DNA of 64,000 bases from the NCBI GenBank assembly GCA_032027085.1, contig JAVSMS010000001.1, forward strand, positions 884,332-948,331. Direction: 5' to 3'. A program made the translations under genes and the position numbers. The notes under the pieces were generated by a model. That model worked only from the letters and a program-made list of their open reading frames with translations. It was not told where the DNA came from and searched no databases. The DNA is from Pseudorhodoplanes sp. GTDB taxonomy: Bacteria > Pseudomonadota > Alphaproteobacteria > Rhizobiales > Xanthobacteraceae. This document shows positions 1 through 64,000 of the stretch, piece after piece. The number at the start of each line of letters is the position of its first letter. Position 1 is the first letter of the stretch.

Positions 1-863
1 GCACGGGCGGCGGCATCAAGCTGTTTTGCGCTGGCCTCGGCGTCAATCGTCCGGACGCTACCAATGCATCGCGTCGCATGAAGCTGAGCGAGTTCAACGA
101 CTGCCAGGCCAAGGGCGTCAAGGACATCATCGAGCTCAATATCGGATTTGACGGGCTCACGCTGGTTCACGCAAAGAAAGCCCGGCCGCTCAGGCTGACA
201 CTGGCGCAATTGTTCCTGGCACTGGTCAAGGACGTGCTCAATGAAAACGAAGAACTCGTCGCCAATCCGCACATCTATTGGTCCGACATCGACAAATCCC
301 TGCCATATACCAAGATTGAGATTTTCGGGCCTCCGCCGACATCCGGCACCCGCGACTCGCTGCATGAACTTCTGATGCAAAAGGGCGCCGAAGATGTGCC
401 CGACTATGCCGCGCTGAAGAAGAACAATCCCAAAAAGTTTGAACGCATCTGGAAATCGATCCGCGAGGATGGCGCTTATGTCGAGGCCGGCGAAAACGAC
501 AATGCCATCGTCCAGAAGCTGGAAGGCAACCATGACGCCTTCGGGATTCTCGGTTACTCCTTTCTGGAGGAAAATGCCGCCAAGCTGCGGGGTGTCGCTT
601 TCGACGGCGTCGCGCCGGACTACGATTCAATCACCAGTGGCAAATACAAGGGTGGCCGACGCATCTACGTCTATTTCAAGAAGGCGCATATCGGCGTCGT
701 GCCGGGCATCGACAAGTTCATCCAGGAATATCTGTCAAACAAGGCTGTCGGCGAAGATGGCTATCTGACCAGAAAGGGTCTCATCCCGCTGCCGGCGCAA
801 GAGCTTGCCGAAGCGCGGGCGGCAGCTTCGGACCTGACGCCGATGGAACCGCCGTCACAGTAG
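1..863 (+). CDS. PstS-like phosphate-binding protein, 5' truncated by window edge
   Basis: The reading frame is open from base 3, upstream of the first ATG at 78, so the gene starts outside the window. The first visible residues (TGGGIKLFCAG, then PDATNASRRMK) match the phosphate-contacting loops of PstS-type periplasmic binding proteins, and the following IELNIGFDGLTL is the next conserved strand of that family. It probably binds phosphate or a related oxyanion in the periplasm for an ABC importer or as a sensor partner. The signal peptide is not visible. It converges on the minus-strand gene at 1051-2547; no Pst permease is in view downstream. Confidence 0.75.
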   Translation, partial: TGGGIKLFCAGLGVNRPDATNASRRMKLSEFNDCQAKGVKDIIELNIGFDGLTLVHAKKARPLRLTLAQLFLALVKDVLNENEELVANPHIYWSDIDKSLPYTKIEIFGPPPTSGTRDSLHELLMQKGAEDVPDYAALKKNNPKKFERIWKSIREDGAYVEAGENDNAIVQKLEGNHDAFGILGYSFLEENAAKLRGVAFDGVAPDYDSITSGKYKGGRRIYVYFKKAHIGVVPGIDKFIQEYLSNKAVGEDGYLTRKGLIPLPAQELAEARAAASDLTPMEPPSQ

Positions 864-1003
864 GCACTGCACGCGTTCATTTTGGAAGCCCGCGTTTTAC
901 AGGCGCTTCCAGCAATCGCAGCGCCTCGGTCGTGGAGCCCGCGCGCAAGATCACCAGACTCCTTCTGGCGCGATGCAAAAATTCCGGTTCAGAGGATCAG
1001 GAA

Positions 1004-1031
1004 GCGTCAGTTCACACTGACAAACTGACGC
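1004..1031. terminator. Candidate bidirectional hairpin between convergent genes
   Basis: A perfect 9-bp inverted repeat, GCGTCAGTT and AACTGACGC, with a 10-nt loop lies between the 3' ends of the PstS-like gene and the minus-strand membrane protein gene. There is no long T tract, so terminator function is an inference from position. Confidence 0.4.
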
Positions 1032-1050
1032 CGGACGATCACGAGCGATG

Positions 1051-2547
1051 TCACTGCTTCCAGGCCGCAAAGGCTTCCGCAAAGGCTTTCTCGCCCGGAG
1101 TGCCCTTCTCGATCGCCAGGATCGCGCGGCGATTGTTCGCATAGACGATCGGAATGTCGAACCAGGAGCGCTCCTTCAGAAGCTGGATGTTGCGCTGCAG
1201 ATCCGACTCGACCGCCGACAGCCCGATCAGGAAGAAGCCGTTGGTGACTTTTACGGCGAGGCCGGCGAGCGGCGTGCCGCGCGTCTGCTCGGCCTGCTTC
1301 ATCAGGATGCCGGGCACATTGGAAATGCTGCCCCCGGGGAAATCGGCCGGCAGATTGAACATCACCTCGGCCGTATGCGACGCCGGCAAGGTCTGGTCGG
1401 TGTTGCGGCGGATGGTGAGTGACATGGTCATCCGGCGCTCAGGAATTTCAACATCGGCGCGTACCGCGAGATCGGCGGGCTGGCCGGGGCCGGATGAGAC
1501 ATTTTCCGTGCGCCAGATCGCAGACCCGATGAAGCGCTTGCCCTGCGGATCGCTCGGCTCTTCTTCGTAAAGCACCACGCGCTGCGCGACGGCGGGAACG
1601 GCGGCCTGGTCCTTCTGCGCGCCCGGACCGATACGGTCGGAAATTTTCGGTTTGCCCTGCTGCTGCGGCGTTTCCTTCTGCGCCTGCTGCGGCGCGCCGC
1701 GCAGTGCCGAATAAAGTTCGGAGATGGTATCGCGCTGCCAATAGAAGAAGCCGAGCAAGCCGGCGACCAGCGCCACCGCGACCACCGCCTTGATCAGTCC
1801 ACCATAATTGCGGGGGGCGCGCCGCAGTCGCGGCATAGTCTCGTCGGGCCCCCGCGGACCGCGGTTAAAGGGGAGCTCTTCAGGTTCCTGAATTTCCTCC
1901 AGGGATTCGACGAGCGGGGTGCCGCGGCGCTTGGGCCGCAACGCATCTGAATCGAGCCGCGGTGGCGCTTTCGTCTCCAGACGGTCGAAATCATGCGAGG
2001 CCGAAATCTCCGCAAACGGATCGCGCGGCGGCGTTCGCGGCGCCGACGACGCGGCGGGACGTGCCGGCGCCGCGGTGCCGGCCGATTCGCGGAAGCCTTT
2101 CATGGCTTCCTCAGTCAGCGAGGTACGCGGCGCGGACGGCTGAAGCGGTTTGCGTGCGGGCTGCTGCGCATTCTGTCCGGGCTGCGGTGCAGCCAAGGGC
2201 TTAGGCGGCGCGGCCGACGGCGTGTGGGCGGAATCGGGCCGCGGCGCAGCCGGGCGCGGCTCTGCTGTCGTTTGTTGCGGGCGAGGCGCCGCGGCCGGCT
2301 GCGGTACGGCGCCGGCGACCGATTCCTGACGGGCGCGACGCGCGGCTTCGGTCTCAACCTTGCGGATCGCCTCCTCAAGCGCCAGCCGTTCGCGGGTGAT
2401 TTCGGCCTCGTCGAGCGGCGGATCGGTTCCCCGCAATTGTGCGACCAGCGCCGTGCGTGCGCGTTCATACAGCGCACGGCGGGCTTCGCCGGTGTTCTTC
2501 TCAAGACCGGCGACGGCACGGGCAACGAGGGGGTAATAATCTGCCAT
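1051..2547 (-). CDS. Conserved membrane-anchored protein with proline/alanine-rich cytoplasmic linker
   Basis: The 498-residue protein has an N-terminal alpha-helical part (about 1-75), a long Pro/Ala/Gln-rich low-complexity linker (about 80-245) and one membrane segment (about 250-270, GGLIKAVVAVALVAGLLGFF). A globular C-terminal domain of about 190 residues follows, which the topology would place in the periplasm. No enzyme motif was recognised. The start lies 13 bases after the purA stop, so it is almost certainly cotranscribed with purA. I recall similar proteins next to purA in related rhizobia but know no function. The linker could let the outer domain span part of the envelope; that is inference. 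Confidence 0.6.
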   Translation of the reverse strand: MADYYPLVARAVAGLEKNTGEARRALYERARTALVAQLRGTDPPLDEAEITRERLALEEAIRKVETEAARRARQESVAGAVPQPAAAPRPQQTTAEPRPAAPRPDSAHTPSAAPPKPLAAPQPGQNAQQPARKPLQPSAPRTSLTEEAMKGFRESAGTAAPARPAASSAPRTPPRDPFAEISASHDFDRLETKAPPRLDSDALRPKRRGTPLVESLEEIQEPEELPFNRGPRGPDETMPRLRRAPRNYGGLIKAVVAVALVAGLLGFFYWQRDTISELYSALRGAPQQAQKETPQQQGKPKISDRIGPGAQKDQAAVPAVAQRVVLYEEEPSDPQGKRFIGSAIWRTENVSSGPGQPADLAVRADVEIPERRMTMSLTIRRNTDQTLPASHTAEVMFNLPADFPGGSISNVPGILMKQAEQTRGTPLAGLAVKVTNGFFLIGLSAVESDLQRNIQLLKERSWFDIPIVYANNRRAILAIEKGTPGEKAFAEAFAAWKQ

Positions 2548-2560
2548 TCGTCTTAGCGTC

Positions 2561-3856
2561 TCACGCCTCGAACGGATTCTGAACCAGGATCGTGTCTTCG
2601 CGCTCCGGAGAAGTGGACAACAAGGCTACCGGACATCCGATCAATTCCTCGATCCGGCGCACATATTTGATGGCCTGGGCCGGCAGTTCGGCCCAGGAGC
2701 GCGCCCCAGCGGTGACATCTTGCCAGCCCTCGACGGTTTCATAAACAGGTTCCACGCGCGCCTGTGCATGCTCGCTGGCGGGCAGATAGTCGATCTCCCG
2801 ACCGTCCAGGCGATAGCGGACGCAAACCTGAATTTCCTCAAAACCGTCGAGAATGTCGAGCTTGGTCAAGGCGATGCCGTTAATGCCGCTGGTGCGGACA
2901 GTTTGCCGCACCAGCACCGCGTCGAACCAGCCGCAGCGGCGCGGGCGGCCGGTTACCGTTCCGAATTCATTTCCGCGCTTGCCGATCTCCCGGCCGATGT
3001 CGTTGTCCTGCTCGGTCGGGAAGGGTCCCTCGCCGACGCGAGTGGTGTAGGCCTTGCAGATGCCGAGCACATAATCGATCGCGCCTGGCCCGAGACCCGA
3101 TCCGGTCGCCGCCTGTGCGGCCACGGTATTCGACGACGTCACGTAAGGATATGTGCCGTGGTCGACATCCAGCAGCGCGCCCTGCGCACCCTCAAACAGG
3201 ATGCGCTTGCCCTCGCGCCGCTTCTCGTCGAGCAACCACCAACTCGACGCGACATAAGGCAGAACGCGCGGAGCGAGATCCATCAGTTCCTTGTGCAGCG
3301 CTGCGCTGCTGATTTCCGGCAGATTGAGGCCGCGCCGCAGTGCATTGTGATGCGTGAGCAGGCGCTCGATCTTGTGCACGAGACTCTGCCCGTCGGCGAG
3401 ATCCATGACGCGGATGGCGCGGCGGCCGACCTTGTCTTCATAAGCCGGGCCGATACCGCGCTTGGTGGTGCCGATGCGGGTAGAAGCGCTGGACGCTTCC
3501 TCGCGCAGCGCGTCGAGTTCGCGATGCAACGAAAGAATCAGCGAGGCATTTTCCGCAATGCGCAGATTGTCGGGCGTGACCGCGACGCCCTGCGCGGTCA
3601 GACGATCGATCTCGTCGACGAGTGCGCGCGGATCGATCACCACGCCGTTGCCGATCACCGACAGCTTGCCGCCGCGCACGACACCAGACGGCAAGAGCGA
3701 CAGCTTGTAGGTTTTTCCATCGATCACCAGCGTGTGGCCGGCGTTATGCCCACCCTGGAAACGGACCACCACATCGGCCTGCTCCGAGAGCCAGTCGACA
3801 ATCTTGCCTTTGCCTTCGTCGCCCCATTGCGAACCGACGACCACCACATTCGCCAT
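2561..3856 (-). CDS. purA: Adenylosuccinate synthetase
   Basis: PurA joins IMP and aspartate with GTP hydrolysis to give adenylosuccinate, the first committed step from IMP to AMP in the cytoplasm. At 431 residues it has the normal bacterial length. The N-terminal GTP-binding motif [14 protein letters not shown] (about residues 8-21) and the switch/catalytic region [20 protein letters not shown] are both intact, as are the IMP-site stretch [18 protein letters not shown] and the C-terminal [11 protein letters not shown]. The start ATG at 3856 has a GAGGGAAGG ribosome site six bases upstream. The membrane-protein gene follows directly in the same direction. A strong hairpin sits in the leader (3880-3912). 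Confidence 0.97.
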
Positions 3857-3879
3857 CAGGCACCTTCCCTCGCAGGGCC

Positions 3880-3912
3880 GCTTCCCGGACCCTCAATCAA
3901 CCACCGGGAAGC
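3880..3912 (-). promoter_or_regulatory. Hairpin in the purA leader / purA-DMT intergenic region
   Basis: GCTTCCCGG and CCGGGAAGC form a perfect 9-bp stem with a 15-nt loop, 24-56 bases upstream of the purA start. The rest of 3857-4164, which separates the divergent purA and transporter genes, shows no gene and no recognisable riboswitch. A role in purA expression is speculative. Confidence 0.4.
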
Positions 3913-4164
3913 CCGGCCGAAGCGCGGGGCTTCCGCCCGGGGATAAAGGATGCCGGCTGTGGAGGCAAGGCGGAGCCGCCGCGAGCCCGAGACAAAGTGC
4001 TGGATTATCGAGGTTTTCGAGGCTGGGCCCGGCGCGGCTGTGGATGTTTTCACCGCCTTCGGCAAGGCCGCCATGCAGGCGCGCTCTGGTCCGGACGCGC
4101 TGTCTATAGCAAAGAACCAGCGTCCGGCGCATCGCCTTCCCTCCCCGGCTGGAGACATTCCCAG

Positions 4165-5082
4165 ATGACCGACCTCTCCGGCCGGATCGGCGGCTGGCTC
4201 TATCAGCAGCCCTATCTCTTGCTCGCCATCACCTATTTCACGTGGGGGGTTAACCTCGTGATCGGGCGCTACGCCGTCGGTCACATTCCGCCGATGGCGC
4301 TGACCTGGCTGCGCTGGGGCCTCGCCTTCCTGATCGTGCTGCCCTTCGCCTGGCCGCATCTGAAGCGCGACTGGCCGGCGATCCGCTCCCGCCCAGTGTT
4401 GATGACGGCGCTGGCGGTGATCGGCACCACCGGATTCAACGCCATCGCCTATTGGGCTCTGCACTATACGCAATCGATCAACGCCATGCTGATCCAGGCC
4501 ACTTCGCCGCTGATGGTGGCGCTGGTCGGCTTCGCGATTTTCCGCGACCGGCTGACAACGGCGCAGGCGCTCGGAATCCTCACCTCGTTCGTCGGCGTCG
4601 CCATCATCCTGTGCCGCGGCGATTTCGCTGTGCTGCGCGCCGTCGATTTCAATCGGGGCGACACCTGGTTTGTGGTGGCGATGACGCTCTTTGCCATCTA
4701 CGCAGTGCTGCTGCGCAAACGGCCGAAGATGCATCCCGCCTCGTTCCTCGCCTTCACCATGGGATGGGGCACGCTCTGGCTGACGCCGGTGCTGCTCTGG
4801 GAGATGAGCAGCGGCGCGGTTCCCATATTCGACCTCAAGACTGTTTTTGTGCTCGCCTATTCAGCGGTGTTTCCCTCCGTCGTCGCCTATGTCTGCTACA
4901 ACCGCGGAGTCGAGCTCGTTGGCTCCAATCGCGCCGCGGCGCTCTATCCGCTGATCGTGGTATTCGGATCGGTGGTAGCGATACCGATGCTTGGCGAAAC
5001 GCCGCAGCTCTTCCATGCCATCGGCTATGTGCTGGTCTTCGCCGGCGTGATCGTGGCGACGCGCGGGCCGCGCGCCACGTAG
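4165..5082 (+). CDS. DMT-superfamily transporter (EamA domains)
   Basis: A 305-residue inner-membrane protein with about ten hydrophobic segments and the two-repeat EamA layout of the drug/metabolite transporter superfamily. The first repeat starts near LLAITYFTWGVNLVIGRYA and the second near FVVAMTLFAIYAVLLRKR. Such proteins usually export small metabolites such as amino acids; the substrate cannot be told. The frame stays open upstream of 4165, but the upstream stretch is arginine-rich and non-hydrophobic. The ATG at 4165 places a short polar N-terminus in front of the first membrane helix, as is usual. It is divergent from purA and convergent with serA, with only 8 bases between the stops. 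Confidence 0.85.
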   Translation: MTDLSGRIGGWLYQQPYLLLAITYFTWGVNLVIGRYAVGHIPPMALTWLRWGLAFLIVLPFAWPHLKRDWPAIRSRPVLMTALAVIGTTGFNAIAYWALHYTQSINAMLIQATSPLMVALVGFAIFRDRLTTAQALGILTSFVGVAIILCRGDFAVLRAVDFNRGDTWFVVAMTLFAIYAVLLRKRPKMHPASFLAFTMGWGTLWLTPVLLWEMSSGAVPIFDLKTVFVLAYSAVFPSVVAYVCYNRGVELVGSNRAAALYPLIVVFGSVVAIPMLGETPQLFHAIGYVLVFAGVIVATRGPRAT

Positions 5083-5090
5083 ATCGCCGG

Positions 5091-6680
5091 TCAGAACCGC
5101 AGCGGCTTGGCCTGTTTCACCTGCGGCAGCGCACGCACCTTGTCGAGCACATCCTCCGGCAGGTCGCCGTCGATCTCGATCAGCGCGACGGCGTTGCCGC
5201 CAGGCGCCTCGCGGCCGACGTGGAAGGTGGCGATGTTGATGCCGGCCTCGCCCAGGGTGCCGGAGAACTTGCCGATGAAGCCCGGCTTGTCGAGGTTGGT
5301 GATGTAGATCATCGACGGGCCGAACTCGGCGTCCATGCGAATGCCCTTGATGTTGACGATGCGCGGACGGCCGTCGGCGAACACCGTGCCCGACACATGG
5401 CGCGACTGGCGCTCGGTCACCACGGTGATGGTGATCAGGCTTTCATAGTCGCCCGCCATCTCGCGCCGGGTCTCTTCGATGATCATGCCGCGCTCCTTGG
5501 CAATCACCGGCGCCGACACGACGTTGACGTCGCCGAGCATCGGCCGCAGGAGGCCGGCGAGCGCCGCCGAGGTGAGCGCGCGCGTGTTCATCTGCGCGAC
5601 GGCGCCCTCAAAAGCGATCTGCACCTTGGTGAGACCGGTTTCGGTGAGCTGGCCGGCGAACGAGCCGAGCTTTTCGGCGAGTTCGACGAACGGCTTGAGC
5701 TTCGGCGCTTCTTCCGCGCTGATCGAGGGGAAGTTGATGGCGTTGGTGATCGCGCCGGTCATCAGGTAGTCGGCCATCTGCTCGGCCACCTGCAGCGCGA
5801 CGTTCTCCTGCGCTTCCGCGGTGGAGGCGCCGAGATGCGGCGTGCAGATGACGTTCGGATGACCGAACAACACGTTCTTGGTGGCCGGCTCTTCGACGAA
5901 AACGTCGAAGGCGGCGCCGGCGACATGTTTCGAATCGAGCGCTGCGCGCAGCGCGGCTTCATCGACAAGACCGCCGCGGGCGCAGTTGATGATGCGCACG
6001 CCCTTCTTGGTCTTGGCGAGCGCGTTGGCGTCGATAATGTTCCTGGTCTTGTCGGTGAGTGGCGTATGCAGGGTGATGAAGTCGGCACGCTTCAAGAGGT
6101 CGTCGAGATCGACCTTTTCGACCCCGATGTCACGCGCGCGCTCAGGCGACAGGAACGGATCGAAGGCGATGACCTTCATCTTCAGGCCGAGGCCGCGGTC
6201 GGCAACGATCGAGCCGATATTGCCGCAGCCGATCACGCCGAGCGTCTTGGCGGTGATTTCCACGCCCATGAAGCGGTTCTTTTCCCACTTGCCTGCCTGC
6301 GTCGAGGCGTCAGCCTGCGGAATCTCGCGCGCCAGCGCCAGCATCAGCGTGATCGCGTGCTCGGCGGTGGTGATCGAATTGCCGAAGGGCGTGTTCATCA
6401 CGATGATGCCCTTGGCGGTCGCCGCCGGAATGTCGACATTGTCGACGCCGATGCCGGCGCGGCCGATCACCTTCAGGTTCTTCGCGTTGGCGAGAATCTT
6501 CGGCGTCACCTTGGTCGCAGAGCGGATCGCAAGGCCGTCATACTTGCCGATGATTTCGGCGAGCTTCTCCTTGTCCTTGCCGAGCGCCGGCTGGAAATCG
6601 ACATCGATGCCGCGATCCTTGAAGATCTGCACGGCGGCGGGAGAGAGAGCGTCGGAAATGAGAACTTTGGGGGCGGTCAT
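5091..6680 (-). CDS. serA: D-3-phosphoglycerate dehydrogenase
   Basis: SerA oxidises 3-phosphoglycerate to 3-phosphohydroxypyruvate with NAD+, the first step of serine synthesis. The 529-residue protein is the long form: substrate and Rossmann domains (about 1-315, with GVIGCGNIGSIVADR), an intervening domain, and a C-terminal ACT domain (about 455-529, GFIGKFSGTLGEAGINIATF) that normally binds serine for feedback inhibition. The catalytic arginine (NCARGGLVDE), glutamate (VFVEEPA) and histidine (CTPHLGAST) are present. It lies downstream of serC in the same direction, separated by 168 bases that carry a palindromic repeat. Confidence 0.97.
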   Translation of the reverse strand: MTAPKVLISDALSPAAVQIFKDRGIDVDFQPALGKDKEKLAEIIGKYDGLAIRSATKVTPKILANAKNLKVIGRAGIGVDNVDIPAATAKGIIVMNTPFGNSITTAEHAITLMLALAREIPQADASTQAGKWEKNRFMGVEITAKTLGVIGCGNIGSIVADRGLGLKMKVIAFDPFLSPERARDIGVEKVDLDDLLKRADFITLHTPLTDKTRNIIDANALAKTKKGVRIINCARGGLVDEAALRAALDSKHVAGAAFDVFVEEPATKNVLFGHPNVICTPHLGASTAEAQENVALQVAEQMADYLMTGAITNAINFPSISAEEAPKLKPFVELAEKLGSFAGQLTETGLTKVQIAFEGAVAQMNTRALTSAALAGLLRPMLGDVNVVSAPVIAKERGMIIEETRREMAGDYESLITITVVTERQSRHVSGTVFADGRPRIVNIKGIRMDAEFGPSMIYITNLDKPGFIGKFSGTLGEAGINIATFHVGREAPGGNAVALIEIDGDLPEDVLDKVRALPQVKQAKPLRF

Positions 6681-6818
6681 GACTTACGTCTCGGCTTTTG
6701 AGCTTGGTCGTTCCGGCCGGGTCATTTTTTGCGCAGGCTGCGTAAACTTGCCTGCGTGCGAGAGCCGGAATCCATAGCCTCAGAGTTAAGGGTTCTATTT
6801 GCGGTGCTGTGAGTGTGG

Positions 6819-6838
6819 GTCCCCGCTTTCGCGGGGAC
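6819..6838. repeat. REP-like palindrome between serC and serA
   Basis: The 20-base palindrome GTCCCCGC-TTTC-GCGGGGAC is one of several near-identical units in this window (8231-8250, 16128-16143, 19183-19251). Its place between two genes of one pathway suggests an mRNA stability or partial-termination element. Confidence 0.7.
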
Positions 6839-6848
6839 GACCGGCAAG

Positions 6849-8021
<1,173 letters not shown>

Positions 8022-8152
8022 GTCATCCATCCTTCCAGATGGGCGCCCCTCGTTGGGGAGGGGTGTCCCGCGATCCGGATTAAGGAAGGAGATGGCGGAC
8101 GTCAAGGATATCCGGCAGGAATCGTAGCGATCCAAAGTCTAATAATATTTCA

Positions 8153-8253
8153 GTCGTCCCGGCCGAGGAGCGTTAGCTCCGAGAGCCGGGACCCATAACC
8201 TCGGCCTGTGTAACGGTCGCGCGGGCATGGGTCCCCGCTTGCGCGGGGACGAC
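8153..8253. repeat. Composite palindromic repeat element
   Basis: A 101-base unit bounded by GTCGTCCC and GGGACGAC, containing TCCCGGC...GCCGGGA and the GTCCCCGC-TTGC-GCGGGGAC hairpin (8231-8250). It fills most of the gap between serC and the outer-membrane protein gene and has no coding potential. Confidence 0.65.
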
Positions 8254-8278
8254 CCGGCTTGGGATGCACTGCCAGCAA

Positions 8279-8989
8279 TCAATCGAGATTGTAGCGCAAC
8301 CCGATGCGGAATTCGTGCGCGGTGATGTCTCTGACCGTGAGCTGATTGCCGGCGGCGTTCACCGCTGTCACCGCGTCGCCCAGATCGAGATAGCGATAGC
8401 TCGCGTCGGCCAGCAGATTGACGCCGATGCGGTAGCTCATGCCGGCGATGGCCGCCCAGGCGAAATTCCATTTGTCGATCTTATTGCCCGGAATCAACAC
8501 GCCGTCCTGATAGAATTCCACGGTCCGCATGTATCCGGCGCCGGCGCCGATGCCGACATAGGGCGTGAAGCCCCACCAGGTGCCAAGATCCGCATAGAGA
8601 TTCGCGAGCGTGGTCACCATTTCAATCTTGGTGGCGAAAGTGCCTGCCGGCACGCTGGCGACATCGGCGTTGAACTTTGCCCTGCCGCTGTAGTCGACCG
8701 TCAGGTCAGCGCGGAACCAGCCGGCCTTGTAGCCGCCGCCACCACCGAACACTGCGGTGTCGTCAATCGAGGTGGCAGTGATCGGATCGGCGAAGAGCGT
8801 GCTGGCACCGTCGACGCTGTTCAGGCGATAGCCGATGTCGCCGCGGATGTACCAGCCGGACGCAAATTCCTGCACGACGACCGGTTGCGCGGGCGCAAAG
8901 ATCGGCTCCGGCGCATCGGCGGCCTGGGCGGGCGCGGCGAGGATGGAGGCCGCGGCCCCGGCGATTGCAAAGATGCTCGAACGACTCAT
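8279..8989 (-). CDS. Outer-membrane beta-barrel protein (Omp25/RopB-like), paralogue 1
   Basis: A 236-residue protein with a clear signal peptide (MSRSSIFAIAGAAASILAAP, cleavage near AQAADA). An eight-strand porin-like barrel follows, rich in aromatic-ended strands (GWYIRGDIGYRLN, GGGYKAGWFRADLTVDY, YVGIGAGAGYM), ending in HEFRIGLRYNLD with a terminal hydrophobic/aromatic strand. The ATG at 8989 was chosen over the upstream one because it begins the signal peptide and has GGAAGG seven bases upstream. It is paralogous to the protein at 10449-11513, sharing the GDIG, DLGTWW and DIT.H.....GLR.NL blocks. A full CtrA-type box lies about 62 bases upstream. Its role is probably structural in the outer membrane. 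Confidence 0.85.
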   Translation of the reverse strand: MSRSSIFAIAGAAASILAAPAQAADAPEPIFAPAQPVVVQEFASGWYIRGDIGYRLNSVDGASTLFADPITATSIDDTAVFGGGGGYKAGWFRADLTVDYSGRAKFNADVASVPAGTFATKIEMVTTLANLYADLGTWWGFTPYVGIGAGAGYMRTVEFYQDGVLIPGNKIDKWNFAWAAIAGMSYRIGVNLLADASYRYLDLGDAVTAVNAAGNQLTVRDITAHEFRIGLRYNLD

Positions 8990-9050
8990 GACCTGTCCTT
9001 CCCCAGACGCCACCAGAAACAAATCCGGAAAAGACAATGCACGAGAGAGG

Positions 9051-9066
9051 TTAAGCCGCGCTTAAC
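9051..9066. promoter_or_regulatory. CtrA-type box TTAA-N7-TTAAC upstream of OMP paralogue 1
   Basis: TTAAGCCGCGCTTAAC fits the full CtrA consensus TTAA-N7-TTAAC and reads as a good site on both strands. It sits 62-77 bases upstream of the start at 8989, nearly the same distance as the box of the second paralogue. Regulation by CtrA is inferred from the motif. Confidence 0.55.
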
Positions 9067-9193
9067 CATGTATTTTCACGAAGTTAATCGCGCGCGTAAC
9101 CCTAACGCGGGTTAAGGAATGTGAATGCCTCGTGCTGTGTCATCGCCGGTGAAAGCGGGCGATCGAGCAAACACCAGCGTCTGCGATTACTGG

Positions 9194-9211
9194 TGCCCCG
9201 CTCGCGGGGCA
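9194..9211. terminator. GC-rich hairpin downstream of the acyltransferase gene
   Basis: TGCCCCGC-TC-GCGGGGCA lies 14 bases past the stop of the minus-strand acyltransferase gene. It lacks a T run and resembles the REP units of this window, so it may be a repeat, a terminator or both. Confidence 0.4.
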
Positions 9212-9224
9212 TGACACCAAGCGA

Positions 9225-10259
9225 TCACCGCTGTGGCGCGAGCCGCATGTCGGGCTTGAGACGAAACACGTCGGGGCGCTCGAACAGGAAACGCAGACGC
9301 GTGTTGCGGACCAGCGGTTCGATCATAAGCGGAACGACGACCGCGACGATGGTGACGATCAGCGACATTGTCCCCGCATCGGCGATGATACCGCTGCGCA
9401 CCAGGCTTTCGCGCGCCAGCGCCATCGGCAGGAAGAAGGCGAGATAGATGATCAGCGAGTTCTGCCCGCACCAGCGCAGCGGCGGACAAAGATCGCGTCG
9501 CGCGAGCAAGGCCGCGGCGGCGATCAGCGCGGCGGCGCCGACCAGGCCAAGCGCCAGCGATACCAACGGAAGCTCCGCCCAGCCGCGCGCCACCAGAACG
9601 CCATTGAGGGCGCCCCAGGCCAATAGTCCGATCAGCGCCAACGGCGCGCGCGGCGTGACCTCATCCGAGAACGTGAACACCGCGCGCGCGAACAGATAGC
9701 CCGAATAGAAATAGACGAAGCGCGATGCGAATTCGTCAATGACGATGGCGCCGGTGTCGACATGTGCCATTTCCAGCGCCGCGGCGACCAGCCACACCAG
9801 CAGCGGCGGCAACGGACGGGTCAGCTTGGTGACGACGAAGAAGATGGGCAGGAGATAGATGAACCACAGCGTTCCGAACGGCTGCACGAAGGCTTCGAGA
9901 TAGGTCCAGCTCGCCGCGCCAATTCCCTGCCCGTGCGCCATGCCGGGGAACTTGAAGGCGAACTGGATGGTCAGCCACAGCGCGTAGAAATAGACGAAAT
10001 GCAGGACCTTGCGATCGAGATAGCTGCGCCAGTCGCTGTCGATGCCGCGCGACAGGAACAGACCCGCAATCAGAAAGAAGGAGGGAATACGGAACGGCTT
10101 GGCGAATGCGACGACCGCGTGCAGCCAGCCCTCATGGCCGACCGCAGCCTCAAGGCCGAGCACCGAATGCATCATCACGACAAGGATGATACAAAAGCCC
10201 TTGCCGTAATCGACAAAGGCGATGCGTGAGGCCGCTTCCTTGGCCCGTTCTCGTGTCAC
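9225..10259 (-). CDS. Acyltransferase 3 family membrane protein
   Basis: A 344-residue integral membrane protein with about ten hydrophobic segments. The N-terminal block FVDYGKGFCIILVVMMHS, with a histidine in helix 1, and the RIPSFFLIAGLFLSRG block are typical of the acyltransferase-3 family (OafA/NodX/OpgC relatives), which O-acylate surface sugars using cytoplasmic acyl donors. The acceptor cannot be predicted. The start is a GTG at 10259 preceded by AGGGACC. It stands alone between the two outer-membrane protein genes, so a role in cell-surface modification is plausible but unproven. Confidence 0.8.
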   Translation of the reverse strand: MTRERAKEAASRIAFVDYGKGFCIILVVMMHSVLGLEAAVGHEGWLHAVVAFAKPFRIPSFFLIAGLFLSRGIDSDWRSYLDRKVLHFVYFYALWLTIQFAFKFPGMAHGQGIGAASWTYLEAFVQPFGTLWFIYLLPIFFVVTKLTRPLPPLLVWLVAAALEMAHVDTGAIVIDEFASRFVYFYSGYLFARAVFTFSDEVTPRAPLALIGLLAWGALNGVLVARGWAELPLVSLALGLVGAAALIAAAALLARRDLCPPLRWCGQNSLIIYLAFFLPMALARESLVRSGIIADAGTMSLIVTIVAVVVPLMIEPLVRNTRLRFLFERPDVFRLKPDMRLAPQR

Positions 10260-10448
10260 CGCTGGTCCCTATGCGCCACCTTGCCCGGGTCGCGCTCATG
10301 CAGCCCAAGATCGCGCGGCGATTGCGTCATCGCTAGGGCTCGACTTTGGAAACCCTGCATTAGCGTTAACGCCGGCTCCTCAACGACAACGGCGCGGAAG
10401 GTTCCGCGCCGTCGCCAATGTCCATCCGCTGCTCAACAACCGGCCGCG

Positions 10449-11513
10449 TCAGCCGCGCCGCATCAGCGGCGGCTGTTGCTGATATTGCCAGTTCGGCGGC
10501 GGTGGCGCGTATTGCGGCTGCGGGGCCGGCGCTGGCGTATATTGCGGCTGATAGAGCGGCTGCGGCTGCGCATAAACCGGCGCAGGCGGCGGCGCGGTGA
10601 CTACCTGCGGCGGTGCCGTGATCACCTGCTGCGGCATGGTGATCACTTGCTGCTGCGGCTGCGCGTAAACTGGCGCCGGCGGCGGCGTAAAGACCGCAGG
10701 CCTGACGCCGGGCGTTGAGTCCTGCAGGTTCCAGCGCACGCCGAATTTCAGATCGTGCGAGGTGATGTCTTTGATGGTGAACACCTGATTGCTGGTCGAG
10801 CCATCTAGGTTGTAGGCGATCCCGGTCTCGCCATCGCCCATGTTGAGATAGCGGTAGGCCAGTTCGACGGTGAAGTTTGGATTAACCTTGTAGGCGAGAC
10901 CCGCATGCACGGCCCAAGCAAAATTAGTGACAGAACCTGAATCAGCATAACCACCACCGCCAGTGAGGACGTTGTTGTCGTAGAAATGATCGATGGTGAT
11001 ATTGGCAAAGCCGACGCCAGCACCAATGAATGGCGTTATGCACCACCATGTGCCGAGATCAAGATAAGCATTGGCAAGAAACAGCCATTCCCGCTTCGTG
11101 CCTCGATAATCATCCGACCCAAATGCGCCATCGTTATACCGCGCCAAAGCATGAAAATTGGCTTTGCCACGATATTCCCCGGTCAGATCGAAACGCAGCC
11201 AGTCGTTGTATTGGTAGCCGATACCAAGTCCAAAAAAAGGAGCGGAATCGACACCACCCTCGTCCAGCCAAGTGAACCCTGGCGCGGTCGCATTACGAAA
11301 ATAATCAATGCCTTTGATCTTCTGATTGCTCATCCCGATATCGCCGCGCAGATACCAGCCGCCGAAATCCTGCACCGGAACGGGCACCGGCACCTGCTGG
11401 TAGATCACCTGCTGCGGAGGCGGCGGCGACGGATAGTCGGCCGCATAGGCCTGGCTGCCGCACAAGGCGGCGACGGCGATACCTGTCAGAAGACGCTGTT
11501 TGACGCTGCTCAT
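10449..11513 (-). CDS. Outer-membrane beta-barrel protein, paralogue 2, with Pro/Gln-rich C-terminal tail
   Basis: A 354-residue protein with a signal peptide (MSSVKQRLLTGIAVAALCGS, cleavage near QAYAADY) and a beta-barrel like paralogue 1 (GWYLRGDIGMSNQ, GLGIGYQYNDWLRFDLTGEY, DITSHDLKFGVRWNL). After the last barrel strand (about residue 265) comes a tail of about 85 residues made of Pro/Gln/Tyr/Ala repeats (PPPAPVYAQPQ twice, QVITMPQQVITAPPQVVTAP). A tail after the closing strand is unusual for simple barrels and could reach peptidoglycan or the surface. The ATG at 11513 has GAAGGG seven bases upstream. A CtrA-type box lies 60-75 bases upstream. Confidence 0.8.
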   Translation of the reverse strand: MSSVKQRLLTGIAVAALCGSQAYAADYPSPPPPQQVIYQQVPVPVPVQDFGGWYLRGDIGMSNQKIKGIDYFRNATAPGFTWLDEGGVDSAPFFGLGIGYQYNDWLRFDLTGEYRGKANFHALARYNDGAFGSDDYRGTKREWLFLANAYLDLGTWWCITPFIGAGVGFANITIDHFYDNNVLTGGGGYADSGSVTNFAWAVHAGLAYKVNPNFTVELAYRYLNMGDGETGIAYNLDGSTSNQVFTIKDITSHDLKFGVRWNLQDSTPGVRPAVFTPPPAPVYAQPQQQVITMPQQVITAPPQVVTAPPPAPVYAQPQPLYQPQYTPAPAPQPQYAPPPPNWQYQQQPPLMRRG

Positions 11514-11887
11514 CACATATCCCTTCCCGTCCATCCGGGACTCTGTCGTGAGCAAACGATGCCAGCGAAACGTTAAACGCCGCTTAACCGTATTTTTTAA
11601 CGACGTTCTTTAACCGTGTTTGGTCCTGCGCCCGCGCACAGGGGGCGATTTGCGCACCGAGGCACCGCATGTGTTAACGCGCGGCAAGAATGGTTAACGG
11701 CGTCACTGTCCTCCCGGACGGCGCGCAGATTCGCTATCCGGGATCGTGTGCAACGGACTCATTCGGCTTTCGGTCCCGCTCTTTCGCTGCGCAAAAGGTC
11801 GGGATGACGAAACATCAGATTCAAGAAATGCAAGCGGCCGCCTCCTGGCGGAGACGGCCGCGGAAAAACAGAACCGCACAGCCGCGG
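11514..11887. other. Intergenic region with promoter of OMP paralogue 2
   Basis: No gene is seen in these 374 bases. They hold the CtrA-type box (11573-11588), further TTAAC half-sites near 11597-11614 and 11674-11698, and an ordinary bfr 3' flank. The GTTAAC density is unlike the rest of the window. Confidence 0.6.
11573..11588. promoter_or_regulatory. CtrA-type box TTAA-N7-TTAAC upstream of OMP paralogue 2
   Basis: TTAAACGCCGCTTAAC matches the full CtrA consensus and, like the box at 9051-9066, reads well on both strands. It is 60-75 bases upstream of the start at 11513. Confidence 0.55.
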
Positions 11888-12367
11888 TCAGTCTTCGAGT
11901 TCGCCGATGTGATGCTGCGAGTAAAGCTCGACGCCGAGCTTGGCGACAAGATCGAGCTGCGTCTCGAGGAAGTCGATGTGGCCTTCCTCATCCTTCATCA
12001 GTTCCTCGAACAGATCGCGCGAGACGTAATCCTTCACGCTGTGGCAATAGGTCGCCGCCTCCTGATAGAGGTTGCGCGCGTCATGCTCCGCGGCGAGATC
12101 GCATTCCAGGATTTCCTTCACCGACTGGCCGATGCGCAGCGGATCCAGCACCTGCAGGTTGGGAAAGCCGTCGAGGAAGATGATGCGCTCGACGAACTTG
12201 TCGGCGTGCTTCATCTCGTCGATGGATTCCTCGCGCCATTTCTTGGCGAGGTCCTTCAGGCCCCAATTGTCCAGCATCCGGTAATGCAGCCAGTACTGAT
12301 TGATGGCCGTCAATTCGCTGCGAAGCCCGCGGTTGAGAAATTCAATGACCCTGGCGTCGCCTTGCAT
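11888..12367 (-). CDS. bfr: Bacterioferritin
   Basis: Bfr is a 24-subunit cytoplasmic iron-storage cage with a diiron ferroxidase site and haem. From the ATG at 12367 (GGAG seven bases upstream) the protein has 159 residues, the usual length. All ferroxidase ligands fall at canonical positions: Glu18, Glu51, His54, Glu94, Glu127 and His130. The haem ligand Met52 is also present. An ATG six bases further upstream would add Met-Gly and has a poorer ribosome site. The ferredoxin partner bfd is immediately upstream in the same direction. An ICE/Irr-like palindrome lies 37-53 bases upstream. Confidence 0.97.
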
Positions 12368-12403
12368 GCCCATTCTCCGCAAAATTTTTAGGTACGAAAA
12401 CGA

Positions 12404-12420
12404 TTTAGAGTTTTTCTAAA
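12404..12420. promoter_or_regulatory. ICE/Irr-like iron-control box upstream of bfr
   Basis: TTTAGAGTTTTTCTAAA is a 7-3-7 palindrome with one mismatch. It agrees closely with the iron-control element TTTAGAA-N3-TTCTAAA bound by the rhizobial iron/haem regulator Irr. It lies between bfd and bfr, 37-53 bases before the bfr start. Confidence 0.65.
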
Positions 12421-12475
12421 CAGGAAAAAGGGGCAGGACAAGGGCTGCGCCGGCAGGATCGCAAAAAAGTGGATA

Positions 12476-12718
12476 TCAGGACCGGTCGGGAGCGCGGGCC
12501 GGTAACAAATTGCCAGTATGCGGGCAGATAGCGCAGCCGGCGGCGCAAGCGCCCAGGGCCTCGTCCATGACTTTCTTGATGGTGCGGGCGCAGCGTCCGC
12601 ACTGTGCGCTGCAGCCGAGGCACCCATAGACCTGACTGGCCGTCCGCGGCGGAACCTCCGCCATGCAGGCGCGGCGCACATCGCCGTCAGACAGGACATT
12701 GCAGGAGCAGACGATCAT
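12476..12718 (-). CDS. bfd: Bacterioferritin-associated ferredoxin
   Basis: Bfd carries a [2Fe-2S] cluster and delivers electrons to Bfr to mobilise stored iron. The 80-residue protein starts MIVCSCNVLSD. Cys4 and Cys6 (C-x-C) and Cys40 and Cys43 (AQCGRCA) correspond to the four cluster ligands of characterised Bfd proteins. There are four more cysteines, including an extra CLGC at 33-36 and two near the C-terminus (58 and 62-65 region). The frame is open upstream, but MIVCSC is the family start. It lies 108 bases upstream of bfr on the same strand. Confidence 0.93.
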   Translation of the reverse strand: MIVCSCNVLSDGDVRRACMAEVPPRTASQVYGCLGCSAQCGRCARTIKKVMDEALGACAAGCAICPHTGNLLPARAPDRS

Positions 12719-13016
12719 CGCGAGCCCGGCAGCAATTGGTAGCCAATAGCAACTACCGTTACAGGGCCTGCTTGCCTTGCGCAAAATCAAAAAGCCGAAC
12801 TTATACGTAATCTAATCTGTAGATTGTATCGGCTCTAATGTAGGCGGGGTTTGGCGCAAAGCGCCGTAACGCGCGATCGGTCGCAAGGCTGCAATCGGTT
12901 CCATCGCATTGATCTGGCGGATTACGCGGCGGAGCCTGCGCCGGGATGGCGCGAAGCGCCGATCCGGGTGTCGCTAACCCGCCAAATCCACACCCTCAAA
13001 TGCGAAGAGAGTTCTA
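12719..13016. other. bfd promoter region and palindromic repeat, no gene
   Basis: About 300 bases separate bfd from glmM. The part near bfd is AT-rich and contains the 17-base palindrome AATCTA-ATCTG-TAGATT (12809-12825), a possible operator. The remainder includes a repeat bounded by TGGCGGATTA (12915) and TAACCCGCCA (to 12984), similar to common rhizobial intergenic palindromes. Confidence 0.5.
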
Positions 13017-14360
13017 CTACGCCGCCGCCTGGTTCAGCGCATCCACAATCTCGTCGACGATTTCCTCCACCAGCATCTGGTCGTCGCCCTCGCCCATGAC
13101 CCGGATGACCGGCTCGGTACCGGAGGGGCGGATCACCAGACGCCCGTTGCCGTTCAGCCGCGCACTGGCGCCGCTAATCACGGTCTTGACCTTGGCATCC
13201 TCCAGCGGCTTGCCCTTCTTGTAGCGCACATTCTTCAGCACCTGCGGCAGCGGCTCGAATTTATGGCAGACCTCCGACACCGGCCGGTTCCGCCGCTTCA
13301 CCACCGCGAGCACCTGCAGCGCCGCCACCAGGCCATCGCCGGTCGTGGTGTAATCGGACAGGATAATGTGCCCGGACTGTTCGCCGCCGACATTGAAGCC
13401 ATGTTCGCGCATATGCTCCAGCACATAGCGGTCGCCGACCGGCGTGCGCACCAGCGTGAGGCCGATCGAGGCGAGATGCCGCTCGAGCCCGAGATTGGAC
13501 ATGATGGTGGCGACGATGCCAGCTTTGGCGAGGCGGCCGTCTTCCTTCCAGCTTTCGGCGATCACCGCCATCAATTGATCGCCATCGACCACACGGCCGC
13601 GCTCGTCGATGATCAGCACACGATCGGCGTCGCCATCGAGCGCGATGCCGACATCGGCGCGCAACTCACGCACCTTGGCGCAGAGCGCCAGGGGTTCGGT
13701 GGAGCCGCATTCCTTGTTAATGTTGAAGCCGTCGGGATCGACGCCGAGCGGAATGACCTCCGCACCCAGCTCCCAGAGCGCCTCCGGCGCCACGCGATAG
13801 CCTGCGCCGTTCGCGCAATCCACGACGACACGCAAGCCGTCAAGCGACAGATCACGCGGCAAGGTGCGCTTGGCGAATTCGATATAGCGGTCCTGCACGC
13901 CGTCGATGCGCTTGGCGCGACCGAGATCGCCGGACTTGGCGAGCTTCTTCCCCACGTCGGCCTCGAGCCATCGCTCGATCTCGCGTTCGACCTCGTCCGA
14001 CAATTTGTAGCCATCCGGACCGAACAGCTTGATGCCGTTATCGTCGTAAGGATTGTGCGAGGCGGAAATCATGACGCCGAGATCGGCGCGCATGGACCGC
14101 GTCAGCATGGCCACCGCCGGCGTCGGCATCGGGCCGAGCAGCAGCACGTCCATGCCAACGGAGGTGAAGCCCGCGACGAGCGCGGTTTCGATCATATATC
14201 CGGAGAGGCGGGTATCCTTGCCTATCACCACCCGGTGGCGGTGGTCGCCGCGCAGGAAAACAAGCCCGGCCGCCTGTCCGACCTTCAGCGCCAGTTCCGG
14301 CGTGATCGCGGAGTTGGCGCGGCCACGAATACCATCCGTCCCGAAATACTTGCGACCCAT
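13017..14360 (-). CDS. glmM: Phosphoglucosamine mutase
   Basis: GlmM interconverts glucosamine-6-phosphate and glucosamine-1-phosphate on the route to UDP-GlcNAc for peptidoglycan and LPS. The 447-residue protein begins [13 protein letters not shown], the invariant start of the family. The phosphoserine loop [12 protein letters not shown] places the active serine at residue 101; the metal loop is DGDADR and the sugar-phosphate loop [12 protein letters not shown]. The ATG at 14360 was chosen over an upstream one because the family starts here and GAGGGGG precedes it. It appears monocistronic. Confidence 0.97.
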
Positions 14361-14506
14361 TGAAGATGACCCCCTCGCCCGAGGCGCGGAATATAGGGGC
14401 ATCATAGCGCAGAAGGCTTCAAAAAATGTGAGCTTCCGTTGCAGGGCGGAAGCAATTGTTACTTATAATGAATTCGGCACGGCCCCCCGTCCTTGGCCCC
14501 CGCGCC

Positions 14507-14686
14507 TCAGGCCTTCTTCTTCCCGTCCTTGTCAGGTACCGATTTTGGCGGCTGGGTGAGATTGACGGGGTCCGACGCAGGGAAGGTTTCTTCCAGGCCC
14601 TCATCCAGAGCCCGATCCAGCCGCTTCTTTTCCTTCACCTCGGCCTCCGACTTTTGCTTCCGTCCATTAGACGTGTCCGATTCCAT
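14507..14686 (-). CDS. Small acidic/basic conserved protein
   Basis: From the ATG at 14686, with GGAGG five bases upstream, the protein has 59 residues. Its core RLDRALDEGLEETFPASDP is a motif I recognise from small uncharacterised proteins common in Hyphomicrobiales and sphingomonads. The rest is Lys/Glu-rich (KQKSEAEVKEKK) and probably disordered or helical. No signal peptide or membrane segment is seen. The frame continues upstream to 14869, but that part is not similar in character. It is divergent from lldD; the 144 bases between them should hold both promoters. Confidence 0.6.
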   Translation of the reverse strand: MESDTSNGRKQKSEAEVKEKKRLDRALDEGLEETFPASDPVNLTQPPKSVPDKDGKKKA

Positions 14687-14830
14687 CCGAGCCTCCGTTT
14701 CAGCCGTCTTGCCAAATCCGCTGTAATCGAGATCAATCGTTTTCAACGCCCATAACCGGTAAGCTGTTCCAGCGCCTATCCGGACAAGAAGCCCCGCCAG
14801 TCGAGGCAACCTTCGAGAGCACGACGTTTC

Positions 14831-16054
14831 ATGACCCCATTCACCTGCATTTCCGACCTGCGAGACCAAGCCAAGCGACGGGTGCCCCGCGCCTTCTTCG
14901 AATATGCCATCAGCGGCTCCTATAACGAGGAGACCTTGCGCGCGAACCGCGCCGACCTCGAGGCCATCAAGCTGCGCCAGCGCATCCTGATCGATGTCGA
15001 CAAGCGCGATCCGTCAACGACGATTGTCGGCCAGAAGGTGTCGCTGCCGATCGCGCTGGCGCCGGTCGGCCTTCTCGGCATGCAGCATGGCGACGGCGAA
15101 ATTCTTGCGGCGAAAGCGGCGAATGAGGCGGGCGTGCCTTTTTGTCTTTCCACCATGTCGGTTTGTTCGATCGAGCAGGTGGCGGAGGCGACCGGCAAGC
15201 CGTTCTGGTTCCAGGTCTACGTGATCCGCGACCGCGCCTTCATCGAAGATCTGATCAACCGCGCGAAAGCGGCAAAATGCTCGGCGCTGGTGCTGACGCT
15301 CGATCTACAGATTCTCGGACAGCGTCACCGGGACGTGAAGAACGGCCTTACCGTTCCGCCGGAAATCAAGCTGTCGAATATCATCGACATCGTGACCAAG
15401 CCGCAATGGCTCTGGAGCATGGCGCACAGCCGCAGCAAGACCTTCGGCAATCTCGCCGGCCACGTCAAAGGCATGGAGAATGTCAATTCGCTGGCGGAAT
15501 GGACCGCCAGCCAGTTCGACCCGACGCTGAGCTGGAAGGACGTCGCCTGGATCAGGAAGCTGTGGCCGGGCAAATTGATCCTCAAGGGCATCATGGACGT
15601 GGACGATGCGAAGCTCGCCGCCAAGTCCGGCGCCGACGCGCTCGTCGTCTCTAATCACGGCGGACGCCAGCTCGACGGCGCGGCCTCGTCGATCTCGATG
15701 CTGCCGCAGATCGCCGACGCGGTCGGCAAGGACATCGAAGTGCTGTTCGACGGCGGCGTGCGCTCGGGTCAGGACATCATGCGAGCGCTCGCGCTCGGCG
15801 CCAAAGGCTGCTTCATCGGCCGCGCCTATGTCTACGGGCTCGGCGCCGCCGGACAGGCGGGCGTGACCAAGGCCATCGACATCCTGCGCAAGGAGCTCGA
15901 CGTGACCATGGCGCTGTGCGGAGTCAGCAAGGTGAGCGAGATCGGGCCGCAAGTGCTGGTGGGCGGGCCTAGTGCCGTGACCGAGACCGCGAAGAAGTCA
16001 ACGCCGCGGGCCAGAGCGAAACAGACCAAGGAGCCGGCCAAGGCGGAAGGCTAG
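14831..16054 (+). CDS. lldD: FMN-dependent alpha-hydroxy acid dehydrogenase, L-lactate dehydrogenase type
   Basis: This 407-residue protein is a member of the FMN-linked (S)-2-hydroxy acid oxidising family. It most resembles membrane-associated L-lactate dehydrogenases that pass electrons to the respiratory chain. The flavin and active-site stretches are intact: LAPVGLLGMQHGDGE, LVLTLDLQILGQRHRD, the base-containing VSNHGGRQLDG with catalytic His, and LFDGGVRSGQDIMRALALGA. The C-terminus ends in a Lys-rich tail (ARAKQTKEPAKAEG). Family members also act on mandelate or glycolate, so lactate is likely but not certain. It stands alone. Confidence 0.88.
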   Translation: MTPFTCISDLRDQAKRRVPRAFFEYAISGSYNEETLRANRADLEAIKLRQRILIDVDKRDPSTTIVGQKVSLPIALAPVGLLGMQHGDGEILAAKAANEAGVPFCLSTMSVCSIEQVAEATGKPFWFQVYVIRDRAFIEDLINRAKAAKCSALVLTLDLQILGQRHRDVKNGLTVPPEIKLSNIIDIVTKPQWLWSMAHSRSKTFGNLAGHVKGMENVNSLAEWTASQFDPTLSWKDVAWIRKLWPGKLILKGIMDVDDAKLAAKSGADALVVSNHGGRQLDGAASSISMLPQIADAVGKDIEVLFDGGVRSGQDIMRALALGAKGCFIGRAYVYGLGAAGQAGVTKAIDILRKELDVTMALCGVSKVSEIGPQVLVGGPSAVTETAKKSTPRARAKQTKEPAKAEG

Positions 16055-16127
16055 AACATTCAATCAGATTATCTCATCGCTCCGTTCATCCCGCGTAGAG
16101 CGGGACCAGGGCCAAGTCGTACCAGGT

Positions 16128-16143
16128 TCCCGCTTGCGCGGGA
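16128..16143. repeat. REP-like palindrome downstream of lldD
   Basis: TCCCGC-TTGC-GCGGGA, preceded by a partner CCCGCGTAGAGCGGG at 16090-16104. It belongs to the same unit family as 6819-6838 and 8231-8250. Confidence 0.6.
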
Positions 16144-16275
16144 CCGAACGGGGTTCGTGGCAACCGGCAGCAAGCGCTTTACAAAACTTTACATCGCGGA
16201 GAAGCGCGCGAAACGCAGCACTCTCATCTTGCAGCCGTGACGATCCCCCTGTCACGATACCAAGGAGAGAGACCC

Positions 16276-16872
16276 GTGAACGAGCAGATGACACCCAGCC
16301 CATCGGATTCCACCCGCGAACCCGCCGCCCCCCGCCGCAAGCGGCGCGGCCTGACCATCGCCGCGATTGTTGTGGCGGCCGGCCTGACCGGCGCCGCCGT
16401 CACCGCCGCCGTCAGCCAGCCTTTCGGCTACGGCGGTTGGCATGGAGGATGGCATGGCCGCATGCATGGCGGCCCAATGATGCGGTTCGGCTTCGATCCG
16501 GCGCGCGCGGAAGAACGCCTCGACCGCATGGTGCGGCATCTTGCGGTCGAGATCGACGCCACCACCGAACAGCAGGACAAGCTGCGCAACGTCGCGAAGG
16601 CCGCCGTCAAGGAGGTGCTGCCGGCGCGCGAAAAGATGGTGGCCGCACGGCAGCAGGCCCGCAGCCTGCTGAGCGCGGCGACGATCGACCGCGCGGCGAT
16701 CGAGAAGCTGCGCGCCGAGCAGATCGCGCTGGCCGACAGCGTGAGCAAGCGCATCGTCCAGGCGATCACCGAGGCGGCGGAAATCCTGACACCGGACCAG
16801 CGCAAGAAACTGGATGAGAATTTTCCGGCCTTCGGCCATCGGGGTTTCGGCCGCGGCTGGCGGCATGGCTAG
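16276..16872 (+). CDS. Spy/CpxP-like periplasmic protein (heavy-metal/envelope stress type)
   Basis: From the GTG at 16276 (AAGGAG nearby) the protein has 198 residues. After a basic N-terminus there is one hydrophobic segment (GLTIAAIVVAAGLTGAAVTAA), then a Gly/His-rich stretch (GGWHGGWHGRMHGG, potential metal binding). An all-helical domain follows, with repeated charged helices and LTPDQRKKLDENF, which resembles the LTxxQ motif of Spy/CpxP chaperones. It probably acts in the periplasm, anchored or secreted. It lies upstream of a response regulator and kinase gene, as CpxP-type proteins often do, although a repeat separates them. Confidence 0.75.
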   Translation: MNEQMTPSPSDSTREPAAPRRKRRGLTIAAIVVAAGLTGAAVTAAVSQPFGYGGWHGGWHGRMHGGPMMRFGFDPARAEERLDRMVRHLAVEIDATTEQQDKLRNVAKAAVKEVLPAREKMVAARQQARSLLSAATIDRAAIEKLRAEQIALADSVSKRIVQAITEAAEILTPDQRKKLDENFPAFGHRGFGRGWRHG

Positions 16873-16906
16873 GATCACGGCCTCGCGGCAGGCTCGGCGC
16901 ACTCCG

Positions 16907-17015
16907 TCCCCCTGAAAGGGGGAGGGTTGGGGTGGGGGTCAGTTCGCCGACGCTGATGCAATCGACCCCCACCCGATTTGCTTCGCAAATCGACCTCCCC
17001 CTTTCAGGGGGAGGT
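16907..17015. repeat. Dispersed palindromic repeat, copy A
   Basis: The element is bounded by TCCCCCTGAAAGGGGGAGGG and the inverse CCTCCCCCTTTCAGGGGGAGG, with an inner palindrome CGATTTG-CTTCG-CAAATCG (16974-16992). Its 52-base right half (16964-17015) recurs exactly, in reverse orientation, at 53684-53735. It lies between the Spy-like gene and the response regulator gene. Confidence 0.85.
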
Positions 17016-17134
17016 ACCCGGGGTTTGCTGCACTGTCGCGCCATACGCGATCGCTCTACACTTGTGGACGGAGCAAACGGAGCTCGCATCGTCGCCCTGC
17101 TCTTCTTCACCACGATTCAGATTAAAGTCCCCCC

Positions 17135-17821
17135 GTGTCCGACCGCATCCTGATCATCGAAGACGACAAAAGGCTTGCCGAGATGGTGATGAACTATCTC
17201 GGCGAGGCCGGCTTTCGCGCCGTCGTGGCGCCGACCGGCGGGCATGGCATCGCGCTGCACGACCGCGAGGCCTTCGACGCGTTGATTCTCGATCTCATGC
17301 TGCCCGACATGGATGGCCTCGAAGTCTGCCGTCGCATCCGCAAGCAATCCTCGACGCCGATCCTCATGCTGACGGCGCGTGGCGACACCATGGACCGCGT
17401 GGTCGGCCTGGAAATGGGCGCCGACGATTATCTGCCGAAACCGTTCGAGCCGCGCGAACTGCTGGCGCGGCTGCGCGCGCTGCTGCGGCGGGCCAGGAGC
17501 GACAAGCCGGCCGAGATTCTGAGTTTCGGGCGGTTGGAGATCGACATCGGCGCGCGTCAGGTCCGCCTCGACGGGGCGGAGCGCGCATTGACCAGCTATC
17601 AATTCGCATTGCTGCTGGCGCTCGCGCAGCATGCCGGGCGCGTGCTCTCGCGCGAAGCATTGATGGACATGGTGAAGAGCGAGAAGCTGGAAGCCTTCGA
17701 CCGCTCCATCGACGTGCATATCTCGCGCATCCGCGCGGCGATCGAGGACGATCCGAAAAAGCCGCGCCGCGTCATCACCGTGCGCGGCGCGGGCTACGTG
17801 TTTGCGAAGGCGCAGGATTAA
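17135..17821 (+). CDS. OmpR/PhoB-family response regulator (CpxR-like)
   Basis: A 228-residue two-component regulator. The receiver domain (1-115) has the acidic pocket (IIEDDKR), the phospho-accepting Asp53 in LILDLMLPDMDG, the switch TA (LMLTARGD) and Lys in DYLPKPF. The winged-helix DNA-binding domain (about 130-225) ends with the typical VITVRGAGYVFAK. The start is a GTG with no obvious Shine-Dalgarno site. The partner kinase gene follows 93 bases downstream. Together with the periplasmic Spy-like protein it suggests an envelope- or metal-stress circuit. Confidence 0.92.
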   Translation: MSDRILIIEDDKRLAEMVMNYLGEAGFRAVVAPTGGHGIALHDREAFDALILDLMLPDMDGLEVCRRIRKQSSTPILMLTARGDTMDRVVGLEMGADDYLPKPFEPRELLARLRALLRRARSDKPAEILSFGRLEIDIGARQVRLDGAERALTSYQFALLLALAQHAGRVLSREALMDMVKSEKLEAFDRSIDVHISRIRAAIEDDPKKPRRVITVRGAGYVFAKAQD

Positions 17822-17914
17822 CAGGAATGCCTTTAGAATACTGCAGCGCACTCATTTCTATGGCTGCCACCCCGAGATGCTTGCGCAAAGCGCAAGTTTC
17901 ATAGTGATGCGTCC

Positions 17915-19156
17915 ATGAAACGCCTCTACCTCAAAATCTATCTCACCATCATCGTCAGCCTGCTTCTGGTCGTGCTGGTGGGCGGGACGATCTGGCGGCT
18001 GGGTGTCGACCGCTCGCCGCTGCACGAAACTCTGGAGACCGCCGCCGAACTCGTCGCCGCGCATCTGCCGCCGCAGACCGCCTCGCGGGAGGCGCAACAG
18101 CGCGCCATTGCGGATCTGTCGCGCCGGCTCGGAGCCGATGTCGCATTGTTCGACGCATCGCGCCGCCCGATCGCGCAGGCGGGGCGGCCGCTGCCGCCTC
18201 CGCCGCCGCATGGTCAAAGCGGCACCTTCCTGTTCGGTCCCGGCGGGCCGGCCTGGGCGGCGCAATTGCCGGACGGCCGCTGGATCGTGGCGCGCGCGCC
18301 GCCGCGTCATCGCCACCCCGCGCTCGGGCTCGTGCTGGTGCTGGGCGGCGTCGCACTGGCGGTCGGCCTGTGCGCCTACCCCGTGGTGCGCGGCTTGACG
18401 CGCCGGCTCGAGCGGTTGCAACACGGCGTGGAAACGCTCGGCGCCGGCCAATTGTCGGCGCGAGTCAAAGTCGAGGGTCGCGACGAGGTGGCGCGGCTGG
18501 CGGAGAGCTTCAACCGTTCCGCGGGCCGCATCGAGGAACTCGTGAACGCGCACCGTCTGCTGCTGGCCAATGCCTCACATGAATTGCGCACGCCGCTGTC
18601 GCGTCTGCGGCTGGCGGTCGAGCTGTTCCAGAAGACGGGAGACGCGAAATACAAGGCCGATCTGGAACGCGACATCAACGAACTCGATGCGCTGGTGGAT
18701 GAAATTCTGCTGCAGAGCCGTCTCGACGTCACCAAGACATTGCAAACCGCCGAGGAGATCGACGTGCTGGCGCTGGCGGCGGAGGAATGCGCGCATTACG
18801 ACGACTGCCTGGCGCAAGGCGAGCCGGTGATCATCAAGGGAGATGCGCGGCTGCTGCGGCGCCTGATACGCAATCTTCTGGAGAACGCACATCGCCACGG
18901 CAAGCCGCCGGTGCGGATCGAGGTGCAGCGCTCGCCGGAGCAGGCCATCATCGATGTGATCGACAGTGGCTCCGGCATTCCCGAGACCGAGAGCGAGCAC
19001 GTTTTCACGCCGTTCTATCGCCTTGCCACCGAGCAAACGGGTACCGGACTCGGCCTGTCGCTGGCGCGGCAGATCGCGCGCCTGCACGACGGCGACATCG
19101 CGGTGGTGACGCGGCCGGACGCGGCGAGCTGTTTTCGCGTGAGCCTGCCGGTGTGA
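17915..19156 (+). CDS. Sensor histidine kinase (CpxA-like)
   Basis: A 413-residue membrane kinase with a first transmembrane helix (about 8-28, YLTIIVSLLLVVLVGGTIW), a periplasmic sensor of about 100 residues and a second helix (about 135-155, LGLVLVLGGVALAVGLCAY). HAMP follows, then the H-box LLLANASHELRTPLSRLRLA with the phospho-accepting His. The ATPase domain has N-box NLLENAHRHG, G1 DSGSGIPE and G2 GTGLGLSLARQIA. All catalytic motifs are intact. It is expected to phosphorylate the regulator encoded just upstream. The sensor region is Pro/His-rich (LPPPPPHGQ, PPRHRH), compatible with metal sensing, which is inference. Confidence 0.92.
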   Translation: MKRLYLKIYLTIIVSLLLVVLVGGTIWRLGVDRSPLHETLETAAELVAAHLPPQTASREAQQRAIADLSRRLGADVALFDASRRPIAQAGRPLPPPPPHGQSGTFLFGPGGPAWAAQLPDGRWIVARAPPRHRHPALGLVLVLGGVALAVGLCAYPVVRGLTRRLERLQHGVETLGAGQLSARVKVEGRDEVARLAESFNRSAGRIEELVNAHRLLLANASHELRTPLSRLRLAVELFQKTGDAKYKADLERDINELDALVDEILLQSRLDVTKTLQTAEEIDVLALAAEECAHYDDCLAQGEPVIIKGDARLLRRLIRNLLENAHRHGKPPVRIEVQRSPEQAIIDVIDSGSGIPETESEHVFTPFYRLATEQTGTGLGLSLARQIARLHDGDIAVVTRPDAASCFRVSLPV

Positions 19157-19177
19157 CGGCCTGCCTTTTCCTCCATT

Positions 19178-19256
19178 GTCACCCCCGCGAAAGCGGGGAC
19201 CCATAAACACGCCGATCGCAATGTGGCTACGCGTTCCCGCTTTCGCGGGGACCACT
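19178..19256. repeat. Paired REP-like palindromes after the kinase gene
   Basis: CCCCGC-GAAA-GCGGGG (19183-19198) and TCCCGC-TTTC-GCGGGGA (19235-19251) form a head-to-head pair within 80 bases, filling the gap before the MFS gene. They may also end transcription of the kinase gene. Confidence 0.65.
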
Positions 19257-19275
19257 CTGTGATTTAGTCTGCGGC

Positions 19276-20469
19276 ATGCGCACTGCCGGACCCAGCTCAC
19301 GCACGGTCGTCGCCGCGCTGGGCCTGGTGCAGATCCTGGCCTGGGGCTCCTCGTTCTATTTCCCCGCCGTATTCGCCGCGCCGATCGCGGCGGAAACCGG
19401 CTGGCCGCTAGCCTGGGTGGTGGGCGGTGTCTCAATCGGGCTCCTGGTCGGCGGGCTGATCTCGCCGCTTGTCGGCCGGCTGATCGCGCGGCATGGCGGA
19501 CGCCCGCTGCTCGGTGCGAGTTCGCTGCTGTTCGCGATCGGCCTGGTCGGCATCGGCCTCGCCTCAAGCCTGGCGGTCTATCTCGCCGCCTGGTGCGTGG
19601 TCGGCCTCGGCATGGGCACCGGACTCTATGATGCGGTCTTTGCTGCGCTCGGCCGCCGCTATGGACAGGGCGCGCGCGCTGCCATCGCCACTCTCACCCT
19701 GTTCGGCGGCTTTGCCAGCACAGTGTGCTGGCCCCTCTCCGCCTTGCTGCTCGAACAGATTGGCTGGCGCGGCGCCTGTCTTATCTATGCCGGCCTGCAT
19801 CTGCTGCTCGGTTTGCCGCTGCAGCTTTTGGTGCTGCGCGGCGACGGCCAGCCGGCCGCGGCAGACGCGGCACCCACGCACGACAAAGGGTCGTCTAACC
19901 CGCCGGCGCGGCGTGGCGTCACCGTGCTGCTTGGGCTCATTCTTTCGCTCGCCGCCGGCATCGGCTCGATCGTGGTGGTGCATCTCCTCACCTTCCTGCA
20001 GGCCGGCGGCATCGGCATGGCCGCCGCGGTGTCGCTCGGCATGCTGTTCGGTCCGGCGCAGGTCGGCGCGCGCATGGTCGAGCGGCTGTTCGGGCAGCAT
20101 TATCACCCGGTCTGGACGCTGCTCGCTGCCGCGCTGCTGATGCTTATCGGCCTCGTTCTGCTGCTCGCCGCGCCAGCCTTTGCCGCGCTCGCCATTATTC
20201 TTTATGCCGGTGGCTACGGCATTAGCTGGATCGCGCGCGGCACGGTGCCGCTCGCGATCTTCGGCGCCGCCCGCTACCCGCTGGTGATCAGCCGGCTCGC
20301 CTTGCCGAGCCTTGTCGTGCAGGCACTGGCGCCGTCGGCCGGGGCGCTCCTGATCACCGCCTTCGGCGCCGCGCCGACCATCGCCATTCTCGCCACGCTG
20401 GCCGCGCTCAATCTCGCGCTCGCCGCCGCCCTGATGGGAACCTCGCGCCCGCCGGCCGAGGAATATTGA
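19276..20469 (+). CDS. MFS transporter
   Basis: A 397-residue inner-membrane protein with about twelve hydrophobic segments in two sets of six, joined by a hydrophilic loop (about 195-215, GDGQPAAADAAPTHDKGSSN). The motif-A-like loop after helix 2 reads GRLIARHGGRPLLG. Major facilitator proteins export or import small solutes by proton coupling; the substrate is not predictable from sequence. Helix 4 carries GLGMGTGLYDAVFAALGRRYG, a block seen in putative drug-efflux and oxalate/formate-like carriers. It seems to be a single gene; the next gene begins 94 bases on. Confidence 0.85.
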   Translation: MRTAGPSSRTVVAALGLVQILAWGSSFYFPAVFAAPIAAETGWPLAWVVGGVSIGLLVGGLISPLVGRLIARHGGRPLLGASSLLFAIGLVGIGLASSLAVYLAAWCVVGLGMGTGLYDAVFAALGRRYGQGARAAIATLTLFGGFASTVCWPLSALLLEQIGWRGACLIYAGLHLLLGLPLQLLVLRGDGQPAAADAAPTHDKGSSNPPARRGVTVLLGLILSLAAGIGSIVVVHLLTFLQAGGIGMAAAVSLGMLFGPAQVGARMVERLFGQHYHPVWTLLAAALLMLIGLVLLLAAPAFAALAIILYAGGYGISWIARGTVPLAIFGAARYPLVISRLALPSLVVQALAPSAGALLITAFGAAPTIAILATLAALNLALAAALMGTSRPPAEEY

Positions 20470-20563
20470 GCGCCGCTGGCTATGGCGCCGGAACGGCGCC
20501 GCCGGGCCGGCGTTGGCCCGAAAGACAAACGGGCGCAACCTCTCTCGGCAATGGAAAAGACAG

Positions 20564-21010
20564 ATGAGCGCAACCGGCCTCGATGTTTTCGACAAGACCC
20601 TGCAGACAACTCATATCTGGCTGGACGAGATCATGCTCGATCTCGGCCCCGACCGGCAGGTCGCCTGGCACGTGCTGGGCGCGGTATTGCGCGCGCTGCG
20701 CGACCGGCTACCGATGGAATTGTCGGCGCATCTCGCCGCGCAATTGCCGCTGCTGGTGCGCGGCCTCTATTTCGATCAATGGCGGCCGAGCGAGCAGCCG
20801 GCGAAATCGCGCACGCGCGAAGAATTTTTCGAGCGCGTCGCCGCCGACCTGAAGAGCACCCGCCCGGTGAATATCGAGCATGCGGTGCGCGCGGTGTTCC
20901 GCGTGATCAACCATCGCCTCGATCCTGGCCAGGTCCAGAATGTGCGCGAGGCACTGCCGCAACCGCTGCAGACGCTCTGGCCGGACACGACGAGCCACGC
21001 CGCCGCCTGA
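20564..21010 (+). CDS. DUF2267 protein
   Basis: From the ATG at 20564 (GGAAAAG nearby) the protein has 148 residues. It shows the DUF2267 pattern: FDKTLQTTHIWLDEI, then HVLGAVLRALRDRLPMELSAHLAAQLPLLVRGLYFD. A second helical half follows, with TREEFFERVAADL and VFRVINHRLDPGQVQNVREALP. It is soluble and alpha-helical, of unknown function. Members often occur beside CBS-domain and stress proteins, as here, where a CBS protein follows 42 bases downstream. Confidence 0.8.
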   Translation: MSATGLDVFDKTLQTTHIWLDEIMLDLGPDRQVAWHVLGAVLRALRDRLPMELSAHLAAQLPLLVRGLYFDQWRPSEQPAKSRTREEFFERVAADLKSTRPVNIEHAVRAVFRVINHRLDPGQVQNVREALPQPLQTLWPDTTSHAAA

Positions 21011-21052
21011 CGCGGCGCTTGAGCGCAAACTCAATACACGGGAGAAGCCGCC

Positions 21053-21517
21053 ATGAAAGTCAGTGAAGCCATGACCCCCGAGGTGATGATTGCCGATCCG
21101 AACCAGGCCATCTGCGATGCCGCGAAGATGATGGCCGATCTCGATGCCGGCGTGCTGCCGGTCGGCGAGAATGACCGGCTGGTCGGCATGATCACCGATC
21201 GCGACATCGCGATCCGCGCCGTCGCCGCCGGAAAACCACCGACCACGCCGATCCGCGAGGTGATGAGCCGGGAAGTCAAATATTGCTTCGACGACGACGA
21301 CCTTGAGGAGATCGCGCAGAACATGTCCGACCTCAAGGTGCGCCGTCTGCCGGTGCTCAATCACGAGAAGCGTCTGGTCGGCATCCTCTCCCTCGGCGAC
21401 ATGGCATTGACCAGCGGGCCGCAGCCCGTCGGCGGCGCACTCTGCGGCATCTCCGAACCAGGCGGCGCGCATTCGCAGTCGATCGGGAGCAGCGGCCGTC
21501 CCGCCAGCAGAATGTAA
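21053..21517 (+). CDS. CBS-domain pair protein
   Basis: A 154-residue protein with two CBS motifs (about 1-60 and 68-125): MTPEVMIADPNQAICDAAKMM...VGMITDRDIAIRAVA and VMSREVKYCFDDDDLEEIAQNM...LVGILSLGDMAL. Stand-alone CBS pairs bind adenosine nucleotides and modulate partner proteins. The C-terminal tail of 30 residues is Gly/Ser-rich. The ATG at 21053 has GGGAG upstream. It forms a likely operon with the DUF2267 gene before it and perhaps the DUF3422 gene after it. Confidence 0.9.
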   Translation: MKVSEAMTPEVMIADPNQAICDAAKMMADLDAGVLPVGENDRLVGMITDRDIAIRAVAAGKPPTTPIREVMSREVKYCFDDDDLEEIAQNMSDLKVRRLPVLNHEKRLVGILSLGDMALTSGPQPVGGALCGISEPGGAHSQSIGSSGRPASRM

Positions 21518-21579
21518 ATGTAATTGTGCAACGGCCCCTCTTTTCGGCAGACTTGGGCGACCGAGTCAGGGGGCCGACG

Positions 21580-22890
21580 GTGGCAACCGAAGTGACAATC
21601 GGCGGCGGGAATCACCTGGCGCCTCATCCCTTGCGTGCCGCGATCCTGGGCGAGGTGCATGCCCGTCCCTTCACGCCGATCGCAACGCCGGCGCGGGTTC
21701 TGCATTTCGCGTTCGACACGCCGGGCGAGCATGCCGCGGCGGGCCGTACGGCGCTCGCGGAGTTGTGCCGGAAGCATGGACTGAAGGCGCCGAGGCCTTC
21801 CGACAAGCATCATCGCGTCGCTTTCGGCACGAGCATCCTGCGCTGGGAGCAGCATTCGGAATTTACGACTTATACTTGGGAGTTGCCTGCCGAACCGGAG
21901 GCCCTGCCCTTCCATCCCCCAGCGTCCTCGCTGGCCTCATCCATGGCGCTGGTGCCGCAACCCGGGCCTTTGCTGGTCGCGATCGATCTGCATCTCATCG
22001 CGGACGCGGCCGAGCGTACGTCTCCCGAAAAGCTGTTTCAGCGCGCAAGCTTAGCCGTGGCGGAAAATTCCGACGGCACTGCACTTTATGCCACCGACTT
22101 CCAGACTGACCCTTCCGGATTCGTGCGTATTCTGCTCGTCGATCGCGGCCTGGGCAGCGAACGGGCGGGCGCGCTGGTGCAAAGGGTCATCGAACTCGAG
22201 ACCTATCGCACGGTTGCTTTGCTCGGACTGCCAAAGGCGCAGCAGCTTGCGCCCTCGATCAACCGGATCGAACGGCGTCTGGCGGAAGTGACGGAGGAGA
22301 TGCGCAATGCGCACAATCTGGCCGACAATCATCGCCTGCTCGACGAATTGACCGCGCTTGCCGCCGAACTGGAGGCGGGCGCAGCGCAAAGCCTGTTCCG
22401 CTTCGGCGCCAGCCGCGCTTATGACGAGATCGTCAAGTTGCGGCTGCAGACCATCGGCGAACGGAAGGTCGGCGGCCTGCCGACATGGTCGTCCTTTCTT
22501 GCGCGGCGCATGTCGCCGGCGATGCGCACCTGTGTCACCACGGAAGAGCGTCAGGCGAACCTCTCGCGCAAGCTGGCGCGCACCGCAAACCTTCTGCGCA
22601 CGCGCGTGGATGTCGATCAGGAACGGCAGAACCAGGAATTGCTGCAATCCATGAACACGCGCACGCGGCTGCAACTACGTCTGCAGGCGACGGTGGAAGG
22701 ATTGTCGGTCGCAGCGATCAGCTATTATGTCGTCGGGCTGTTCGGTTACCTTGTGAAAGGCGCGCACGATTCCGGACTGGTGCATGTCGAGCCGAGCCAT
22801 GCAACCGCGGCCTTCGTGCCTTTCGCGGTGCTTTTCATCGCGTGGCTGGTCCGGAGAATCCGCAAGAAGCATATTGCGGGGGAGGTGTAG
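21580..22890 (+). CDS. DUF3422 membrane protein
   Basis: The start was set at the GTG at 21580, which has AGGGGG six bases upstream and gives 436 residues; an earlier GTG at 21526 is possible. The N-terminal HPLRAAILGEVHARPF is the hallmark of the DUF3422 family. A long middle part contains helical and coiled-coil-like segments (NRIERRLAEVTEEMRNAHNL; RANLLRTRVDVDQERQNQEL). Two C-terminal membrane helices follow (VAAISYYVVGLFGYLV and TAAFVPFAVLFIAWLVRRI). Function is unknown; it is probably an inner-membrane protein with a large cytoplasmic part. Confidence 0.8.
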   Translation: MATEVTIGGGNHLAPHPLRAAILGEVHARPFTPIATPARVLHFAFDTPGEHAAAGRTALAELCRKHGLKAPRPSDKHHRVAFGTSILRWEQHSEFTTYTWELPAEPEALPFHPPASSLASSMALVPQPGPLLVAIDLHLIADAAERTSPEKLFQRASLAVAENSDGTALYATDFQTDPSGFVRILLVDRGLGSERAGALVQRVIELETYRTVALLGLPKAQQLAPSINRIERRLAEVTEEMRNAHNLADNHRLLDELTALAAELEAGAAQSLFRFGASRAYDEIVKLRLQTIGERKVGGLPTWSSFLARRMSPAMRTCVTTEERQANLSRKLARTANLLRTRVDVDQERQNQELLQSMNTRTRLQLRLQATVEGLSVAAISYYVVGLFGYLVKGAHDSGLVHVEPSHATAAFVPFAVLFIAWLVRRIRKKHIAGEV

Positions 22891-22909
22891 AGCCTACTCT
22901 GCTCGCCCC

Positions 22910-23512
22910 TCACATCGGGGGTGTCAGCCCGTCACGGCCGACCGAGACACGCGCGGCCGACAATGTTCCGTCCGGCTGTTTCTGCGCGGCGACAATGAAA
23001 ATCTTCGCTCCAGGCTTCAAGTCCGCCCTATCGCCCGGCACATAGGTGACGATTGGCGCTTCCGGCGGCACGACGACTTTTTTCTCTCCGTCCTTGTATT
23101 TCACTGTGATGGTCTGACCGTCGACGCCCGCTACTGTCTCAGCAACAGTCGCGTTGGTCATGGTGCTGTTCGGACGTACGTCCCAGGGGAAATGCCCTTC
23201 AGCGACACCACGCATCGGCTCGGGAAAAATGTGGACATGCAAGGCGCGCTGGCTGCCATCCGGCTGCGGCATTGCCGACACGCCGATATAGGAACCGGGT
23301 TTGATGTCGGTCAGTTGCGTCTTGACGATGCCGGACACGTTCACGTTGTCGGCAAGCCTGATCTTCAGTTCCGCACCATCGCGCGACTTGACCACCAGAG
23401 TCTGTCCGTCGACGGCCGCGATCTCGCCGCGCACACGCACATTTTGCTGTGCCAACACGCTGCCCGACGCCAGAATGACCGCCGCCAGGGCGACCAGACA
23501 TCTTGCAATCAT
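22910..23512 (-). CDS. Exported protein with two DUF5666-like repeats
   Basis: From the ATG at 23512 the protein has 200 residues with a signal peptide (MIARCLVALAAVILASGSVLA, cleavage before QQ). Two small beta-rich units follow. The first is VRGEIAAVDGQTLVVKSRDGAELKIRLADNVNVSGI; the second, VAGVDGQTITVKYKDGEKKVVVPPEAPIVTYV, is each followed by a (P)G-type turn and QPDG. This alternation resembles DUF5666-type or metal-binding OB-like modules. It probably works in the periplasm. No partner gene is evident; it converges on the DUF3422 gene with 19 bases between stops. Confidence 0.65.
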   Translation of the reverse strand: MIARCLVALAAVILASGSVLAQQNVRVRGEIAAVDGQTLVVKSRDGAELKIRLADNVNVSGIVKTQLTDIKPGSYIGVSAMPQPDGSQRALHVHIFPEPMRGVAEGHFPWDVRPNSTMTNATVAETVAGVDGQTITVKYKDGEKKVVVPPEAPIVTYVPGDRADLKPGAKIFIVAAQKQPDGTLSAARVSVGRDGLTPPM

Positions 23513-23620
23513 GCGATCCTCCCAAAGTCCGCCTTCGCGCTTACCGCGCGGACCAAGGGGCAACCCCGGCTTCCAGCGACTTATTCCGCCCCGACGGAGC
23601 GATCGGCAATCACGCTTAGT

Positions 23621-24136
23621 TTACGGACGCGTGCGCCGAGGAGCGCGTTTGACAGGCGTCCGGGCCCGTGCCGCGGCACTCCCCCGCTTTGCATGCGGCT
23701 GCGCGAGACGGTCGATCACGTCATCAAGCAGATCGTAGATCTGCTCGAGCTTCGCCGGCCCGATCTCTCGCGCCAGAGCTGCATAGATCGCCTCCGATTG
23801 CGGCGCCACGCTCAAGAACAGGCGGCGGCCTTTGGACGTCAGCGACACGACCACGCGCCGCTGGTCGTTTTTGTGAGCGCGGCGCAGGATCAGGCCGTCC
23901 GCTTCCAGCTTCGGCAGGATGCGCGACAGGCTTGCGGCGTGCAGGCAACAGCTCTTGCCCAGTTCAACGATTTCGATTTCGTCCACTTCGTTGAGCGCGC
24001 GGATGATGCGCCATTGCTGATCAGTCAGGCCCTGCGCGTTGAGATGCGGACGGAACCGCTGCATCACCGCTTCACGCGCCAGCATGAGCTGCATCGGCAG
24101 CGAACGCTCGAAAGGACGCATGCGCGAGGCCGTCAT
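23621..24136 (-). CDS. hpaR: MarR-family regulator of homoprotocatechuate degradation
   Basis: A 171-residue MarR-type winged-helix repressor. The opening RSLPMQLMLAREAVMQRFRPHLNAQGLTDQQWRIIRAL is characteristic of HpaR, which in enterobacteria represses the meta-cleavage operon until homoprotocatechuate or a related ligand binds. The recognition-helix region is CCLHAASLSRILPKLEADGL and the wing DQRRVVVSLTSKG. The C-terminal extension is Arg/Lys-rich. Its start overlaps the stop of the FAH-family gene (ATGA). The perfect palindrome at 25984-25995, between the two divergent arms, is the best candidate operator. Confidence 0.88.
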   Translation of the reverse strand: MTASRMRPFERSLPMQLMLAREAVMQRFRPHLNAQGLTDQQWRIIRALNEVDEIEIVELGKSCCLHAASLSRILPKLEADGLILRRAHKNDQRRVVVSLTSKGRRLFLSVAPQSEAIYAALAREIGPAKLEQIYDLLDDVIDRLAQPHAKRGSAAARARTPVKRAPRRTRP

Positions 24137-24990
24137 TTCTCGTCCGCCACCTGGTTGCGCAAGGTGCCGATCTCCGGAACCGACACTTCGACAATATCGC
24201 CGGGCTTGAGCCAGCGGGGCGGATCAAAGCGTGCGCCGGCCCCGACAGGGGTTCCCGACACAATGAGATCGCCGGGTTTAATGCTCATGAAAGTGGTGAT
24301 GTACGCGATCAGAGCGGCAAAATCGAAGATGAGATTGGCGGTGGTATCGTCCTGACGAACGTCCCCGTTGACCTTGGTTGTCAGGTGCAACGGCTTTGCC
24401 GGATCGATCTCGTCGGCGGTCACCATCCAGGGGCCGATGCTGCCGGTGCGGTCGAAATTCTTGCCCTGAGTGACATTGAACTTGGCGTGGCGGACCCAAT
24501 CGCGGATTGTGCCCTCATTGCACAAGGAATAACCGGCGATATAGCCGAGCGCATTCTCCTTCGGCACACGGCGGCCGTGCCGGCCGATCACCAGCACGAT
24601 CTCGCCTTCATAATCGAGCTGCTCGGATTCCGGCGGGCGGATGATCGGCTGACCATGGCCGACGAAGGAATCCGGCACCCGGAAGAACAAGCTCGGATAT
24701 TTCGGCTGTTCCGAATTGTCTTTGTATTCGGCGTTGCGGTTGGCGTAGTTCACGCCGACGCAGAGGATTTTCTCCGGCGCGACAATCGGCGGCAGCAATT
24801 CTGCGTCCGACAGCGGAAAATCCGCCCGCACGCCGGCGGCGGAGGCCTTCACCTCTTCCAAAGCGCCCGCCTTCAGAACATCCAGCAACGTCCTGAAACG
24901 CGGCAGCCGCTGCCGCAGATCGACCAGACCGTCATCGACAACTGCGCCGAAGCTCGGCCGGCCGCGCAGCACATAACTTGCAAGTTTCAT
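24133..24990 (-). CDS. Fumarylacetoacetate hydrolase-family enzyme, probable HpaG-like isomerase/decarboxylase
   Basis: The 285-residue protein has the FAH fold: an N-terminal lid (1-70), then ILCVGVNYANRNAEY and the metal site DYEGEIVLVIGRHGR with Glu128 and Glu130. The third ligand is expected in GYSLCNEGTIRDW (Glu159 where many relatives have Asp). KNFDRTGSIGPWMVT and GDLIVSGTPVGAG follow. In this operon it most likely handles 5-oxopent-3-ene-1,2,5-tricarboxylate and 2-hydroxyhepta-2,4-diene-1,7-dioate in the homoprotocatechuate path. A fumarylpyruvate or acylpyruvate hydrolase cannot be excluded. It overlaps both neighbours by 4 bases. Confidence 0.8.
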   Translation of the reverse strand: MKLASYVLRGRPSFGAVVDDGLVDLRQRLPRFRTLLDVLKAGALEEVKASAAGVRADFPLSDAELLPPIVAPEKILCVGVNYANRNAEYKDNSEQPKYPSLFFRVPDSFVGHGQPIIRPPESEQLDYEGEIVLVIGRHGRRVPKENALGYIAGYSLCNEGTIRDWVRHAKFNVTQGKNFDRTGSIGPWMVTADEIDPAKPLHLTTKVNGDVRQDDTTANLIFDFAALIAYITTFMSIKPGDLIVSGTPVGAGARFDPPRWLKPGDIVEVSVPEIGTLRNQVADEK

Positions 24991-25904
24991 TCAGCAGCTT
25001 CCTGCGCCGGCAACAGGCCGGCTTGCACAAGCACGGCGTCCAGGCGCTTTTCGAGTTCGGGCGTCGCCGGCACCATCGGCAGGCGGTGCTCATTGCGCGG
25101 AATGATGCCGAGGCGTTTGGCCATGTATTTGATCGGGATCGGATTGGTGTCGTAGAAAATGGCTTTGTTCAGGCCATGCAGGCGGTGATGCAGGTCCTGC
25201 GCGGTCTTGAGATCACCACGCCAGACCGCCTCGCACATATCCGAGAGCAGGCGCGGGCGCAAATTGCCGACCGCGTTCATCAGTCCGCAGGCGCCGATCG
25301 CCATCATCGGAAACGACAATTCCTCGAGCCCGACGAAAATCTTGAAATCGGAGCCGACAGCCGCGAGGCATTCGGTGACGAAATTGAGATCAAGCGAGGC
25401 ATGTTTCATGCCGACGAAATTCGCCGACTTGTCCCTCAGCTCCTTCACCGTGTCGACCTTGACGTCGATCGCGGCGCGGCCAGGGATGTGATAGATCATC
25501 CAGGGCAGATCGATACCGCGCATCGCTTCGAGATAATAGGCGATGATGCCGCGCTGCGGCGGGCGCGTGTAATAGGGCGTGACGATCAGGAGAGCGTCGG
25601 CACCGGCTTTCGCTGCATGCTCGGTGAGCATTTTCGTTTCCCAGATCGATTGCGAGCCGGTGGCGGCGACGACCGGCACCCTGCCCTTCACGATCTCGAC
25701 CGTCAGCGACACCAAGCGGTTGCGCTCTTCGGTTGTCAGCGTCGCGGGCTCGGAGGTCGTGCCGTTGACCAGAATGCCGTGCGAGCCCTCGTCGATCTGC
25801 ATCTGCACCAGCCGCACATAGGCGTCGTAATCCACCTCGCCATTCTTGAACGGCGTCAGCAGCGGCGGGATCGAGCCGTTCAGGCGGTCGAGCGGTAAGG
25901 GCAT
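24987..25904 (-). CDS. DapA/NAL-family class I aldolase
   Basis: A 305-residue (beta/alpha)8 Schiff-base lyase of the dihydrodipicolinate synthase / N-acetylneuraminate lyase family. Catalytic residues are in place: GTTSEPATLT (Thr49-Thr50), VTPYYTRPP (Tyr112), Arg143 in YHIPGRAAIDV, and the Schiff-base Lys167 in FVGMKHASLD. Because it is the first gene of the arm that includes a FAH enzyme and hpaR, the likely role is aldol cleavage in homoprotocatechuate breakdown rather than lysine synthesis; that is inference. The ATG at 25904 has GGAGG seven to eight bases upstream. Confidence 0.85.
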   Translation of the reverse strand: MPLPLDRLNGSIPPLLTPFKNGEVDYDAYVRLVQMQIDEGSHGILVNGTTSEPATLTTEERNRLVSLTVEIVKGRVPVVAATGSQSIWETKMLTEHAAKAGADALLIVTPYYTRPPQRGIIAYYLEAMRGIDLPWMIYHIPGRAAIDVKVDTVKELRDKSANFVGMKHASLDLNFVTECLAAVGSDFKIFVGLEELSFPMMAIGACGLMNAVGNLRPRLLSDMCEAVWRGDLKTAQDLHHRLHGLNKAIFYDTNPIPIKYMAKRLGIIPRNEHRLPMVPATPELEKRLDAVLVQAGLLPAQEAAE

Positions 25905-25983
25905 CGGGCGGCCTCCGGTTTTGCGCGATTGGCGCTCATGCATTTCGGTCCCGAGCGGCTTGACGCCGACCCAGGACCAATGA

Positions 25984-25995
25984 TTAACATGTTAA
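25984..25995. promoter_or_regulatory. Candidate HpaR operator TTAACATGTTAA
   Basis: A perfect 12-base palindrome lies in the 147-base gap between the divergent arms of the homoprotocatechuate locus. It is 80 bases before the aldolase start and 57 before hpaF. Its size and symmetry suit a MarR-family dimer; binding by HpaR is inference. Confidence 0.5.
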
Positions 25996-26051
25996 GTGTT
26001 TTGAGAGGGTCGCGTCAACGCCCCCGCTGCAGCGTGCAGGAGGACAGCCCC

Positions 26052-26431
26052 GTGCCGCACATCATTGTGGAATATTCCGCCAACCTGGAGAGCGATCTCG
26101 ATGTCCGGCGGCTGGTCGACGACCTGCATCAGGTCGTGGTCGACAGCGGCGTGGCCGATCTTGCCGCCATCCGCACCCGCGCCGAGCGCCGCGATGTCTA
26201 CCGCGTGGCCGACGGCGATCCGAAAAACGCTTTCGTGCATGTGACGATGCGGCTGCGCATCGGCCGCAGCGAAGATCAGCGCAACAAGCTGGCGGACGCC
26301 CTGCTTGCCGCCACCGACAAAAATCTGCAGCGCGCCTATGCCACGCATGGCATCGCGATCACGGTGGAGATGGAAGAGATCGACAATCTCACTGCGCGGA
26401 AGAACACCATTCGTATGCCGGAGAAGATTGC

Positions 26432-26435
<4 letters not shown>
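26052..26435 (+). CDS. hpaF: 5-carboxymethyl-2-hydroxymuconate delta-isomerase
   Basis: A 127-residue enzyme of the tautomerase superfamily that isomerises 5-carboxymethyl-2-hydroxymuconate, the third step of homoprotocatechuate meta-cleavage. It starts at a GTG (AGGAGG eight bases upstream), giving the N-terminus MPHIIVEYSANL, so the catalytic Pro becomes residue 2 after the initiator is removed. Other conserved stretches are VHVTMRLRIGRS and ITVEMEEID. Its stop overlaps the hpaE start (GTGA). The frame is open further upstream, but the processed proline fixes this start. Confidence 0.92.
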
Positions 26436-27946
<1,511 letters not shown>

Positions 27947-27975
27947 GCATGCGCGCAACGCAGCGACCCTTATGC

Positions 27976-28090
27976 GTCATTCCGGCTGCGCGCCTTTGGG
28001 CGCGAGTCGAAATCCAGATGCATCCTCAGATCCGCCTATATTTTTATCCGGATTTCGGGATCGCGAGCCCCGCTCGCGCCCCGGAATGAC
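27976..28090. repeat. Long-arm palindromic element between hpaE and hpaD
   Basis: The 115-base element is bounded by GTCATTCCGG and CCGGAATGAC, and nested inside are CGAAATCC and GGATTTCG, so the transcript could fold into one long hairpin. It resembles intergenic rhizobial repeats and splits the otherwise tight hpaFED arm. Confidence 0.65.
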
Positions 28091-28104
28091 CGGGAGGAGA
28101 CCGC

Positions 28105-29088
28105 ATGCCGATCCGCAAGCCGAATTTCAATCCGCCTTTCAACATCGTGCGCGCAAGCCACGTCGATTTCGGCGTCCGTGACCTTGCCAAGTCGAAAGCC
28201 TTCTACGTCGATTGCCTCGGCTATCTGGTGACCGTCGAAACCAAAGACGCGCTCTACCTTCGCGCCGTGGAAGAACGAAACCATCACTCCATCGCGTTGC
28301 GTCAAACAAGCGAACCTACAGTGCACGCGCTCGGCTTCAAGGTGGCGAGCGAGGAGGACCTCGACCGCGCCGCTTTCTGGTTTGCACACAAGGGATTTCC
28401 GACCTCATTCCCGGAAATGCCGTATCAGGGTCGCACGCTGCGCACCTGCGACATGTTCGGGATGCCGCTGGAATTCTATTTCCGCATGGACCAGGCCGAA
28501 TGCATGCTGCGCAAATACGCGGAATATCGCGGCGCGCGCATCCAGCGCATTGACCATATCAACTGCTTCACGCCGGACGTGCAGGCCTCCTATGACTTCT
28601 ACACTGAGATCGGCTTCCGGCTCACGGAATATACGGAGACCGACGGCGATAACCCGGAGCTTTGGGCGGTGTGGATGCATCGCAAGGGCAACGTGCATGA
28701 CCTCGCCTTCACCAATGGCGCCGGACCGCGCCTGCATCACATCGGCGTATGGACGGCAAGCTCGGCCGACATCCTGCACATCTGCGACGTGATGGCGTCC
28801 TCGGGCTTTCTGGCAAACATGGAACGCGGACCCGGTCGGCACGGCATTTCCAACGCATTCTTTCTCTATTGCCGAGATCCCGACAATCACCGTGTGGAAT
28901 TGTTCACTTCCGACTATCTTACCGTCGACCCCGATCTTGAGCCGTACCGCTGGTCGCTGCGCGACCCGCAACGGCAGACCCTGTGGGGCCAGCCGGCGCC
29001 GAAATCCTGGTTCGAGGAGGGTTCGACATTCCAAGGCGTGTCGGTGCGGCAGCCGGTGCTGGAGGCGCAGCCCATCGTGGCGCGCTGA
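28105..29088 (+). CDS. hpaD: 3,4-dihydroxyphenylacetate (homoprotocatechuate) 2,3-dioxygenase
   Basis: A 327-residue extradiol ring-cleavage dioxygenase of the two-domain vicinal-oxygen-chelate type (as in Brevibacterium/Arthrobacter HPCD), not the class III type of enterobacteria. The predicted metal ligands are His151 (RIDHINCF), His211 or His212 (RLHHIGVW) and Glu265 (HRVELFTSD), spaced like His155, His214 and Glu267 of the characterised enzymes. It opens the ring of homoprotocatechuate to 5-carboxymethyl-2-hydroxymuconate semialdehyde, the HpaE substrate. GGGAGG precedes the ATG. Confidence 0.93.
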   Translation: MPIRKPNFNPPFNIVRASHVDFGVRDLAKSKAFYVDCLGYLVTVETKDALYLRAVEERNHHSIALRQTSEPTVHALGFKVASEEDLDRAAFWFAHKGFPTSFPEMPYQGRTLRTCDMFGMPLEFYFRMDQAECMLRKYAEYRGARIQRIDHINCFTPDVQASYDFYTEIGFRLTEYTETDGDNPELWAVWMHRKGNVHDLAFTNGAGPRLHHIGVWTASSADILHICDVMASSGFLANMERGPGRHGISNAFFLYCRDPDNHRVELFTSDYLTVDPDLEPYRWSLRDPQRQTLWGQPAPKSWFEEGSTFQGVSVRQPVLEAQPIVAR

Positions 29089-29092
29089 TCAA

Positions 29093-29182
29093 TCACCCTG
29101 AGGCGCTTGCGCGGAGCGCGAGCTCGAAGGGTTGCGGCTGTCATCTTTCAAGGCTTGCTTCGCTCGCACCTTCAGGATGACG
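29093..29182. repeat. Dispersed intergenic repeat (CCCTGAGG...GGATGAC type)
   Basis: Nested complementary pieces TCACCCTGAGG...CGAAGGGT and GTCATCTTTCAAGG...CCTTCAGGATGAC lie between hpaD and the next gene. A related unit occurs at 40302-40398. The pattern is typical of small non-coding repeats of this bacterial order. Confidence 0.6.
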
Positions 29183-29211
29183 CCGGGATGAATCGGCGCT
29201 ATTCGAGGACC

Positions 29212-30117
29212 ATGAAATCCCTCTTCATCGACTGCAATCACCAGCTCGCTTCGGTGTTCGCCCGCGTGCATCGGCCGGATGACCCGCCAATCAGCGTCAA
29301 TACGCATGCCTTCAAGACCGAAGACCTGCCGCGATTGCTGGACGGCTATGCCATCGCGCTCGACGATCACTCGCATATGCCGACCTCGATCGTGGCGCAG
29401 TGCCGCAGCCTCAAGCACATCGTCTTTCTCGGCACGGGCGCGGCGAGCTACATGAACATCGCCGAGCTGAAGGATTTCGGCATCACCGTCCACACAATCC
29501 GCGGCTATGGCGACACGGCCGTGGCCGAGCACACGATCGCGCTGATATTCGCCGCCGCGCGCGACGTGACGAAGATGGATCGCGCGTTGCGCGCGGGAGC
29601 CTGGAAGCCGCTGGAGGGGACGCAGCTTCTCGACAAGACATTGGGTGTGATCGGGCTTGGCGGCATCGGTCGCGAAGTGGCGCGCATCGCCAAGGGCATC
29701 GGCATGGAGGTGATCGGCTGGAATCGCACCAAGCGCACCGACGTTACGGTGCCGCTGGTCGGCATCGATGAATTGCTGGAGCGCTCCGATGTCGTGTCGA
29801 TGAATCTTACGCTCGGTGATGAAACGCGCAACTTCCTGAATGCCGAGCGTATTGCGCGCATGAAGAAGGGCGCGATTTTCGTCAACACGGCCCGTGGCGC
29901 GCTAACGGACGAAGCCGCACTGATCACAGCGCTGCAATCCGGCCAAATTTCGCATGCCGGGCTGGACGTGTTCACCACCGAGCCGCTGCCTGCCGACCAC
30001 CCCTTCACGCGGATGGAAAATGTGACCATCACCGCGCATTCGGCCTTCCGCACCCTGGAAGCCTCCATGACGCTGCTGCGGCGGGCGATCGACATCGTGA
30101 AGGCGATTTCCGAATAG
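29212..30117 (+). CDS. D-2-hydroxyacid dehydrogenase (NAD-binding)
   Basis: From the ATG at 29212 (GAGGA just upstream) the protein has 301 residues. It belongs to the D-isomer specific 2-hydroxyacid dehydrogenase family: Rossmann motif GVIGLGGIGREVARIAKGIG, catalytic Arg in NTARGALTDE, Glu in DVFTTEPLP, and His in TITAHSAFRT, which replaces the usual TPHxG context. It reduces a 2-oxo acid or oxidises the hydroxy acid; the substrate is unknown. Its place after hpaD may mean it works on a product such as pyruvate- or semialdehyde-derived acids. An ATG 24 bases earlier is less likely. Confidence 0.82.
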   Translation: MKSLFIDCNHQLASVFARVHRPDDPPISVNTHAFKTEDLPRLLDGYAIALDDHSHMPTSIVAQCRSLKHIVFLGTGAASYMNIAELKDFGITVHTIRGYGDTAVAEHTIALIFAAARDVTKMDRALRAGAWKPLEGTQLLDKTLGVIGLGGIGREVARIAKGIGMEVIGWNRTKRTDVTVPLVGIDELLERSDVVSMNLTLGDETRNFLNAERIARMKKGAIFVNTARGALTDEAALITALQSGQISHAGLDVFTTEPLPADHPFTRMENVTITAHSAFRTLEASMTLLRRAIDIVKAISE

Positions 30118-30211
30118 TCGAGAAAAAAATGCGGCACCAAGCCACTGCGGCCGCACCAAATATGAAACCTTCCGACCACTTCGGCGTTAGCTACCGCCGG
30201 AGGGTTGCATC

Positions 30212-31273
30212 ATGCCGAATCAGAAAACGCTTGCTGCCGTCGCCGCGCATGGCGCATCGCGCCTGCCGTCGGTTGAGGTCGACAGCTATAATGTCGAATT
30301 GAAGGACGATGAGGGATTCCTGGGCGACCGCGCCAGCAAGGGGGCGTTCCGCGACATTATCGAAAACTGGCGCAAGCCGCTGCGCAAGGCCGGCGAGGAC
30401 CCATTCGGTGACACACCAAGTGAAGACCTGAACAAGAAGACGCTCGATGACCTCCTCAGCAAGGGCGATGCGGAAGCCGCCGGTATCGTGCAGGGGGCGA
30501 TCGAAGATTTTTCGCAGCAACTCGCTCTGATTATTCGGCGGTTCCTGAAGCTGAAGAGCTGGGCGAAGACAGAACGCATTGTCGTGGGCGGCGGATTCCG
30601 CGCAAGCCGCATCGGCGAACTGGTCATCGGACGCACTGCCGTCATCCTGAAGGCGGACAAGATCAATGTCGATCTGGTGCCGATCCGTAGCGATCCGGAT
30701 GAAGCGGGCCTGATCGGTGCGGTGCATTTGGCACCCGCCTGGATGTTCAAGGCGCATGAGGCCATTCTGGGCGTCGATATCGGCGGGACCAACATCCGCG
30801 CGGGGGTTGTCAATCTCAATCTCAAAAAGAAGAGCGACCTGTCGAAGGCCAACGTTTGGAAATACGAGCTGTGGCGGCACGCGGACGAGGATGATGTGAA
30901 GCGGGAAGACGCCGTGGACGCACTCGCCGGCATGCTGAAACGGTTGATCGCGAAAGCAAAAAAGGAAGACATGCAACTCGCGCCCTTCATCGGGATGGGC
31001 TGTCCAGGCATGATACAGGAGGACGGCTCGATCGATCGCGGTGCACAGAATTTGCCGGGAAACTGGGAATCCAGCCGTTTCAACCTGCCGCAAAGCCTGC
31101 ACAATGCGATTCCGAAGATCGGCGAAGACGATACCGCGATCGTGCTGCATAACGACGCGGTGGTTCAAGGCCTGTCGGAAGCACCCTTCATGCAGGATGT
31201 GCAGCACTGGGCGGTCTTGACCATTGGCACCGGGCTGGGCAACGCCAAGTTCACAAACCGCAAGGACGATTGA
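30212..31273 (+). CDS. ROK/glucokinase-like ASKHA protein with circularly permuted motif order
   Basis: The 353-residue protein has the motifs of ROK sugar kinases but in rotated order. First come blocks that normally end a ROK protein: KGDAEAA (85-90), IVVGGGFRASRIG (123-135) and DEAGLIGAVHLAP (163-175). Only then come the blocks that normally begin it: LGVDIGGTNIRAGVV (phosphate 1, 186-200), GCPGMIQEDG (263-272), HND with the presumed base Asp315, and TIGTGLGN (phosphate 2, 337-344), nine residues before the end. The zinc-binding CxCGxxGC segment of many ROK kinases is absent. ATP binding seems likely; the substrate is unknown. GGAGGG precedes the ATG. Confidence 0.75.
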   Translation: MPNQKTLAAVAAHGASRLPSVEVDSYNVELKDDEGFLGDRASKGAFRDIIENWRKPLRKAGEDPFGDTPSEDLNKKTLDDLLSKGDAEAAGIVQGAIEDFSQQLALIIRRFLKLKSWAKTERIVVGGGFRASRIGELVIGRTAVILKADKINVDLVPIRSDPDEAGLIGAVHLAPAWMFKAHEAILGVDIGGTNIRAGVVNLNLKKKSDLSKANVWKYELWRHADEDDVKREDAVDALAGMLKRLIAKAKKEDMQLAPFIGMGCPGMIQEDGSIDRGAQNLPGNWESSRFNLPQSLHNAIPKIGEDDTAIVLHNDAVVQGLSEAPFMQDVQHWAVLTIGTGLGNAKFTNRKDD

Positions 31274-31347
31274 CCTTCGCTGCGCGCTCGCGCAAAACGC
31301 CGCACTGGGCTAGACATGCCGCCTCAGCTCAATTCGAGGCCAGCTGC

Positions 31348-31893
31348 ATGTCAAAGTCCGCCGCGCTCGCGCTCAATCACATCGGTCTGACCGTGCCGGA
31401 CATTTTCGACGCCATCGACTGGTATGGCGCCGTGTTCGGCGCTGCCCACATCATGGGCCCACGCCTGCTGCAATCCGACGCCAAGGCCGCCCACGAAACG
31501 CCTGGCATATTCGGCCGCAAGTTCCGGCGCGCTTATCAAGCCCATTTGTTGCTGGCAAACGGCGTCGGGCTTGAACTCTTTCAGTTTGTCGAGCCGCCCG
31601 TACAATGTCCGGCAGAAAACATGCCCTACTGGAATCGCGGCGTCTTCCACATCGCAATCACCCATCCCGACGTCGATGCGCTGGCATCGCAAATTGTTGC
31701 AAAGGGCGGCAAAAAACGGCACGAGCCGATCAACTTCGTGCCCGGCAGACCCTGGCGGCTTTGCTATTGCGAAGACCCTTGGGGGAATGTCATCGAAATC
31801 ATGTCGCATAGCTATGCCGAGGTATTTTCCAATTGGCCCCAACCTGGCATGACCGAACTACCCGTTTTCATGGAGCGGCCGGCCGGACGCTGA
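31348..31893 (+). CDS. VOC-family (glyoxalase/bleomycin resistance fold) protein
   Basis: From the ATG at 31348 the protein has 181 residues. It holds two beta-alpha-beta-beta-beta units starting at LNHIGLTVPDIFDAIDWYGAVFG and RGVFHIAITHPDVDALASQI. Candidate metal ligands are His (LNHIG), Glu (GLELFQF), His (VFHIAIT) and Glu (GNVIEIMSH), the usual VOC positions. It may be a lactoylglutathione lyase-like isomerase or an extradiol dioxygenase relative; the substrate is unknown. It sits between the ROK-like gene and the molybdenum hydroxylase genes, and shares their direction. Confidence 0.8.
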   Translation: MSKSAALALNHIGLTVPDIFDAIDWYGAVFGAAHIMGPRLLQSDAKAAHETPGIFGRKFRRAYQAHLLLANGVGLELFQFVEPPVQCPAENMPYWNRGVFHIAITHPDVDALASQIVAKGGKKRHEPINFVPGRPWRLCYCEDPWGNVIEIMSHSYAEVFSNWPQPGMTELPVFMERPAGR

Positions 31894-31974
31894 CAAAAGT
31901 ACGTTGACGCGCTGACCCGCGCGCATTCAGAATAAGAAAAAACCAAAATCGCGAAGTGTCCGGGGAGGTCACGC

Positions 31975-32823
31975 GTGAAGCCGGCGCCGTTTGCCTATGC
32001 GAAGGTCGTTTCGGTCGAAGATGCGGTGACGCTTCTGGCGCAGCATGGCGAGGGTGCCAAGCTGCTGGCCGGCGGACAAAGCCTGATCGCGACGCTGAAT
32101 ATGCGGCTGTCGGCGCCGAAAATTCTGATCGACCTCAACGGTATTGCGGGCCTTTCTGGCGTCGATGTGAAGGACAGTGAAGTCCGTATTGGCGCGATGA
32201 CACGGCATACCGAAATCGAGAATTCGGACACGATTGCCAAGCACGCGCCGCTCATCGCAATGGCGGTGCCACATATCGCGCATCCCGCAATCCGCAATCG
32301 GGGCACCGTCGGCGGCTCCATCGCATTTGCCGACCCGGCGGCGGAATTGCCGGCGTGCCTGCTGGCGCTTGGCGGCACGGTGGAAATGACCGGACCAAAA
32401 GGCCGGCGTGCGGTCCAGGCGGACGATTTCTTCAAGGGCCTTTACGAGACCGCTATGGAACCCGAAGAAGTGCTGACGTCCGTCCGCCTGCCCGCCGCGC
32501 AGCCCACGCTACGATACGGCTTTGCTGAATTATCACGCCGCCATGGCGATTATGCGATCGTTGGCCTCGCCGCATCTGCACAGGCCGGCAATGGCAAGCT
32601 GAGCGATATTCGGCTTGCGTTTTTCGGCGTCGATCTGACGCCTATACGCGCAAGGCATGCGGAAATCGCCCTGTCCACCGGCGATATCGAAAATGCCGTC
32701 GCTGCCCTCGCCTCCGATCTCGACCCGCCGGACGATGTGCAGGAAACCGGCGCAGTGAAGAAACATCTGGCAGGCGTGCTGTTGCGCCGGGTCGCCCGGC
32801 AATTGATGGGAGATCGCGCATGA
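31975..32823 (+). CDS. Xanthine dehydrogenase-family FAD-binding (medium) subunit
   Basis: A 282-residue subunit of a three-part molybdenum hydroxylase (CoxM/CutM type). FAD-binding motifs are LLAGGQSLIATLNMRLSAP (about 33-51) and IRNRGTVGGSIAFADPAAELPA (about 105-126), followed by the C-terminal CO-dehydrogenase flavoprotein domain. It passes electrons from the iron-sulfur subunit to an acceptor. It starts with a GTG (GGGGAGG upstream) and its stop overlaps the start of the small subunit. The order medium-small-large is typical of CoxMSL-like operons. The substrate is not deducible. Confidence 0.9.
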   Translation: MKPAPFAYAKVVSVEDAVTLLAQHGEGAKLLAGGQSLIATLNMRLSAPKILIDLNGIAGLSGVDVKDSEVRIGAMTRHTEIENSDTIAKHAPLIAMAVPHIAHPAIRNRGTVGGSIAFADPAAELPACLLALGGTVEMTGPKGRRAVQADDFFKGLYETAMEPEEVLTSVRLPAAQPTLRYGFAELSRRHGDYAIVGLAASAQAGNGKLSDIRLAFFGVDLTPIRARHAEIALSTGDIENAVAALASDLDPPDDVQETGAVKKHLAGVLLRRVARQLMGDRA

Positions 32824-33305
32824 ACGCGTTCTGCGATATTTCGCTGACCGTCAATGGCGAACGCGTCAACGAGCGGGTGGAGGCGCGTAAATCCCTCGTC
32901 GATTTCCTGCGCGAGGACCTGACGCTCACCGGCAGCCATGTCGGCTGCGAGCACGGGGTCTGCGGCGCCTGCACCGTGCGCGTGGACGGCGAGATCGTGC
33001 GCGGCTGCCTCATGCTGGCGGTGCAGTGCGACGGGGCCAGTGTCGAGACCATCGAGGGCGTGTCCGACAGTGGCGAGATCGCCGATCTGCAGGAGGCGTT
33101 TCAGCAACGCAATGCATTGCAATGCGGCTTCTGCACGCCCGGCATGCTGCTGACGGCGCAGGCCTTGCTGAGGAATGGCAGCGTGCCGAGCCGTGAGGAC
33201 ATTCGCGAACACATTTCCGGCAATTACTGCCGCTGCACCGGCTATCACGCCATCGTGGATGCGGTGACAGCTGTGGCGCAAGCGCGCGCGGGAGGCCGCA
33301 AGTGA
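32820..33305 (+). CDS. Xanthine dehydrogenase-family [2Fe-2S] (small) subunit
   Basis: A 161-residue iron-sulfur subunit. The N-terminal plant-type cluster ligands are in GCEHGVCGACTVRVDG plus a later Cys (RGCLM). The C-terminal helical cluster domain has QCGFCTPGML and YCRCTGYH. It relays electrons from the molybdenum centre to FAD. It overlaps the medium-subunit gene by 4 bases and the large-subunit gene by 4 bases, so all three are translated from one transcript. Confidence 0.95.
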   Translation: MNAFCDISLTVNGERVNERVEARKSLVDFLREDLTLTGSHVGCEHGVCGACTVRVDGEIVRGCLMLAVQCDGASVETIEGVSDSGEIADLQEAFQQRNALQCGFCTPGMLLTAQALLRNGSVPSREDIREHISGNYCRCTGYHAIVDAVTAVAQARAGGRK

Positions 33306-35698
33306 AGATCACCGCCGACGTCCCCTCGCCACTCACCGCGCTCGATCGGCCGAATTCCTATATAGGGCGCGCGGTGCCGCGGCCGAACCTGGCGCGGATG
33401 ACGCAGGGCCGCGCGCAATATGTCAGCGACGTGGTGCTCCCGCGGATGGCGCATGTGACCTTCCTTCGCTCGCCTTATGCGCATGCTCGCATCGTCAAGA
33501 TCGACAAGAGTGCGGCCGAGAAAGCCAGGGGCGTGGTCGCTGTTGTCACCGGCACGGAATTGTCGGAGGTGATCACCCCCTGGGTGGGTGTACTTTCACA
33601 TCTGAAGGGCATCAAATCGGCGCCGCAGCACGCGATTGCGGTCGATCGCGCGTGCTGGCAGGGCGAAGCGGTCTGCGCCGTGGTCGCCCGCACGCGGGCG
33701 GAGGCGGAAGACGCCTGCGAACTGATCGATATCGAATACGAAGAGCTGACACCGGTCACCGATCCGGAAACCGCCCTTGCCCCGAAAACGCCGGTGATTC
33801 ACCCCGAACTTGGCGACAATCTCACCTTCGAGCGCACGCTCGATGTCGGCGAGGTCGACAAGGCCTTTGCCGAATCCGACGCTGTCGTGGAAGCAACCTT
33901 CCTCTTTGGCCGTCACACCGGCGTCACCAACGAACCGCGCGCCATCGTCGCCGACTGGAATCCGGGCGAGCAGCGCCTGACCGTCTATCAGGGCACACAG
34001 GCGCCGCACATGATGCAGAACCTGTTCGCCAAGCATCTCGGCCTCGAGGAGCATCAGGTTCGCGTACTTACCAAGGATGTCGGCGGCTCGTTCGGCATCA
34101 AGGTGCATACCTATGCAGACGAGATGGCGACGGTGGCGCTGTCAAAGTTGCTCAAGCGCCCGGTGAAATTCGTCGCCGACCGCATCGAGAGCTTCGTCAC
34201 CGACATCCACGCCCGCGATCACCGCGTGAAAGGCAAGATCGGCGTCAAGAAAGACGGCACCATCACCGCCTTCGAGATCGATGATCTCACCGGCATCGGC
34301 CCCTACTCCGTCTATCCACGTACCAGCGGCATCGAGGCCAACCAGGTCGTCAACCTGGTCGGCGGCCCCTACCAATGTCCGAACTATCGCGCCCGCGCGC
34401 GCGTGGTGTTCCAGAACAAGAATGTCATGTGCCAGTATCGAGCCGTCGGACATCCGATCGCGACTGGCGTGACCGAAGGGCTGGTCGATCTCGCCGCGGC
34501 AAAAATCGGCATCGATCCGGCGGAGTTGCGTCGAAAAAATCTTTATCCCGATGACGGCTATCCGGCGACCGCCGCGTCCGGTCTCAAGTTCGAGAAACTG
34601 TCGCATCACGCATCCCTCGACAAGATTCTGTCGATGATGGAGTACGAGGCGCTCTGCGCTGAGCGCGATGCAAAACGCAAGGAAGGCATCTATCGCGGGA
34701 TCGGCCTCGCCTCTTTCATAGAGGTGACCAATCCAAGCGCCGCCTTCTACGGCGTCGGCGGCGCACGTATCTCCTCACAGGACGGCGCGACGGTGCGGCT
34801 CGACGCGACCGGCGCGATCTTCATCCATTCCGGCGTGACGGAGCAGGGCCAGGGCGCGGAAGCGGTGCTGGCGCAATGCGTCGCGTCCTCCTTCGGCGTG
34901 CCGATCGAGCGCGTGCGTGTGGTCACCGGCGACACCGACAATGTCCCCTATGGCGGCGGCACCTGGGCTTCGCGCGCAGCCGGTATCGGCGGCGAAGCAG
35001 CGTGGCAGGCCGGCAAGGCGTTGCGGCAGAATGTGCTCGCCGCCGCCGCGTCGATCCTGCAAGCGCAGCCGGAAGGCCTCGACATCGTGAACGGCATCGT
35101 CGTCGACAAGGGCACGACGCGCGAGCGCATTACGCTCGATGAGGTGGCGCGCATCTGTTATTTCCGGCCCGACACCTTGCCGCCCGGCTTCCAGGCCGAA
35201 CTGATGGCGACACGGCATTATGTTCCACGCGCCTGGCCCTTCGCCTTCACCAACGGTATCCAGGCGAGCTATCTCGAAGTCGACACCGACACCGGCTTTG
35301 TGAAGCTTCTGAAACACTGGTGCGTGGAAGATTGCGGCACCGTGATCAATCCGCAGCTCGTGGACGAGCAAATCCGCGGCGGCATCGTGCAGGGGCTGGG
35401 CGGCGCGCTTTTTGAGCATTGTCTTTATGACGAGCGCGGTCAGATGCTGAACGGCAACATGGCCGACTATCTCGTGCCGATGGCGGTGGAGATGCCGGAC
35501 ATTGAGATCGGCCACGTGGTGACTCCCACCGCCGATTCAGAACTCGGCGCCAAGGGTGCCGGCGAGGCAGGCACCGCCGGTGCGCCCGCGGCCGTGATGA
35601 ACGCGATCAATGACGCGCTGCGTCCGCTCGGCGCCAAGCCGCTGACTGCAATGCCCTTCACGCCAGGGGTGATACTTAGGGCGATTGGAAAGGTCTAG
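33302..35698 (+). CDS. Xanthine dehydrogenase-family molybdopterin-binding (large) subunit
   Basis: A 798-residue catalytic subunit that binds the molybdenum cofactor. Conserved stretches include RGRAQYVSD-like RAQYVSDVVLP, GGSFGIKVHTYADE, QGQGAEAVLAQCVASSFG and the C-terminal GAKGAGEAGTAGAPAAVMNAI with the catalytic Glu. True CO dehydrogenases carry an AYRCSFR loop; here the matching place reads CQYRAVGHP, so this is a form II/other hydroxylase. It may hydroxylate an aromatic or N-heterocyclic compound, fitting the catabolic surroundings. It starts with GTG. Confidence 0.92.
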   Translation: MKITADVPSPLTALDRPNSYIGRAVPRPNLARMTQGRAQYVSDVVLPRMAHVTFLRSPYAHARIVKIDKSAAEKARGVVAVVTGTELSEVITPWVGVLSHLKGIKSAPQHAIAVDRACWQGEAVCAVVARTRAEAEDACELIDIEYEELTPVTDPETALAPKTPVIHPELGDNLTFERTLDVGEVDKAFAESDAVVEATFLFGRHTGVTNEPRAIVADWNPGEQRLTVYQGTQAPHMMQNLFAKHLGLEEHQVRVLTKDVGGSFGIKVHTYADEMATVALSKLLKRPVKFVADRIESFVTDIHARDHRVKGKIGVKKDGTITAFEIDDLTGIGPYSVYPRTSGIEANQVVNLVGGPYQCPNYRARARVVFQNKNVMCQYRAVGHPIATGVTEGLVDLAAAKIGIDPAELRRKNLYPDDGYPATAASGLKFEKLSHHASLDKILSMMEYEALCAERDAKRKEGIYRGIGLASFIEVTNPSAAFYGVGGARISSQDGATVRLDATGAIFIHSGVTEQGQGAEAVLAQCVASSFGVPIERVRVVTGDTDNVPYGGGTWASRAAGIGGEAAWQAGKALRQNVLAAAASILQAQPEGLDIVNGIVVDKGTTRERITLDEVARICYFRPDTLPPGFQAELMATRHYVPRAWPFAFTNGIQASYLEVDTDTGFVKLLKHWCVEDCGTVINPQLVDEQIRGGIVQGLGGALFEHCLYDERGQMLNGNMADYLVPMAVEMPDIEIGHVVTPTADSELGAKGAGEAGTAGAPAAVMNAINDALRPLGAKPLTAMPFTPGVILRAIGKV

Positions 35699-35727
35699 TC
35701 GGGACCCGCCAAAGGACCGTTGATCCG

Positions 35728-36432
35728 ATGGGTCTCAACTCAGCAATTCTCCGGCGGATGGAACTGTTCGCGGGCGTCGACCCGCAGGCGCTTGACGACA
35801 TCGCTCGTCGCGGGCGTACGCGACGCATCCGGCGGGGCGTGAGAATCTTCAGGCGTGGTGACAAAGCAACTGCATGCCATGCGCTCATCTCGGGACGCGT
35901 CCGTATCGCGCAATTCGTCGATGACAGCGATGCTGTGGTGATACGCTATGTTGGCGCAGGGGAGATATTTGGTGCGGTGGCCCTTTTCCACGGCGGCCAC
36001 TTCCCCGCTGATGCCACCGCCGTCACGGATTGTGTGGAAATCCAGTGGTCTGCGGCAACGCTGATGACGATCATGGAACGGCACCCCCGCATCGCCCTCA
36101 ATGCGCTCCGCATTGTCGGCCGACGGCTCGGCGAGATGCAGGACCGGCTTCGAGAATTGTCGACAGAACGGGTGGAGCAACGTGTTGCGCGTGCGCTGGT
36201 CCGGCTCGCCGAACAGGCTGGCCATAAGACCCAGTTGGGCATTGAGATCGGCTTTCCGCTCACGCGCAAGGATATTGCCGCCATGACCGGCACAGCACAC
36301 TATTCGGTCAGCCGCCTGTTCAGCGATTGGCAGGAACGCGAAATATTGCTGAGTGCCCGCAAGCGCGTGATCGTGCGCGACCTGCGACGGCTGCAAATGA
36401 TCGCATCGACCCGCGCCGCCAAATCTTGTTGA
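35728..36432 (+). CDS. Crp/Fnr-family transcription regulator (Dnr-like, no iron-sulfur cysteines)
   Basis: A 234-residue regulator with an N-terminal cyclic-nucleotide-binding-type beta roll (about 10-125) and a dimer helix (RIALNALRIVGRRLGEMQDRLREL). The C-terminal helix-turn-helix (about 178-200) is LTRKDIAAMTGTAHYSVSRLFSDW. There is no N-terminal cysteine cluster, so it is not an oxygen-sensing Fnr. It is more like Dnr/Nnr or other ligand-binding members. It follows the molybdenum hydroxylase genes by 29 bases and precedes the DnrO-like gene, whose promoter has an Fnr-like half-palindrome. Confidence 0.85.
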   Translation: MGLNSAILRRMELFAGVDPQALDDIARRGRTRRIRRGVRIFRRGDKATACHALISGRVRIAQFVDDSDAVVIRYVGAGEIFGAVALFHGGHFPADATAVTDCVEIQWSAATLMTIMERHPRIALNALRIVGRRLGEMQDRLRELSTERVEQRVARALVRLAEQAGHKTQLGIEIGFPLTRKDIAAMTGTAHYSVSRLFSDWQEREILLSARKRVIVRDLRRLQMIASTRAAKSC

Positions 36433-36459
36433 TTCAAAAGAGATAATTCGACCCAAACA

Positions 36460-36473
36460 TTGACCGGGCGCAA
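36460..36473 (+). promoter_or_regulatory. Candidate Fnr/Dnr box with class II promoter spacing
   Basis: TTGAC-CGGG-CGCAA has one perfect half (TTGAC) and a degenerate second half of the Fnr-family palindrome TTGAY-N4-RTCAA. A weak -10 (TATCTG, 36496-36501) would put the box centre at -41.5, the classical class II activator position. The start codon is 71 bases downstream. Confidence 0.4.
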
Positions 36474-36544
36474 CCATCCTCTTCGCCCGCATTCCTATCT
36501 GTGTGGAAACCAAGATTTTGGTGTCTCACAGATGAGGGAGCGCT

Positions 36545-37018
36545 ATGTCACTCGTATCGAAATTCTTAGTCCCTGCTATTATAGCCGCATTGCTGTGGGG
36601 CATGCCAGTTGCAGGCTTCGCAGCCGAGCCTCACGCGCATGCCGGTGCAGCCGTCCAACTCAAGCTCGACAATGGAAATAAGTGGCAGACCGATGATGCC
36701 CTGCGCCGCGGCATGGGCGAGATTCGCACTGCCATGGCTGGCTCACTCGCCCCGATCCACAAGAAGAAATTCACGCCCAAGCAGTACGAGGCCTTGGCGG
36801 ATCGTGTTCAGACGCAGATCGACTATGTCGTCGGCAATTGCAAACTGCCGGAGGACGCCGACGCGCAACTGCACATCGTGCTCGAACAGATCATTGACGG
36901 CGTGGCCGAGATGAAAGCCGCGTCCGGTGGCGATAAGGGAGCAGTCAAGATCGTGCAAGCACTCGATCTGTACGGCAAGTATTTCAACCACGCGGGCTGG
37001 AAGCCCCTGACGCATTAA
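36545..37018 (+). CDS. DnrO-like exported protein
   Basis: A 157-residue protein with a signal peptide (SLVSKFLVPAIIAALLWGMP, cleavage near GFAAEP). A helical mature part follows: LKLDNGNKWQTDDALRRGMGEIRTAM, FTPKQYEALADRVQTQIDYVVGNCKLPEDADAQLHIVLEQIIDG, and the C-terminal YGKYFNHAGWKPL. The His/Cys pattern (HAHAG; NCKL; ADAQLH) could bind metal or haem. I associate this layout with DnrO-type proteins found beside Dnr regulators in denitrifiers, and the neighbour here is such a regulator; this is recall, not a search. GGGAG precedes the ATG. Confidence 0.6.
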   Translation: MSLVSKFLVPAIIAALLWGMPVAGFAAEPHAHAGAAVQLKLDNGNKWQTDDALRRGMGEIRTAMAGSLAPIHKKKFTPKQYEALADRVQTQIDYVVGNCKLPEDADAQLHIVLEQIIDGVAEMKAASGGDKGAVKIVQALDLYGKYFNHAGWKPLTH

Positions 37019-37025
37019 TCGCGCT

Positions 37026-37059
37026 AAAACTGGGCCGGGCGCTAGCTCGGCCCAGTTTT
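37026..37059. terminator. Strong terminator after the DnrO-like gene
   Basis: AAAACTGGGCCG and CGGCCCAGTTTT form a perfect 12-bp stem with a 10-base loop, 8 bases past the stop. The stem has its own A and T flanks, so it can work as an intrinsic terminator on both strands. Confidence 0.85.
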
Positions 37060-37208
37060 CATGAGTCGAAAAAGATGTAATCGCCTGCGGCTCGTCACTC
37101 CAAAAACCCGGAAGAGGTATCTGCCGGGTGCTGGACGATGTCGCCTCGCCCAGTCAAAATCACTCCCGCAACAAAACGCCGCAACAACGGCGATGACGGG
37201 AGGTCCGT

Positions 37209-38162
37209 GTGAACATCAAAGTCGGCCGCGAAGCCATCGAACGCGCGTCGCGCGAACTGAGCAACTGGGGTCGCTGGGGCAAGGACGACCAGATCGGCAC
37301 GCTCAATCACATCACGCCGCAGGATATTGTCCATGCCGCCAGCCTGATCCGCATCGGCAAGGTGTTCGCGCTCGGCATTCCACTCGATCGCAACGGCCCG
37401 CAGACTGGCCTGTTCGGCGGCCGCTTCAATCCCATCCACCAGATGCTGGCAACCGGCACCGATGCGGTGGCTGGCCAGCAGGACTGGAACAAGATCCGCT
37501 ACGCCGATGACACGCTAAATCTTTGCGTACAGGGCGCGACGCACTGGGACGCGCTCGGGCATATCTTCTATGAAGACAAGGCCTATAACGGGCACGATGC
37601 GCGGCTGATCGACTCGCGCGGCCTTTCCGTGCTCGGCATCGAGCATTCCAGGAGCAAGATGATCGGCCGCGGCGTGCTGCTCGACATCGCGCGGCATCGC
37701 GGCGTCGACTGGCTGAAGGACGGCGAAGGCATTTCCAACGACGAACTCGACCAATGCGCCAAGCAGCAGAATGTAGAAATTCGCAAGGCTGACTTCGTCA
37801 TTATCCGCACCGGCCAGATGGAACGCTGCCTGAAGGAAGGCGAATGGGGCGGCTATGCCGGCGGCGACGCACCCGGCGTAAAGTTCGAGAATTGCTACTG
37901 GTGCCAGGACAAGCAAATCGCCGCGATCTGCTCCGACACCTGGGGCGTGGAAGTGCGGCCCAACGAAACCGACGAAGCGAACCAACCCTGGCACTGGGTG
38001 GTGATCCCGGCCATGGGCCTGTGCATGGGCGAAATCTTCTATCTCAAGGAGCTGGCAGAAGACTGCGCCAATGACGGCATCTACGAATTCTTCTTCGCTG
38101 GCCCGCCGCTGATCATCACCGGCGGAACCGGCTCGCCGATCAACCCGCAGGCGATCAAATGA
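37209..38162 (+). CDS. Cyclase-family (kynurenine formamidase-like) hydrolase, long form
   Basis: A 317-residue member of the putative-cyclase family (metal-dependent amidases and formamidases). The metal-binding H-x-D-x3-H motif reads ATHWDALGHIFYE (about 111-123); later HSRSKMIGRGVLLDIARHRG and FVIIRTGQ are typical. In related pathways such enzymes open amide or lactone rings, for example in tryptophan or aromatic-acid breakdown; the substrate here is unknown. It begins with a GTG preceded by GGGAGG. It is not obviously cotranscribed with its neighbours. A second, shorter family member is at 46474-47247. Confidence 0.82.
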   Translation: MNIKVGREAIERASRELSNWGRWGKDDQIGTLNHITPQDIVHAASLIRIGKVFALGIPLDRNGPQTGLFGGRFNPIHQMLATGTDAVAGQQDWNKIRYADDTLNLCVQGATHWDALGHIFYEDKAYNGHDARLIDSRGLSVLGIEHSRSKMIGRGVLLDIARHRGVDWLKDGEGISNDELDQCAKQQNVEIRKADFVIIRTGQMERCLKEGEWGGYAGGDAPGVKFENCYWCQDKQIAAICSDTWGVEVRPNETDEANQPWHWVVIPAMGLCMGEIFYLKELAEDCANDGIYEFFFAGPPLIITGGTGSPINPQAIK

Positions 38163-38298
38163 CCGCGAAGCGGTCATCCCGGACGGCGTGCGGCGGATGC
38201 GCAATCTCGCAAAATAAATTGCGCCACGCGAAAGCGGGGATTCATTGCGTACCGGACCGCCCGCTTTCACAGGCAATGACAGAGAAAATCGATAAGCG

Positions 38299-39285
38299 TC
38301 AGCCGGCCGACGTAAACACTTCCATATTGATGCAGTTGGGCGGCCGACGACCTTCGACAATGGCATGGATATTGTCAACGACGATATGCGCCATTGATTC
38401 GCGCAATTCGAAAACCGCACTGCCCAGATGCGGCGTCAGCACCACATTGTTCATTTTGAGCAATGCCGGCTGGATCTTGGGTTCATTCTCATAGACGTCG
38501 ATGCCGGCGCCGGCAATGCGGCCCTCCTCCAGCGCGCGTGCAAGAGCGGCTTCGTCGACCACCGGACCGCGCGCAGTGTTGATCAGGACGGCCGTGCGCT
38601 TCATCAGCGCGAATTGTCGCGTTGAGATCAGATGATGCGTTTCCTTGTTGAGCGGGCAATGCAGCGACACAAAATCGGAATCGCCGAGCAGGCGCTCCAA
38701 ATCCGTGTACGTCGCGCCGAGCCTCTGTTCGTCCTCCTCCGGCATCCGGCGCGGATCGGCATAGAGAATACGCATGCCGAAGCCCGACGCGCGGCGCGCC
38801 GTCGCCTGTCCGATACGGCCGCCGCCGACAATGCCGAGGGTCTTTCCGGTGACGCCGATGCCGGCCAGATGATTGGATTGCGAGCCCGGAAAGGCGCCGG
38901 CCCGCACCAGCCGATCGCCTTCGACCATGCGGCGCGCGACCGCGAGAAGCAGCCCGAAAGCAAGGTCGGCGGTGGCGTCAGTAACCACCGCGGGAATGTT
39001 GGTCACGGCGATTTTCCGGGCGGTGGCCTCGGCCACATCGATGTGGTCGGGCGTGATTGTCATCGACGCCACCGCCTTCAGATTCGGATTGGCCGCCAGC
39101 ACGTCCCGATCAACGGTGTCATGCAGCAGCGACAGGAGAATGTCGTTGCGGGCGACGCCCTGAATCAGCTTCGACTTGGCCAGGATGCGGCTGGAGTCCT
39201 GATTGACTTCGACATCTGCAAATTCCCTCAACCGCACCAGCGCACTTTCCGCGATCGGCTGCGTCACAAACACCTTTGGCCGCAT
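38299..39285 (-). CDS. 2-hydroxyacid dehydrogenase (glyoxylate/hydroxypyruvate reductase type)
   Basis: A 328-residue NAD(P)-dependent dehydrogenase of the GyaR/GhrB group. Rossmann motif LGIVGGGRIGQATARRASGFG, catalytic Arg in INTARGPVVDEAAL, Glu in DVYENEPK and His in LTPHLGSAV are intact. It reduces glyoxylate, hydroxypyruvate or another 2-oxo acid. The ATG at 39285 has AAGGGG about six bases upstream; the frame's earlier ATG would add 14 unmatched residues. It is divergent from the next dehydrogenase gene and convergent with the cyclase-family gene. Confidence 0.87.
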   Translation of the reverse strand: MRPKVFVTQPIAESALVRLREFADVEVNQDSSRILAKSKLIQGVARNDILLSLLHDTVDRDVLAANPNLKAVASMTITPDHIDVAEATARKIAVTNIPAVVTDATADLAFGLLLAVARRMVEGDRLVRAGAFPGSQSNHLAGIGVTGKTLGIVGGGRIGQATARRASGFGMRILYADPRRMPEEDEQRLGATYTDLERLLGDSDFVSLHCPLNKETHHLISTRQFALMKRTAVLINTARGPVVDEAALARALEEGRIAGAGIDVYENEPKIQPALLKMNNVVLTPHLGSAVFELRESMAHIVVDNIHAIVEGRRPPNCINMEVFTSAG

Positions 39286-39389
39286 CAACGTCCCCTTCGA
39301 CACGCACAAGCAATCTACCGCCACCAATCAAACCAATATAGTAACGTCCGAGTTCGGCCAATACGGGCATGCTAATGGGAGATATAAAA

Positions 39390-40298
39390 ATGTCTCAGGG
39401 GCGGAAGGGCAGCATCGGCGTCATCGGGCTCGGAATCATGGGCGGCGCCTTTGCCAAACATCTAGCGGCAGCCGGCTGGAAGGTTTTTGGCTACGACATC
39501 GATCCGGCGCGGCGCAAGGCGCTGGCCAGGCTGGGTGTGCAGATCGTTAATGATGTGAAAAGCGTTGCCGCCGCGGCGCCGCACATCCTCACCAGTCTTC
39601 CGCATCCCGACGCCCTGGCCGCCACCGCTGAGGGCATCGCCGCCGCGCAAGTTTCGCCGCGCATCATCGCTGAGTGCAGCACCTTCACCATCGAGGACAA
39701 GCAAAGGGCGGAGAAAATCCTGCGCAAGGCCGGCCATACCCTACTTGATTGCCCGGTCAGCGGCACCGGCGCGCAGGCGGCGGTGAAAGATCTTCTGATC
39801 TATGCCAGCGGGGACAAAGCCGCGATCCGCAGGCTGCGTCCCGCTTTCGCAGATTTCTCGCGGCAAACGCACGATCTCGGTGAGTTCGGCAACGGCAGCA
39901 AGATGAAATACGTGGCCAATCTGCTGGTGGCGATCCACAATGTGGCGGCGGCGGAAGCGATGGTCCTGGGCATGAAGGCAGGGCTCGATCCCAAGCATAT
40001 TTTCGAATTTGCCACCGGCGGCGCCGGCAATTCGCGGATGCTGGAAGTGCGCGGGCCGATGATGGTGAAAGGCGACTATTCCGACGCCACCATGAAGAAC
40101 TATGTCTGGCAGAAGGACATGGCGGTGATCGGCGCGTTCGCCGCCAGGCTCGGCGTGCCCACGCCGTTGTTCAGCGCAACCTTGCCGGTCTATGCCTCGG
40201 CGATGTCGACCGGTTATGCCGAGGAAGATACCGGCGCCGTCTGCGCCGTGCTGGAAAAATGGGCCGGCGTGAGGCGGGGACGCAAAAAGAAACGTTGA
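39390..40298 (+). CDS. 3-hydroxyisobutyrate dehydrogenase-family oxidoreductase
   Basis: From the ATG at 39390 (GGGAG eight bases upstream) the protein has 302 residues. It shows the beta-hydroxyacid dehydrogenase pattern: GVIGLGIMGGAFAKHLAAAGW, the substrate loop DCPVSGTGAQAAVKDL, and the catalytic Lys in GNGSKMKYVANLLVAIHN. Such enzymes oxidise 3-hydroxy acids (hydroxyisobutyrate, tartronate semialdehyde and others) with NAD(P). The C-terminus is Lys/Arg-rich (RRGRKKKR). The neighbouring genes suggest a catabolic role but no substrate. Confidence 0.87.
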   Translation: MSQGRKGSIGVIGLGIMGGAFAKHLAAAGWKVFGYDIDPARRKALARLGVQIVNDVKSVAAAAPHILTSLPHPDALAATAEGIAAAQVSPRIIAECSTFTIEDKQRAEKILRKAGHTLLDCPVSGTGAQAAVKDLLIYASGDKAAIRRLRPAFADFSRQTHDLGEFGNGSKMKYVANLLVAIHNVAAAEAMVLGMKAGLDPKHIFEFATGGAGNSRMLEVRGPMMVKGDYSDATMKNYVWQKDMAVIGAFAARLGVPTPLFSATLPVYASAMSTGYAEEDTGAVCAVLEKWAGVRRGRKKKR

Positions 40299-40301
40299 TC
40301 T

Positions 40302-40398
40302 CGTCATCCAGAGGAGCGGCCGAAGGCCGCTTTCGAAGGATGACGTCCGATCACCCTTCGAGGCTCGGCAACTTCATCGCCTCGCACTTCAGGGTGAC
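40302..40398. repeat. Dispersed intergenic repeat, relative of the unit at 29093
   Basis: CGTCATCC...GGATGACG (40302-40345) is followed by TCACCCT...AGGGTGA (40351-40397), two adjacent hairpin-forming halves between convergent genes. Confidence 0.6.
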
Positions 40399-40402
40399 GG
40401 CA

Positions 40403-41638
40403 TCATCGCATGAAATCCAGTGTCGCAGTCTCGATCATCACTGCCTGCGGAATGCTGTGCTGCGCGGAGCGCGAGCGCTCTTCGTCGGTGCGCTGCTCGG
40501 CCTGCAGATAGGCGCCGAGATGCCGCGCACGCTGGATAATGCGGCGTCCGGCGCGCAACCGCGACTGCTCGAAACGCAATAAGGCCTGCGGCACATCGTT
40601 TGCCTCGCTCAAAGCGTCCACGAGCTCGCGCGCATCCTCCGCCGCCTTGGTGACACCGGCGCCGACATGCGGCCGCGCGACAAAGGCCGCGTCCCCGATC
40701 AATGCGACGCGGCCGAATGCCATGCGCGGCGATTCCAGATCGTAGATCGGCTGCAGCAGCGGTTGCGCGGCAAGCTCGACGATCTCGACGAATTGCGGCG
40801 CCAGTAGCCTGTGCGCCGCGGCACGCATGTCATCAAGGCAGGCTTTGCGGATCAGATGCGGCGGGATCGAGATGGCGTGGGTCACCCCGCCGTCATCGGT
40901 GAGCAGGCGCGCAAGCTCGGTGCGTTCGTCCGCCGGACGGTACCAGACCATGTTGTAGCGGCGGTAACCTGGGCGCAGGTCATCGCCGGGCCCCGCCACC
41001 GGATAACCGAGCATCTGCTCACCCGGAGGCAGACAGAACGCCATATACGGGAAGATGTCGCGGTGGGTTTCGGGCGATATCGCATACTCATCGATCAGCG
41101 CGCGCCAAGCGACGTAGCCGGCATAGAGCGGCGCGACGTCGGGAAGGCATTGCTGCCGAACGGTGGATCGCAAGCCGTCCGCGCCGATCAGAAGGTCCGC
41201 CTCGATGCGGCGGCCATTCGTGAAATGCGCGATCACCGATTTTCCGACATCGTCAAATCGCTGCAGCGATTGTCCCCGATGATAGCGCTCCGGCGGGAAG
41301 GCGTCGCGCAGAAGCCGGTAGACTCGCTCCCACGCCGTCATCACCTGTGGGCAGTCGCCCTCAAGCGTCATCGCGCCGGCGGCGTCGAAGACCCGCCGCT
41401 TCTCGACCTGCACACCGAGGTCGCGCGGCACAAGCGCCAGATTGTTGAGCGCGGCGATCAGGTCCGGCTGCGCGACGATGCCGGCGCCGCGCCCCGACAA
41501 TTCGCCTTCGACCCGCTCGAAGATGTCCACGTCCCATCCGGCCTTGCGCAACAGGAGGCCTGCAAACAAGCCGCTCATCGAGCCGCCGATGACCAGCGCT
41601 CGCCCACCATGCAGGCCATTTGTCAGACTCACCGGCAT
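40403..41638 (-). CDS. FAD-dependent aromatic-ring monooxygenase (2,6-dihydroxypyridine hydroxylase-like)
   Basis: The 411-residue protein has the class A flavin hydroxylase motifs. The dinucleotide fold is RALVIGGSMSGLFAGLLLRKAGWDVDIFER (about 12-41), the middle DG motif ADLLIGADGLRSTVR, and the late GD motif VALIGDAAFVARPHVGAG. The stretch LSGRGAGIVAQPDLIAAL resembles 2,6-dihydroxypyridine 3-monooxygenase and relatives more than salicylate or p-hydroxybenzoate hydroxylases. It would use NAD(P)H and O2 to hydroxylate an aromatic ring. It is divergent from the cupin gene, 59 bases away, hinting at shared control. Confidence 0.82.
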   Translation of the reverse strand: MPVSLTNGLHGGRALVIGGSMSGLFAGLLLRKAGWDVDIFERVEGELSGRGAGIVAQPDLIAALNNLALVPRDLGVQVEKRRVFDAAGAMTLEGDCPQVMTAWERVYRLLRDAFPPERYHRGQSLQRFDDVGKSVIAHFTNGRRIEADLLIGADGLRSTVRQQCLPDVAPLYAGYVAWRALIDEYAISPETHRDIFPYMAFCLPPGEQMLGYPVAGPGDDLRPGYRRYNMVWYRPADERTELARLLTDDGGVTHAISIPPHLIRKACLDDMRAAAHRLLAPQFVEIVELAAQPLLQPIYDLESPRMAFGRVALIGDAAFVARPHVGAGVTKAAEDARELVDALSEANDVPQALLRFEQSRLRAGRRIIQRARHLGAYLQAEQRTDEERSRSAQHSIPQAVMIETATLDFMR

Positions 41639-41697
41639 TTGTCGTCCCACCCGGACTGCTATATATCTTCTTCTCAAGACGCTTTGGAGGAAATGCC

Positions 41698-42144
41698 ATG
41701 GCCATGACCATGAAAGACAAGGCGGCTCTGACCACCGACCGGTCCGAATGGACGGCCGAGCTCAAGGCCGAGTTCGAACGCGAGCGCAACAACCCCAACC
41801 CCTGCGTCGGATCGCATTTGCTGTCGGAAAGCGAGCGCACGCGCGTGTGGATGATCCGGCTGCAGCCAGGCAAGCGCTTCGGTTTCCATCGCCACGTGCT
41901 CGACTATTTCTGGACCTCGGTGACGGGCGGGCGCGGCCGCCAGCATGTGCATGACGGCACGACGGTCGAATATACCTATCAACCCGGTGAAACCCGGCAC
42001 GAGTCCTATGCCTCGGGCGAATTCAAGGTGCATGATCTGCAGAATATCGGCGACACGGAAATGGTCTTCATGACCGTCGAGTTCCTCAACAGCGCCAACA
42101 AGCCCCTGCCCTTGCCGGAGCATGTGCGGCTGAAAGCCGCGTGA
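41698..42144 (+). CDS. Cupin-domain protein
   Basis: From the ATG at 41698 (GGAGG seven bases upstream) the protein has 148 residues. The single cupin domain shows motif 1 as PGKRFGFHRHVLDYFWTSVTGGRGRQHVHDG, with His-x-His and a following His, and motif 2 near PGETRHESYASGEFKVHDL. It is likely a small metal-binding protein or enzyme, with no assigned reaction. It is divergent from the flavin monooxygenase gene. A GC-rich hairpin follows 26 bases after the stop. Confidence 0.8.
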   Translation: MAMTMKDKAALTTDRSEWTAELKAEFERERNNPNPCVGSHLLSESERTRVWMIRLQPGKRFGFHRHVLDYFWTSVTGGRGRQHVHDGTTVEYTYQPGETRHESYASGEFKVHDLQNIGDTEMVFMTVEFLNSANKPLPLPEHVRLKAA

Positions 42145-42463
42145 TTCTGGTTGCCGAATGCAGACAAGCACGCCGGGGTCTGCCGCCCGGCGTTTCATCG
42201 ATCGGAAATGTGGGCAGCGCGAGCGCGGCGCCATGTCACGGATGCGCAGCCGCTTGAAATGGGCTAGCCAAGCGCGCAAGGTTCCTGCACACTGACTCGA
42301 TAAGGCGTTTGGCAAGGCGTAGTGAAAATCATAAGAAGGCGTTAGAAGCGCCGCGAGGGGGGGACCGATAATGGCTTGCTCAGGCCAGTTTTTTCCGACG
42401 ACACGAAGTTGCGCGCCCGCAATGGGCGACCTGACCCGCGTCTGAGCCTACCCGAGCAACCGC
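42145..42463. other. Intergenic region upstream of the first Liv cluster
   Basis: No gene is evident in 319 bases. It opens with a hairpin (CGCCGGG at 42171-42177, CCCGGCG at 42186-42192, then TTTC) that probably ends the cupin transcript. It has a short G run near 42356 and must contain the promoter of livH. No clear operator was recognised. Confidence 0.5.
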
Positions 42464-43339
42464 ATGGACTTTCCTGTTGAACTTTTCATCAACGCGCTGA
42501 TTGCCGGCCTGCTTCTCGGCGGCTTCTATGCGGCCGTGACCGTCGGCATTTCGATCTCGTTCGGCATTCTCGATATCGTCAATATCGCGCATCCCGCTTT
42601 CATCATTCTCGGCTCCTACATCGCCTATATCGTCAACCAGCGGCTGGGCGTCGATCCGATCCTGACTGCCATCATCGTGCTGCCGATCTTCTATGCGCTC
42701 GGATCGGCGGTCTATCAGGTCTATTACCTTTCGTTCGAGAAGCGCGGACAGGAAGCCTTGCGCGGTCTCGCCTTCTTCTTTGGATTGCTGTTCGTAACCG
42801 AAGTGCTGCTGATTCTGGTCTTCGGCGTGGATTACCGCTACGTGCAGGCGGACTATATCCAGACCACATTGCGCTTTAGCTTTTTCGACCTGCCCCTGCG
42901 CATGCTGATCCCCTTCATTGTTTCGGCCGTGCTGCTGGTCGGGTTGCAGATTTTCCTGAGCAAGACCTTCACCGGCCGGGCGATCATGGCGGTGGCACAG
43001 GACCAGCTTGCGCTGTCGCTGATGGCCGCCGACCCGATCCGCATCAAGCGCATCGCGTTTGCGATTTCGATCGCGACCGCCGCCATTGCCGGCGCGCTGC
43101 TGATCGTCATCCAGCCGGTTGAGCCCTCGGTTGGCCGCGAATATATCGGCCGCGTGTTTGCGATCTGCGTCCTGGGCGGCATGGGCAGTCTGCCGGGTAC
43201 GGTCATCGCGGCTCTCTTGCTCGGGATTGTCGAGAGCATTACGGCGACCTTCTACGGCCCGTCCTGGGCGCCGGCCGTGGCCTTCGGATTTCTTTTGGTG
43301 ACGCTGGCTGTGCGGCCGGCTGGATTGCTGGGGCGCTGA
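42464..43339 (+). CDS. livH: Branched-chain-type ABC transporter permease (LivH family)
   Basis: A 291-residue inner-membrane permease with about eight hydrophobic segments. The N-terminal block NALIAGLLLGGFYAAVTVGISISFGILDIVNIAHPAF is the LivH signature (the usual G...ANG/AHG region). The later loop is AVAQDQLALSLMAADPIRIKRIAF, which contacts the ATPase. It heads a cluster of four tightly linked transport genes. The substrate could be branched-chain amino acids, amides or aromatic acids. No binding-protein gene is next to it. Confidence 0.92.
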   Translation: MDFPVELFINALIAGLLLGGFYAAVTVGISISFGILDIVNIAHPAFIILGSYIAYIVNQRLGVDPILTAIIVLPIFYALGSAVYQVYYLSFEKRGQEALRGLAFFFGLLFVTEVLLILVFGVDYRYVQADYIQTTLRFSFFDLPLRMLIPFIVSAVLLVGLQIFLSKTFTGRAIMAVAQDQLALSLMAADPIRIKRIAFAISIATAAIAGALLIVIQPVEPSVGREYIGRVFAICVLGGMGSLPGTVIAALLLGIVESITATFYGPSWAPAVAFGFLLVTLAVRPAGLLGR

Positions 43340-43341
43340 CC

Positions 43342-44385
43342 GTGCGGAATTGGCAGTTTTTCCTTGCAGCGCTCGCCGTCGGCATCATCGCCTTTATCGC
43401 CGCGCGGATGATCGGCAACGACTATGTCTATTTTGCCGGCTATGTCGTGCTGCAATTTGTGGTGCTTGCTACCGCCTGGAACATCCTGGGCGGCTATTGC
43501 GGTTATGTGAATTTCGGATCAGCCGCTTTCTTCGCGATGGGCGCTTATACGACCGTCGCGTTGAACAAGTTTCCGCGCTTCAGCGAGAGGTATCTGCCCG
43601 AGAACTTGAACGCCGTGGTCGAGTGGATTTTCCCGCTGCCGATACCGGTGCTGATCGTTCTCGGCGGTCTCATTGCGGGTCTGGTCGGACTGGGAACCGG
43701 TTATCTCACATTGCGGCTGCGCGGTGTGTTCTTCGCCATCGCGACACTTGCCCTTGCAGTCGTGCTGCAGACCCTGATCGTCAACTGGGACTATGTCGGC
43801 GGCTCGCGCGGCGCCTATATCATCCGCCCGAACACCACAGACTATTTCAACATCAACTACATCGAATATCTGTTCCTGGTCCTGCTGGTTTTGGCCATTG
43901 TTGCAATCACGGTGGCCCGCAGCATTGAGCGTTCGCAACTCGGATACGGTTTTGCAACCATCCGCGACGATGAATTGGCGGCCGAGGCCTCGGGCGTTCC
44001 GACGCTGCGGCTGAAACTGATCGCGACGACATTAAGCGGCGCCTTTATGGGGATGGCCGGCGCCCCCTTCCCTTATTATATCGGCTATCTGGAGCCGGCC
44101 TCGGCATTCGGACTGGCCTATGCGGTGAACGCCATTGCCATGCCGATGATCGGCGGTACCACGAGCTGGGTCGGGCCGCTGATCGGCGCCATCATGCTCG
44201 GCACGCTGCAACAGGTCGCCTCGGTCACAATCTCGTCGGCCGTAAGCCTGCTGATTGTCGGCCTGTTGCTGGTCTTCTTCGTCATCATCGCGCCAAACGG
44301 CATCATTGGCCTCTGGCACAAATTCTTTCCGAGCAAGGAACCGGAAGTGCGGGAACGGGAGCGTGAAGCGGAGGGCGCAGCATGA
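43342..44385 (+). CDS. livM: Branched-chain-type ABC transporter permease (LivM family)
   Basis: A 347-residue permease with nine or ten hydrophobic segments and LivM-type blocks: WNILGGYCGYVNFGSAAFFAMGAYT, the loop YGFATIRDDELAAEASGVPTLRLKL (coupling helix), and YVNAIAMPMIGG-like AYAVNAIAMPMIGGTTSWVGPLIGA. It ends in an Arg/Glu-rich cytoplasmic tail. It begins with GTG two bases after the livH stop and overlaps livG by 4 bases, so translation is coupled. Confidence 0.92.
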   Translation: MRNWQFFLAALAVGIIAFIAARMIGNDYVYFAGYVVLQFVVLATAWNILGGYCGYVNFGSAAFFAMGAYTTVALNKFPRFSERYLPENLNAVVEWIFPLPIPVLIVLGGLIAGLVGLGTGYLTLRLRGVFFAIATLALAVVLQTLIVNWDYVGGSRGAYIIRPNTTDYFNINYIEYLFLVLLVLAIVAITVARSIERSQLGYGFATIRDDELAAEASGVPTLRLKLIATTLSGAFMGMAGAPFPYYIGYLEPASAFGLAYAVNAIAMPMIGGTTSWVGPLIGAIMLGTLQQVASVTISSAVSLLIVGLLLVFFVIIAPNGIIGLWHKFFPSKEPEVREREREAEGAA

Positions 44386-45119
44386 CGCAGCCCCTTCTTC
44401 AGATCCAGAATCTGAGCAAGCGTTTCGGCGGATTCGTCGCGCTGGACAATGTCAGCTTCGATGTTGCGCAAGGCGAGCGGCTGGGCCTGATCGGACCGAA
44501 CGGCTCAGGCAAGAGCACCATGGTGAACTGCCTGTGCGGCACGCTGCACAACGAAGCCGGCACTGTGCATTTCGACGGCCGCCTTGTGAACGGATTGCAT
44601 GCGCACCAGCGCACGCATCTCGGCATGGCGCGCAGCTTCCAGCTACCGCGGCCATTTCACACGCTGACCGTGGCGGAGAACCTTCGCGTGCCGCTGCTCT
44701 ATACAGTCAATGCGCGGCCCGGCACGTCGCTGTCCGACAGCGAGATCAAGGACCGCTGTCACGAGTTTCTTGGCCTTGTGGCGCTTGACCACAAGGCGCA
44801 CAGGATGCCCCGCGACCTGACGCAGGTCGAGATGCGCAAGCTGGAATTGGCGCGTGCGATGGCGGCCGATCCAAAGCTTCTAATCGCCGACGAGGCGATG
44901 GCCGGGCTGTCGCAGTCCGAGGTGAAGGACATTGTCGCGCTGCTCATCCGCCTGAACGAGCGTGGCATTACCATCATCCTGATCGAGCATATCATGTCGG
45001 CGGTGATGAGTTTCTCACAGCGTCTGGTGGTGCTGGTCTCCGGCAAGAAGATCGCCGACGGCAATCCCGATGACGTCATTCGCGATCCCGAGGTCGAGAG
45101 GGCGTATCTTGGCCAATAG
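44382..45119 (+). CDS. livG: Branched-chain-type ABC transporter ATP-binding protein (LivG family)
   Basis: A 245-residue ATPase. Walker A is GPNGSGKST, the Q-loop follows at SFQLPRPF, and Walker B is LLIADEAMAGLS. The signature region is degenerate: DLTQVEMRKLELARAMA in place of LSGGQ. The LivG-type H-loop is LIEHIMSAVM. It pairs with LivF to energise the LivHM permease. Its start overlaps livM (ATGA), and its end overlaps the likely TTG start of livF. Confidence 0.92.
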   Translation: MTQPLLQIQNLSKRFGGFVALDNVSFDVAQGERLGLIGPNGSGKSTMVNCLCGTLHNEAGTVHFDGRLVNGLHAHQRTHLGMARSFQLPRPFHTLTVAENLRVPLLYTVNARPGTSLSDSEIKDRCHEFLGLVALDHKAHRMPRDLTQVEMRKLELARAMAADPKLLIADEAMAGLSQSEVKDIVALLIRLNERGITIILIEHIMSAVMSFSQRLVVLVSGKKIADGNPDDVIRDPEVERAYLGQ

Positions 45120-45840
45120 TTTGACCATCGAGAATATCCATGCCGGCTATGGCGCGGTGCGCGTCATCGAGAATGTCTCGATGCATGTGGGCTCCGGCCA
45201 GACCGTGGTGCTGCTCGGCACCAACGGCAACGGCAAGAGCACGCTCATCAAATGCATCATGGGACTGTGCCGCCCCAGCGAAGGGCGCATCGTCGCGGAG
45301 ATTGACGGGGTCAAGCACGATCTGATCGGCAAGACCACGGAAGAAATCGTCGATCTCGGCATCGCGCTGGTGCCGGAAGGCCGCCGCCTGTTTCCAAAGC
45401 TGACGGTGGAGGAAAATCTCGCGCTCGGCGCTTTCCGCAAGACCGCGCGCCAGCAGATGAAGACCAATCTTGAATTCTGCCTCGAGACCTTCCCGCGCCT
45501 GGCCGAACGCCGCAAGCAGCTCGCCGGCTCGATGAGCGGCGGCGAGCAGCAGATGCTGGCTTTGGCGCGCGCCCTGATGCTGGCGCCGAAGATCCTCCTG
45601 GTGGACGAGCCGTCAGTCGGGCTGTCGCCGCTCCTAGTCGGGCGCACGATCGACGCCATCCGCGACCTGAAGAACAAGTATCAGCTCACGGTGATGATGG
45701 CGGAGCAGAATTTCAATCAGGCCATCCGCATCGCCGATTCCGGCTATGTGATCGTGCACGGCGAGATCGCCTTCCACGGCAAGTCGGCGGATGAGCTGAA
45801 CAACAACGACCTGATCCGCAAGTTCTATCTGGGTCTCTGA
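45109..45840 (+). CDS. livF: Branched-chain-type ABC transporter ATP-binding protein (LivF family)
   Basis: The best start is a TTG at 45109 (GAGAGGG upstream), giving MANSLTIENIHAGYG and 243 residues, and overlapping the livG stop by 11 bases. No in-frame ATG lies near the conserved N-terminus. Walker A is GTNGNGKST, the signature is SMSGGEQQMLALARAL, Walker B ILLVDEPSVGLS and the H-loop MMAEQNF, all intact. It is the last gene of the four-gene LivHMGF set. Confidence 0.9.
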   Translation: MANSLTIENIHAGYGAVRVIENVSMHVGSGQTVVLLGTNGNGKSTLIKCIMGLCRPSEGRIVAEIDGVKHDLIGKTTEEIVDLGIALVPEGRRLFPKLTVEENLALGAFRKTARQQMKTNLEFCLETFPRLAERRKQLAGSMSGGEQQMLALARALMLAPKILLVDEPSVGLSPLLVGRTIDAIRDLKNKYQLTVMMAEQNFNQAIRIADSGYVIVHGEIAFHGKSADELNNNDLIRKFYLGL

Positions 45841-45944
45841 TTTACCTCTCCTCGCGCGGGACAGAGTGGCGAACGAAGCGAGTCGGGCGAGGCTTCGCCA
45901 AGGCCCTCACTGTGACAACGCGCCCTCTTCGCTTAGGCAACCGA

Positions 45945-45968
45945 CCTCTCCGCGCGCGCGGGGAGAGG
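45945..45968. terminator. Hairpin between convergent livF and DUF1330 genes
   Basis: CCTCTCC and GGAGAGG enclose a short GC run. It lies within a 170-base non-coding gap and has no T tract, so it may equally be a repeat unit. Confidence 0.35.
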
Positions 45969-46010
45969 CGAAGTCCACCGCACCGTCGCCTCGCCTCTGT
46001 CGCAGCGTCG

Positions 46011-46316
46011 CTATCTGACCGTCGCCTCACCGCCCTCGACCATGATCGTTTCCACCTCGCCCGCCCCATTGCGGCGGAAGGCGGCGGCTTCGTTGTATTC
46101 ATCGGAAGTGAAGCACGCCACGCCCTGCTCGAACGTCGGAAATTCGATCACCACGAAACGGTGGAACTTGTCCGGTCCTTCCATGATCTGGAAGCGGCCG
46201 CCGCGCGCCAGCACTTTGCCGCCGTATTTCGCGAGGATGTCAGGCACACGGTCGGTATATTTCTTGTACTCCACGGGATCGTTGATCTTCGACCGTGCAA
46301 CCCAATAAGCAGGCAT
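46011..46316 (-). CDS. DUF1330 small protein
   Basis: From the ATG at 46316 (GGAG seven bases upstream) the protein has 101 residues: MPAYWVARSKINDPVEYKKYTDRVPDILAKYGGKVLARGG, then RFVVIEFPTFEQGVACFTSDEY. This is the DUF1330 pattern, a ferredoxin-like alpha/beta fold of the dimeric alpha-beta barrel group. Function is unknown; such proteins are often found near catabolic genes. It is divergent from the cyclase gene at 46474. Confidence 0.85.
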   Translation of the reverse strand: MPAYWVARSKINDPVEYKKYTDRVPDILAKYGGKVLARGGRFQIMEGPDKFHRFVVIEFPTFEQGVACFTSDEYNEAAAFRRNGAGEVETIMVEGGEATVR

Positions 46317-46473
46317 TGCTTGCTCCGGTTTGGCTGTCAAAACCCATTCACATCCTTATCATAGAGTGCGCAGCCATCTGCGGACAACAACGCCTGCGCT
46401 GTTTCACTCGGCGTGAAGGCGCGAGCGTCATGCGCCAGACAGGTTCAGAAACTTTCTGCCGAGAGACTTTGTC

Positions 46474-47247
46474 ATGCCACGCAAACTGATCGACATCTCA
46501 GTTCCACTCGAGAACACGACTTTCGCCGATCCGCCCGGCTACGGGCCGACCATCGACTATCTTGATCATAGGCAGACGGCGGCGGACGTCGTCAAATTCT
46601 TTCCCGGCCTGAAGGAAAGCGATCTTCCAGACGGCGAAGGCTGGGCGATCGAGTGGATAAAGCTGTCGACGCATTGCACGACGCATCTCGACGCACCGTG
46701 GCATTTCGCCTCCACCATGGACCGCGGCAAACGCGCCATCACCATCGACGAAGTGCCGCTCGAATGGTGCTTCAATCCGGGTGTGAAGCTGGATTTCCGG
46801 CATTTTCCCGACGGCTATGTCGCAACCGCAGCCGACGTTGAAGCTGAACTGAAAAGGATCGGTCACGAACTTTCACCATTTGAAATCGTGGTTGTGAACA
46901 CTGCGGCCGGCGCCGCTTACGGCCAGCCGGATTACGTCTCCCGCGGCTGCGGCATGGGGCGCGAGGCGACGCTGTATCTTCTTGAGCGCGGCGTGCGTGT
47001 GACCGGTACCGACGGATGGAGCTGGGATGCGCCGTTCGTGCACACCAAGGAGAGATATGCCGCAACCAAGGACGCGAGTCTGATCTGGGAAGGCCACAAG
47101 GCCGGCCGCGACATCGGTTATTGCCATCTCGAGAAGCTGCATCATCTCGAATTATTACCGCCAACAGGTTTTATGATCAGTTGTTTTCCGGTGAAGGTGC
47201 GCGGCGGCTCCGCCGGCTGGACGCGTGCCGTGGCGATCCTCGATTGA
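46474..47247 (+). CDS. Cyclase-family (kynurenine formamidase-like) hydrolase
   Basis: A 257-residue metal-dependent hydrolase with the classical motif [14 protein letters not shown] (about 68-81), giving the H-x-D-x-P-x-H metal site, and [18 protein letters not shown] at the start. Family members hydrolyse N-formylkynurenine, isatin or related amides. The gene is followed after 88 bases by a complete TctCBA tripartite transporter in the same direction, so it probably acts on, or makes, what that transporter imports. Confidence 0.87.
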
Positions 47248-47335
47248 CGCTCGACGCATCCATCCTGAGCCGTTAGGCTTCCGGCATAACAAGGGCCGGC
47301 ACACGCATGGCGGCCCCTTTTCAAGGGAGCAGCTC

Positions 47336-48316
47336 ATGGACCGACGTCAGTTCGTCGCGGGCTCTGCCGCGGCTGTCGCAACACTTTCCGTTCAACCGTC
47401 ATTCGCACAAGACACCTATCCGTCCCGCCCGGTCACGCTGATCAATCCATTCCCGCCGGGCGGCGCTGTGGACGTGGTCGCGCGCCCACTGGCGTCGGTG
47501 TTTGAACCGATCATCAAGCAGCCGGCCGTCATCGAAACGAAAGCAGGTGCTGCCGGCGCCGTCGGCGCACAATTTGCCGCAAATGCCAAACCGGACGGCT
47601 ACACACTGCTGCTGCACATCGTATCGATCTCGGGCTTTGCCGAGGTGGACAAACTCTTTGGCCGTCAGCCCAAATTCACGCGCGACTCGTTCATTCCGAT
47701 CGCGCGCTTCATCGCCGACCCGATGGTTTTGGTTGTGAACGATCAACAACCTTACAAGTCGCTCAAGGAACTGGTCGACGACGCCAAGAAGAATCCCGAC
47801 AAGCTGATCTTCTCTTCGTCGGGTCTCTATGGCGCGCTGCATTTGCCGACCGCCTTGTTCATGAAGGCTGCCGACATCCGCATGAAACATCTGCCGACCA
47901 ACGGCGGCGGACCGGCTTTGACGGCGATCCTCGGCAACAATTCGCAGGTGCTGGTTTCGTCGATTGCGGCGGCAAATGCACAAATGAAGGCCGGAAAGCT
48001 GCGTCCGCTCGCCTGTTTTGGCGACAAGCGGGCGGCCTCGGTTCCAAACGTGCCGACCATGAAGGAGCTGGGCTACGACATTGAATTTTATCTGTGGGTC
48101 GGACTGTTTGCACCCAAAGGCACACCCGACAATGTCGTGACCTTCTGGCGCGACACCGCAAAAAAGGCGGCCTCTGCCGAGCAATTCGTCGCTGCTGTGA
48201 AGAATCTCGGTCAGGAAGTCGCCTATCAGGATCAGTCCGAATTCAAAGCATTCTGGGACGCGGACGCCAAGCGTGTGGAATCCGCGGTGCAGTCGATCGG
48301 CAAGGTGCAAGGCTAG
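47336..48316 (+). CDS. tctC: Tripartite tricarboxylate transporter solute-binding protein (TctC/Bug)
   Basis: From the ATG at 47336 (AAGGGAG upstream) the protein has 326 residues. A Tat- or Sec-type signal peptide (MDRRQFVAGSAAAVATLSVQ, cleavage near SFAQDTYP) is followed by the Bug-family start YPSRPVTLINPFPPGGAVDVVARPL. Later blocks are DPMVLVVNDQQPYKSLKELVDDAKKNP and GNNSQVLVSSIAAANAQMKAGKLRPLA. It binds a carboxylate in the periplasm and hands it to TctAB. The ligand is unknown. Confidence 0.92.
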   Translation: MDRRQFVAGSAAAVATLSVQPSFAQDTYPSRPVTLINPFPPGGAVDVVARPLASVFEPIIKQPAVIETKAGAAGAVGAQFAANAKPDGYTLLLHIVSISGFAEVDKLFGRQPKFTRDSFIPIARFIADPMVLVVNDQQPYKSLKELVDDAKKNPDKLIFSSSGLYGALHLPTALFMKAADIRMKHLPTNGGGPALTAILGNNSQVLVSSIAAANAQMKAGKLRPLACFGDKRAASVPNVPTMKELGYDIEFYLWVGLFAPKGTPDNVVTFWRDTAKKAASAEQFVAAVKNLGQEVAYQDQSEFKAFWDADAKRVESAVQSIGKVQG

Positions 48317-48319
48317 CCA

Positions 48320-48790
48320 GTGAGCGGGCCCGACAAACCGGCCATGACGCTGCATTCCGATCACGTCGCCGGGGGCGTCTTCGCCGCCCTCGGCGTCCTT
48401 GTTTTTATCATCGGCTGGGACCTGCCCTTCGGCACGCTGTCGACGCCTGGCGCCGGCATGCTGCCGAAGCTCATGGCCGGATTGCTGATCCTGTTCGGCC
48501 TCGGCATCGTCGCGACCGGAGCCGAAAGTCAGCCGCTGTCGCACCTGCCCTGGGACGACTGGACGCATGCGGCGCAGGTGACAGCGATCACTGCGGTTGC
48601 CGTCTCGCTCTACACCACGCTCGGCTTTCTGATCACCATGTCGCTGCTTGTCTTCACGCTGCTGGCGGTCATCGAGCGCAAGAACGTCATCGCGGCCGCC
48701 GCCTATGCCTGCGGACTCACCCTCTTCGCCTATTGGCTGTTCGGCATCTTGCTGAAAGCGCCGCTCGAACGCGGCCTGTTCTGGTTGTGA
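48320..48790 (+). CDS. tctB: Tripartite tricarboxylate transporter small membrane subunit (TctB)
   Basis: A 156-residue protein with four hydrophobic segments (about 12-35, 44-60, 77-100 and 105-140), the TctB layout: VAGGVFAALGVLVFIIGWDLPFGTLSTPGAGMLPKLMAG. It starts with GTG three bases after the tctC stop. It forms the membrane complex with TctA. Confidence 0.88.
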   Translation: MSGPDKPAMTLHSDHVAGGVFAALGVLVFIIGWDLPFGTLSTPGAGMLPKLMAGLLILFGLGIVATGAESQPLSHLPWDDWTHAAQVTAITAVAVSLYTTLGFLITMSLLVFTLLAVIERKNVIAAAAYACGLTLFAYWLFGILLKAPLERGLFWL

Positions 48791-48796
48791 ACGGCC

Positions 48797-50317
48797 ATGG
48801 AAATTCTCGACAGCCTGTTCCTGGGATTTTCCGTGGCGTTGCGGCCGGACGTGCTGCTTTACGCCTTCATCGGATGCCTGGTTGGCACGCTGGTCGGCAT
48901 GCTGCCGGGCATTGGTCCCCTGGCCGGCGTCAGCATCCTGTTGCCGCTGACCTTCGGGCTTGATCCGACCAAGGCCATCGTGATGCTGGCCGGCATCTAT
49001 TACGGCTCGCAATATGGCGGCTCGACAACGTCGATCCTGCTGCGCATTCCCGGCGAAGCCGCCTCGGTGATGACCTGCATCGACGGCAATGCGATGGCGA
49101 AGAAAGGCCGCGCCGGCGCGGCCTTGTGCATTGCCGCGGTCGGCTCTTTCCTCGCCGGCACCTTCGGCGTGATCATGCTGACCCTGATCGCGCCGCCGCT
49201 TGCGACCTTCGCCCTGCGCTTCGGACCGCCGGAATACACCGCGTTGCTGGTGCTCGGCCTGATCTTTCTCGCCTATATGTCGACCTCGTCGCTGCTGCGC
49301 ACGTTGCTGATGGCGGCGCTCGGCCTTCTCATCGGCACCATCGGCATCGATGTGATGACAGGGCATTTCCGCTTCAGCTTCGATATTCCCGAACTTGGCG
49401 ACGGCATCGGCATCGTGCCGGTCGCGGTCGGGCTGTTCGGCCTCGGCGAAATCCTGTCGACGCCGAGCCGCAATGTCACCGCCAATGTCACCAGTCCGCG
49501 GCTGCGCGAATTGCTGCCGACCCGAAAGGAATGGCAGGAGGCGCGATGGCCGATGGCGCGTGGCTCGCTGCTCGGGTTTTTCATCGGCGTCATTCCCGGC
49601 TCTGCGCATATCATTTCCAGCTTTGCATCCTATGCCCTGGAACGGAAGATCGCCAAACACCCGGAAGAATTCGGCAAGGGCGCGGTCGCCGGTGTCGCAG
49701 GTCCTGAATCCGCCAACAACGCCGCCTCCACCGGCGCCTTTGTGCCGATGCTGGCGCTCGGCATTCCGACCGGGCCGGTGATCGCGGTGCTGATGGCGGC
49801 GCTGCTCATTCACGGCATCCCGCCGGGCCCCACGCTCGTCAACGACCACCCCAACCTGTTCTGGGGGTTCGTCGCCTCGATGTATGTCGGCAACCTGATG
49901 CTGCTTGCGCTCAACCTGCCGCTGGTGAGCGTGTTCGTCACCGTGCTGCGCATTCCCTACGCCTATCTCTATCCGATGATCATCATGTTCTGCGTGATCG
50001 GCGTCTATGAAGTGAACAATTCGATCATCGACGTCTGGATCATGCTGATCATGGGCGTGCTCGGCTATTGTCTGAAGAAATTTAGTTTCGACCCGGCGCC
50101 GCTGGTGCTCGGACTTGTCATCGCCCCGATCTTCGAGATGAGCCTGCGGCAATCGCTGATCATGTCGGGCGGCTCGTGGGAGATTTTTCTGCATCGGCCG
50201 ATCGCTCTCGTGCTGCTCGCCATCTGCGCCATCCTGCTCGGGCTTGCGATCTATGGGGCGATCGTGGCACGGCGCGACTGGCGCACGAAGCTCGCCGCCG
50301 CCGAAGCCGGCGAGTGA
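48797..50317 (+). CDS. tctA: Tripartite tricarboxylate transporter large membrane subunit (TctA)
   Basis: A 506-residue polytopic permease with about twelve hydrophobic segments. TctA signatures are [21 protein letters not shown] (about 30-50), [20 protein letters not shown], and [32 protein letters not shown]. It carries the substrate delivered by TctC, coupled to cations. It is the last gene of the tctCBA operon, which follows a cyclase-family hydrolase gene. Confidence 0.95.
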
Positions 50318-50945
50318 GCGGCGCGAACCCGCTCGCCCCGACGACACGCTGAAACGCAGGCGCGCTCCATCGCCCGTATTCTTTGAGGCGCCGGGTCCGC
50401 CTTCATTCCAGCTTGTGTTCCTTCCCTTGCTCGATCTGCAAGGGCGCGCGGAACGCCGGGCTCTCAGCCTGCCCGCGGCCTCGTGCAGCAAGCCGTTGTT
50501 GGCCACACGAGATTTTTTAGTCACCACGGAAAGCCGTGAACGCCGGCGTTCCGCGCGCGGTGTGTGAGGCTTGCTCCGCGACAACCCCGGAGGACAGACA
50601 CCGTGGACCGGCATGGCCGGGCGGCTGGTCTTGGTATCCTCCGCTGGTGACCCACGGCCGGTGGGCCGGATCATCGCGGCTTGGGCCTCCGCGACGGGGC
50701 GTGCGTCTCACGCCCTTTCGCGGCCACCGCACCCTGCCCCGCATCTCATGACGCTGATCAGACGCCCCTTGCGTGGGACAGGATGCGGCGGAGTATAGTC
50801 CTATGTAGGAATATTGTCAAGAGCCCGATCCGAGAGCTTTCGCACAGCTCGGCAGGTCCGGGGGGCGCGTCGAAGCTCCGACTCGTTGCGCAACGGCCTT
50901 CAACTCATCGGCGGTGTCCGCGAGACGCGCCTATCCGGGGTTCTG
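50318..50945. other. Gene-free region with possible non-coding transcript
   Basis: About 630 bases with no credible protein-coding gene; the short open frames in all directions are Arg/Pro-rich and unlike any family. Small hairpins occur, for example CACGG-AAAG-CCGTG (50525-50538) and a GGGCGT/ACGCCC pair near 50690-50710. The minus strand carries a near-consensus sigma70 promoter at 50792-50820. It adjoins two gene remnants and looks like decayed or repeat-derived DNA. Confidence 0.45.
50792..50820 (-). promoter_or_regulatory. Near-consensus sigma70 promoter facing the gene-free region
   Basis: Read on the minus strand, TTGACA is followed by exactly 17 bases and TATACT. Transcription would run leftwards from about 50785 into 50318-50780, where no gene is seen, and opposite to tctA. 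This is the strongest sigma70-like sequence noticed in the window. Confidence 0.55.
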
Positions 50946-51490
50946 GGGAACGACATCCTCGACATGTCCAAGATCGAAGCCGGCCGCATGCGGCTCGACT
51001 TCGAGGACCTGTCGCTCGACGCCCTGCTCGCCGAATCCATGCGCGTCGTCTCGGCGCGCGCGCAGGAGAAGAACGTCGCGCTCGGCGCCCGCATCGCTCC
51101 CGATCTGAAGCTGCGCGCCGACTGCCGCGCGCTCAAGCAGATCGCGCTCAATCTCCTGTCGAACGCGGTCAAGTTCACGCCGGCCGGCGGCGAGATCACC
51201 GTGCGCGGCCGTGCCACCGATCACTGCGTCGTGCTCAGCATCGCCGACACCGGCATTGGCATCTCTGCCGATGCATTAACCCGGCTCGGCCGCCCGTTCG
51301 CGCGGGGCGAAAGCCACATCACCAAAACACATCAGGGTTCGGGCCTTGGCCCCGCCTCGCCAAGTCGCTATCCGAACCGCATGACGGCTCGATGCGCATC
51401 CGCTCGGCGCTCGGCAAGGGCACCATCGTCACGGTGCGCCTGCCCTTGTCGCCGCAGTGCCAGCTGCCGAAGGAAGAAGCGGCCCAGAGC
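50946..51490 (+). pseudogene. Remnant of a PleC/DivJ-type sensor histidine kinase
   Basis: The stretch NDILDMSKIEAGRMRLDFEDLSLD, then the N-box LKQIALNLLSNAVKFTPAGGEI and the G1 box IADTGIGIS, are in one frame. At the G2 box (HQGSGLG, about 51335-51360) the frame breaks, and the end (LAKSLSEPHDGSMRIRSALGKGTIVTVRLPL) continues in the +2-shifted frame. The sensor domain and the phospho-accepting H-box are missing. Upstream sequence is unrelated. It is therefore a dead 3' fragment of a kinase gene. It runs towards the glnE remnant at 52325, with an intact methyltransferase gene between. Confidence 0.8.
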
Positions 51491-51501
51491 TCGGCCCGCA
51501 G

Positions 51502-52248
51502 TCAGCGCTTCATCAGCGCGAACACACCCCAGCCCAGATATTCACGCGTATATGCGGCGTAGCGCTCGGGTTCCGAGGTCAGTTTGGCGCGGACCTCTTG
51601 CGCGAAAGCGTCGCCTGGATTGGCGTCAAGCCATCGGCGCATGGTGAGCCATTTGGCCGCCTCGTATCGGTCCCAACCGTCCTGGTCAGCCAGAACCATT
51701 TCGACGACGTCGTAGCCGAGGCGGCCAAAGGACGCGAGAAGTTCTGGCAGCATGAGAAAATCGGCGATCGAATTGGCAAGACAACCCTTCGCGGCATCTT
51801 CCGTGGGCGGTAGCTGCCGCCAAAAGGGCTCCCCGACAAGGATCATCCCGCCGGGGCGCAGACTCTGCGCCAGGAGTTCGATCGTGCCGGCGACCCCGCC
51901 GCCAATCCAGGTGGCGCCGACACAAGCTGCCAAATCGACCTTCTCGTCGGCGACATAGCCGGCAGCGTCGCCGTGGATGAAATTGACGCGATCGGCGACG
52001 CCGAGTTCGACCGCACGACGCTTCGCTTGCTCAGTGAACAACCGGCTCTTGTCGATACCAGTGCCGACGACGCCGTGATCGCGCGACCAGGTGCATAGCA
52101 TCTCGCCCGAACCGCTACCGAGATCAAGCACGCGAGCCCCCACTTCCAGACGCAGCGCCGCTCCGAGCGTGGCGAGTTTGTCGGCAGTGATCGGGTTGTG
52201 GATGCGGTGAGCGCTTTCACTGATGTTGAATATCCGCGGAATGTCCAC
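51502..52248 (-). CDS. SAM-dependent methyltransferase
   Basis: A 248-residue class I methyltransferase: motif I VLDLGSGSGEMLCTWSRDHG (about 40-59), motif II acidic residue in VGTGIDKS, RVNFIHGDAAGYV, then VDLAACVGATWIGGG and LRPGGMILVGEPFW. It is a free-standing small-molecule type with no recognised substrate; it faintly resembles the UbiE/cyclopropane-synthase group. It is intact although both flanks are decayed genes, which suggests it arrived as an insertion at this site; that is inference. Its 3' end lies against the kinase remnant. Confidence 0.85.
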   Translation of the reverse strand: MDIPRIFNISESAHRIHNPITADKLATLGAALRLEVGARVLDLGSGSGEMLCTWSRDHGVVGTGIDKSRLFTEQAKRRAVELGVADRVNFIHGDAAGYVADEKVDLAACVGATWIGGGVAGTIELLAQSLRPGGMILVGEPFWRQLPPTEDAAKGCLANSIADFLMLPELLASFGRLGYDVVEMVLADQDGWDRYEAAKWLTMRRWLDANPGDAFAQEVRAKLTSEPERYAAYTREYLGWGVFALMKR

Positions 52249-52324
52249 CTGTCGAAAAACTCCCTAACTGAATGAGACAACGAGGCTCAAGGCCGCACAT
52301 GACAGCCGCCTGGCTGTGGCGGAT

Positions 52325-52510
52325 TTACGGCTCCCCGCCCAAGATCCGCACCAAGCTGGCGCGCACCTTGGCCTGCGTCTCGAACAGGGTCGCATTGAGC
52401 GTGACGAAATCCGGCACGTCGGCGGCGCGCGTCAGCAGACGCAACAACCCCGGTCCCGCCGTCTTCGGATCGAACGGCCCGGACAGGCACAGCCTGAGGA
52501 TCTGCCGCGT
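52325..52510 (-). pseudogene. glnE: Remnant of the 3' end of glnE (glutamine synthetase adenylyltransferase)
   Basis: Reading the minus strand to the TAA at 52325-52327 gives TRQILRLCLSGPFDPKTAGP, then GLLRLLTRAADVPDFVTLNA, then TQAKVRASLVRILGGEP. This matches, from memory, the C-terminal helical end of alphaproteobacterial GlnE. Upstream of about 52510 the similarity stops abruptly and no start codon or catalytic domain is present. The fragment converges on the kinase remnant. I recall a kinase-glnE arrangement in rhizobia, so both may come from one ancestral locus; a full glnE presumably lies elsewhere. Confidence 0.6.
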
Positions 52511-52706
52511 CCGGCGGCAGCGGGTTCGGGCAATATGGCGGGCGAGCGGACCTCAGCGCACGCGTATCATCTCCCGGCCGCCTTGGTTTAATTGCCAGGG
52601 CAGTTTGTGGTATTGACGCACGATCGCCCGGCCCAGTTGACGCCGCTCAGTCTGACAAGGGCCGTTGCCGCGGCGCAGATGTGCGCATGGAGTGTGGGAG
52701 AAACGC

Positions 52707-53588
52707 ATGACTTACGTCACCGAAGAGAACCTGACCGACCTCGCCGTCGAGCGCTGGAGCAACATTCCCGATCCGCGCCTGCGCCAGGTGATGATGGCGG
52801 CGGTGAAGCACCTGCATGGATTTGTGCGGGAGGTGGAACTGACGCAGGAGGAATGGTTTGCTGCCATCCAGTGGCTGACCCGCATCGGCCAGATCTGCGA
52901 CGCCAAGCGGCAGGAATTCATCCTGATGTCCGACGTCATGGGGATCAGCATGCTGGTCGATGCGATCAACAATCGCGCGCCGGGCAAGGCCACTCCCTCG
53001 ACGGTGGAAGGCCCCTTCCACATCGCAGATTCGCCGGAAATCCCCGACGGGGGCAACATGGCGGAAGGCGCCCCCGGCATCCCCTGCTTCGTCACCGGCA
53101 AGGTCATCGACCTCGACGGCAAGCCGATCGCAGGCGCGATGCTCGACATGTGGCAGACCGACGGCGAAGGCCTGTACGAGGCGCAGATCGCCGGCGCCGA
53201 AGGTTACATGCGCGGCATCTATCACTCGAACGCGGACGGCAGCTATTCGGTGCGGACCGTCGCTCCGATCGGCTACACCATTCCGATGGATGGCCCGATC
53301 GGCGAATTGATGCGCAAGACCAAGATCAGCCACATGCGGCCCGCGCATATCCACTTCCATATTGCGGCGCCGGGCTACAAGAGCCTGACCACGCATCTGT
53401 TCCAGAAAGGCGACGACTATATCGATACCGACGTGGTGTTCGGCGTGAAGGAGCCGCTGATCACCGACTTCGTGAAGAAGCCGGCCGGCAGCAAGGCGCC
53501 GAACGGCGAGACGGTCGACGCGCCGTTCTATGAAGTGAAGTACGATTTCGTGCTGGCCAAGGCCGCAGCGGCGCAGAAGGCGGCCTAG
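52707..53588 (+). CDS. Intradiol ring-cleavage dioxygenase, hydroxyquinol 1,2-dioxygenase-like
   Basis: A 293-residue non-haem Fe(III) dioxygenase. The four iron ligands are Tyr157 (GLYEAQ), Tyr190 (PIGYTIP), His214 and His216 (RPAHIHFHI); spacing equals that of hydroxyquinol 1,2-dioxygenase (Tyr164, Tyr197, His221, His223). The N-terminal helical linker domain (1-100) is the dimerising part seen in catechol/hydroxyquinol enzymes, and STVEGPFHIADSPEIPDGG follows. It cleaves hydroxyquinol or a catechol between the hydroxyls. GGGAG precedes the ATG at 52707. No maleylacetate reductase is adjacent, and a strong terminator follows, so it is monocistronic. Confidence 0.88.
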   Translation: MTYVTEENLTDLAVERWSNIPDPRLRQVMMAAVKHLHGFVREVELTQEEWFAAIQWLTRIGQICDAKRQEFILMSDVMGISMLVDAINNRAPGKATPSTVEGPFHIADSPEIPDGGNMAEGAPGIPCFVTGKVIDLDGKPIAGAMLDMWQTDGEGLYEAQIAGAEGYMRGIYHSNADGSYSVRTVAPIGYTIPMDGPIGELMRKTKISHMRPAHIHFHIAAPGYKSLTTHLFQKGDDYIDTDVVFGVKEPLITDFVKKPAGSKAPNGETVDAPFYEVKYDFVLAKAAAAQKAA

Positions 53589-53617
53589 ACAGGTTTAGCA
53601 AAACGCTTCGTTGCAGG

Positions 53618-53643
53618 CGCCCCGCATCGCGGGGCGTTTTTTT
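53618..53643 (+). terminator. Rho-independent terminator after the dioxygenase gene
   Basis: CGCCCCGC and GCGGGGCG form a perfect 8-bp stem with a 3-base loop, followed by seven T residues, 30 bases past the stop. Confidence 0.92.
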
Positions 53644-53683
53644 GCATGTTTTGTTGTGTGGGCGGAAATCCTTGACGCGTGTC

Positions 53684-53782
53684 ACCTCCCCCTGAAAGGG
53701 GGAGGTCGATTTGCGAAGCAAATCGGGTGGGGGTCGTGGAATCCTTTTCGCGTTTGACCCCCTCCCCCTTGCAGGGGGAGGG
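53684..53782. repeat. Dispersed palindromic repeat, copy B
   Basis: The first 52 bases (53684-53735) are the exact reverse complement of 16964-17015, including the inner palindrome CGATTTG-CGAAG-CAAATCG. The far end again has a CCTCCCCCTT-GC-AGGGGGAGGG hairpin (53761-53782). It fills the gap between the dioxygenase terminator and the minus-strand MetE-like gene. Confidence 0.85.
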
Positions 53783-53803
53783 AGCAGGCTGTGCCCGCTG
53801 CTG

Positions 53804-54913
53804 TCAGCCCCAGATCGCCTTTGCGGCGTCGACGCACAGCTTCAACTTGCGCCGCTCGATGTCTTCGGTCACCGGATTGCCGGCGACCGTTGACGCAAAG
53901 CCGCATTGCGGACTGATCGCGAGACGGTCGAGATCTATGAATTGTGCGGCCTCGCTGGTGCGGCGCTTGAGGTCATCCAACGTTTCAAGCGTCGGCACCT
54001 TGCTTGAGACCAGACCGAGCACGACTCCCTTGCCCTTGACGAAACGCAGCGGCCTGAAATCGCCGGCGCGCTCGGTGTCGTATTCCAGCAGGAAATGATT
54101 GACCTTGGTATTGGTGAAAAAGCGTTCGGCGACCGATTCATAGCCGCCGGCAGCCAGATAATGGCCCTTGAAATTCCCGCGGCACATATGCACGCCGAAA
54201 ACAACGCCAGACGGCGCGCCCGCCACCGCATCATTCAGACTTTGGATATAGAGGTCGACCAGATGATCGGGCTTCTGACCCGCCTCTTCCACTTTCCGGC
54301 GAATGGCCGGATCGCACAGCAAGGCGATCGCCACCTCGTCGAGCTGAATATAGCGGCAACCGGCCTTGACCAGATCGGCGATCTCTTCCTGAAACACGCG
54401 CGCCAGATCGGCGAAGAACGCATCGGCATCGGCATAGACGCTCTTGTCCGCGAAGTCGCTGCACCGGTAAAAATGCATGGTCGACGGCGATGGCAGCGTG
54501 ACCTTGGGCGTCGCGCTGGTGATGGCCTTGACGAAATTGAATTCATCGAGCGCCAGCGGCTTGACCCGGCGCAGCTTTGCGGCGGCATAAGGCGCGGTGA
54601 ATTCCACCTCGTGACCGGCGTCATCGCGAAATTTGAACACCGCAGGCTTGATCGTGAAGCCTTCAACGCCTTCGACGAACCGGCTCCAGTAGGAGCCGCG
54701 GCGGAATTCGCCGTCATTGACGACCTGCAATCCCGCCTCTTCCTGAAGCTTCACCACGTCGCGGATGCACTGATCCTGAATCTGTGCAAAATGCGCGTCG
54801 TCGATGCGCCTGGCCAGGTGATCCTTGAAGGCCTGGCGCAAGACCGGCGGGCGCAGCAGGCTTCCGACATGATCGGCGCGGAATGGCGGGCGACCGGACG
54901 CAGTGAGGGCCAT
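53804..54913 (-). CDS. MetE C-terminal-like (cobalamin-independent methionine synthase II family) methyltransferase
   Basis: From the ATG at 54913 (GGGAG eight bases upstream) the protein has 369 residues: only the catalytic C-terminal barrel of MetE-type enzymes. FRADHVGSLLRPP opens it. Likely zinc ligands are in FGVHMCRGN (His, Cys), LLEYDTERAG (Glu) and SPQCGFAST (Cys). Such short homologues demethylate or transfer methyl groups from small donors, and some act in aromatic O-demethylation with folate. It is divergent from a tetR gene whose operator-like palindrome lies between them. Confidence 0.85.
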   Translation of the reverse strand: MALTASGRPPFRADHVGSLLRPPVLRQAFKDHLARRIDDAHFAQIQDQCIRDVVKLQEEAGLQVVNDGEFRRGSYWSRFVEGVEGFTIKPAVFKFRDDAGHEVEFTAPYAAAKLRRVKPLALDEFNFVKAITSATPKVTLPSPSTMHFYRCSDFADKSVYADADAFFADLARVFQEEIADLVKAGCRYIQLDEVAIALLCDPAIRRKVEEAGQKPDHLVDLYIQSLNDAVAGAPSGVVFGVHMCRGNFKGHYLAAGGYESVAERFFTNTKVNHFLLEYDTERAGDFRPLRFVKGKGVVLGLVSSKVPTLETLDDLKRRTSEAAQFIDLDRLAISPQCGFASTVAGNPVTEDIERRKLKLCVDAAKAIWG

Positions 54914-54955
54914 GGGCGTTTCTCCCGAGATGCGGCCAATGAGGCGCGCCATTTT

Positions 54956-54969
54956 CTATAGGTCTATAG
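54956..54969. promoter_or_regulatory. Palindrome CTATAG-GT-CTATAG abutting the tetR start
   Basis: Two palindromic CTATAG hexamers two bases apart form a 14-base near-perfect palindrome ending one base before the ATG of the TetR-type gene. Two more CTATAG copies (55697-55702 and 55722-55727) lie upstream of the acyl-CoA synthetase gene. They are candidate TetR operators. Confidence 0.5.
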
Positions 54970-55674
54970 ATGAAATCTAGATCGTCCGCCCACCTCCGCG
55001 CAAGGGCCAATCGCAGGACCGACCGCGCCGCCGCAAAAGCGGCGGCAGCCGCCGACGAAACCCTGCCGCGCAAGCGCAGCACGCATCGCCGCTCTCCCGA
55101 AATCATCGAGGCCGCCGCCCGCGTCTTCGCCGAACGCGGCTATCATGGCGCGACCACGCAGGACATCGCGGACGTTCTCAATATCCGGCAGGCCAGCCTG
55201 TATTACTATTTTCCCTCAAAGGAGGTGGCGCTGGAAATCGTCTGCACGCGCGGCGTGGAGGATTTCTACAAGGCCGCGCAGGCCATCGCCGACGGGCCGG
55301 GCTCGGCCGCGGAACGGCTTGCCGCCCTGATCCGCTCGCATATCTCGCCGATTCTCGATCGTGGCGATTTCGTCAAGGTCTTCCTCACCCAACGGCAATT
55401 CCTGCCCAACGAAAGCCGCCGGCGGGTCGGCAAATGGTCGCAACAGATCGAAAAAATCTTTGAAACGGTGATCCGCGCCGGCATTCGCTCGGGCGAATTT
55501 CGCAGCGATGTCGATCCGCGGCTGACGACGCTCGCCCTGCTCGGCATGGCGAACGGCGTCGCCGGCTGGTATGCAAAGGAAAACACCTCGATCGAGCGGA
55601 TCGGCGGCGAATTCGTGGCACTGACATTGCAGGGGCTGATCAAGAAGACGAGGAGCGGCCCGCGCCGGCGCTGA
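54970..55674 (+). CDS. TetR-family transcription regulator
   Basis: A 234-residue regulator. After a basic, Ala-rich N-terminal extension (1-45) comes the TetR DNA-binding domain: PEIIEAAARVFAERGYHGATTQDIADVLNIRQASLYYYFPSKEVAL (about 38-83). A helical ligand-binding part follows. The ATG at 54970 lies directly after a palindrome and has no ribosome site, so a leaderless message or a later start is possible. The next gene in the same direction encodes an acyl-CoA synthetase, and the regulator probably controls that gene and the transporter after it. Confidence 0.88.
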   Translation: MKSRSSAHLRARANRRTDRAAAKAAAAADETLPRKRSTHRRSPEIIEAAARVFAERGYHGATTQDIADVLNIRQASLYYYFPSKEVALEIVCTRGVEDFYKAAQAIADGPGSAAERLAALIRSHISPILDRGDFVKVFLTQRQFLPNESRRRVGKWSQQIEKIFETVIRAGIRSGEFRSDVDPRLTTLALLGMANGVAGWYAKENTSIERIGGEFVALTLQGLIKKTRSGPRRR

Positions 55675-55763
55675 TCCGTGCAGGAATTCGATTGGCCTAT
55701 AGAATTCCGTACCGTCCCGGGCTATAGTCGGCGCCAGGGGAAACGCTTGAGAACAGGCACGTG

Positions 55764-57644
55764 ATGACCGAAGGGAATACGGTCACTCGAGACGCCTTGC
55801 GCCGCACGACGGCGCCAGCGCTGCTTTGCGCGCGGGCGCGCAGCATTCCCGATCGCGTCGCCTTCCGCTCCAAGCATCTCGGCATCTATCGCGAACGCAC
55901 CTGGCGCGATTACGCAACTCTCGTCGCGCGGACCGCGAAAGCCCTGGCGCAACTCGGGCTGAAAGCCGGTGAACGCGTCGCCATCATGGGTGACGTCTGC
56001 GAAGAATGGCTGATCTGCGACTTCGCGGCGCAGTCGCTCGGCGCCATCGTCTATGGCATCTATCCGACCGCGTCGCCCCCCGAGGTCGAATATCAGATGC
56101 GCGACGGCGGCGCCGCGATCTTCATTGCGGAGGATCAGGAATATGTCGACAAGATCCTGCCGTTGATCGATCGCCTGCCGAATGTGCGCGCCGTCGTCGT
56201 GATCGACGATTCGGCGATGTTCGCTTATGACCACCCCAGGCTGAAAAGCTACAGGCAGATGCTTGCAGCAGACGCCGACCTCGATTGGCTGGAGGCGCAG
56301 GCCGCCCGCATAAAGCCCGAGTCTCCGGCCTTCATCGTCTACACCTCGGGCACAACGGGACATCCGAAGGGCGCGCTGGTCTCACACGGCAAGCATCTGG
56401 CCGCCACCGCAACCGTGTCCGACCACTATCCGACCCTATACCAGAAGGATCACCGGACGCTGGTCTATCTGCCGCTATGTCACGTACTCGGCCGCGATGT
56501 GGCGTCCACGCTGCCGCTGTTCACCCGCCTCGTGCCGCATTTCGGCGAGGACGCGGAAGATCTGCCGACGACATTCTTCGAGGTTGCTCCCACGGTGATC
56601 TTCACGGTGCCGCGCTATCTGCAGAAATTCGCGTCGCAGATTCTCGTCGGCATCATGAATTCCTCGAAGACGAAGCGGGTCAGCTACGACCTCGCCATGC
56701 GCTTCGCCCGCGCGCATGCGCGGCGGCGCTGGAATGGCGGCAGCAATGCCGCGCAAGAAGCGGTTTATCGTGCGTTCCATGCCGCGATCTTCCGTCCGAT
56801 CCTCAACAAGCTCGGCTTCGACAAGCTTCAGCTGGTGGTTTCCGGCGGCGCGCCGCTGCCGGCCGAGACCATGGCGCTTTGGCACATGTACGGCATCAAT
56901 GTCGTGGAGATGTACGGGCAGACCGAGGGCGCAGGCGGCATCGTCGCCGGCCAGCGCGGACCTTTTCCAGCGCCCGGAAATGTCGGCACCGTGCCGGACG
57001 GCTGGGAGGTCAAGCTTGGCGACGACGGTGAAGTGCTGGTCAGGAGCGAGGACCTGTTCGACGGCTACTGGAACAACGAACAGGCAACCCAGGAGCTGAA
57101 GGCCGAGGGCGGCTTCTGGCATACCGGCGATATCGGCGAATGGGTCAACGGTTCGCTGAAGCTGGTCGACCGCGCCCGCGATTTCATGGTGACAGCAGGC
57201 GGCAAGACGCTTTCGCCCTCGACGATCGAAAATGGCCTGCGCGCGAGCCCCTATATCGCGGAAGCGATCGTGTTCGGGCACGCCCGCAAATATCTCACCG
57301 CGCTGATCGAAATCGATTTCGACACGGTGGCCGACTGGGCTCGCAGCCGCGATGTCGCTTACACCGGCTTCACCAGCCTTGCCGAAAATCCGCAAGTGCA
57401 AAAGCTGATCCGTGCCGAAATCGACAAGGCCAATGCCGACCTCGCACGCGTCGAACAGATCAAGGCGTTCCGCATCCTGCCGAAGGCGCTCGATCCGGAA
57501 GAGGAAGGCGAGCCGGTGACGCCGACGCGCAAGGTGAAGCGCAGCCAGATGTATGAGCGGTTCAAGACGCTCGTCGAGGAGATGTATGACGACGGAGAAA
57601 GCCGGCTGCTGGCCGGCGAAGTGGGAGATGCCTTGCGTGCCTGA
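55764..57644 (+). CDS. AMP-forming acyl-CoA synthetase (long-chain/FadD15-like)
   Basis: A 626-residue ligase that activates a carboxylic acid with ATP and CoA. The P-loop is FIVYTSGTTGHPKGALVSHG (about 192-211). Later motifs are VSGGAPLPAETM, EMYGQTEGAGG, the WHTGDIGEW motif, and the C-terminal DFMVTAGGKTLSPSTIENGL, the long-chain (ACSL-like) variant. The expected C-terminal catalytic Lys lies in TPTRKVKRSQMYERF. The ATG at 55764 follows AGG; a GTG three bases earlier is possible. It leads into a five-gene Liv transporter, so the acid is probably imported by it. An aromatic or fatty acid is plausible. Confidence 0.9.
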   Translation: MTEGNTVTRDALRRTTAPALLCARARSIPDRVAFRSKHLGIYRERTWRDYATLVARTAKALAQLGLKAGERVAIMGDVCEEWLICDFAAQSLGAIVYGIYPTASPPEVEYQMRDGGAAIFIAEDQEYVDKILPLIDRLPNVRAVVVIDDSAMFAYDHPRLKSYRQMLAADADLDWLEAQAARIKPESPAFIVYTSGTTGHPKGALVSHGKHLAATATVSDHYPTLYQKDHRTLVYLPLCHVLGRDVASTLPLFTRLVPHFGEDAEDLPTTFFEVAPTVIFTVPRYLQKFASQILVGIMNSSKTKRVSYDLAMRFARAHARRRWNGGSNAAQEAVYRAFHAAIFRPILNKLGFDKLQLVVSGGAPLPAETMALWHMYGINVVEMYGQTEGAGGIVAGQRGPFPAPGNVGTVPDGWEVKLGDDGEVLVRSEDLFDGYWNNEQATQELKAEGGFWHTGDIGEWVNGSLKLVDRARDFMVTAGGKTLSPSTIENGLRASPYIAEAIVFGHARKYLTALIEIDFDTVADWARSRDVAYTGFTSLAENPQVQKLIRAEIDKANADLARVEQIKAFRILPKALDPEEEGEPVTPTRKVKRSQMYERFKTLVEEMYDDGESRLLAGEVGDALRA

Positions 57645-57689
57645 TTGTGTTGCCTGACCTGACAATAAAATTTCGAGGGAGGAAAAAAC

Positions 57690-58844
57690 ATGCGTCCATC
57701 AATCGTCGTCGCCGCGGCGCTCGCGGCTGGACTAACCGGCTCCGCACACGCGCAGGACGCCTATGTCGTCGGCATCACCGCTGCGCTGACCGGCCCGCCC
57801 GCATCCACTTACGCGCCGGCGATGGACGCGCTGCGCATCTATATCGACGGGGTGAATGCGCGCGGCGGCGTCAACGGCAAGAAGATCAACCTGGTGATCG
57901 CCGACGATTCGGCCGAACCGTCGAAAGCGGCCGCCAATGCCAAAAAGCTGCTGACGCAGGACAGTGCCGTCTTGCTTGTCAATGCCAGCCTGTCGTCGAC
58001 CTATGCGCCGGTTGTGGCTGAAGCGAGGAATGCCCAAGTGCCCCTTCTCTTCGCCAGCGGCGTCTGCCCGAAAGACGTCTATCCACCCGCCAATCCGGGC
58101 CAGTTCTGCACCACGGCCTATGCAGCGAATTTCGACAGCCGCGCCGCGCTGTCATTCGTGAAGGAAACCGCGAAAGAGCCGGTCAAGATCGGTTTCTCGG
58201 CGATGGCCATTCCGCTCTCGCGCGGCGAAATGGACTTCGCCAACAAGCTTGCCGGCGAAATGGGCATGACCGCACTGCCGGTTGAAGTGATCCCGCCGCC
58301 CACCGCCGACTACACGCCCTTTGCGACCAAGCTGAAGGACGCCGGCGCCAACTGGGTCTTCTCCTGGGCGCCGTGGGTGACGCAGGTGCGCACCTTCGAG
58401 GCGCTGCGCCGCCTTGACTGGAAGGGCGACTTCATCACCTGGGCGCATCTGGAAGCCGAGGGCGAACTCAAGCGCATCAAGGACAACAAGCTCTACGTGA
58501 TCGGCGCCAACGCGCTGTTCGAGGACAATCTGCCGATCCACAAGGAGATCATCGAGGCCAACAAGAAAGCCGGCAGCAAGTATCCGCCCGAGCAGATGAC
58601 CGAAGGCTGGATCGCCGGCATGGTGATCGAAGCCGCGCTGAAAGGCGCCGGCTGGCCGGCCACGCCCGCGAAAATCCAGGCCTCGATGTCCAACCTGAAA
58701 GTCGATTTGAAAGGTCTGCGCGGCGGTCCGATCGAATGGACCAAGGACAACCACTTCCGCACCAAGCAATTCTATCGCGTCTACAAGTGGGGCGGTTCCA
58801 AGATCGCCGTCGCGAAGGATTGGTATGCCTACGACGTGAAGTAG
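57690..58844 (+). CDS. Branched-chain-type ABC transporter substrate-binding protein
   Basis: A 384-residue periplasmic protein with a signal peptide (MRPSIVVAAALAAGLTGSAH, cleavage AHAQDA). It has the LivJ/LivK (Peripla_BP_6) pattern: YVVGITAALTGPPASTYAPAMDALRIYIDGVNARGGVNGKKINLV and DDSAEPSKAAANAKKLLTQD. The ligand-contact lobe with CPKDVYPPANPGQFCTTAYA carries two Cys that may form a disulfide. Its place next to an acyl-CoA synthetase suggests an organic-acid ligand rather than leucine. GAGGGAGG precedes the ATG. Confidence 0.92.
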   Translation: MRPSIVVAAALAAGLTGSAHAQDAYVVGITAALTGPPASTYAPAMDALRIYIDGVNARGGVNGKKINLVIADDSAEPSKAAANAKKLLTQDSAVLLVNASLSSTYAPVVAEARNAQVPLLFASGVCPKDVYPPANPGQFCTTAYAANFDSRAALSFVKETAKEPVKIGFSAMAIPLSRGEMDFANKLAGEMGMTALPVEVIPPPTADYTPFATKLKDAGANWVFSWAPWVTQVRTFEALRRLDWKGDFITWAHLEAEGELKRIKDNKLYVIGANALFEDNLPIHKEIIEANKKAGSKYPPEQMTEGWIAGMVIEAALKGAGWPATPAKIQASMSNLKVDLKGLRGGPIEWTKDNHFRTKQFYRVYKWGGSKIAVAKDWYAYDVK

Positions 58845-58860
58845 GACGATCATCTCTTGA

Positions 58861-58943
58861 CGTCATGGCCGGGCTTGTCCCGGCCATGATGTCTGGAGTG
58901 TGCCACCTTCAAGGCGTGGATGCCCGCGACAAGCGCGGGCATG
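58861..58943. repeat. Double-hairpin repeat in the Liv operon
   Basis: TCATGGCCGGG-CTTGT-CCCGGCCATGA (58863-58889) is followed by TGCCCGCG-ACAAG-CGCGGGCA (58921-58941). It lies between the binding-protein gene and the first permease gene. Such a hairpin pair can protect the upstream mRNA and raise binding-protein levels over permease. Confidence 0.7.
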
Positions 58944-58962
58944 GCGTTCAAGGAAATTCCGC

Positions 58963-59835
58963 GTGCAGCTTGCCGTCAATATCATCGTCCTCTCGTCGAT
59001 CTACGCGCTGATCGCCTGCGGCTATGTGCTGATCTATCGCGTCAGCCGCGTGCTCAATCTTGCGCATGGCGAACTGATGATGCTGGGTGCGTATCTGCTG
59101 CTAGCGACCGCATCGAGCTTTTCCGGAAATCCCTTCGCCGCGATCGCCGCTGCCGTGGTGCTGAGCCTTGCTGTCGGCGTGATGGTCTATGTCTTCCTGA
59201 TGCGGAAAATGACCGGCGAAATGGTGCTCGCCGCCGTGCTGACCACCGTGGCGCTGGGAATCCTGTTGCGCGGCGTGATGGTGTTGATCTGGTCGGCACA
59301 ACAACAATATCCCGGCCAGGCGCTCGGATTTAGCAATCCGGCCATCGCATTGCCGGGCGGCGGGCGCATTTCCACATTCGCGGCGATTCTTGTCGTGATC
59401 ACCGCCCTCACCTATGCCGCCTTGTTCATCTTCCTGCGCTTCGGACGCTGGGGCGTCCGCATGCGCGCGGCAGGGCAGAATCCGCTGCTCGCAGCGCAGC
59501 GCGGCATCAATCTGCACGCCGTCTACGCGCTGGCCTGGGGGCTGTCGACGCTGACCGGTTCCGTTGCCGGCATGCTGATCGCGCTCGATTCCGGCCTCAC
59601 CAATACGATGGTGATCATCGGGCTGAAGGCGTTCCCGGCGGCGCTTGTGGGCGGCCTCGACAGCCTGGTCGGGGCGCTGGTCGGCGCGCTGATCATCGGC
59701 GCCGCCGAAGTGCTCTCGATCCAGTATATCGATCCCCTGCTCTCCGACGTCATTCCGTTTCTTGTGCTGATCGTCATGCTGGTGGTGCGGCCCTGGGGTC
59801 TGTTCGGCACCCGCGAGGAGCTCGACCGTGTCTGA
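58963..59835 (+). CDS. livH: ABC transporter permease (LivH family)
   Basis: From the GTG at 58963 (AAGGA eight bases upstream) the protein has 290 residues and about eight membrane segments. LivH signatures are SSIYALIACGYVLIYRVSRVLNLAHGELMMLGAY and the coupling loop MRAAGQNPLLAAQRGINLHAVYALAWGLS. The frame extends into the upstream repeat, so an earlier start is unlikely. Its stop overlaps the GTG start of the next permease gene by 8 bases. Confidence 0.92.
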   Translation: MQLAVNIIVLSSIYALIACGYVLIYRVSRVLNLAHGELMMLGAYLLLATASSFSGNPFAAIAAAVVLSLAVGVMVYVFLMRKMTGEMVLAAVLTTVALGILLRGVMVLIWSAQQQYPGQALGFSNPAIALPGGGRISTFAAILVVITALTYAALFIFLRFGRWGVRMRAAGQNPLLAAQRGINLHAVYALAWGLSTLTGSVAGMLIALDSGLTNTMVIIGLKAFPAALVGGLDSLVGALVGALIIGAAEVLSIQYIDPLLSDVIPFLVLIVMLVVRPWGLFGTREELDRV

Positions 59836-60910
59836 CCGCACGCCCCGCGCCAGCGGCTATTTCCGCACCGGCTACGCGCAGGAAATGGCGCTGACCAAGA
59901 CGCGGCTTGAACGCGTCAGTCTGTTCACGTTCATCGCGCTATTGCTTGTCTATCCCTATGTGGCATCAGCCTTCTATCTTGATCTCGCCAACCAGGTCTT
60001 TCTCGCCTGCATCGGCGCCCTGTCGTTGATGCTGCTGACCGGATATGCGGGACAGGTCTCGCTCGGCCATGCCGGATTGCTGGCCGCGGGCGCCTTTACC
60101 GCCGGGATTCTGTTCAAGGAATTCGGCGCTCCGATCTTTGTGACCATTCCCGCGGCGGCCGTCGTCGGCGCCCTGCTCGGCGTGATTTTCGGGTTGCCGT
60201 CGCTGCGGCTGCGCGGACTTTATCTCGCCGTCTCCACGCTCGCGCTGCACTTCGTGGTCGTCTATCTGGGCGGCGAATACGAAACCAAGCGCGGATTTTC
60301 CACGGGCATCACGATCGACGCGCCGGTGATCTTCGGATTCCGGCTCTATGGCGGCAAGATCTGGTATTTCATCCTGCTCGCCTTTGCCGCGGCGACCTTG
60401 CTGATCTGCGTCAATCTGCTGCGCAGCCGCACCGGCCGCGCGTGGCGCGCGATCCATGCCCACGAAACGGTGGCGGAAGCGCTCGGCATCAGCGTCGCCG
60501 GCTACAAGCTGCTGGCCTTCGTGATTTCCTCCGCGATGGCGGCGGTCGCCGGCGCCTTGTTCGCCTATTACCGCAGCTTCGTCTCGGTCGAGGCGTTCTC
60601 GCTGTTCCTGTCGATCCAGTATGTGGCTATGATCATCATCGGCGGGATGGGGTCACTGCTCGGGGCGCTTCTCGGCGCGCTGTTTGTCACGCTGTTTCCC
60701 TATCTGATTGAGGCCGCCTTGCTGCGGCTGCCGGACGCGCAGAGCTATGCCGGCGTGCTGTTTGCAGTGAACTACGCAGCGTTCGGCGTGGTGATGATCC
60801 TGTTCCTGGTGTTCGAGCCACAGGGCCTGGTCGGCATCTGGCGCCGCATCCAGACTTACTTTCTGCTCTGGCCGTTCAAGCACAAGCCCGTGGCGGGAGC
60901 GCGCAAATGA
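59828..60910 (+). CDS. livM: ABC transporter permease (LivM family)
   Basis: A 360-residue permease with nine or ten membrane segments and the LivM blocks LLTGYAGQVSLGHAGLLAAGAFTAG, WRAIHAHETVAEALGISVAGYKLLAF and VAMIIIGGMGSLLGALLGA. The N-terminal 35 residues are cytoplasmic and basic. It starts with GTG inside the end of livH and overlaps the next ATPase gene by 4 bases. Confidence 0.92.
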   Translation: MSDRTPRASGYFRTGYAQEMALTKTRLERVSLFTFIALLLVYPYVASAFYLDLANQVFLACIGALSLMLLTGYAGQVSLGHAGLLAAGAFTAGILFKEFGAPIFVTIPAAAVVGALLGVIFGLPSLRLRGLYLAVSTLALHFVVVYLGGEYETKRGFSTGITIDAPVIFGFRLYGGKIWYFILLAFAAATLLICVNLLRSRTGRAWRAIHAHETVAEALGISVAGYKLLAFVISSAMAAVAGALFAYYRSFVSVEAFSLFLSIQYVAMIIIGGMGSLLGALLGALFVTLFPYLIEAALLRLPDAQSYAGVLFAVNYAAFGVVMILFLVFEPQGLVGIWRRIQTYFLLWPFKHKPVAGARK

Positions 60911-61707
60911 CGGCGCTGCTCTCGGTTGAAAAGCTGGAAGTCGTCTATCACCGCGCCATCACCGCCGTGCAGGGCATCAATCTTTCGGTGCAGCAAGGGC
61001 AGATCGTCGCCATTCTGGGCACCAACGGCGCCGGAAAGTCGACCACCTTGCGGGCGATTTCCGGCTTTCTTGGCATCGATGACGCGCGTGTCACCGAAGG
61101 CAGCGTCACCTTCAAAGGCCGGCGCATCGAGAACCGGCCGCCGAACGAGGTGACGCGGCTCGGCATCGTGCTGGTGCCGGAGCGCGACAAGGTGTTTCCC
61201 AATTTGACCGTTGCGGAAAATCTCTCCGCACCCTTCGCGCCAACGATGAGCAATGCGCAGCGGCGCGAGCGCGAGGAGTTGATCTACCAGTTCTTTCCCC
61301 GGCTCGCCGACCTGCGCGCGCGCATCGGCGGGCTTCTCTCGGGCGGCGAGCGGCAGATGCTGGCGGTGGCCTCAGGCCTTGTCTGCAAGCCGGAATTGCT
61401 CCTGATCGACGAATTGTCGCTCGGGCTGGCGCCGGTCGTCGTCGAAGACCTGATGCAAAGGCTGGTGCATATCCGCAAGGAACTCGGCATCACCATTGTC
61501 CTCGTCGAGCAGAGTGCGGCGGTGGCGCTGGACATCGCCGATTACGGCTATGTGCTGGAGAACGGCCGCGTGGTGCTGGACGGCGACCGCGAACGCCTCA
61601 CCTCGCATGGCGACATCCAGGAATTCTATCTCGGACAGTCGTCCGGCGACCGCCGGAGCTACCGCGACGTGAAGCAATATCGCCGCAGCCGGAGGTGGTA
61701 TGGCTGA
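60907..61707 (+). CDS. livF: ABC transporter ATP-binding protein (LivF family)
   Basis: A 266-residue ATPase with Walker A GTNGAGKST, signature LLSGGERQMLAVASGLV, Walker B LLLIDELSLGLAP (Asp-Glu present) and the H-loop position as Gln in LVEQSAAVAL, typical of LivF. The C-terminal tail (DRRSYRDVKQYRRSRRWYG) is longer and more basic than usual. It overlaps the livG gene by 8 bases. Confidence 0.92.
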   Translation: MTALLSVEKLEVVYHRAITAVQGINLSVQQGQIVAILGTNGAGKSTTLRAISGFLGIDDARVTEGSVTFKGRRIENRPPNEVTRLGIVLVPERDKVFPNLTVAENLSAPFAPTMSNAQRREREELIYQFFPRLADLRARIGGLLSGGERQMLAVASGLVCKPELLLIDELSLGLAPVVVEDLMQRLVHIRKELGITIVLVEQSAAVALDIADYGYVLENGRVVLDGDRERLTSHGDIQEFYLGQSSGDRRSYRDVKQYRRSRRWYG

Positions 61708-62467
61708 ACTGGCGATCGACAATCTGACGCTGCGCTTCGGCGGGCTTGTCGTACTGGACGGTGTGTCCTTCTCGGTCGAGGCCGGCGAATTGCTCGCATT
61801 GATCGGCCCGAACGGCGCCGGCAAGACCAGCGTGTTCAACTGCATCAGCGGCATCTATCACGGCGAGGGCGAGATCCGCTTTCGCGAAGAGGATCTTCGC
61901 GGCAAGGCCCCGCACGAGATCGCGCGCCTTGGCGTCGCCCGCACCTTCCAGCACGGCGAGCTGTTTGCTCACATGACCGTGATTGAAAACCTGCTCACCG
62001 GCCGCCATGCCCGGATCTGCACCAATCCGCTGGCGGAAATGCTGTTTCTGCCGTCCGTCAAACGCGAGGAAGTGAGCCAGCGCGAAGCCATTGAACGCAT
62101 CATCGAATTCGTGGAACTGGAGCGATATCGCCATACGCCAGTGGGCGGGCTGCCCTTCGGCACCCAGAAAATCATTGGTTTTGCGCGCGCTTTGGCGCTG
62201 GAACCGGCCATATTGCTGCTGGATGAGCCATCGGCAGGGCTTAACCGTGAGGAACGCGAAGACCTTGCGCGTTTCATCCTGCGCATTAAACACGAGCTGA
62301 ACATCGCCATGATCTGGATCGAGCACGACATGCAGATGGTGGCCGATCTTGCCGACCGGATTCATGTGCTCGACTATGGCCGCACGCTCGCCTCGGGACC
62401 GGCGGAAACAGTGCTGAAGGATGAACGCGTTGTCGCGGCCTATCTCGGAACGGGAAAGAAAACATGA
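61700..62467 (+). CDS. livG: ABC transporter ATP-binding protein (LivG family)
   Basis: A 255-residue ATPase: Walker A GPNGAGKTSV, LivG-type GVARTFQHGELFAHMTVIENLLTGRH, Walker B ILLLDEPSAGLN and H-loop IWIEHDMQMV. The signature is degenerate (LPFGTQKIIGFARAL), as often seen in LivG proteins. It completes the transporter that follows the acyl-CoA synthetase gene. Its 3' end overlaps the probable start of the lytic transglycosylase gene. Confidence 0.92.
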   Translation: MAELAIDNLTLRFGGLVVLDGVSFSVEAGELLALIGPNGAGKTSVFNCISGIYHGEGEIRFREEDLRGKAPHEIARLGVARTFQHGELFAHMTVIENLLTGRHARICTNPLAEMLFLPSVKREEVSQREAIERIIEFVELERYRHTPVGGLPFGTQKIIGFARALALEPAILLLDEPSAGLNREEREDLARFILRIKHELNIAMIWIEHDMQMVADLADRIHVLDYGRTLASGPAETVLKDERVVAAYLGTGKKT

Positions 62468-63677
62468 TCGCCGCCTGACGGGCGCGCTTGCGTTGTGCTG
62501 CCTTCTGATTTTCTCCCTCCCCGTTGTCGCGCAACCCGCTCAATCCGATTTCCGCGCATTCCTTGAATCGCTGTGGCCGAAGGCACAGGCGCGCGGCGTC
62601 ACCCGCGCAACTTTTGATTTTGCATTGAGCGGGCTCCAACCCGACACCGAAGCGATGGCCTTGACGAGGCGGCAGCCGGAATACGGCAAGGCGATCGGCG
62701 CCTATCTCGGGAGCATGGTCTCGCAAGCGCGGATTCAAGGCGGCGTCAGAAGGCTAGCCGACTGGCGCGCGACACTTGACGCGGCCGAGCGACGATTCGG
62801 CGTCGACCGGGAAATTCTGATCGCCATCTGGGGCATCGAGACCGGCTTCGGCGCCAATCCGGGCAGCAAGTCGGTGATCCGCTCACTCGCGAGCACTTCT
62901 TTCGCCCGCTACAAGGGCGACCTGTTCCAGAACGAATTGATCGATGCGCTGCTGATCCTGCAGCAGGGCGACGTGCCGCGCGATCGCATGGTCGGCTCCT
63001 GGGCCGGCGCCATGGGCCAGCCGCAATTCATTCCGTCGAGCTATCTGAAATGGGCGGTGGATTTTTCCGGGGACGGCCGGCGCGACATCTGGACCAACGT
63101 GCCCGACGTGCTGGGCTCGATCGCCAATTACCTGAAGGCACATGGCTGGGTAACGGGCCTGCCCTGGGGCTTCGAGGTGATGCTTCCGCGCCAGTTCGAT
63201 TTCCACCGCAGCCGCGCAAGCTTTGCCGACTGGGCCGCGCTCGGCGTGCGGCGCGCCGACGGCCGCGCATTTCCGGCGCAAGGCGATGCCATCCTGTTCT
63301 TTCCGAGCGGCATTCGCGGGCCGGCGTTTCTCGCGACCGAAAATTTCAACGTGCTGAAGACCTACAACACATCCGATGTGTATGCGCTCGCGATCGGGCA
63401 TCTGGCCGACCGCCTGCGCGGCGGCGCGCCGATCGCGGGGCGCTGGCCGGAGGACGATCTGCAATTGACGCGCGAGGCGCGGCAGCGCATGCAGAAGCGC
63501 ATCGCCGAACTCGGCTACAACGTCAGCAATTTCGAGGGGCTGATCGATTTCGAATTGCGCGACGCGATCAGGGATATTCAGACGAAGGCCGGGCAAGTGC
63601 CGGATGGATATCCAGGGCCGGTGTTCTTGCAGACGCTCTACGCTGAAGGCGGCGGCGCGAGACGGCGGCTGCGGTAA
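62421..63677 (+). CDS. MltB-family lytic murein transglycosylase
   Basis: A 418-residue exported enzyme that cleaves peptidoglycan to 1,6-anhydro-muropeptides. After a signal segment (RLTGALALCCLLIFSLPVVA) come SDFRAFLESLWPKAQARGV, the catalytic Glu in LIAIWGIETGFGANPG, and GSWAGAMGQPQFIPSSYL. PNVLGSIANYLKAHGW-like residues (VPDVLGSIANYLKAHGW) follow, and a C-terminal peptidoglycan-binding domain (about 345-410, NFEGLIDFELRDAIRDIQTKAG). The ATG at 62421 overlaps livG by 47 bases and has no good ribosome site; a non-ATG start nearer the signal segment is possible. Confidence 0.88.
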   Translation: MNALSRPISERERKHDRRLTGALALCCLLIFSLPVVAQPAQSDFRAFLESLWPKAQARGVTRATFDFALSGLQPDTEAMALTRRQPEYGKAIGAYLGSMVSQARIQGGVRRLADWRATLDAAERRFGVDREILIAIWGIETGFGANPGSKSVIRSLASTSFARYKGDLFQNELIDALLILQQGDVPRDRMVGSWAGAMGQPQFIPSSYLKWAVDFSGDGRRDIWTNVPDVLGSIANYLKAHGWVTGLPWGFEVMLPRQFDFHRSRASFADWAALGVRRADGRAFPAQGDAILFFPSGIRGPAFLATENFNVLKTYNTSDVYALAIGHLADRLRGGAPIAGRWPEDDLQLTREARQRMQKRIAELGYNVSNFEGLIDFELRDAIRDIQTKAGQVPDGYPGPVFLQTLYAEGGGARRRLR

Positions 63678-63804
63678 TTGCAGAGAAGATCGCAGGTCGG
63701 GTGAGCGCGGCCCGCCGTTTGCGAGAATGTTTCGGAGACCGTCTGCGCGTAACCGACGTTCTGTGCATGTGAATGTCGGGTTACGCGCAGACCGATTCCG
63801 ACGC

Positions 63805-64000
63805 TCACGGCGCTGCAGTGCCTGCAGCGCGCGACACCGGCCTGATATGTGCGAACATGCTGCGCGCATTCCAGGTTGGAAAGGCTCTTATGAGCGACGG
63901 GTCGCCGTCGAGCTGGATGCGGTCCTCCCGGGTGGCTTGGGACCAGGAGAGCTGGCCGGCGTGCCATTTGACGAAGGCTTCGGCTTCCGCCGTGATGTAG
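63805..64000 (-). CDS. HxlR-type transcription regulator, C-terminal part only
   Basis: The minus strand is open from the window edge to a TGA at 63805-63807, giving 65 codons: ITAEAEAFVKWHAGQLSWSQ, then ATREDRIQLDGDPSLIRAFP, then TWNARSMFAHIRP. This resembles the C-terminal SCP2-like extension of HxlR-family winged-helix regulators (weak charge-transfer motif WxxGxLxWxxA...GRI...G...L.RAFP.W). The DNA-binding part would lie beyond 64000. The call rests on this tail only. Confidence 0.6.
   Translation of the reverse strand, partial: YITAEAEAFVKWHAGQLSWSQATREDRIQLDGDPSLIRAFPTWNARSMFAHIRPVSRAAGTAAP

Follow-up and report, generated by a model that had tools for sequence, protein, structure and literature searches.

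A putative circularly permuted ROK-type kinase with EcfG-like promoters in Rhizobiales

Gene and motif order

The locus described here raises the question of whether a protein that carries the closing motifs of a ROK kinase ahead of the opening ones is a single rotated kinase core and, if it is, what such an enzyme might do in the cell. The gene lies in a stretch of 64,000 nucleotides of Pseudorhodoplanes sp. DNA, referred to here as the window, with the following features.

30164..30188, plus strand: EcfG-like promoter GAAAC-N16-CGTT, 23 nt upstream of the start codon
30199..30204, plus strand: GGAGGG upstream of the ATG, read directly from the sequence and taken by us to be Shine-Dalgarno-like
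30212..31273, plus strand: putative permuted ROK-type kinase gene, an open reading frame with an ATG start encoding 353 amino acids
30212..30421, plus strand: residues 1-70, the probable new N-terminus (profile alignment with hhalign, column counts over 72 rows)
30422..30760, plus strand: residues 71-183, ROK C-lobe and linker, with the GGG 126-128 adenosine motif and DEAGLIGA (profile match)
30761..31270, plus strand: residues 184-353, canonical ROK N-lobe (profile columns 6-140; Pfam ROK 2-141)

Translation of the open reading frame places each motif at the residues given in the original prediction: the IVVGGGFRASRIG motif starts at residue 123 and DEAGLIGA occupies residues 163-170, followed by GVDIGGTN (187-194), GCPGMIQEDG (263-272), HND (313-315) and GTGLGN (339-344). 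The N-lobe motifs are thus phosphate-1 (DIGGTN, 189-194), CPG (264-266), NLPGNW (280-285), the catalytic HND and phosphate-2 (GTGLGN), and the chain does end, as had been noticed, just beyond phosphate loop 2, with nine residues after GTGLGN. The protein scored 43.1 bits against PF00480 (ROK; gathering cut-off 22.9 bits), the best stretch pairing residues 186-349 with positions 2-141 of the 294 in the profile, about half of it, and a second stretch also being present; the same profile matched 35 of the 36 members of a homologue set (A2) at E 0.01. The rotated kinase is a single-copy gene in this genome, which is one contig of 4.97 Mb, and no protein of the genome matched PF00480 at E 1e-15, a threshold of which the rotated kinase, too, falls short. 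Eight of the 36 A2 homologues carry a lysine-rich tail of 20-38 residues past the phosphate-2 loop (L002, L004, L010, L012, L014, L016, L020 and L035).

The original prediction had proposed a search for homologues with the same motif order. Among 397 genomes sampled from the order, 61 gave a match at E 1e-10 or better, and 57 (own genome counted) hold a near-full-length homologue with that order. Four order genomes hold fragments only (G230, G368, G387 and G227), one with internal stops, which may reflect repeated loss of the kinase. The family profile matched in 16 of 385 class genomes at E 1e-25 (four matches with an internal stop) and in 16 of 299 phylum genomes at 1e-12 (three outside the class; two with an internal stop), the two samples overlapping. 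Matches were also found in 24 of 61 nearer relatives, one of which has a short piece alone (G1019) and another a full copy plus a piece (G1023). Identity among homologues in the order genomes and nearer relatives ranges from 47 to 86%, and the family is patchily distributed. A search of 72,556 plasmid records gave 207 matches (111 Rhizobium, 79 Sinorhizobium), and in 204 of these a single place spans 80% or more of the query; among the listed entries that bear a label, most are called 'ROK family protein', one 'glucokinase' and two 'hypothetical protein'. A viral source was rejected, as 29 pattern matches included no relative.

Probable rotation of a ROK-like core

A family profile built from 36 homologues (A2) was compared with a canonical profile built from 40 ROK open reading frames of the same order. 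In native order 131 columns align (186-345 versus 6-140, score 70), whereas rotation at 183-185 brings 285 columns into a nearly end-to-end alignment (2-344 versus 6-300 of 301, score 100, E 1e-13), and offset 184 was the best of the 39 rotations scanned. The scan repeated with 72 rows again peaked at 184 (106 versus 73.6 native), and for both of two unpermuted control groups it peaked at offset 0. Eight column-shuffled family profiles scored 13-19 against the ROK profile, compared with 70 native and 100 rotated, and reversal of residues 1-183 lowered the rotated score to 70.6.

Taken alone, residues 1-183 match canonical C-lobe columns 203-300 (E 2.8e-7) and residues 184-353 match canonical N-lobe columns 6-140. 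A reading of the protein as two repeats was rejected because each segment corresponds to a different half of ROK, and it is when these halves are joined in rotated order that the single 285-column alignment results. The alignments confirm that C-lobe motifs precede N-lobe motifs and support the reading of the core as rotated yet complete, with the chain broken just upstream of the ExGH segment. Residues 1-80 alone gave no significant match to the canonical ROK profile (E 0.22) or to a PPGK-like profile (E 0.13), so it is the joint alignment that supports reading this part as a new N-terminus. From the profile comparisons we consider it highly probable that the protein is one rotated ROK-like core, in preference to two repeats, an unrelated fold or a misassembly.

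Two AlphaFold models were built from only six sequences and are of low confidence (pLDDT 57.7, pTM 0.60 and 0.55). A permutant is expected to span the junction of a tandem domain pair, and the ten best Foldseek matches of both low-confidence models were two-domain hexokinases I/II (TM about 0.2), which span 292-405 columns at an rmsd of about 28-38 Å. The single-domain hexokinases, glucokinases and ROK kinases listed for these models covered 125-216 columns, and other single ASKHA chains also gave long matches (MreB at 290-292 columns, an Ssz1-containing chain at 338). As a sign of permutation in these models, the long hexokinase I/II matches are suggestive only.

Active-site motifs and a proposed rebuilt N-terminus

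Column counts were made over 72 homologous rows, window protein included. Residues GGG126-128, D163, D189, G191, G192, N194, N280, H313, N314 and D315 are invariant in all 72; GTGLGN is present in 71 rows, with a gap in the other, and position 193 is T in 48, S in 21 and R in 3. Toward the new N-terminus, H13 is kept in 71 rows, G38 in 72 and D39 in 71. The DxGxT phosphate-1, phosphate-2 and adenosine motifs and the catalytic Asp by which a ROK kinase is recognized are all found in the rotated kinase. These residues strongly indicate that it would bind ATP, and it very probably works like a ROK member.

The zinc motif, GHx9-11CxCGx2G(C/H)xE, is called characteristic of all ROK members in the available part of PMC2742894. 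The absence of this motif, already noticed in the original prediction, extends to the family: CxCGxxGC occurs in 0 of the 72 rotated rows, window protein included, versus 41 of 46 other ROK open reading frames collected, and a looser cysteine pattern occurs in one of the 72. We do not class the protein as an ordinary ROK member, because tests of motif order and of the zinc motif showed its C-lobe to come before its N-lobe (best rotation 183-185) and its zinc motif to be missing.

In the rotated alignment, HGAxxLP (H13-G14-A15-x-x-L18-P19) falls on xGHxxLP of the canonical GExGHxxLP, whose Glu lies two gap columns further up, opposite V10. The GFxGDRAS segment (35-42) falls on the lost zinc motif, G35-F36-L37-G38-D39 being aligned with G-C-I-E-T, and the cysteines are gone. 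The HGAxxLP, YN.E and GF.GD segments are strongly conserved in the rotated family. For human GNE, the available part of PMC2742894 describes sugar contacts by N516, D517, E566, H569 and E588, and a C-terminal helix embedded in the N-lobe; the latter makes a joining of the old termini sterically plausible. Compared with GNE, the rotated kinase retains the catalytic pair and has lost E566 and H569 from their places; G38, which adjoins the near-invariant D39, is the residue aligned with E588. Since the ExGH residues and the zinc-motif Glu are not in place, the kinase may act on a different substrate or may have become inactive.

EcfG-like promoters

EcfG is the general-stress sigma factor of alphaproteobacteria, and the genome studied here encodes NepR. 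The promoter-like site in the window is one base off the GGAAC-N16-CGTT sequence given for R. etli EcfG1 in the available part of PMC3892343. The strict pattern GGAAC-N16/17-CGTT occurs upstream of 19 of the 72 homologues, with 0.13 expected from Markov shuffles, and of 21 of 967 other picked genes in the same 72 loci (Fisher p 4e-13, a type of value that overstates independence because the loci are related). Wider patterns, chosen after inspection of the upstream sequences, gave 24 of 72 versus 26 of 967 for G[GA]AAC, the form found in the window (0.25 expected), and 30 of 72 versus 31 of 967 for G[GAC]AAC (0.33 expected). Even with the wider pattern, 42 of the 72 homologues have no EcfG-like site upstream. 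An EcfG-like site of their own precedes 2 of 13 OtsB genes. Two more strict matches lie elsewhere in the window, at 20490 (plus strand) and 14770 (minus strand). Considering the enrichment, we think it likely that the rotated kinase is under stress control by EcfG, and for many of the homologues such control is strongly indicated.

Gene neighborhoods

Genes for trehalose, a sugar that protects cells under stress, are near the rotated kinase in 16 of the 72 loci; the loci differ in length, and the picked-gene cluster held the kinase itself in 66 of them. By clustering, OtsB is present in 13 loci, within 2.5 kb in 12 and always upstream of the kinase (nine divergent and four co-directional arrangements); by annotation it is also near the kinase in L040, and OtsA and GH15 occur without a picked OtsB in L149 and L156. 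These assignments were confirmed with Pfam on one member each (OtsB in L139, OtsA in L156, GH15/TREH_N in L142). A block of OtsA, GH15 and OtsB recurs next to the kinase in L136, L139, L142, L145, L148, L151 and L158, and in L156 OtsA is extended at its N-terminus by about 260 residues. Clustering and annotation revealed neither OtsB nor OtsA/GH15 at 56 of the 72 loci, window included; in the window's own genome OtsA and OtsB are located elsewhere, and a classical glucokinase (PF02685) is also encoded. On S. meliloti pSymB the upstream neighbor of the homologue is annotated as a NAGGN osmoprotectant peptidase. Other neighbors include a PAS histidine kinase in seven of the 72 loci (L139, L152, L160, L162, L165, L168 and L169), DUF892 proteins in six, and, also in six, a 501-residue protein that we labeled an MFS transporter from its sequence.

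In the window, the kinase is flanked by what we take to be a hydroxyacid dehydrogenase-like open reading frame upstream and a VOC-like one downstream, and presumably by ring-cleavage-type and dehydrogenase genes. The position beside homoprotocatechuate genes that had been remarked on therefore stands for this genome and does not carry over to the family: of the neighbors that cluster, most recur only in L031, L033 and L034 or in L031 alone, an aldehyde-dehydrogenase-like one recurring also in L138 and L143. A functional link to the homoprotocatechuate genes was judged unlikely because most of these neighbors are confined to near relatives. The context common to distant homologues is the general stress response and trehalose, not homoprotocatechuate genes. 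A xanthine-dehydrogenase-like large subunit (window 33302-35698) was seen in seven of the 72 loci, with L041 and L127 outside the near relatives.

EcfG controls OtsA/OtsB trehalose synthesis in B. diazoefficiens (PMC8092242, available part). The OtsC/OtsB/OtsA module described there resembles the loci studied here in its EcfG-type promoters and in the presence, near some rotated homologues, of OtsA and OtsB and, in the six loci, of the putative MFS transporter; the main text of that account, in its available part, makes no mention of a rotated kinase.

Proposed function and alternative substrates

The catalysis, substrate and pathway that we infer for the rotated kinase would be as follows. 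The old termini would be joined through a short linker of about 14 residues (about residues 171-184) and the chain reopened past phosphate loop 2, directly before the ExGH sugar/zinc segment. In the usual two-lobed ASKHA cleft, ATP would be held by the intact phosphate-1, phosphate-2 and adenosine motifs, and its phosphate would pass to a hexose hydroxyl with Asp315 as base; the sugar wall, formerly ExGH plus zinc loop, would be remade free of zinc by the HGAxxLP...YNxE...GFxGD segment. EcfG would switch the kinase on, the most likely substrate would be glucose, possibly freed by the GH15 trehalase-like enzyme beside some homologues, and the glucose-6-phosphate formed would feed trehalose synthesis by OtsA/OtsB. 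That glucose or another hexose feeds trehalose synthesis is our best guess. Glucose phosphorylation as the supply for trehalose synthesis is a tentative proposal, somewhat short of even in our estimation, and the account as a whole, an EcfG-induced rotated ROK-type kinase turning glucose into glucose-6-phosphate for OtsA/OtsB, comes a little nearer to an even chance.

The rotated kinase might instead act on another stress solute, such as trehalose, maltose, another disaccharide or an amino sugar, the loss of the zinc loop having opened the pocket. The replacement of ExGH and the zinc motif by conserved segments, the OtsB and GH15/TREH_N proteins near the kinase in some loci and the classical glucokinase already present in the genome are all consistent with such a substrate; the catalytic HND and NLPGNW segment, however, resemble those of hexose kinases, and within the set searched BLAST placed polyphosphate-glucokinase-like proteins nearest to the N-lobe, leaving this a reading that we hold to be rather unlikely. 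We place similarly low weight on a natural, long-maintained permutant of the hexokinase/ROK fold whose new chain end supplies the zinc-free sugar site and which, as a general-stress enzyme, uses a substrate new to ROK kinases, for instance trehalose or another compatible solute.

Origin and relation to other kinases

In a tree of 59 rows (12 rotated, 7 PPGK-like and 40 ROK), drawn with a midpoint root and carrying a long-branch warning, the rotated rows form one clade (100/100) that falls outside the two other sets on a stem of 3.8 changes per column. A single origin of the permutation would be the simplest reading. Class and phylum profile searches at E 1e-25 and 1e-12 found no unpermuted close sister. 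With ROK kinases (PF00480; GNE/NanK, NagK, ROK glucokinase) the rotated kinase shares the phosphate-1, phosphate-2, adenosine and catalytic ND motifs; it differs in being permuted, in lacking the zinc motif, in having HGAxxLP for xGHxxLP and in its deep, separate clade. The group-A glucokinases (PF02685) match it weakly, at phosphate-2 (E 0.16), have the normal order and are represented by a separate gene in the same genome.

The polyphosphate (ATP) gluco(manno)kinases (NF045942/1woq) have the closest N-lobe by BLAST in the set searched. Residues 183-353 found their best matches in PPGK-like proteins from the same order that lack the zinc motif (best E 2.4e-7), the best PDB match was 1woq, a polyphosphate/ATP-glucomannokinase (E 2e-4), and six of the seven genomes with a PPGK-like gene, out of 121, also carry the rotated kinase; CxCGxxGC is absent from the three PPGK-like open reading frames checked, as it is from the rotated kinase. 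These data would fit a rotated offshoot of the PPGK branch with stress polyphosphate, in place of ATP, as its phosphate donor. Residues 1-183, however, have no PPGK match (E 0.27) and match canonical ROK instead, and rotation brings no gain against PPGK-like sequences (score about 89 both native and rotated at 183-184), the rotated full-length alignment being found only with canonical ROK. PPGK proteins also differ in their normal order, their length of about 240 residues and their retained ELAHHP, the score of the rotated kinase against NF045942 is 22.2 bits versus a model cut-off of 250, and the tree, with the long-branch warning given above, sets the rotated clade apart from both groups. 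Simple descent from PPGK is weakened because the C-lobe part does not match, and we regard a polyphosphate-dependent glucokinase as improbable. Zinc-less PPGK-like proteins of about 240 residues with ELAHHP, scoring below the NF045942 cut-off, were seen in a few genomes of the order (L099-L101 and L119-L125).

The ROK family includes regulators, and the rotated core could bind ATP and sugar for signaling without phosphorylation; the replacement of the published sugar ligands and the PAS histidine kinase in seven loci would agree with a sensor of this kind, but the catalytic Asp315 is invariant in all 72 rows and Pfam detected no DNA-binding domain in the window protein, and we think such a role improbable to the same degree. 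An assembly or annotation artefact fusing two gene ends is dismissed as having a vanishingly small chance, since the motif order is conserved among homologues (57 of 397 order genomes and 204 plasmid records) and the genome is a single contig.

Significance

We know of no natural circular permutant of the ROK/hexokinase fold. A limited literature search, covering mostly open papers without their supplements, found no description of a rotated ROK family. In their available parts, PMC1079889 treats permutation within kinase fold groups in general and does not describe this family, PMC1976428, PMC7824862, PMC10326533 and PMC7701253 contain matching terms in unrelated places and no rotated ROK family, and PMC12696579 makes no mention of permutation. 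B. diazoefficiens requires its trehalose stress pathway for proper nodulation, according to the available part of PMC8092242. A conserved family of probable rotated kinases, present in many rhizobia and linked to a stress pathway, raises the questions of whether a two-lobed kinase can tolerate a chain terminus newly placed next to the active site and whether a dedicated stress kinase serves trehalose synthesis.
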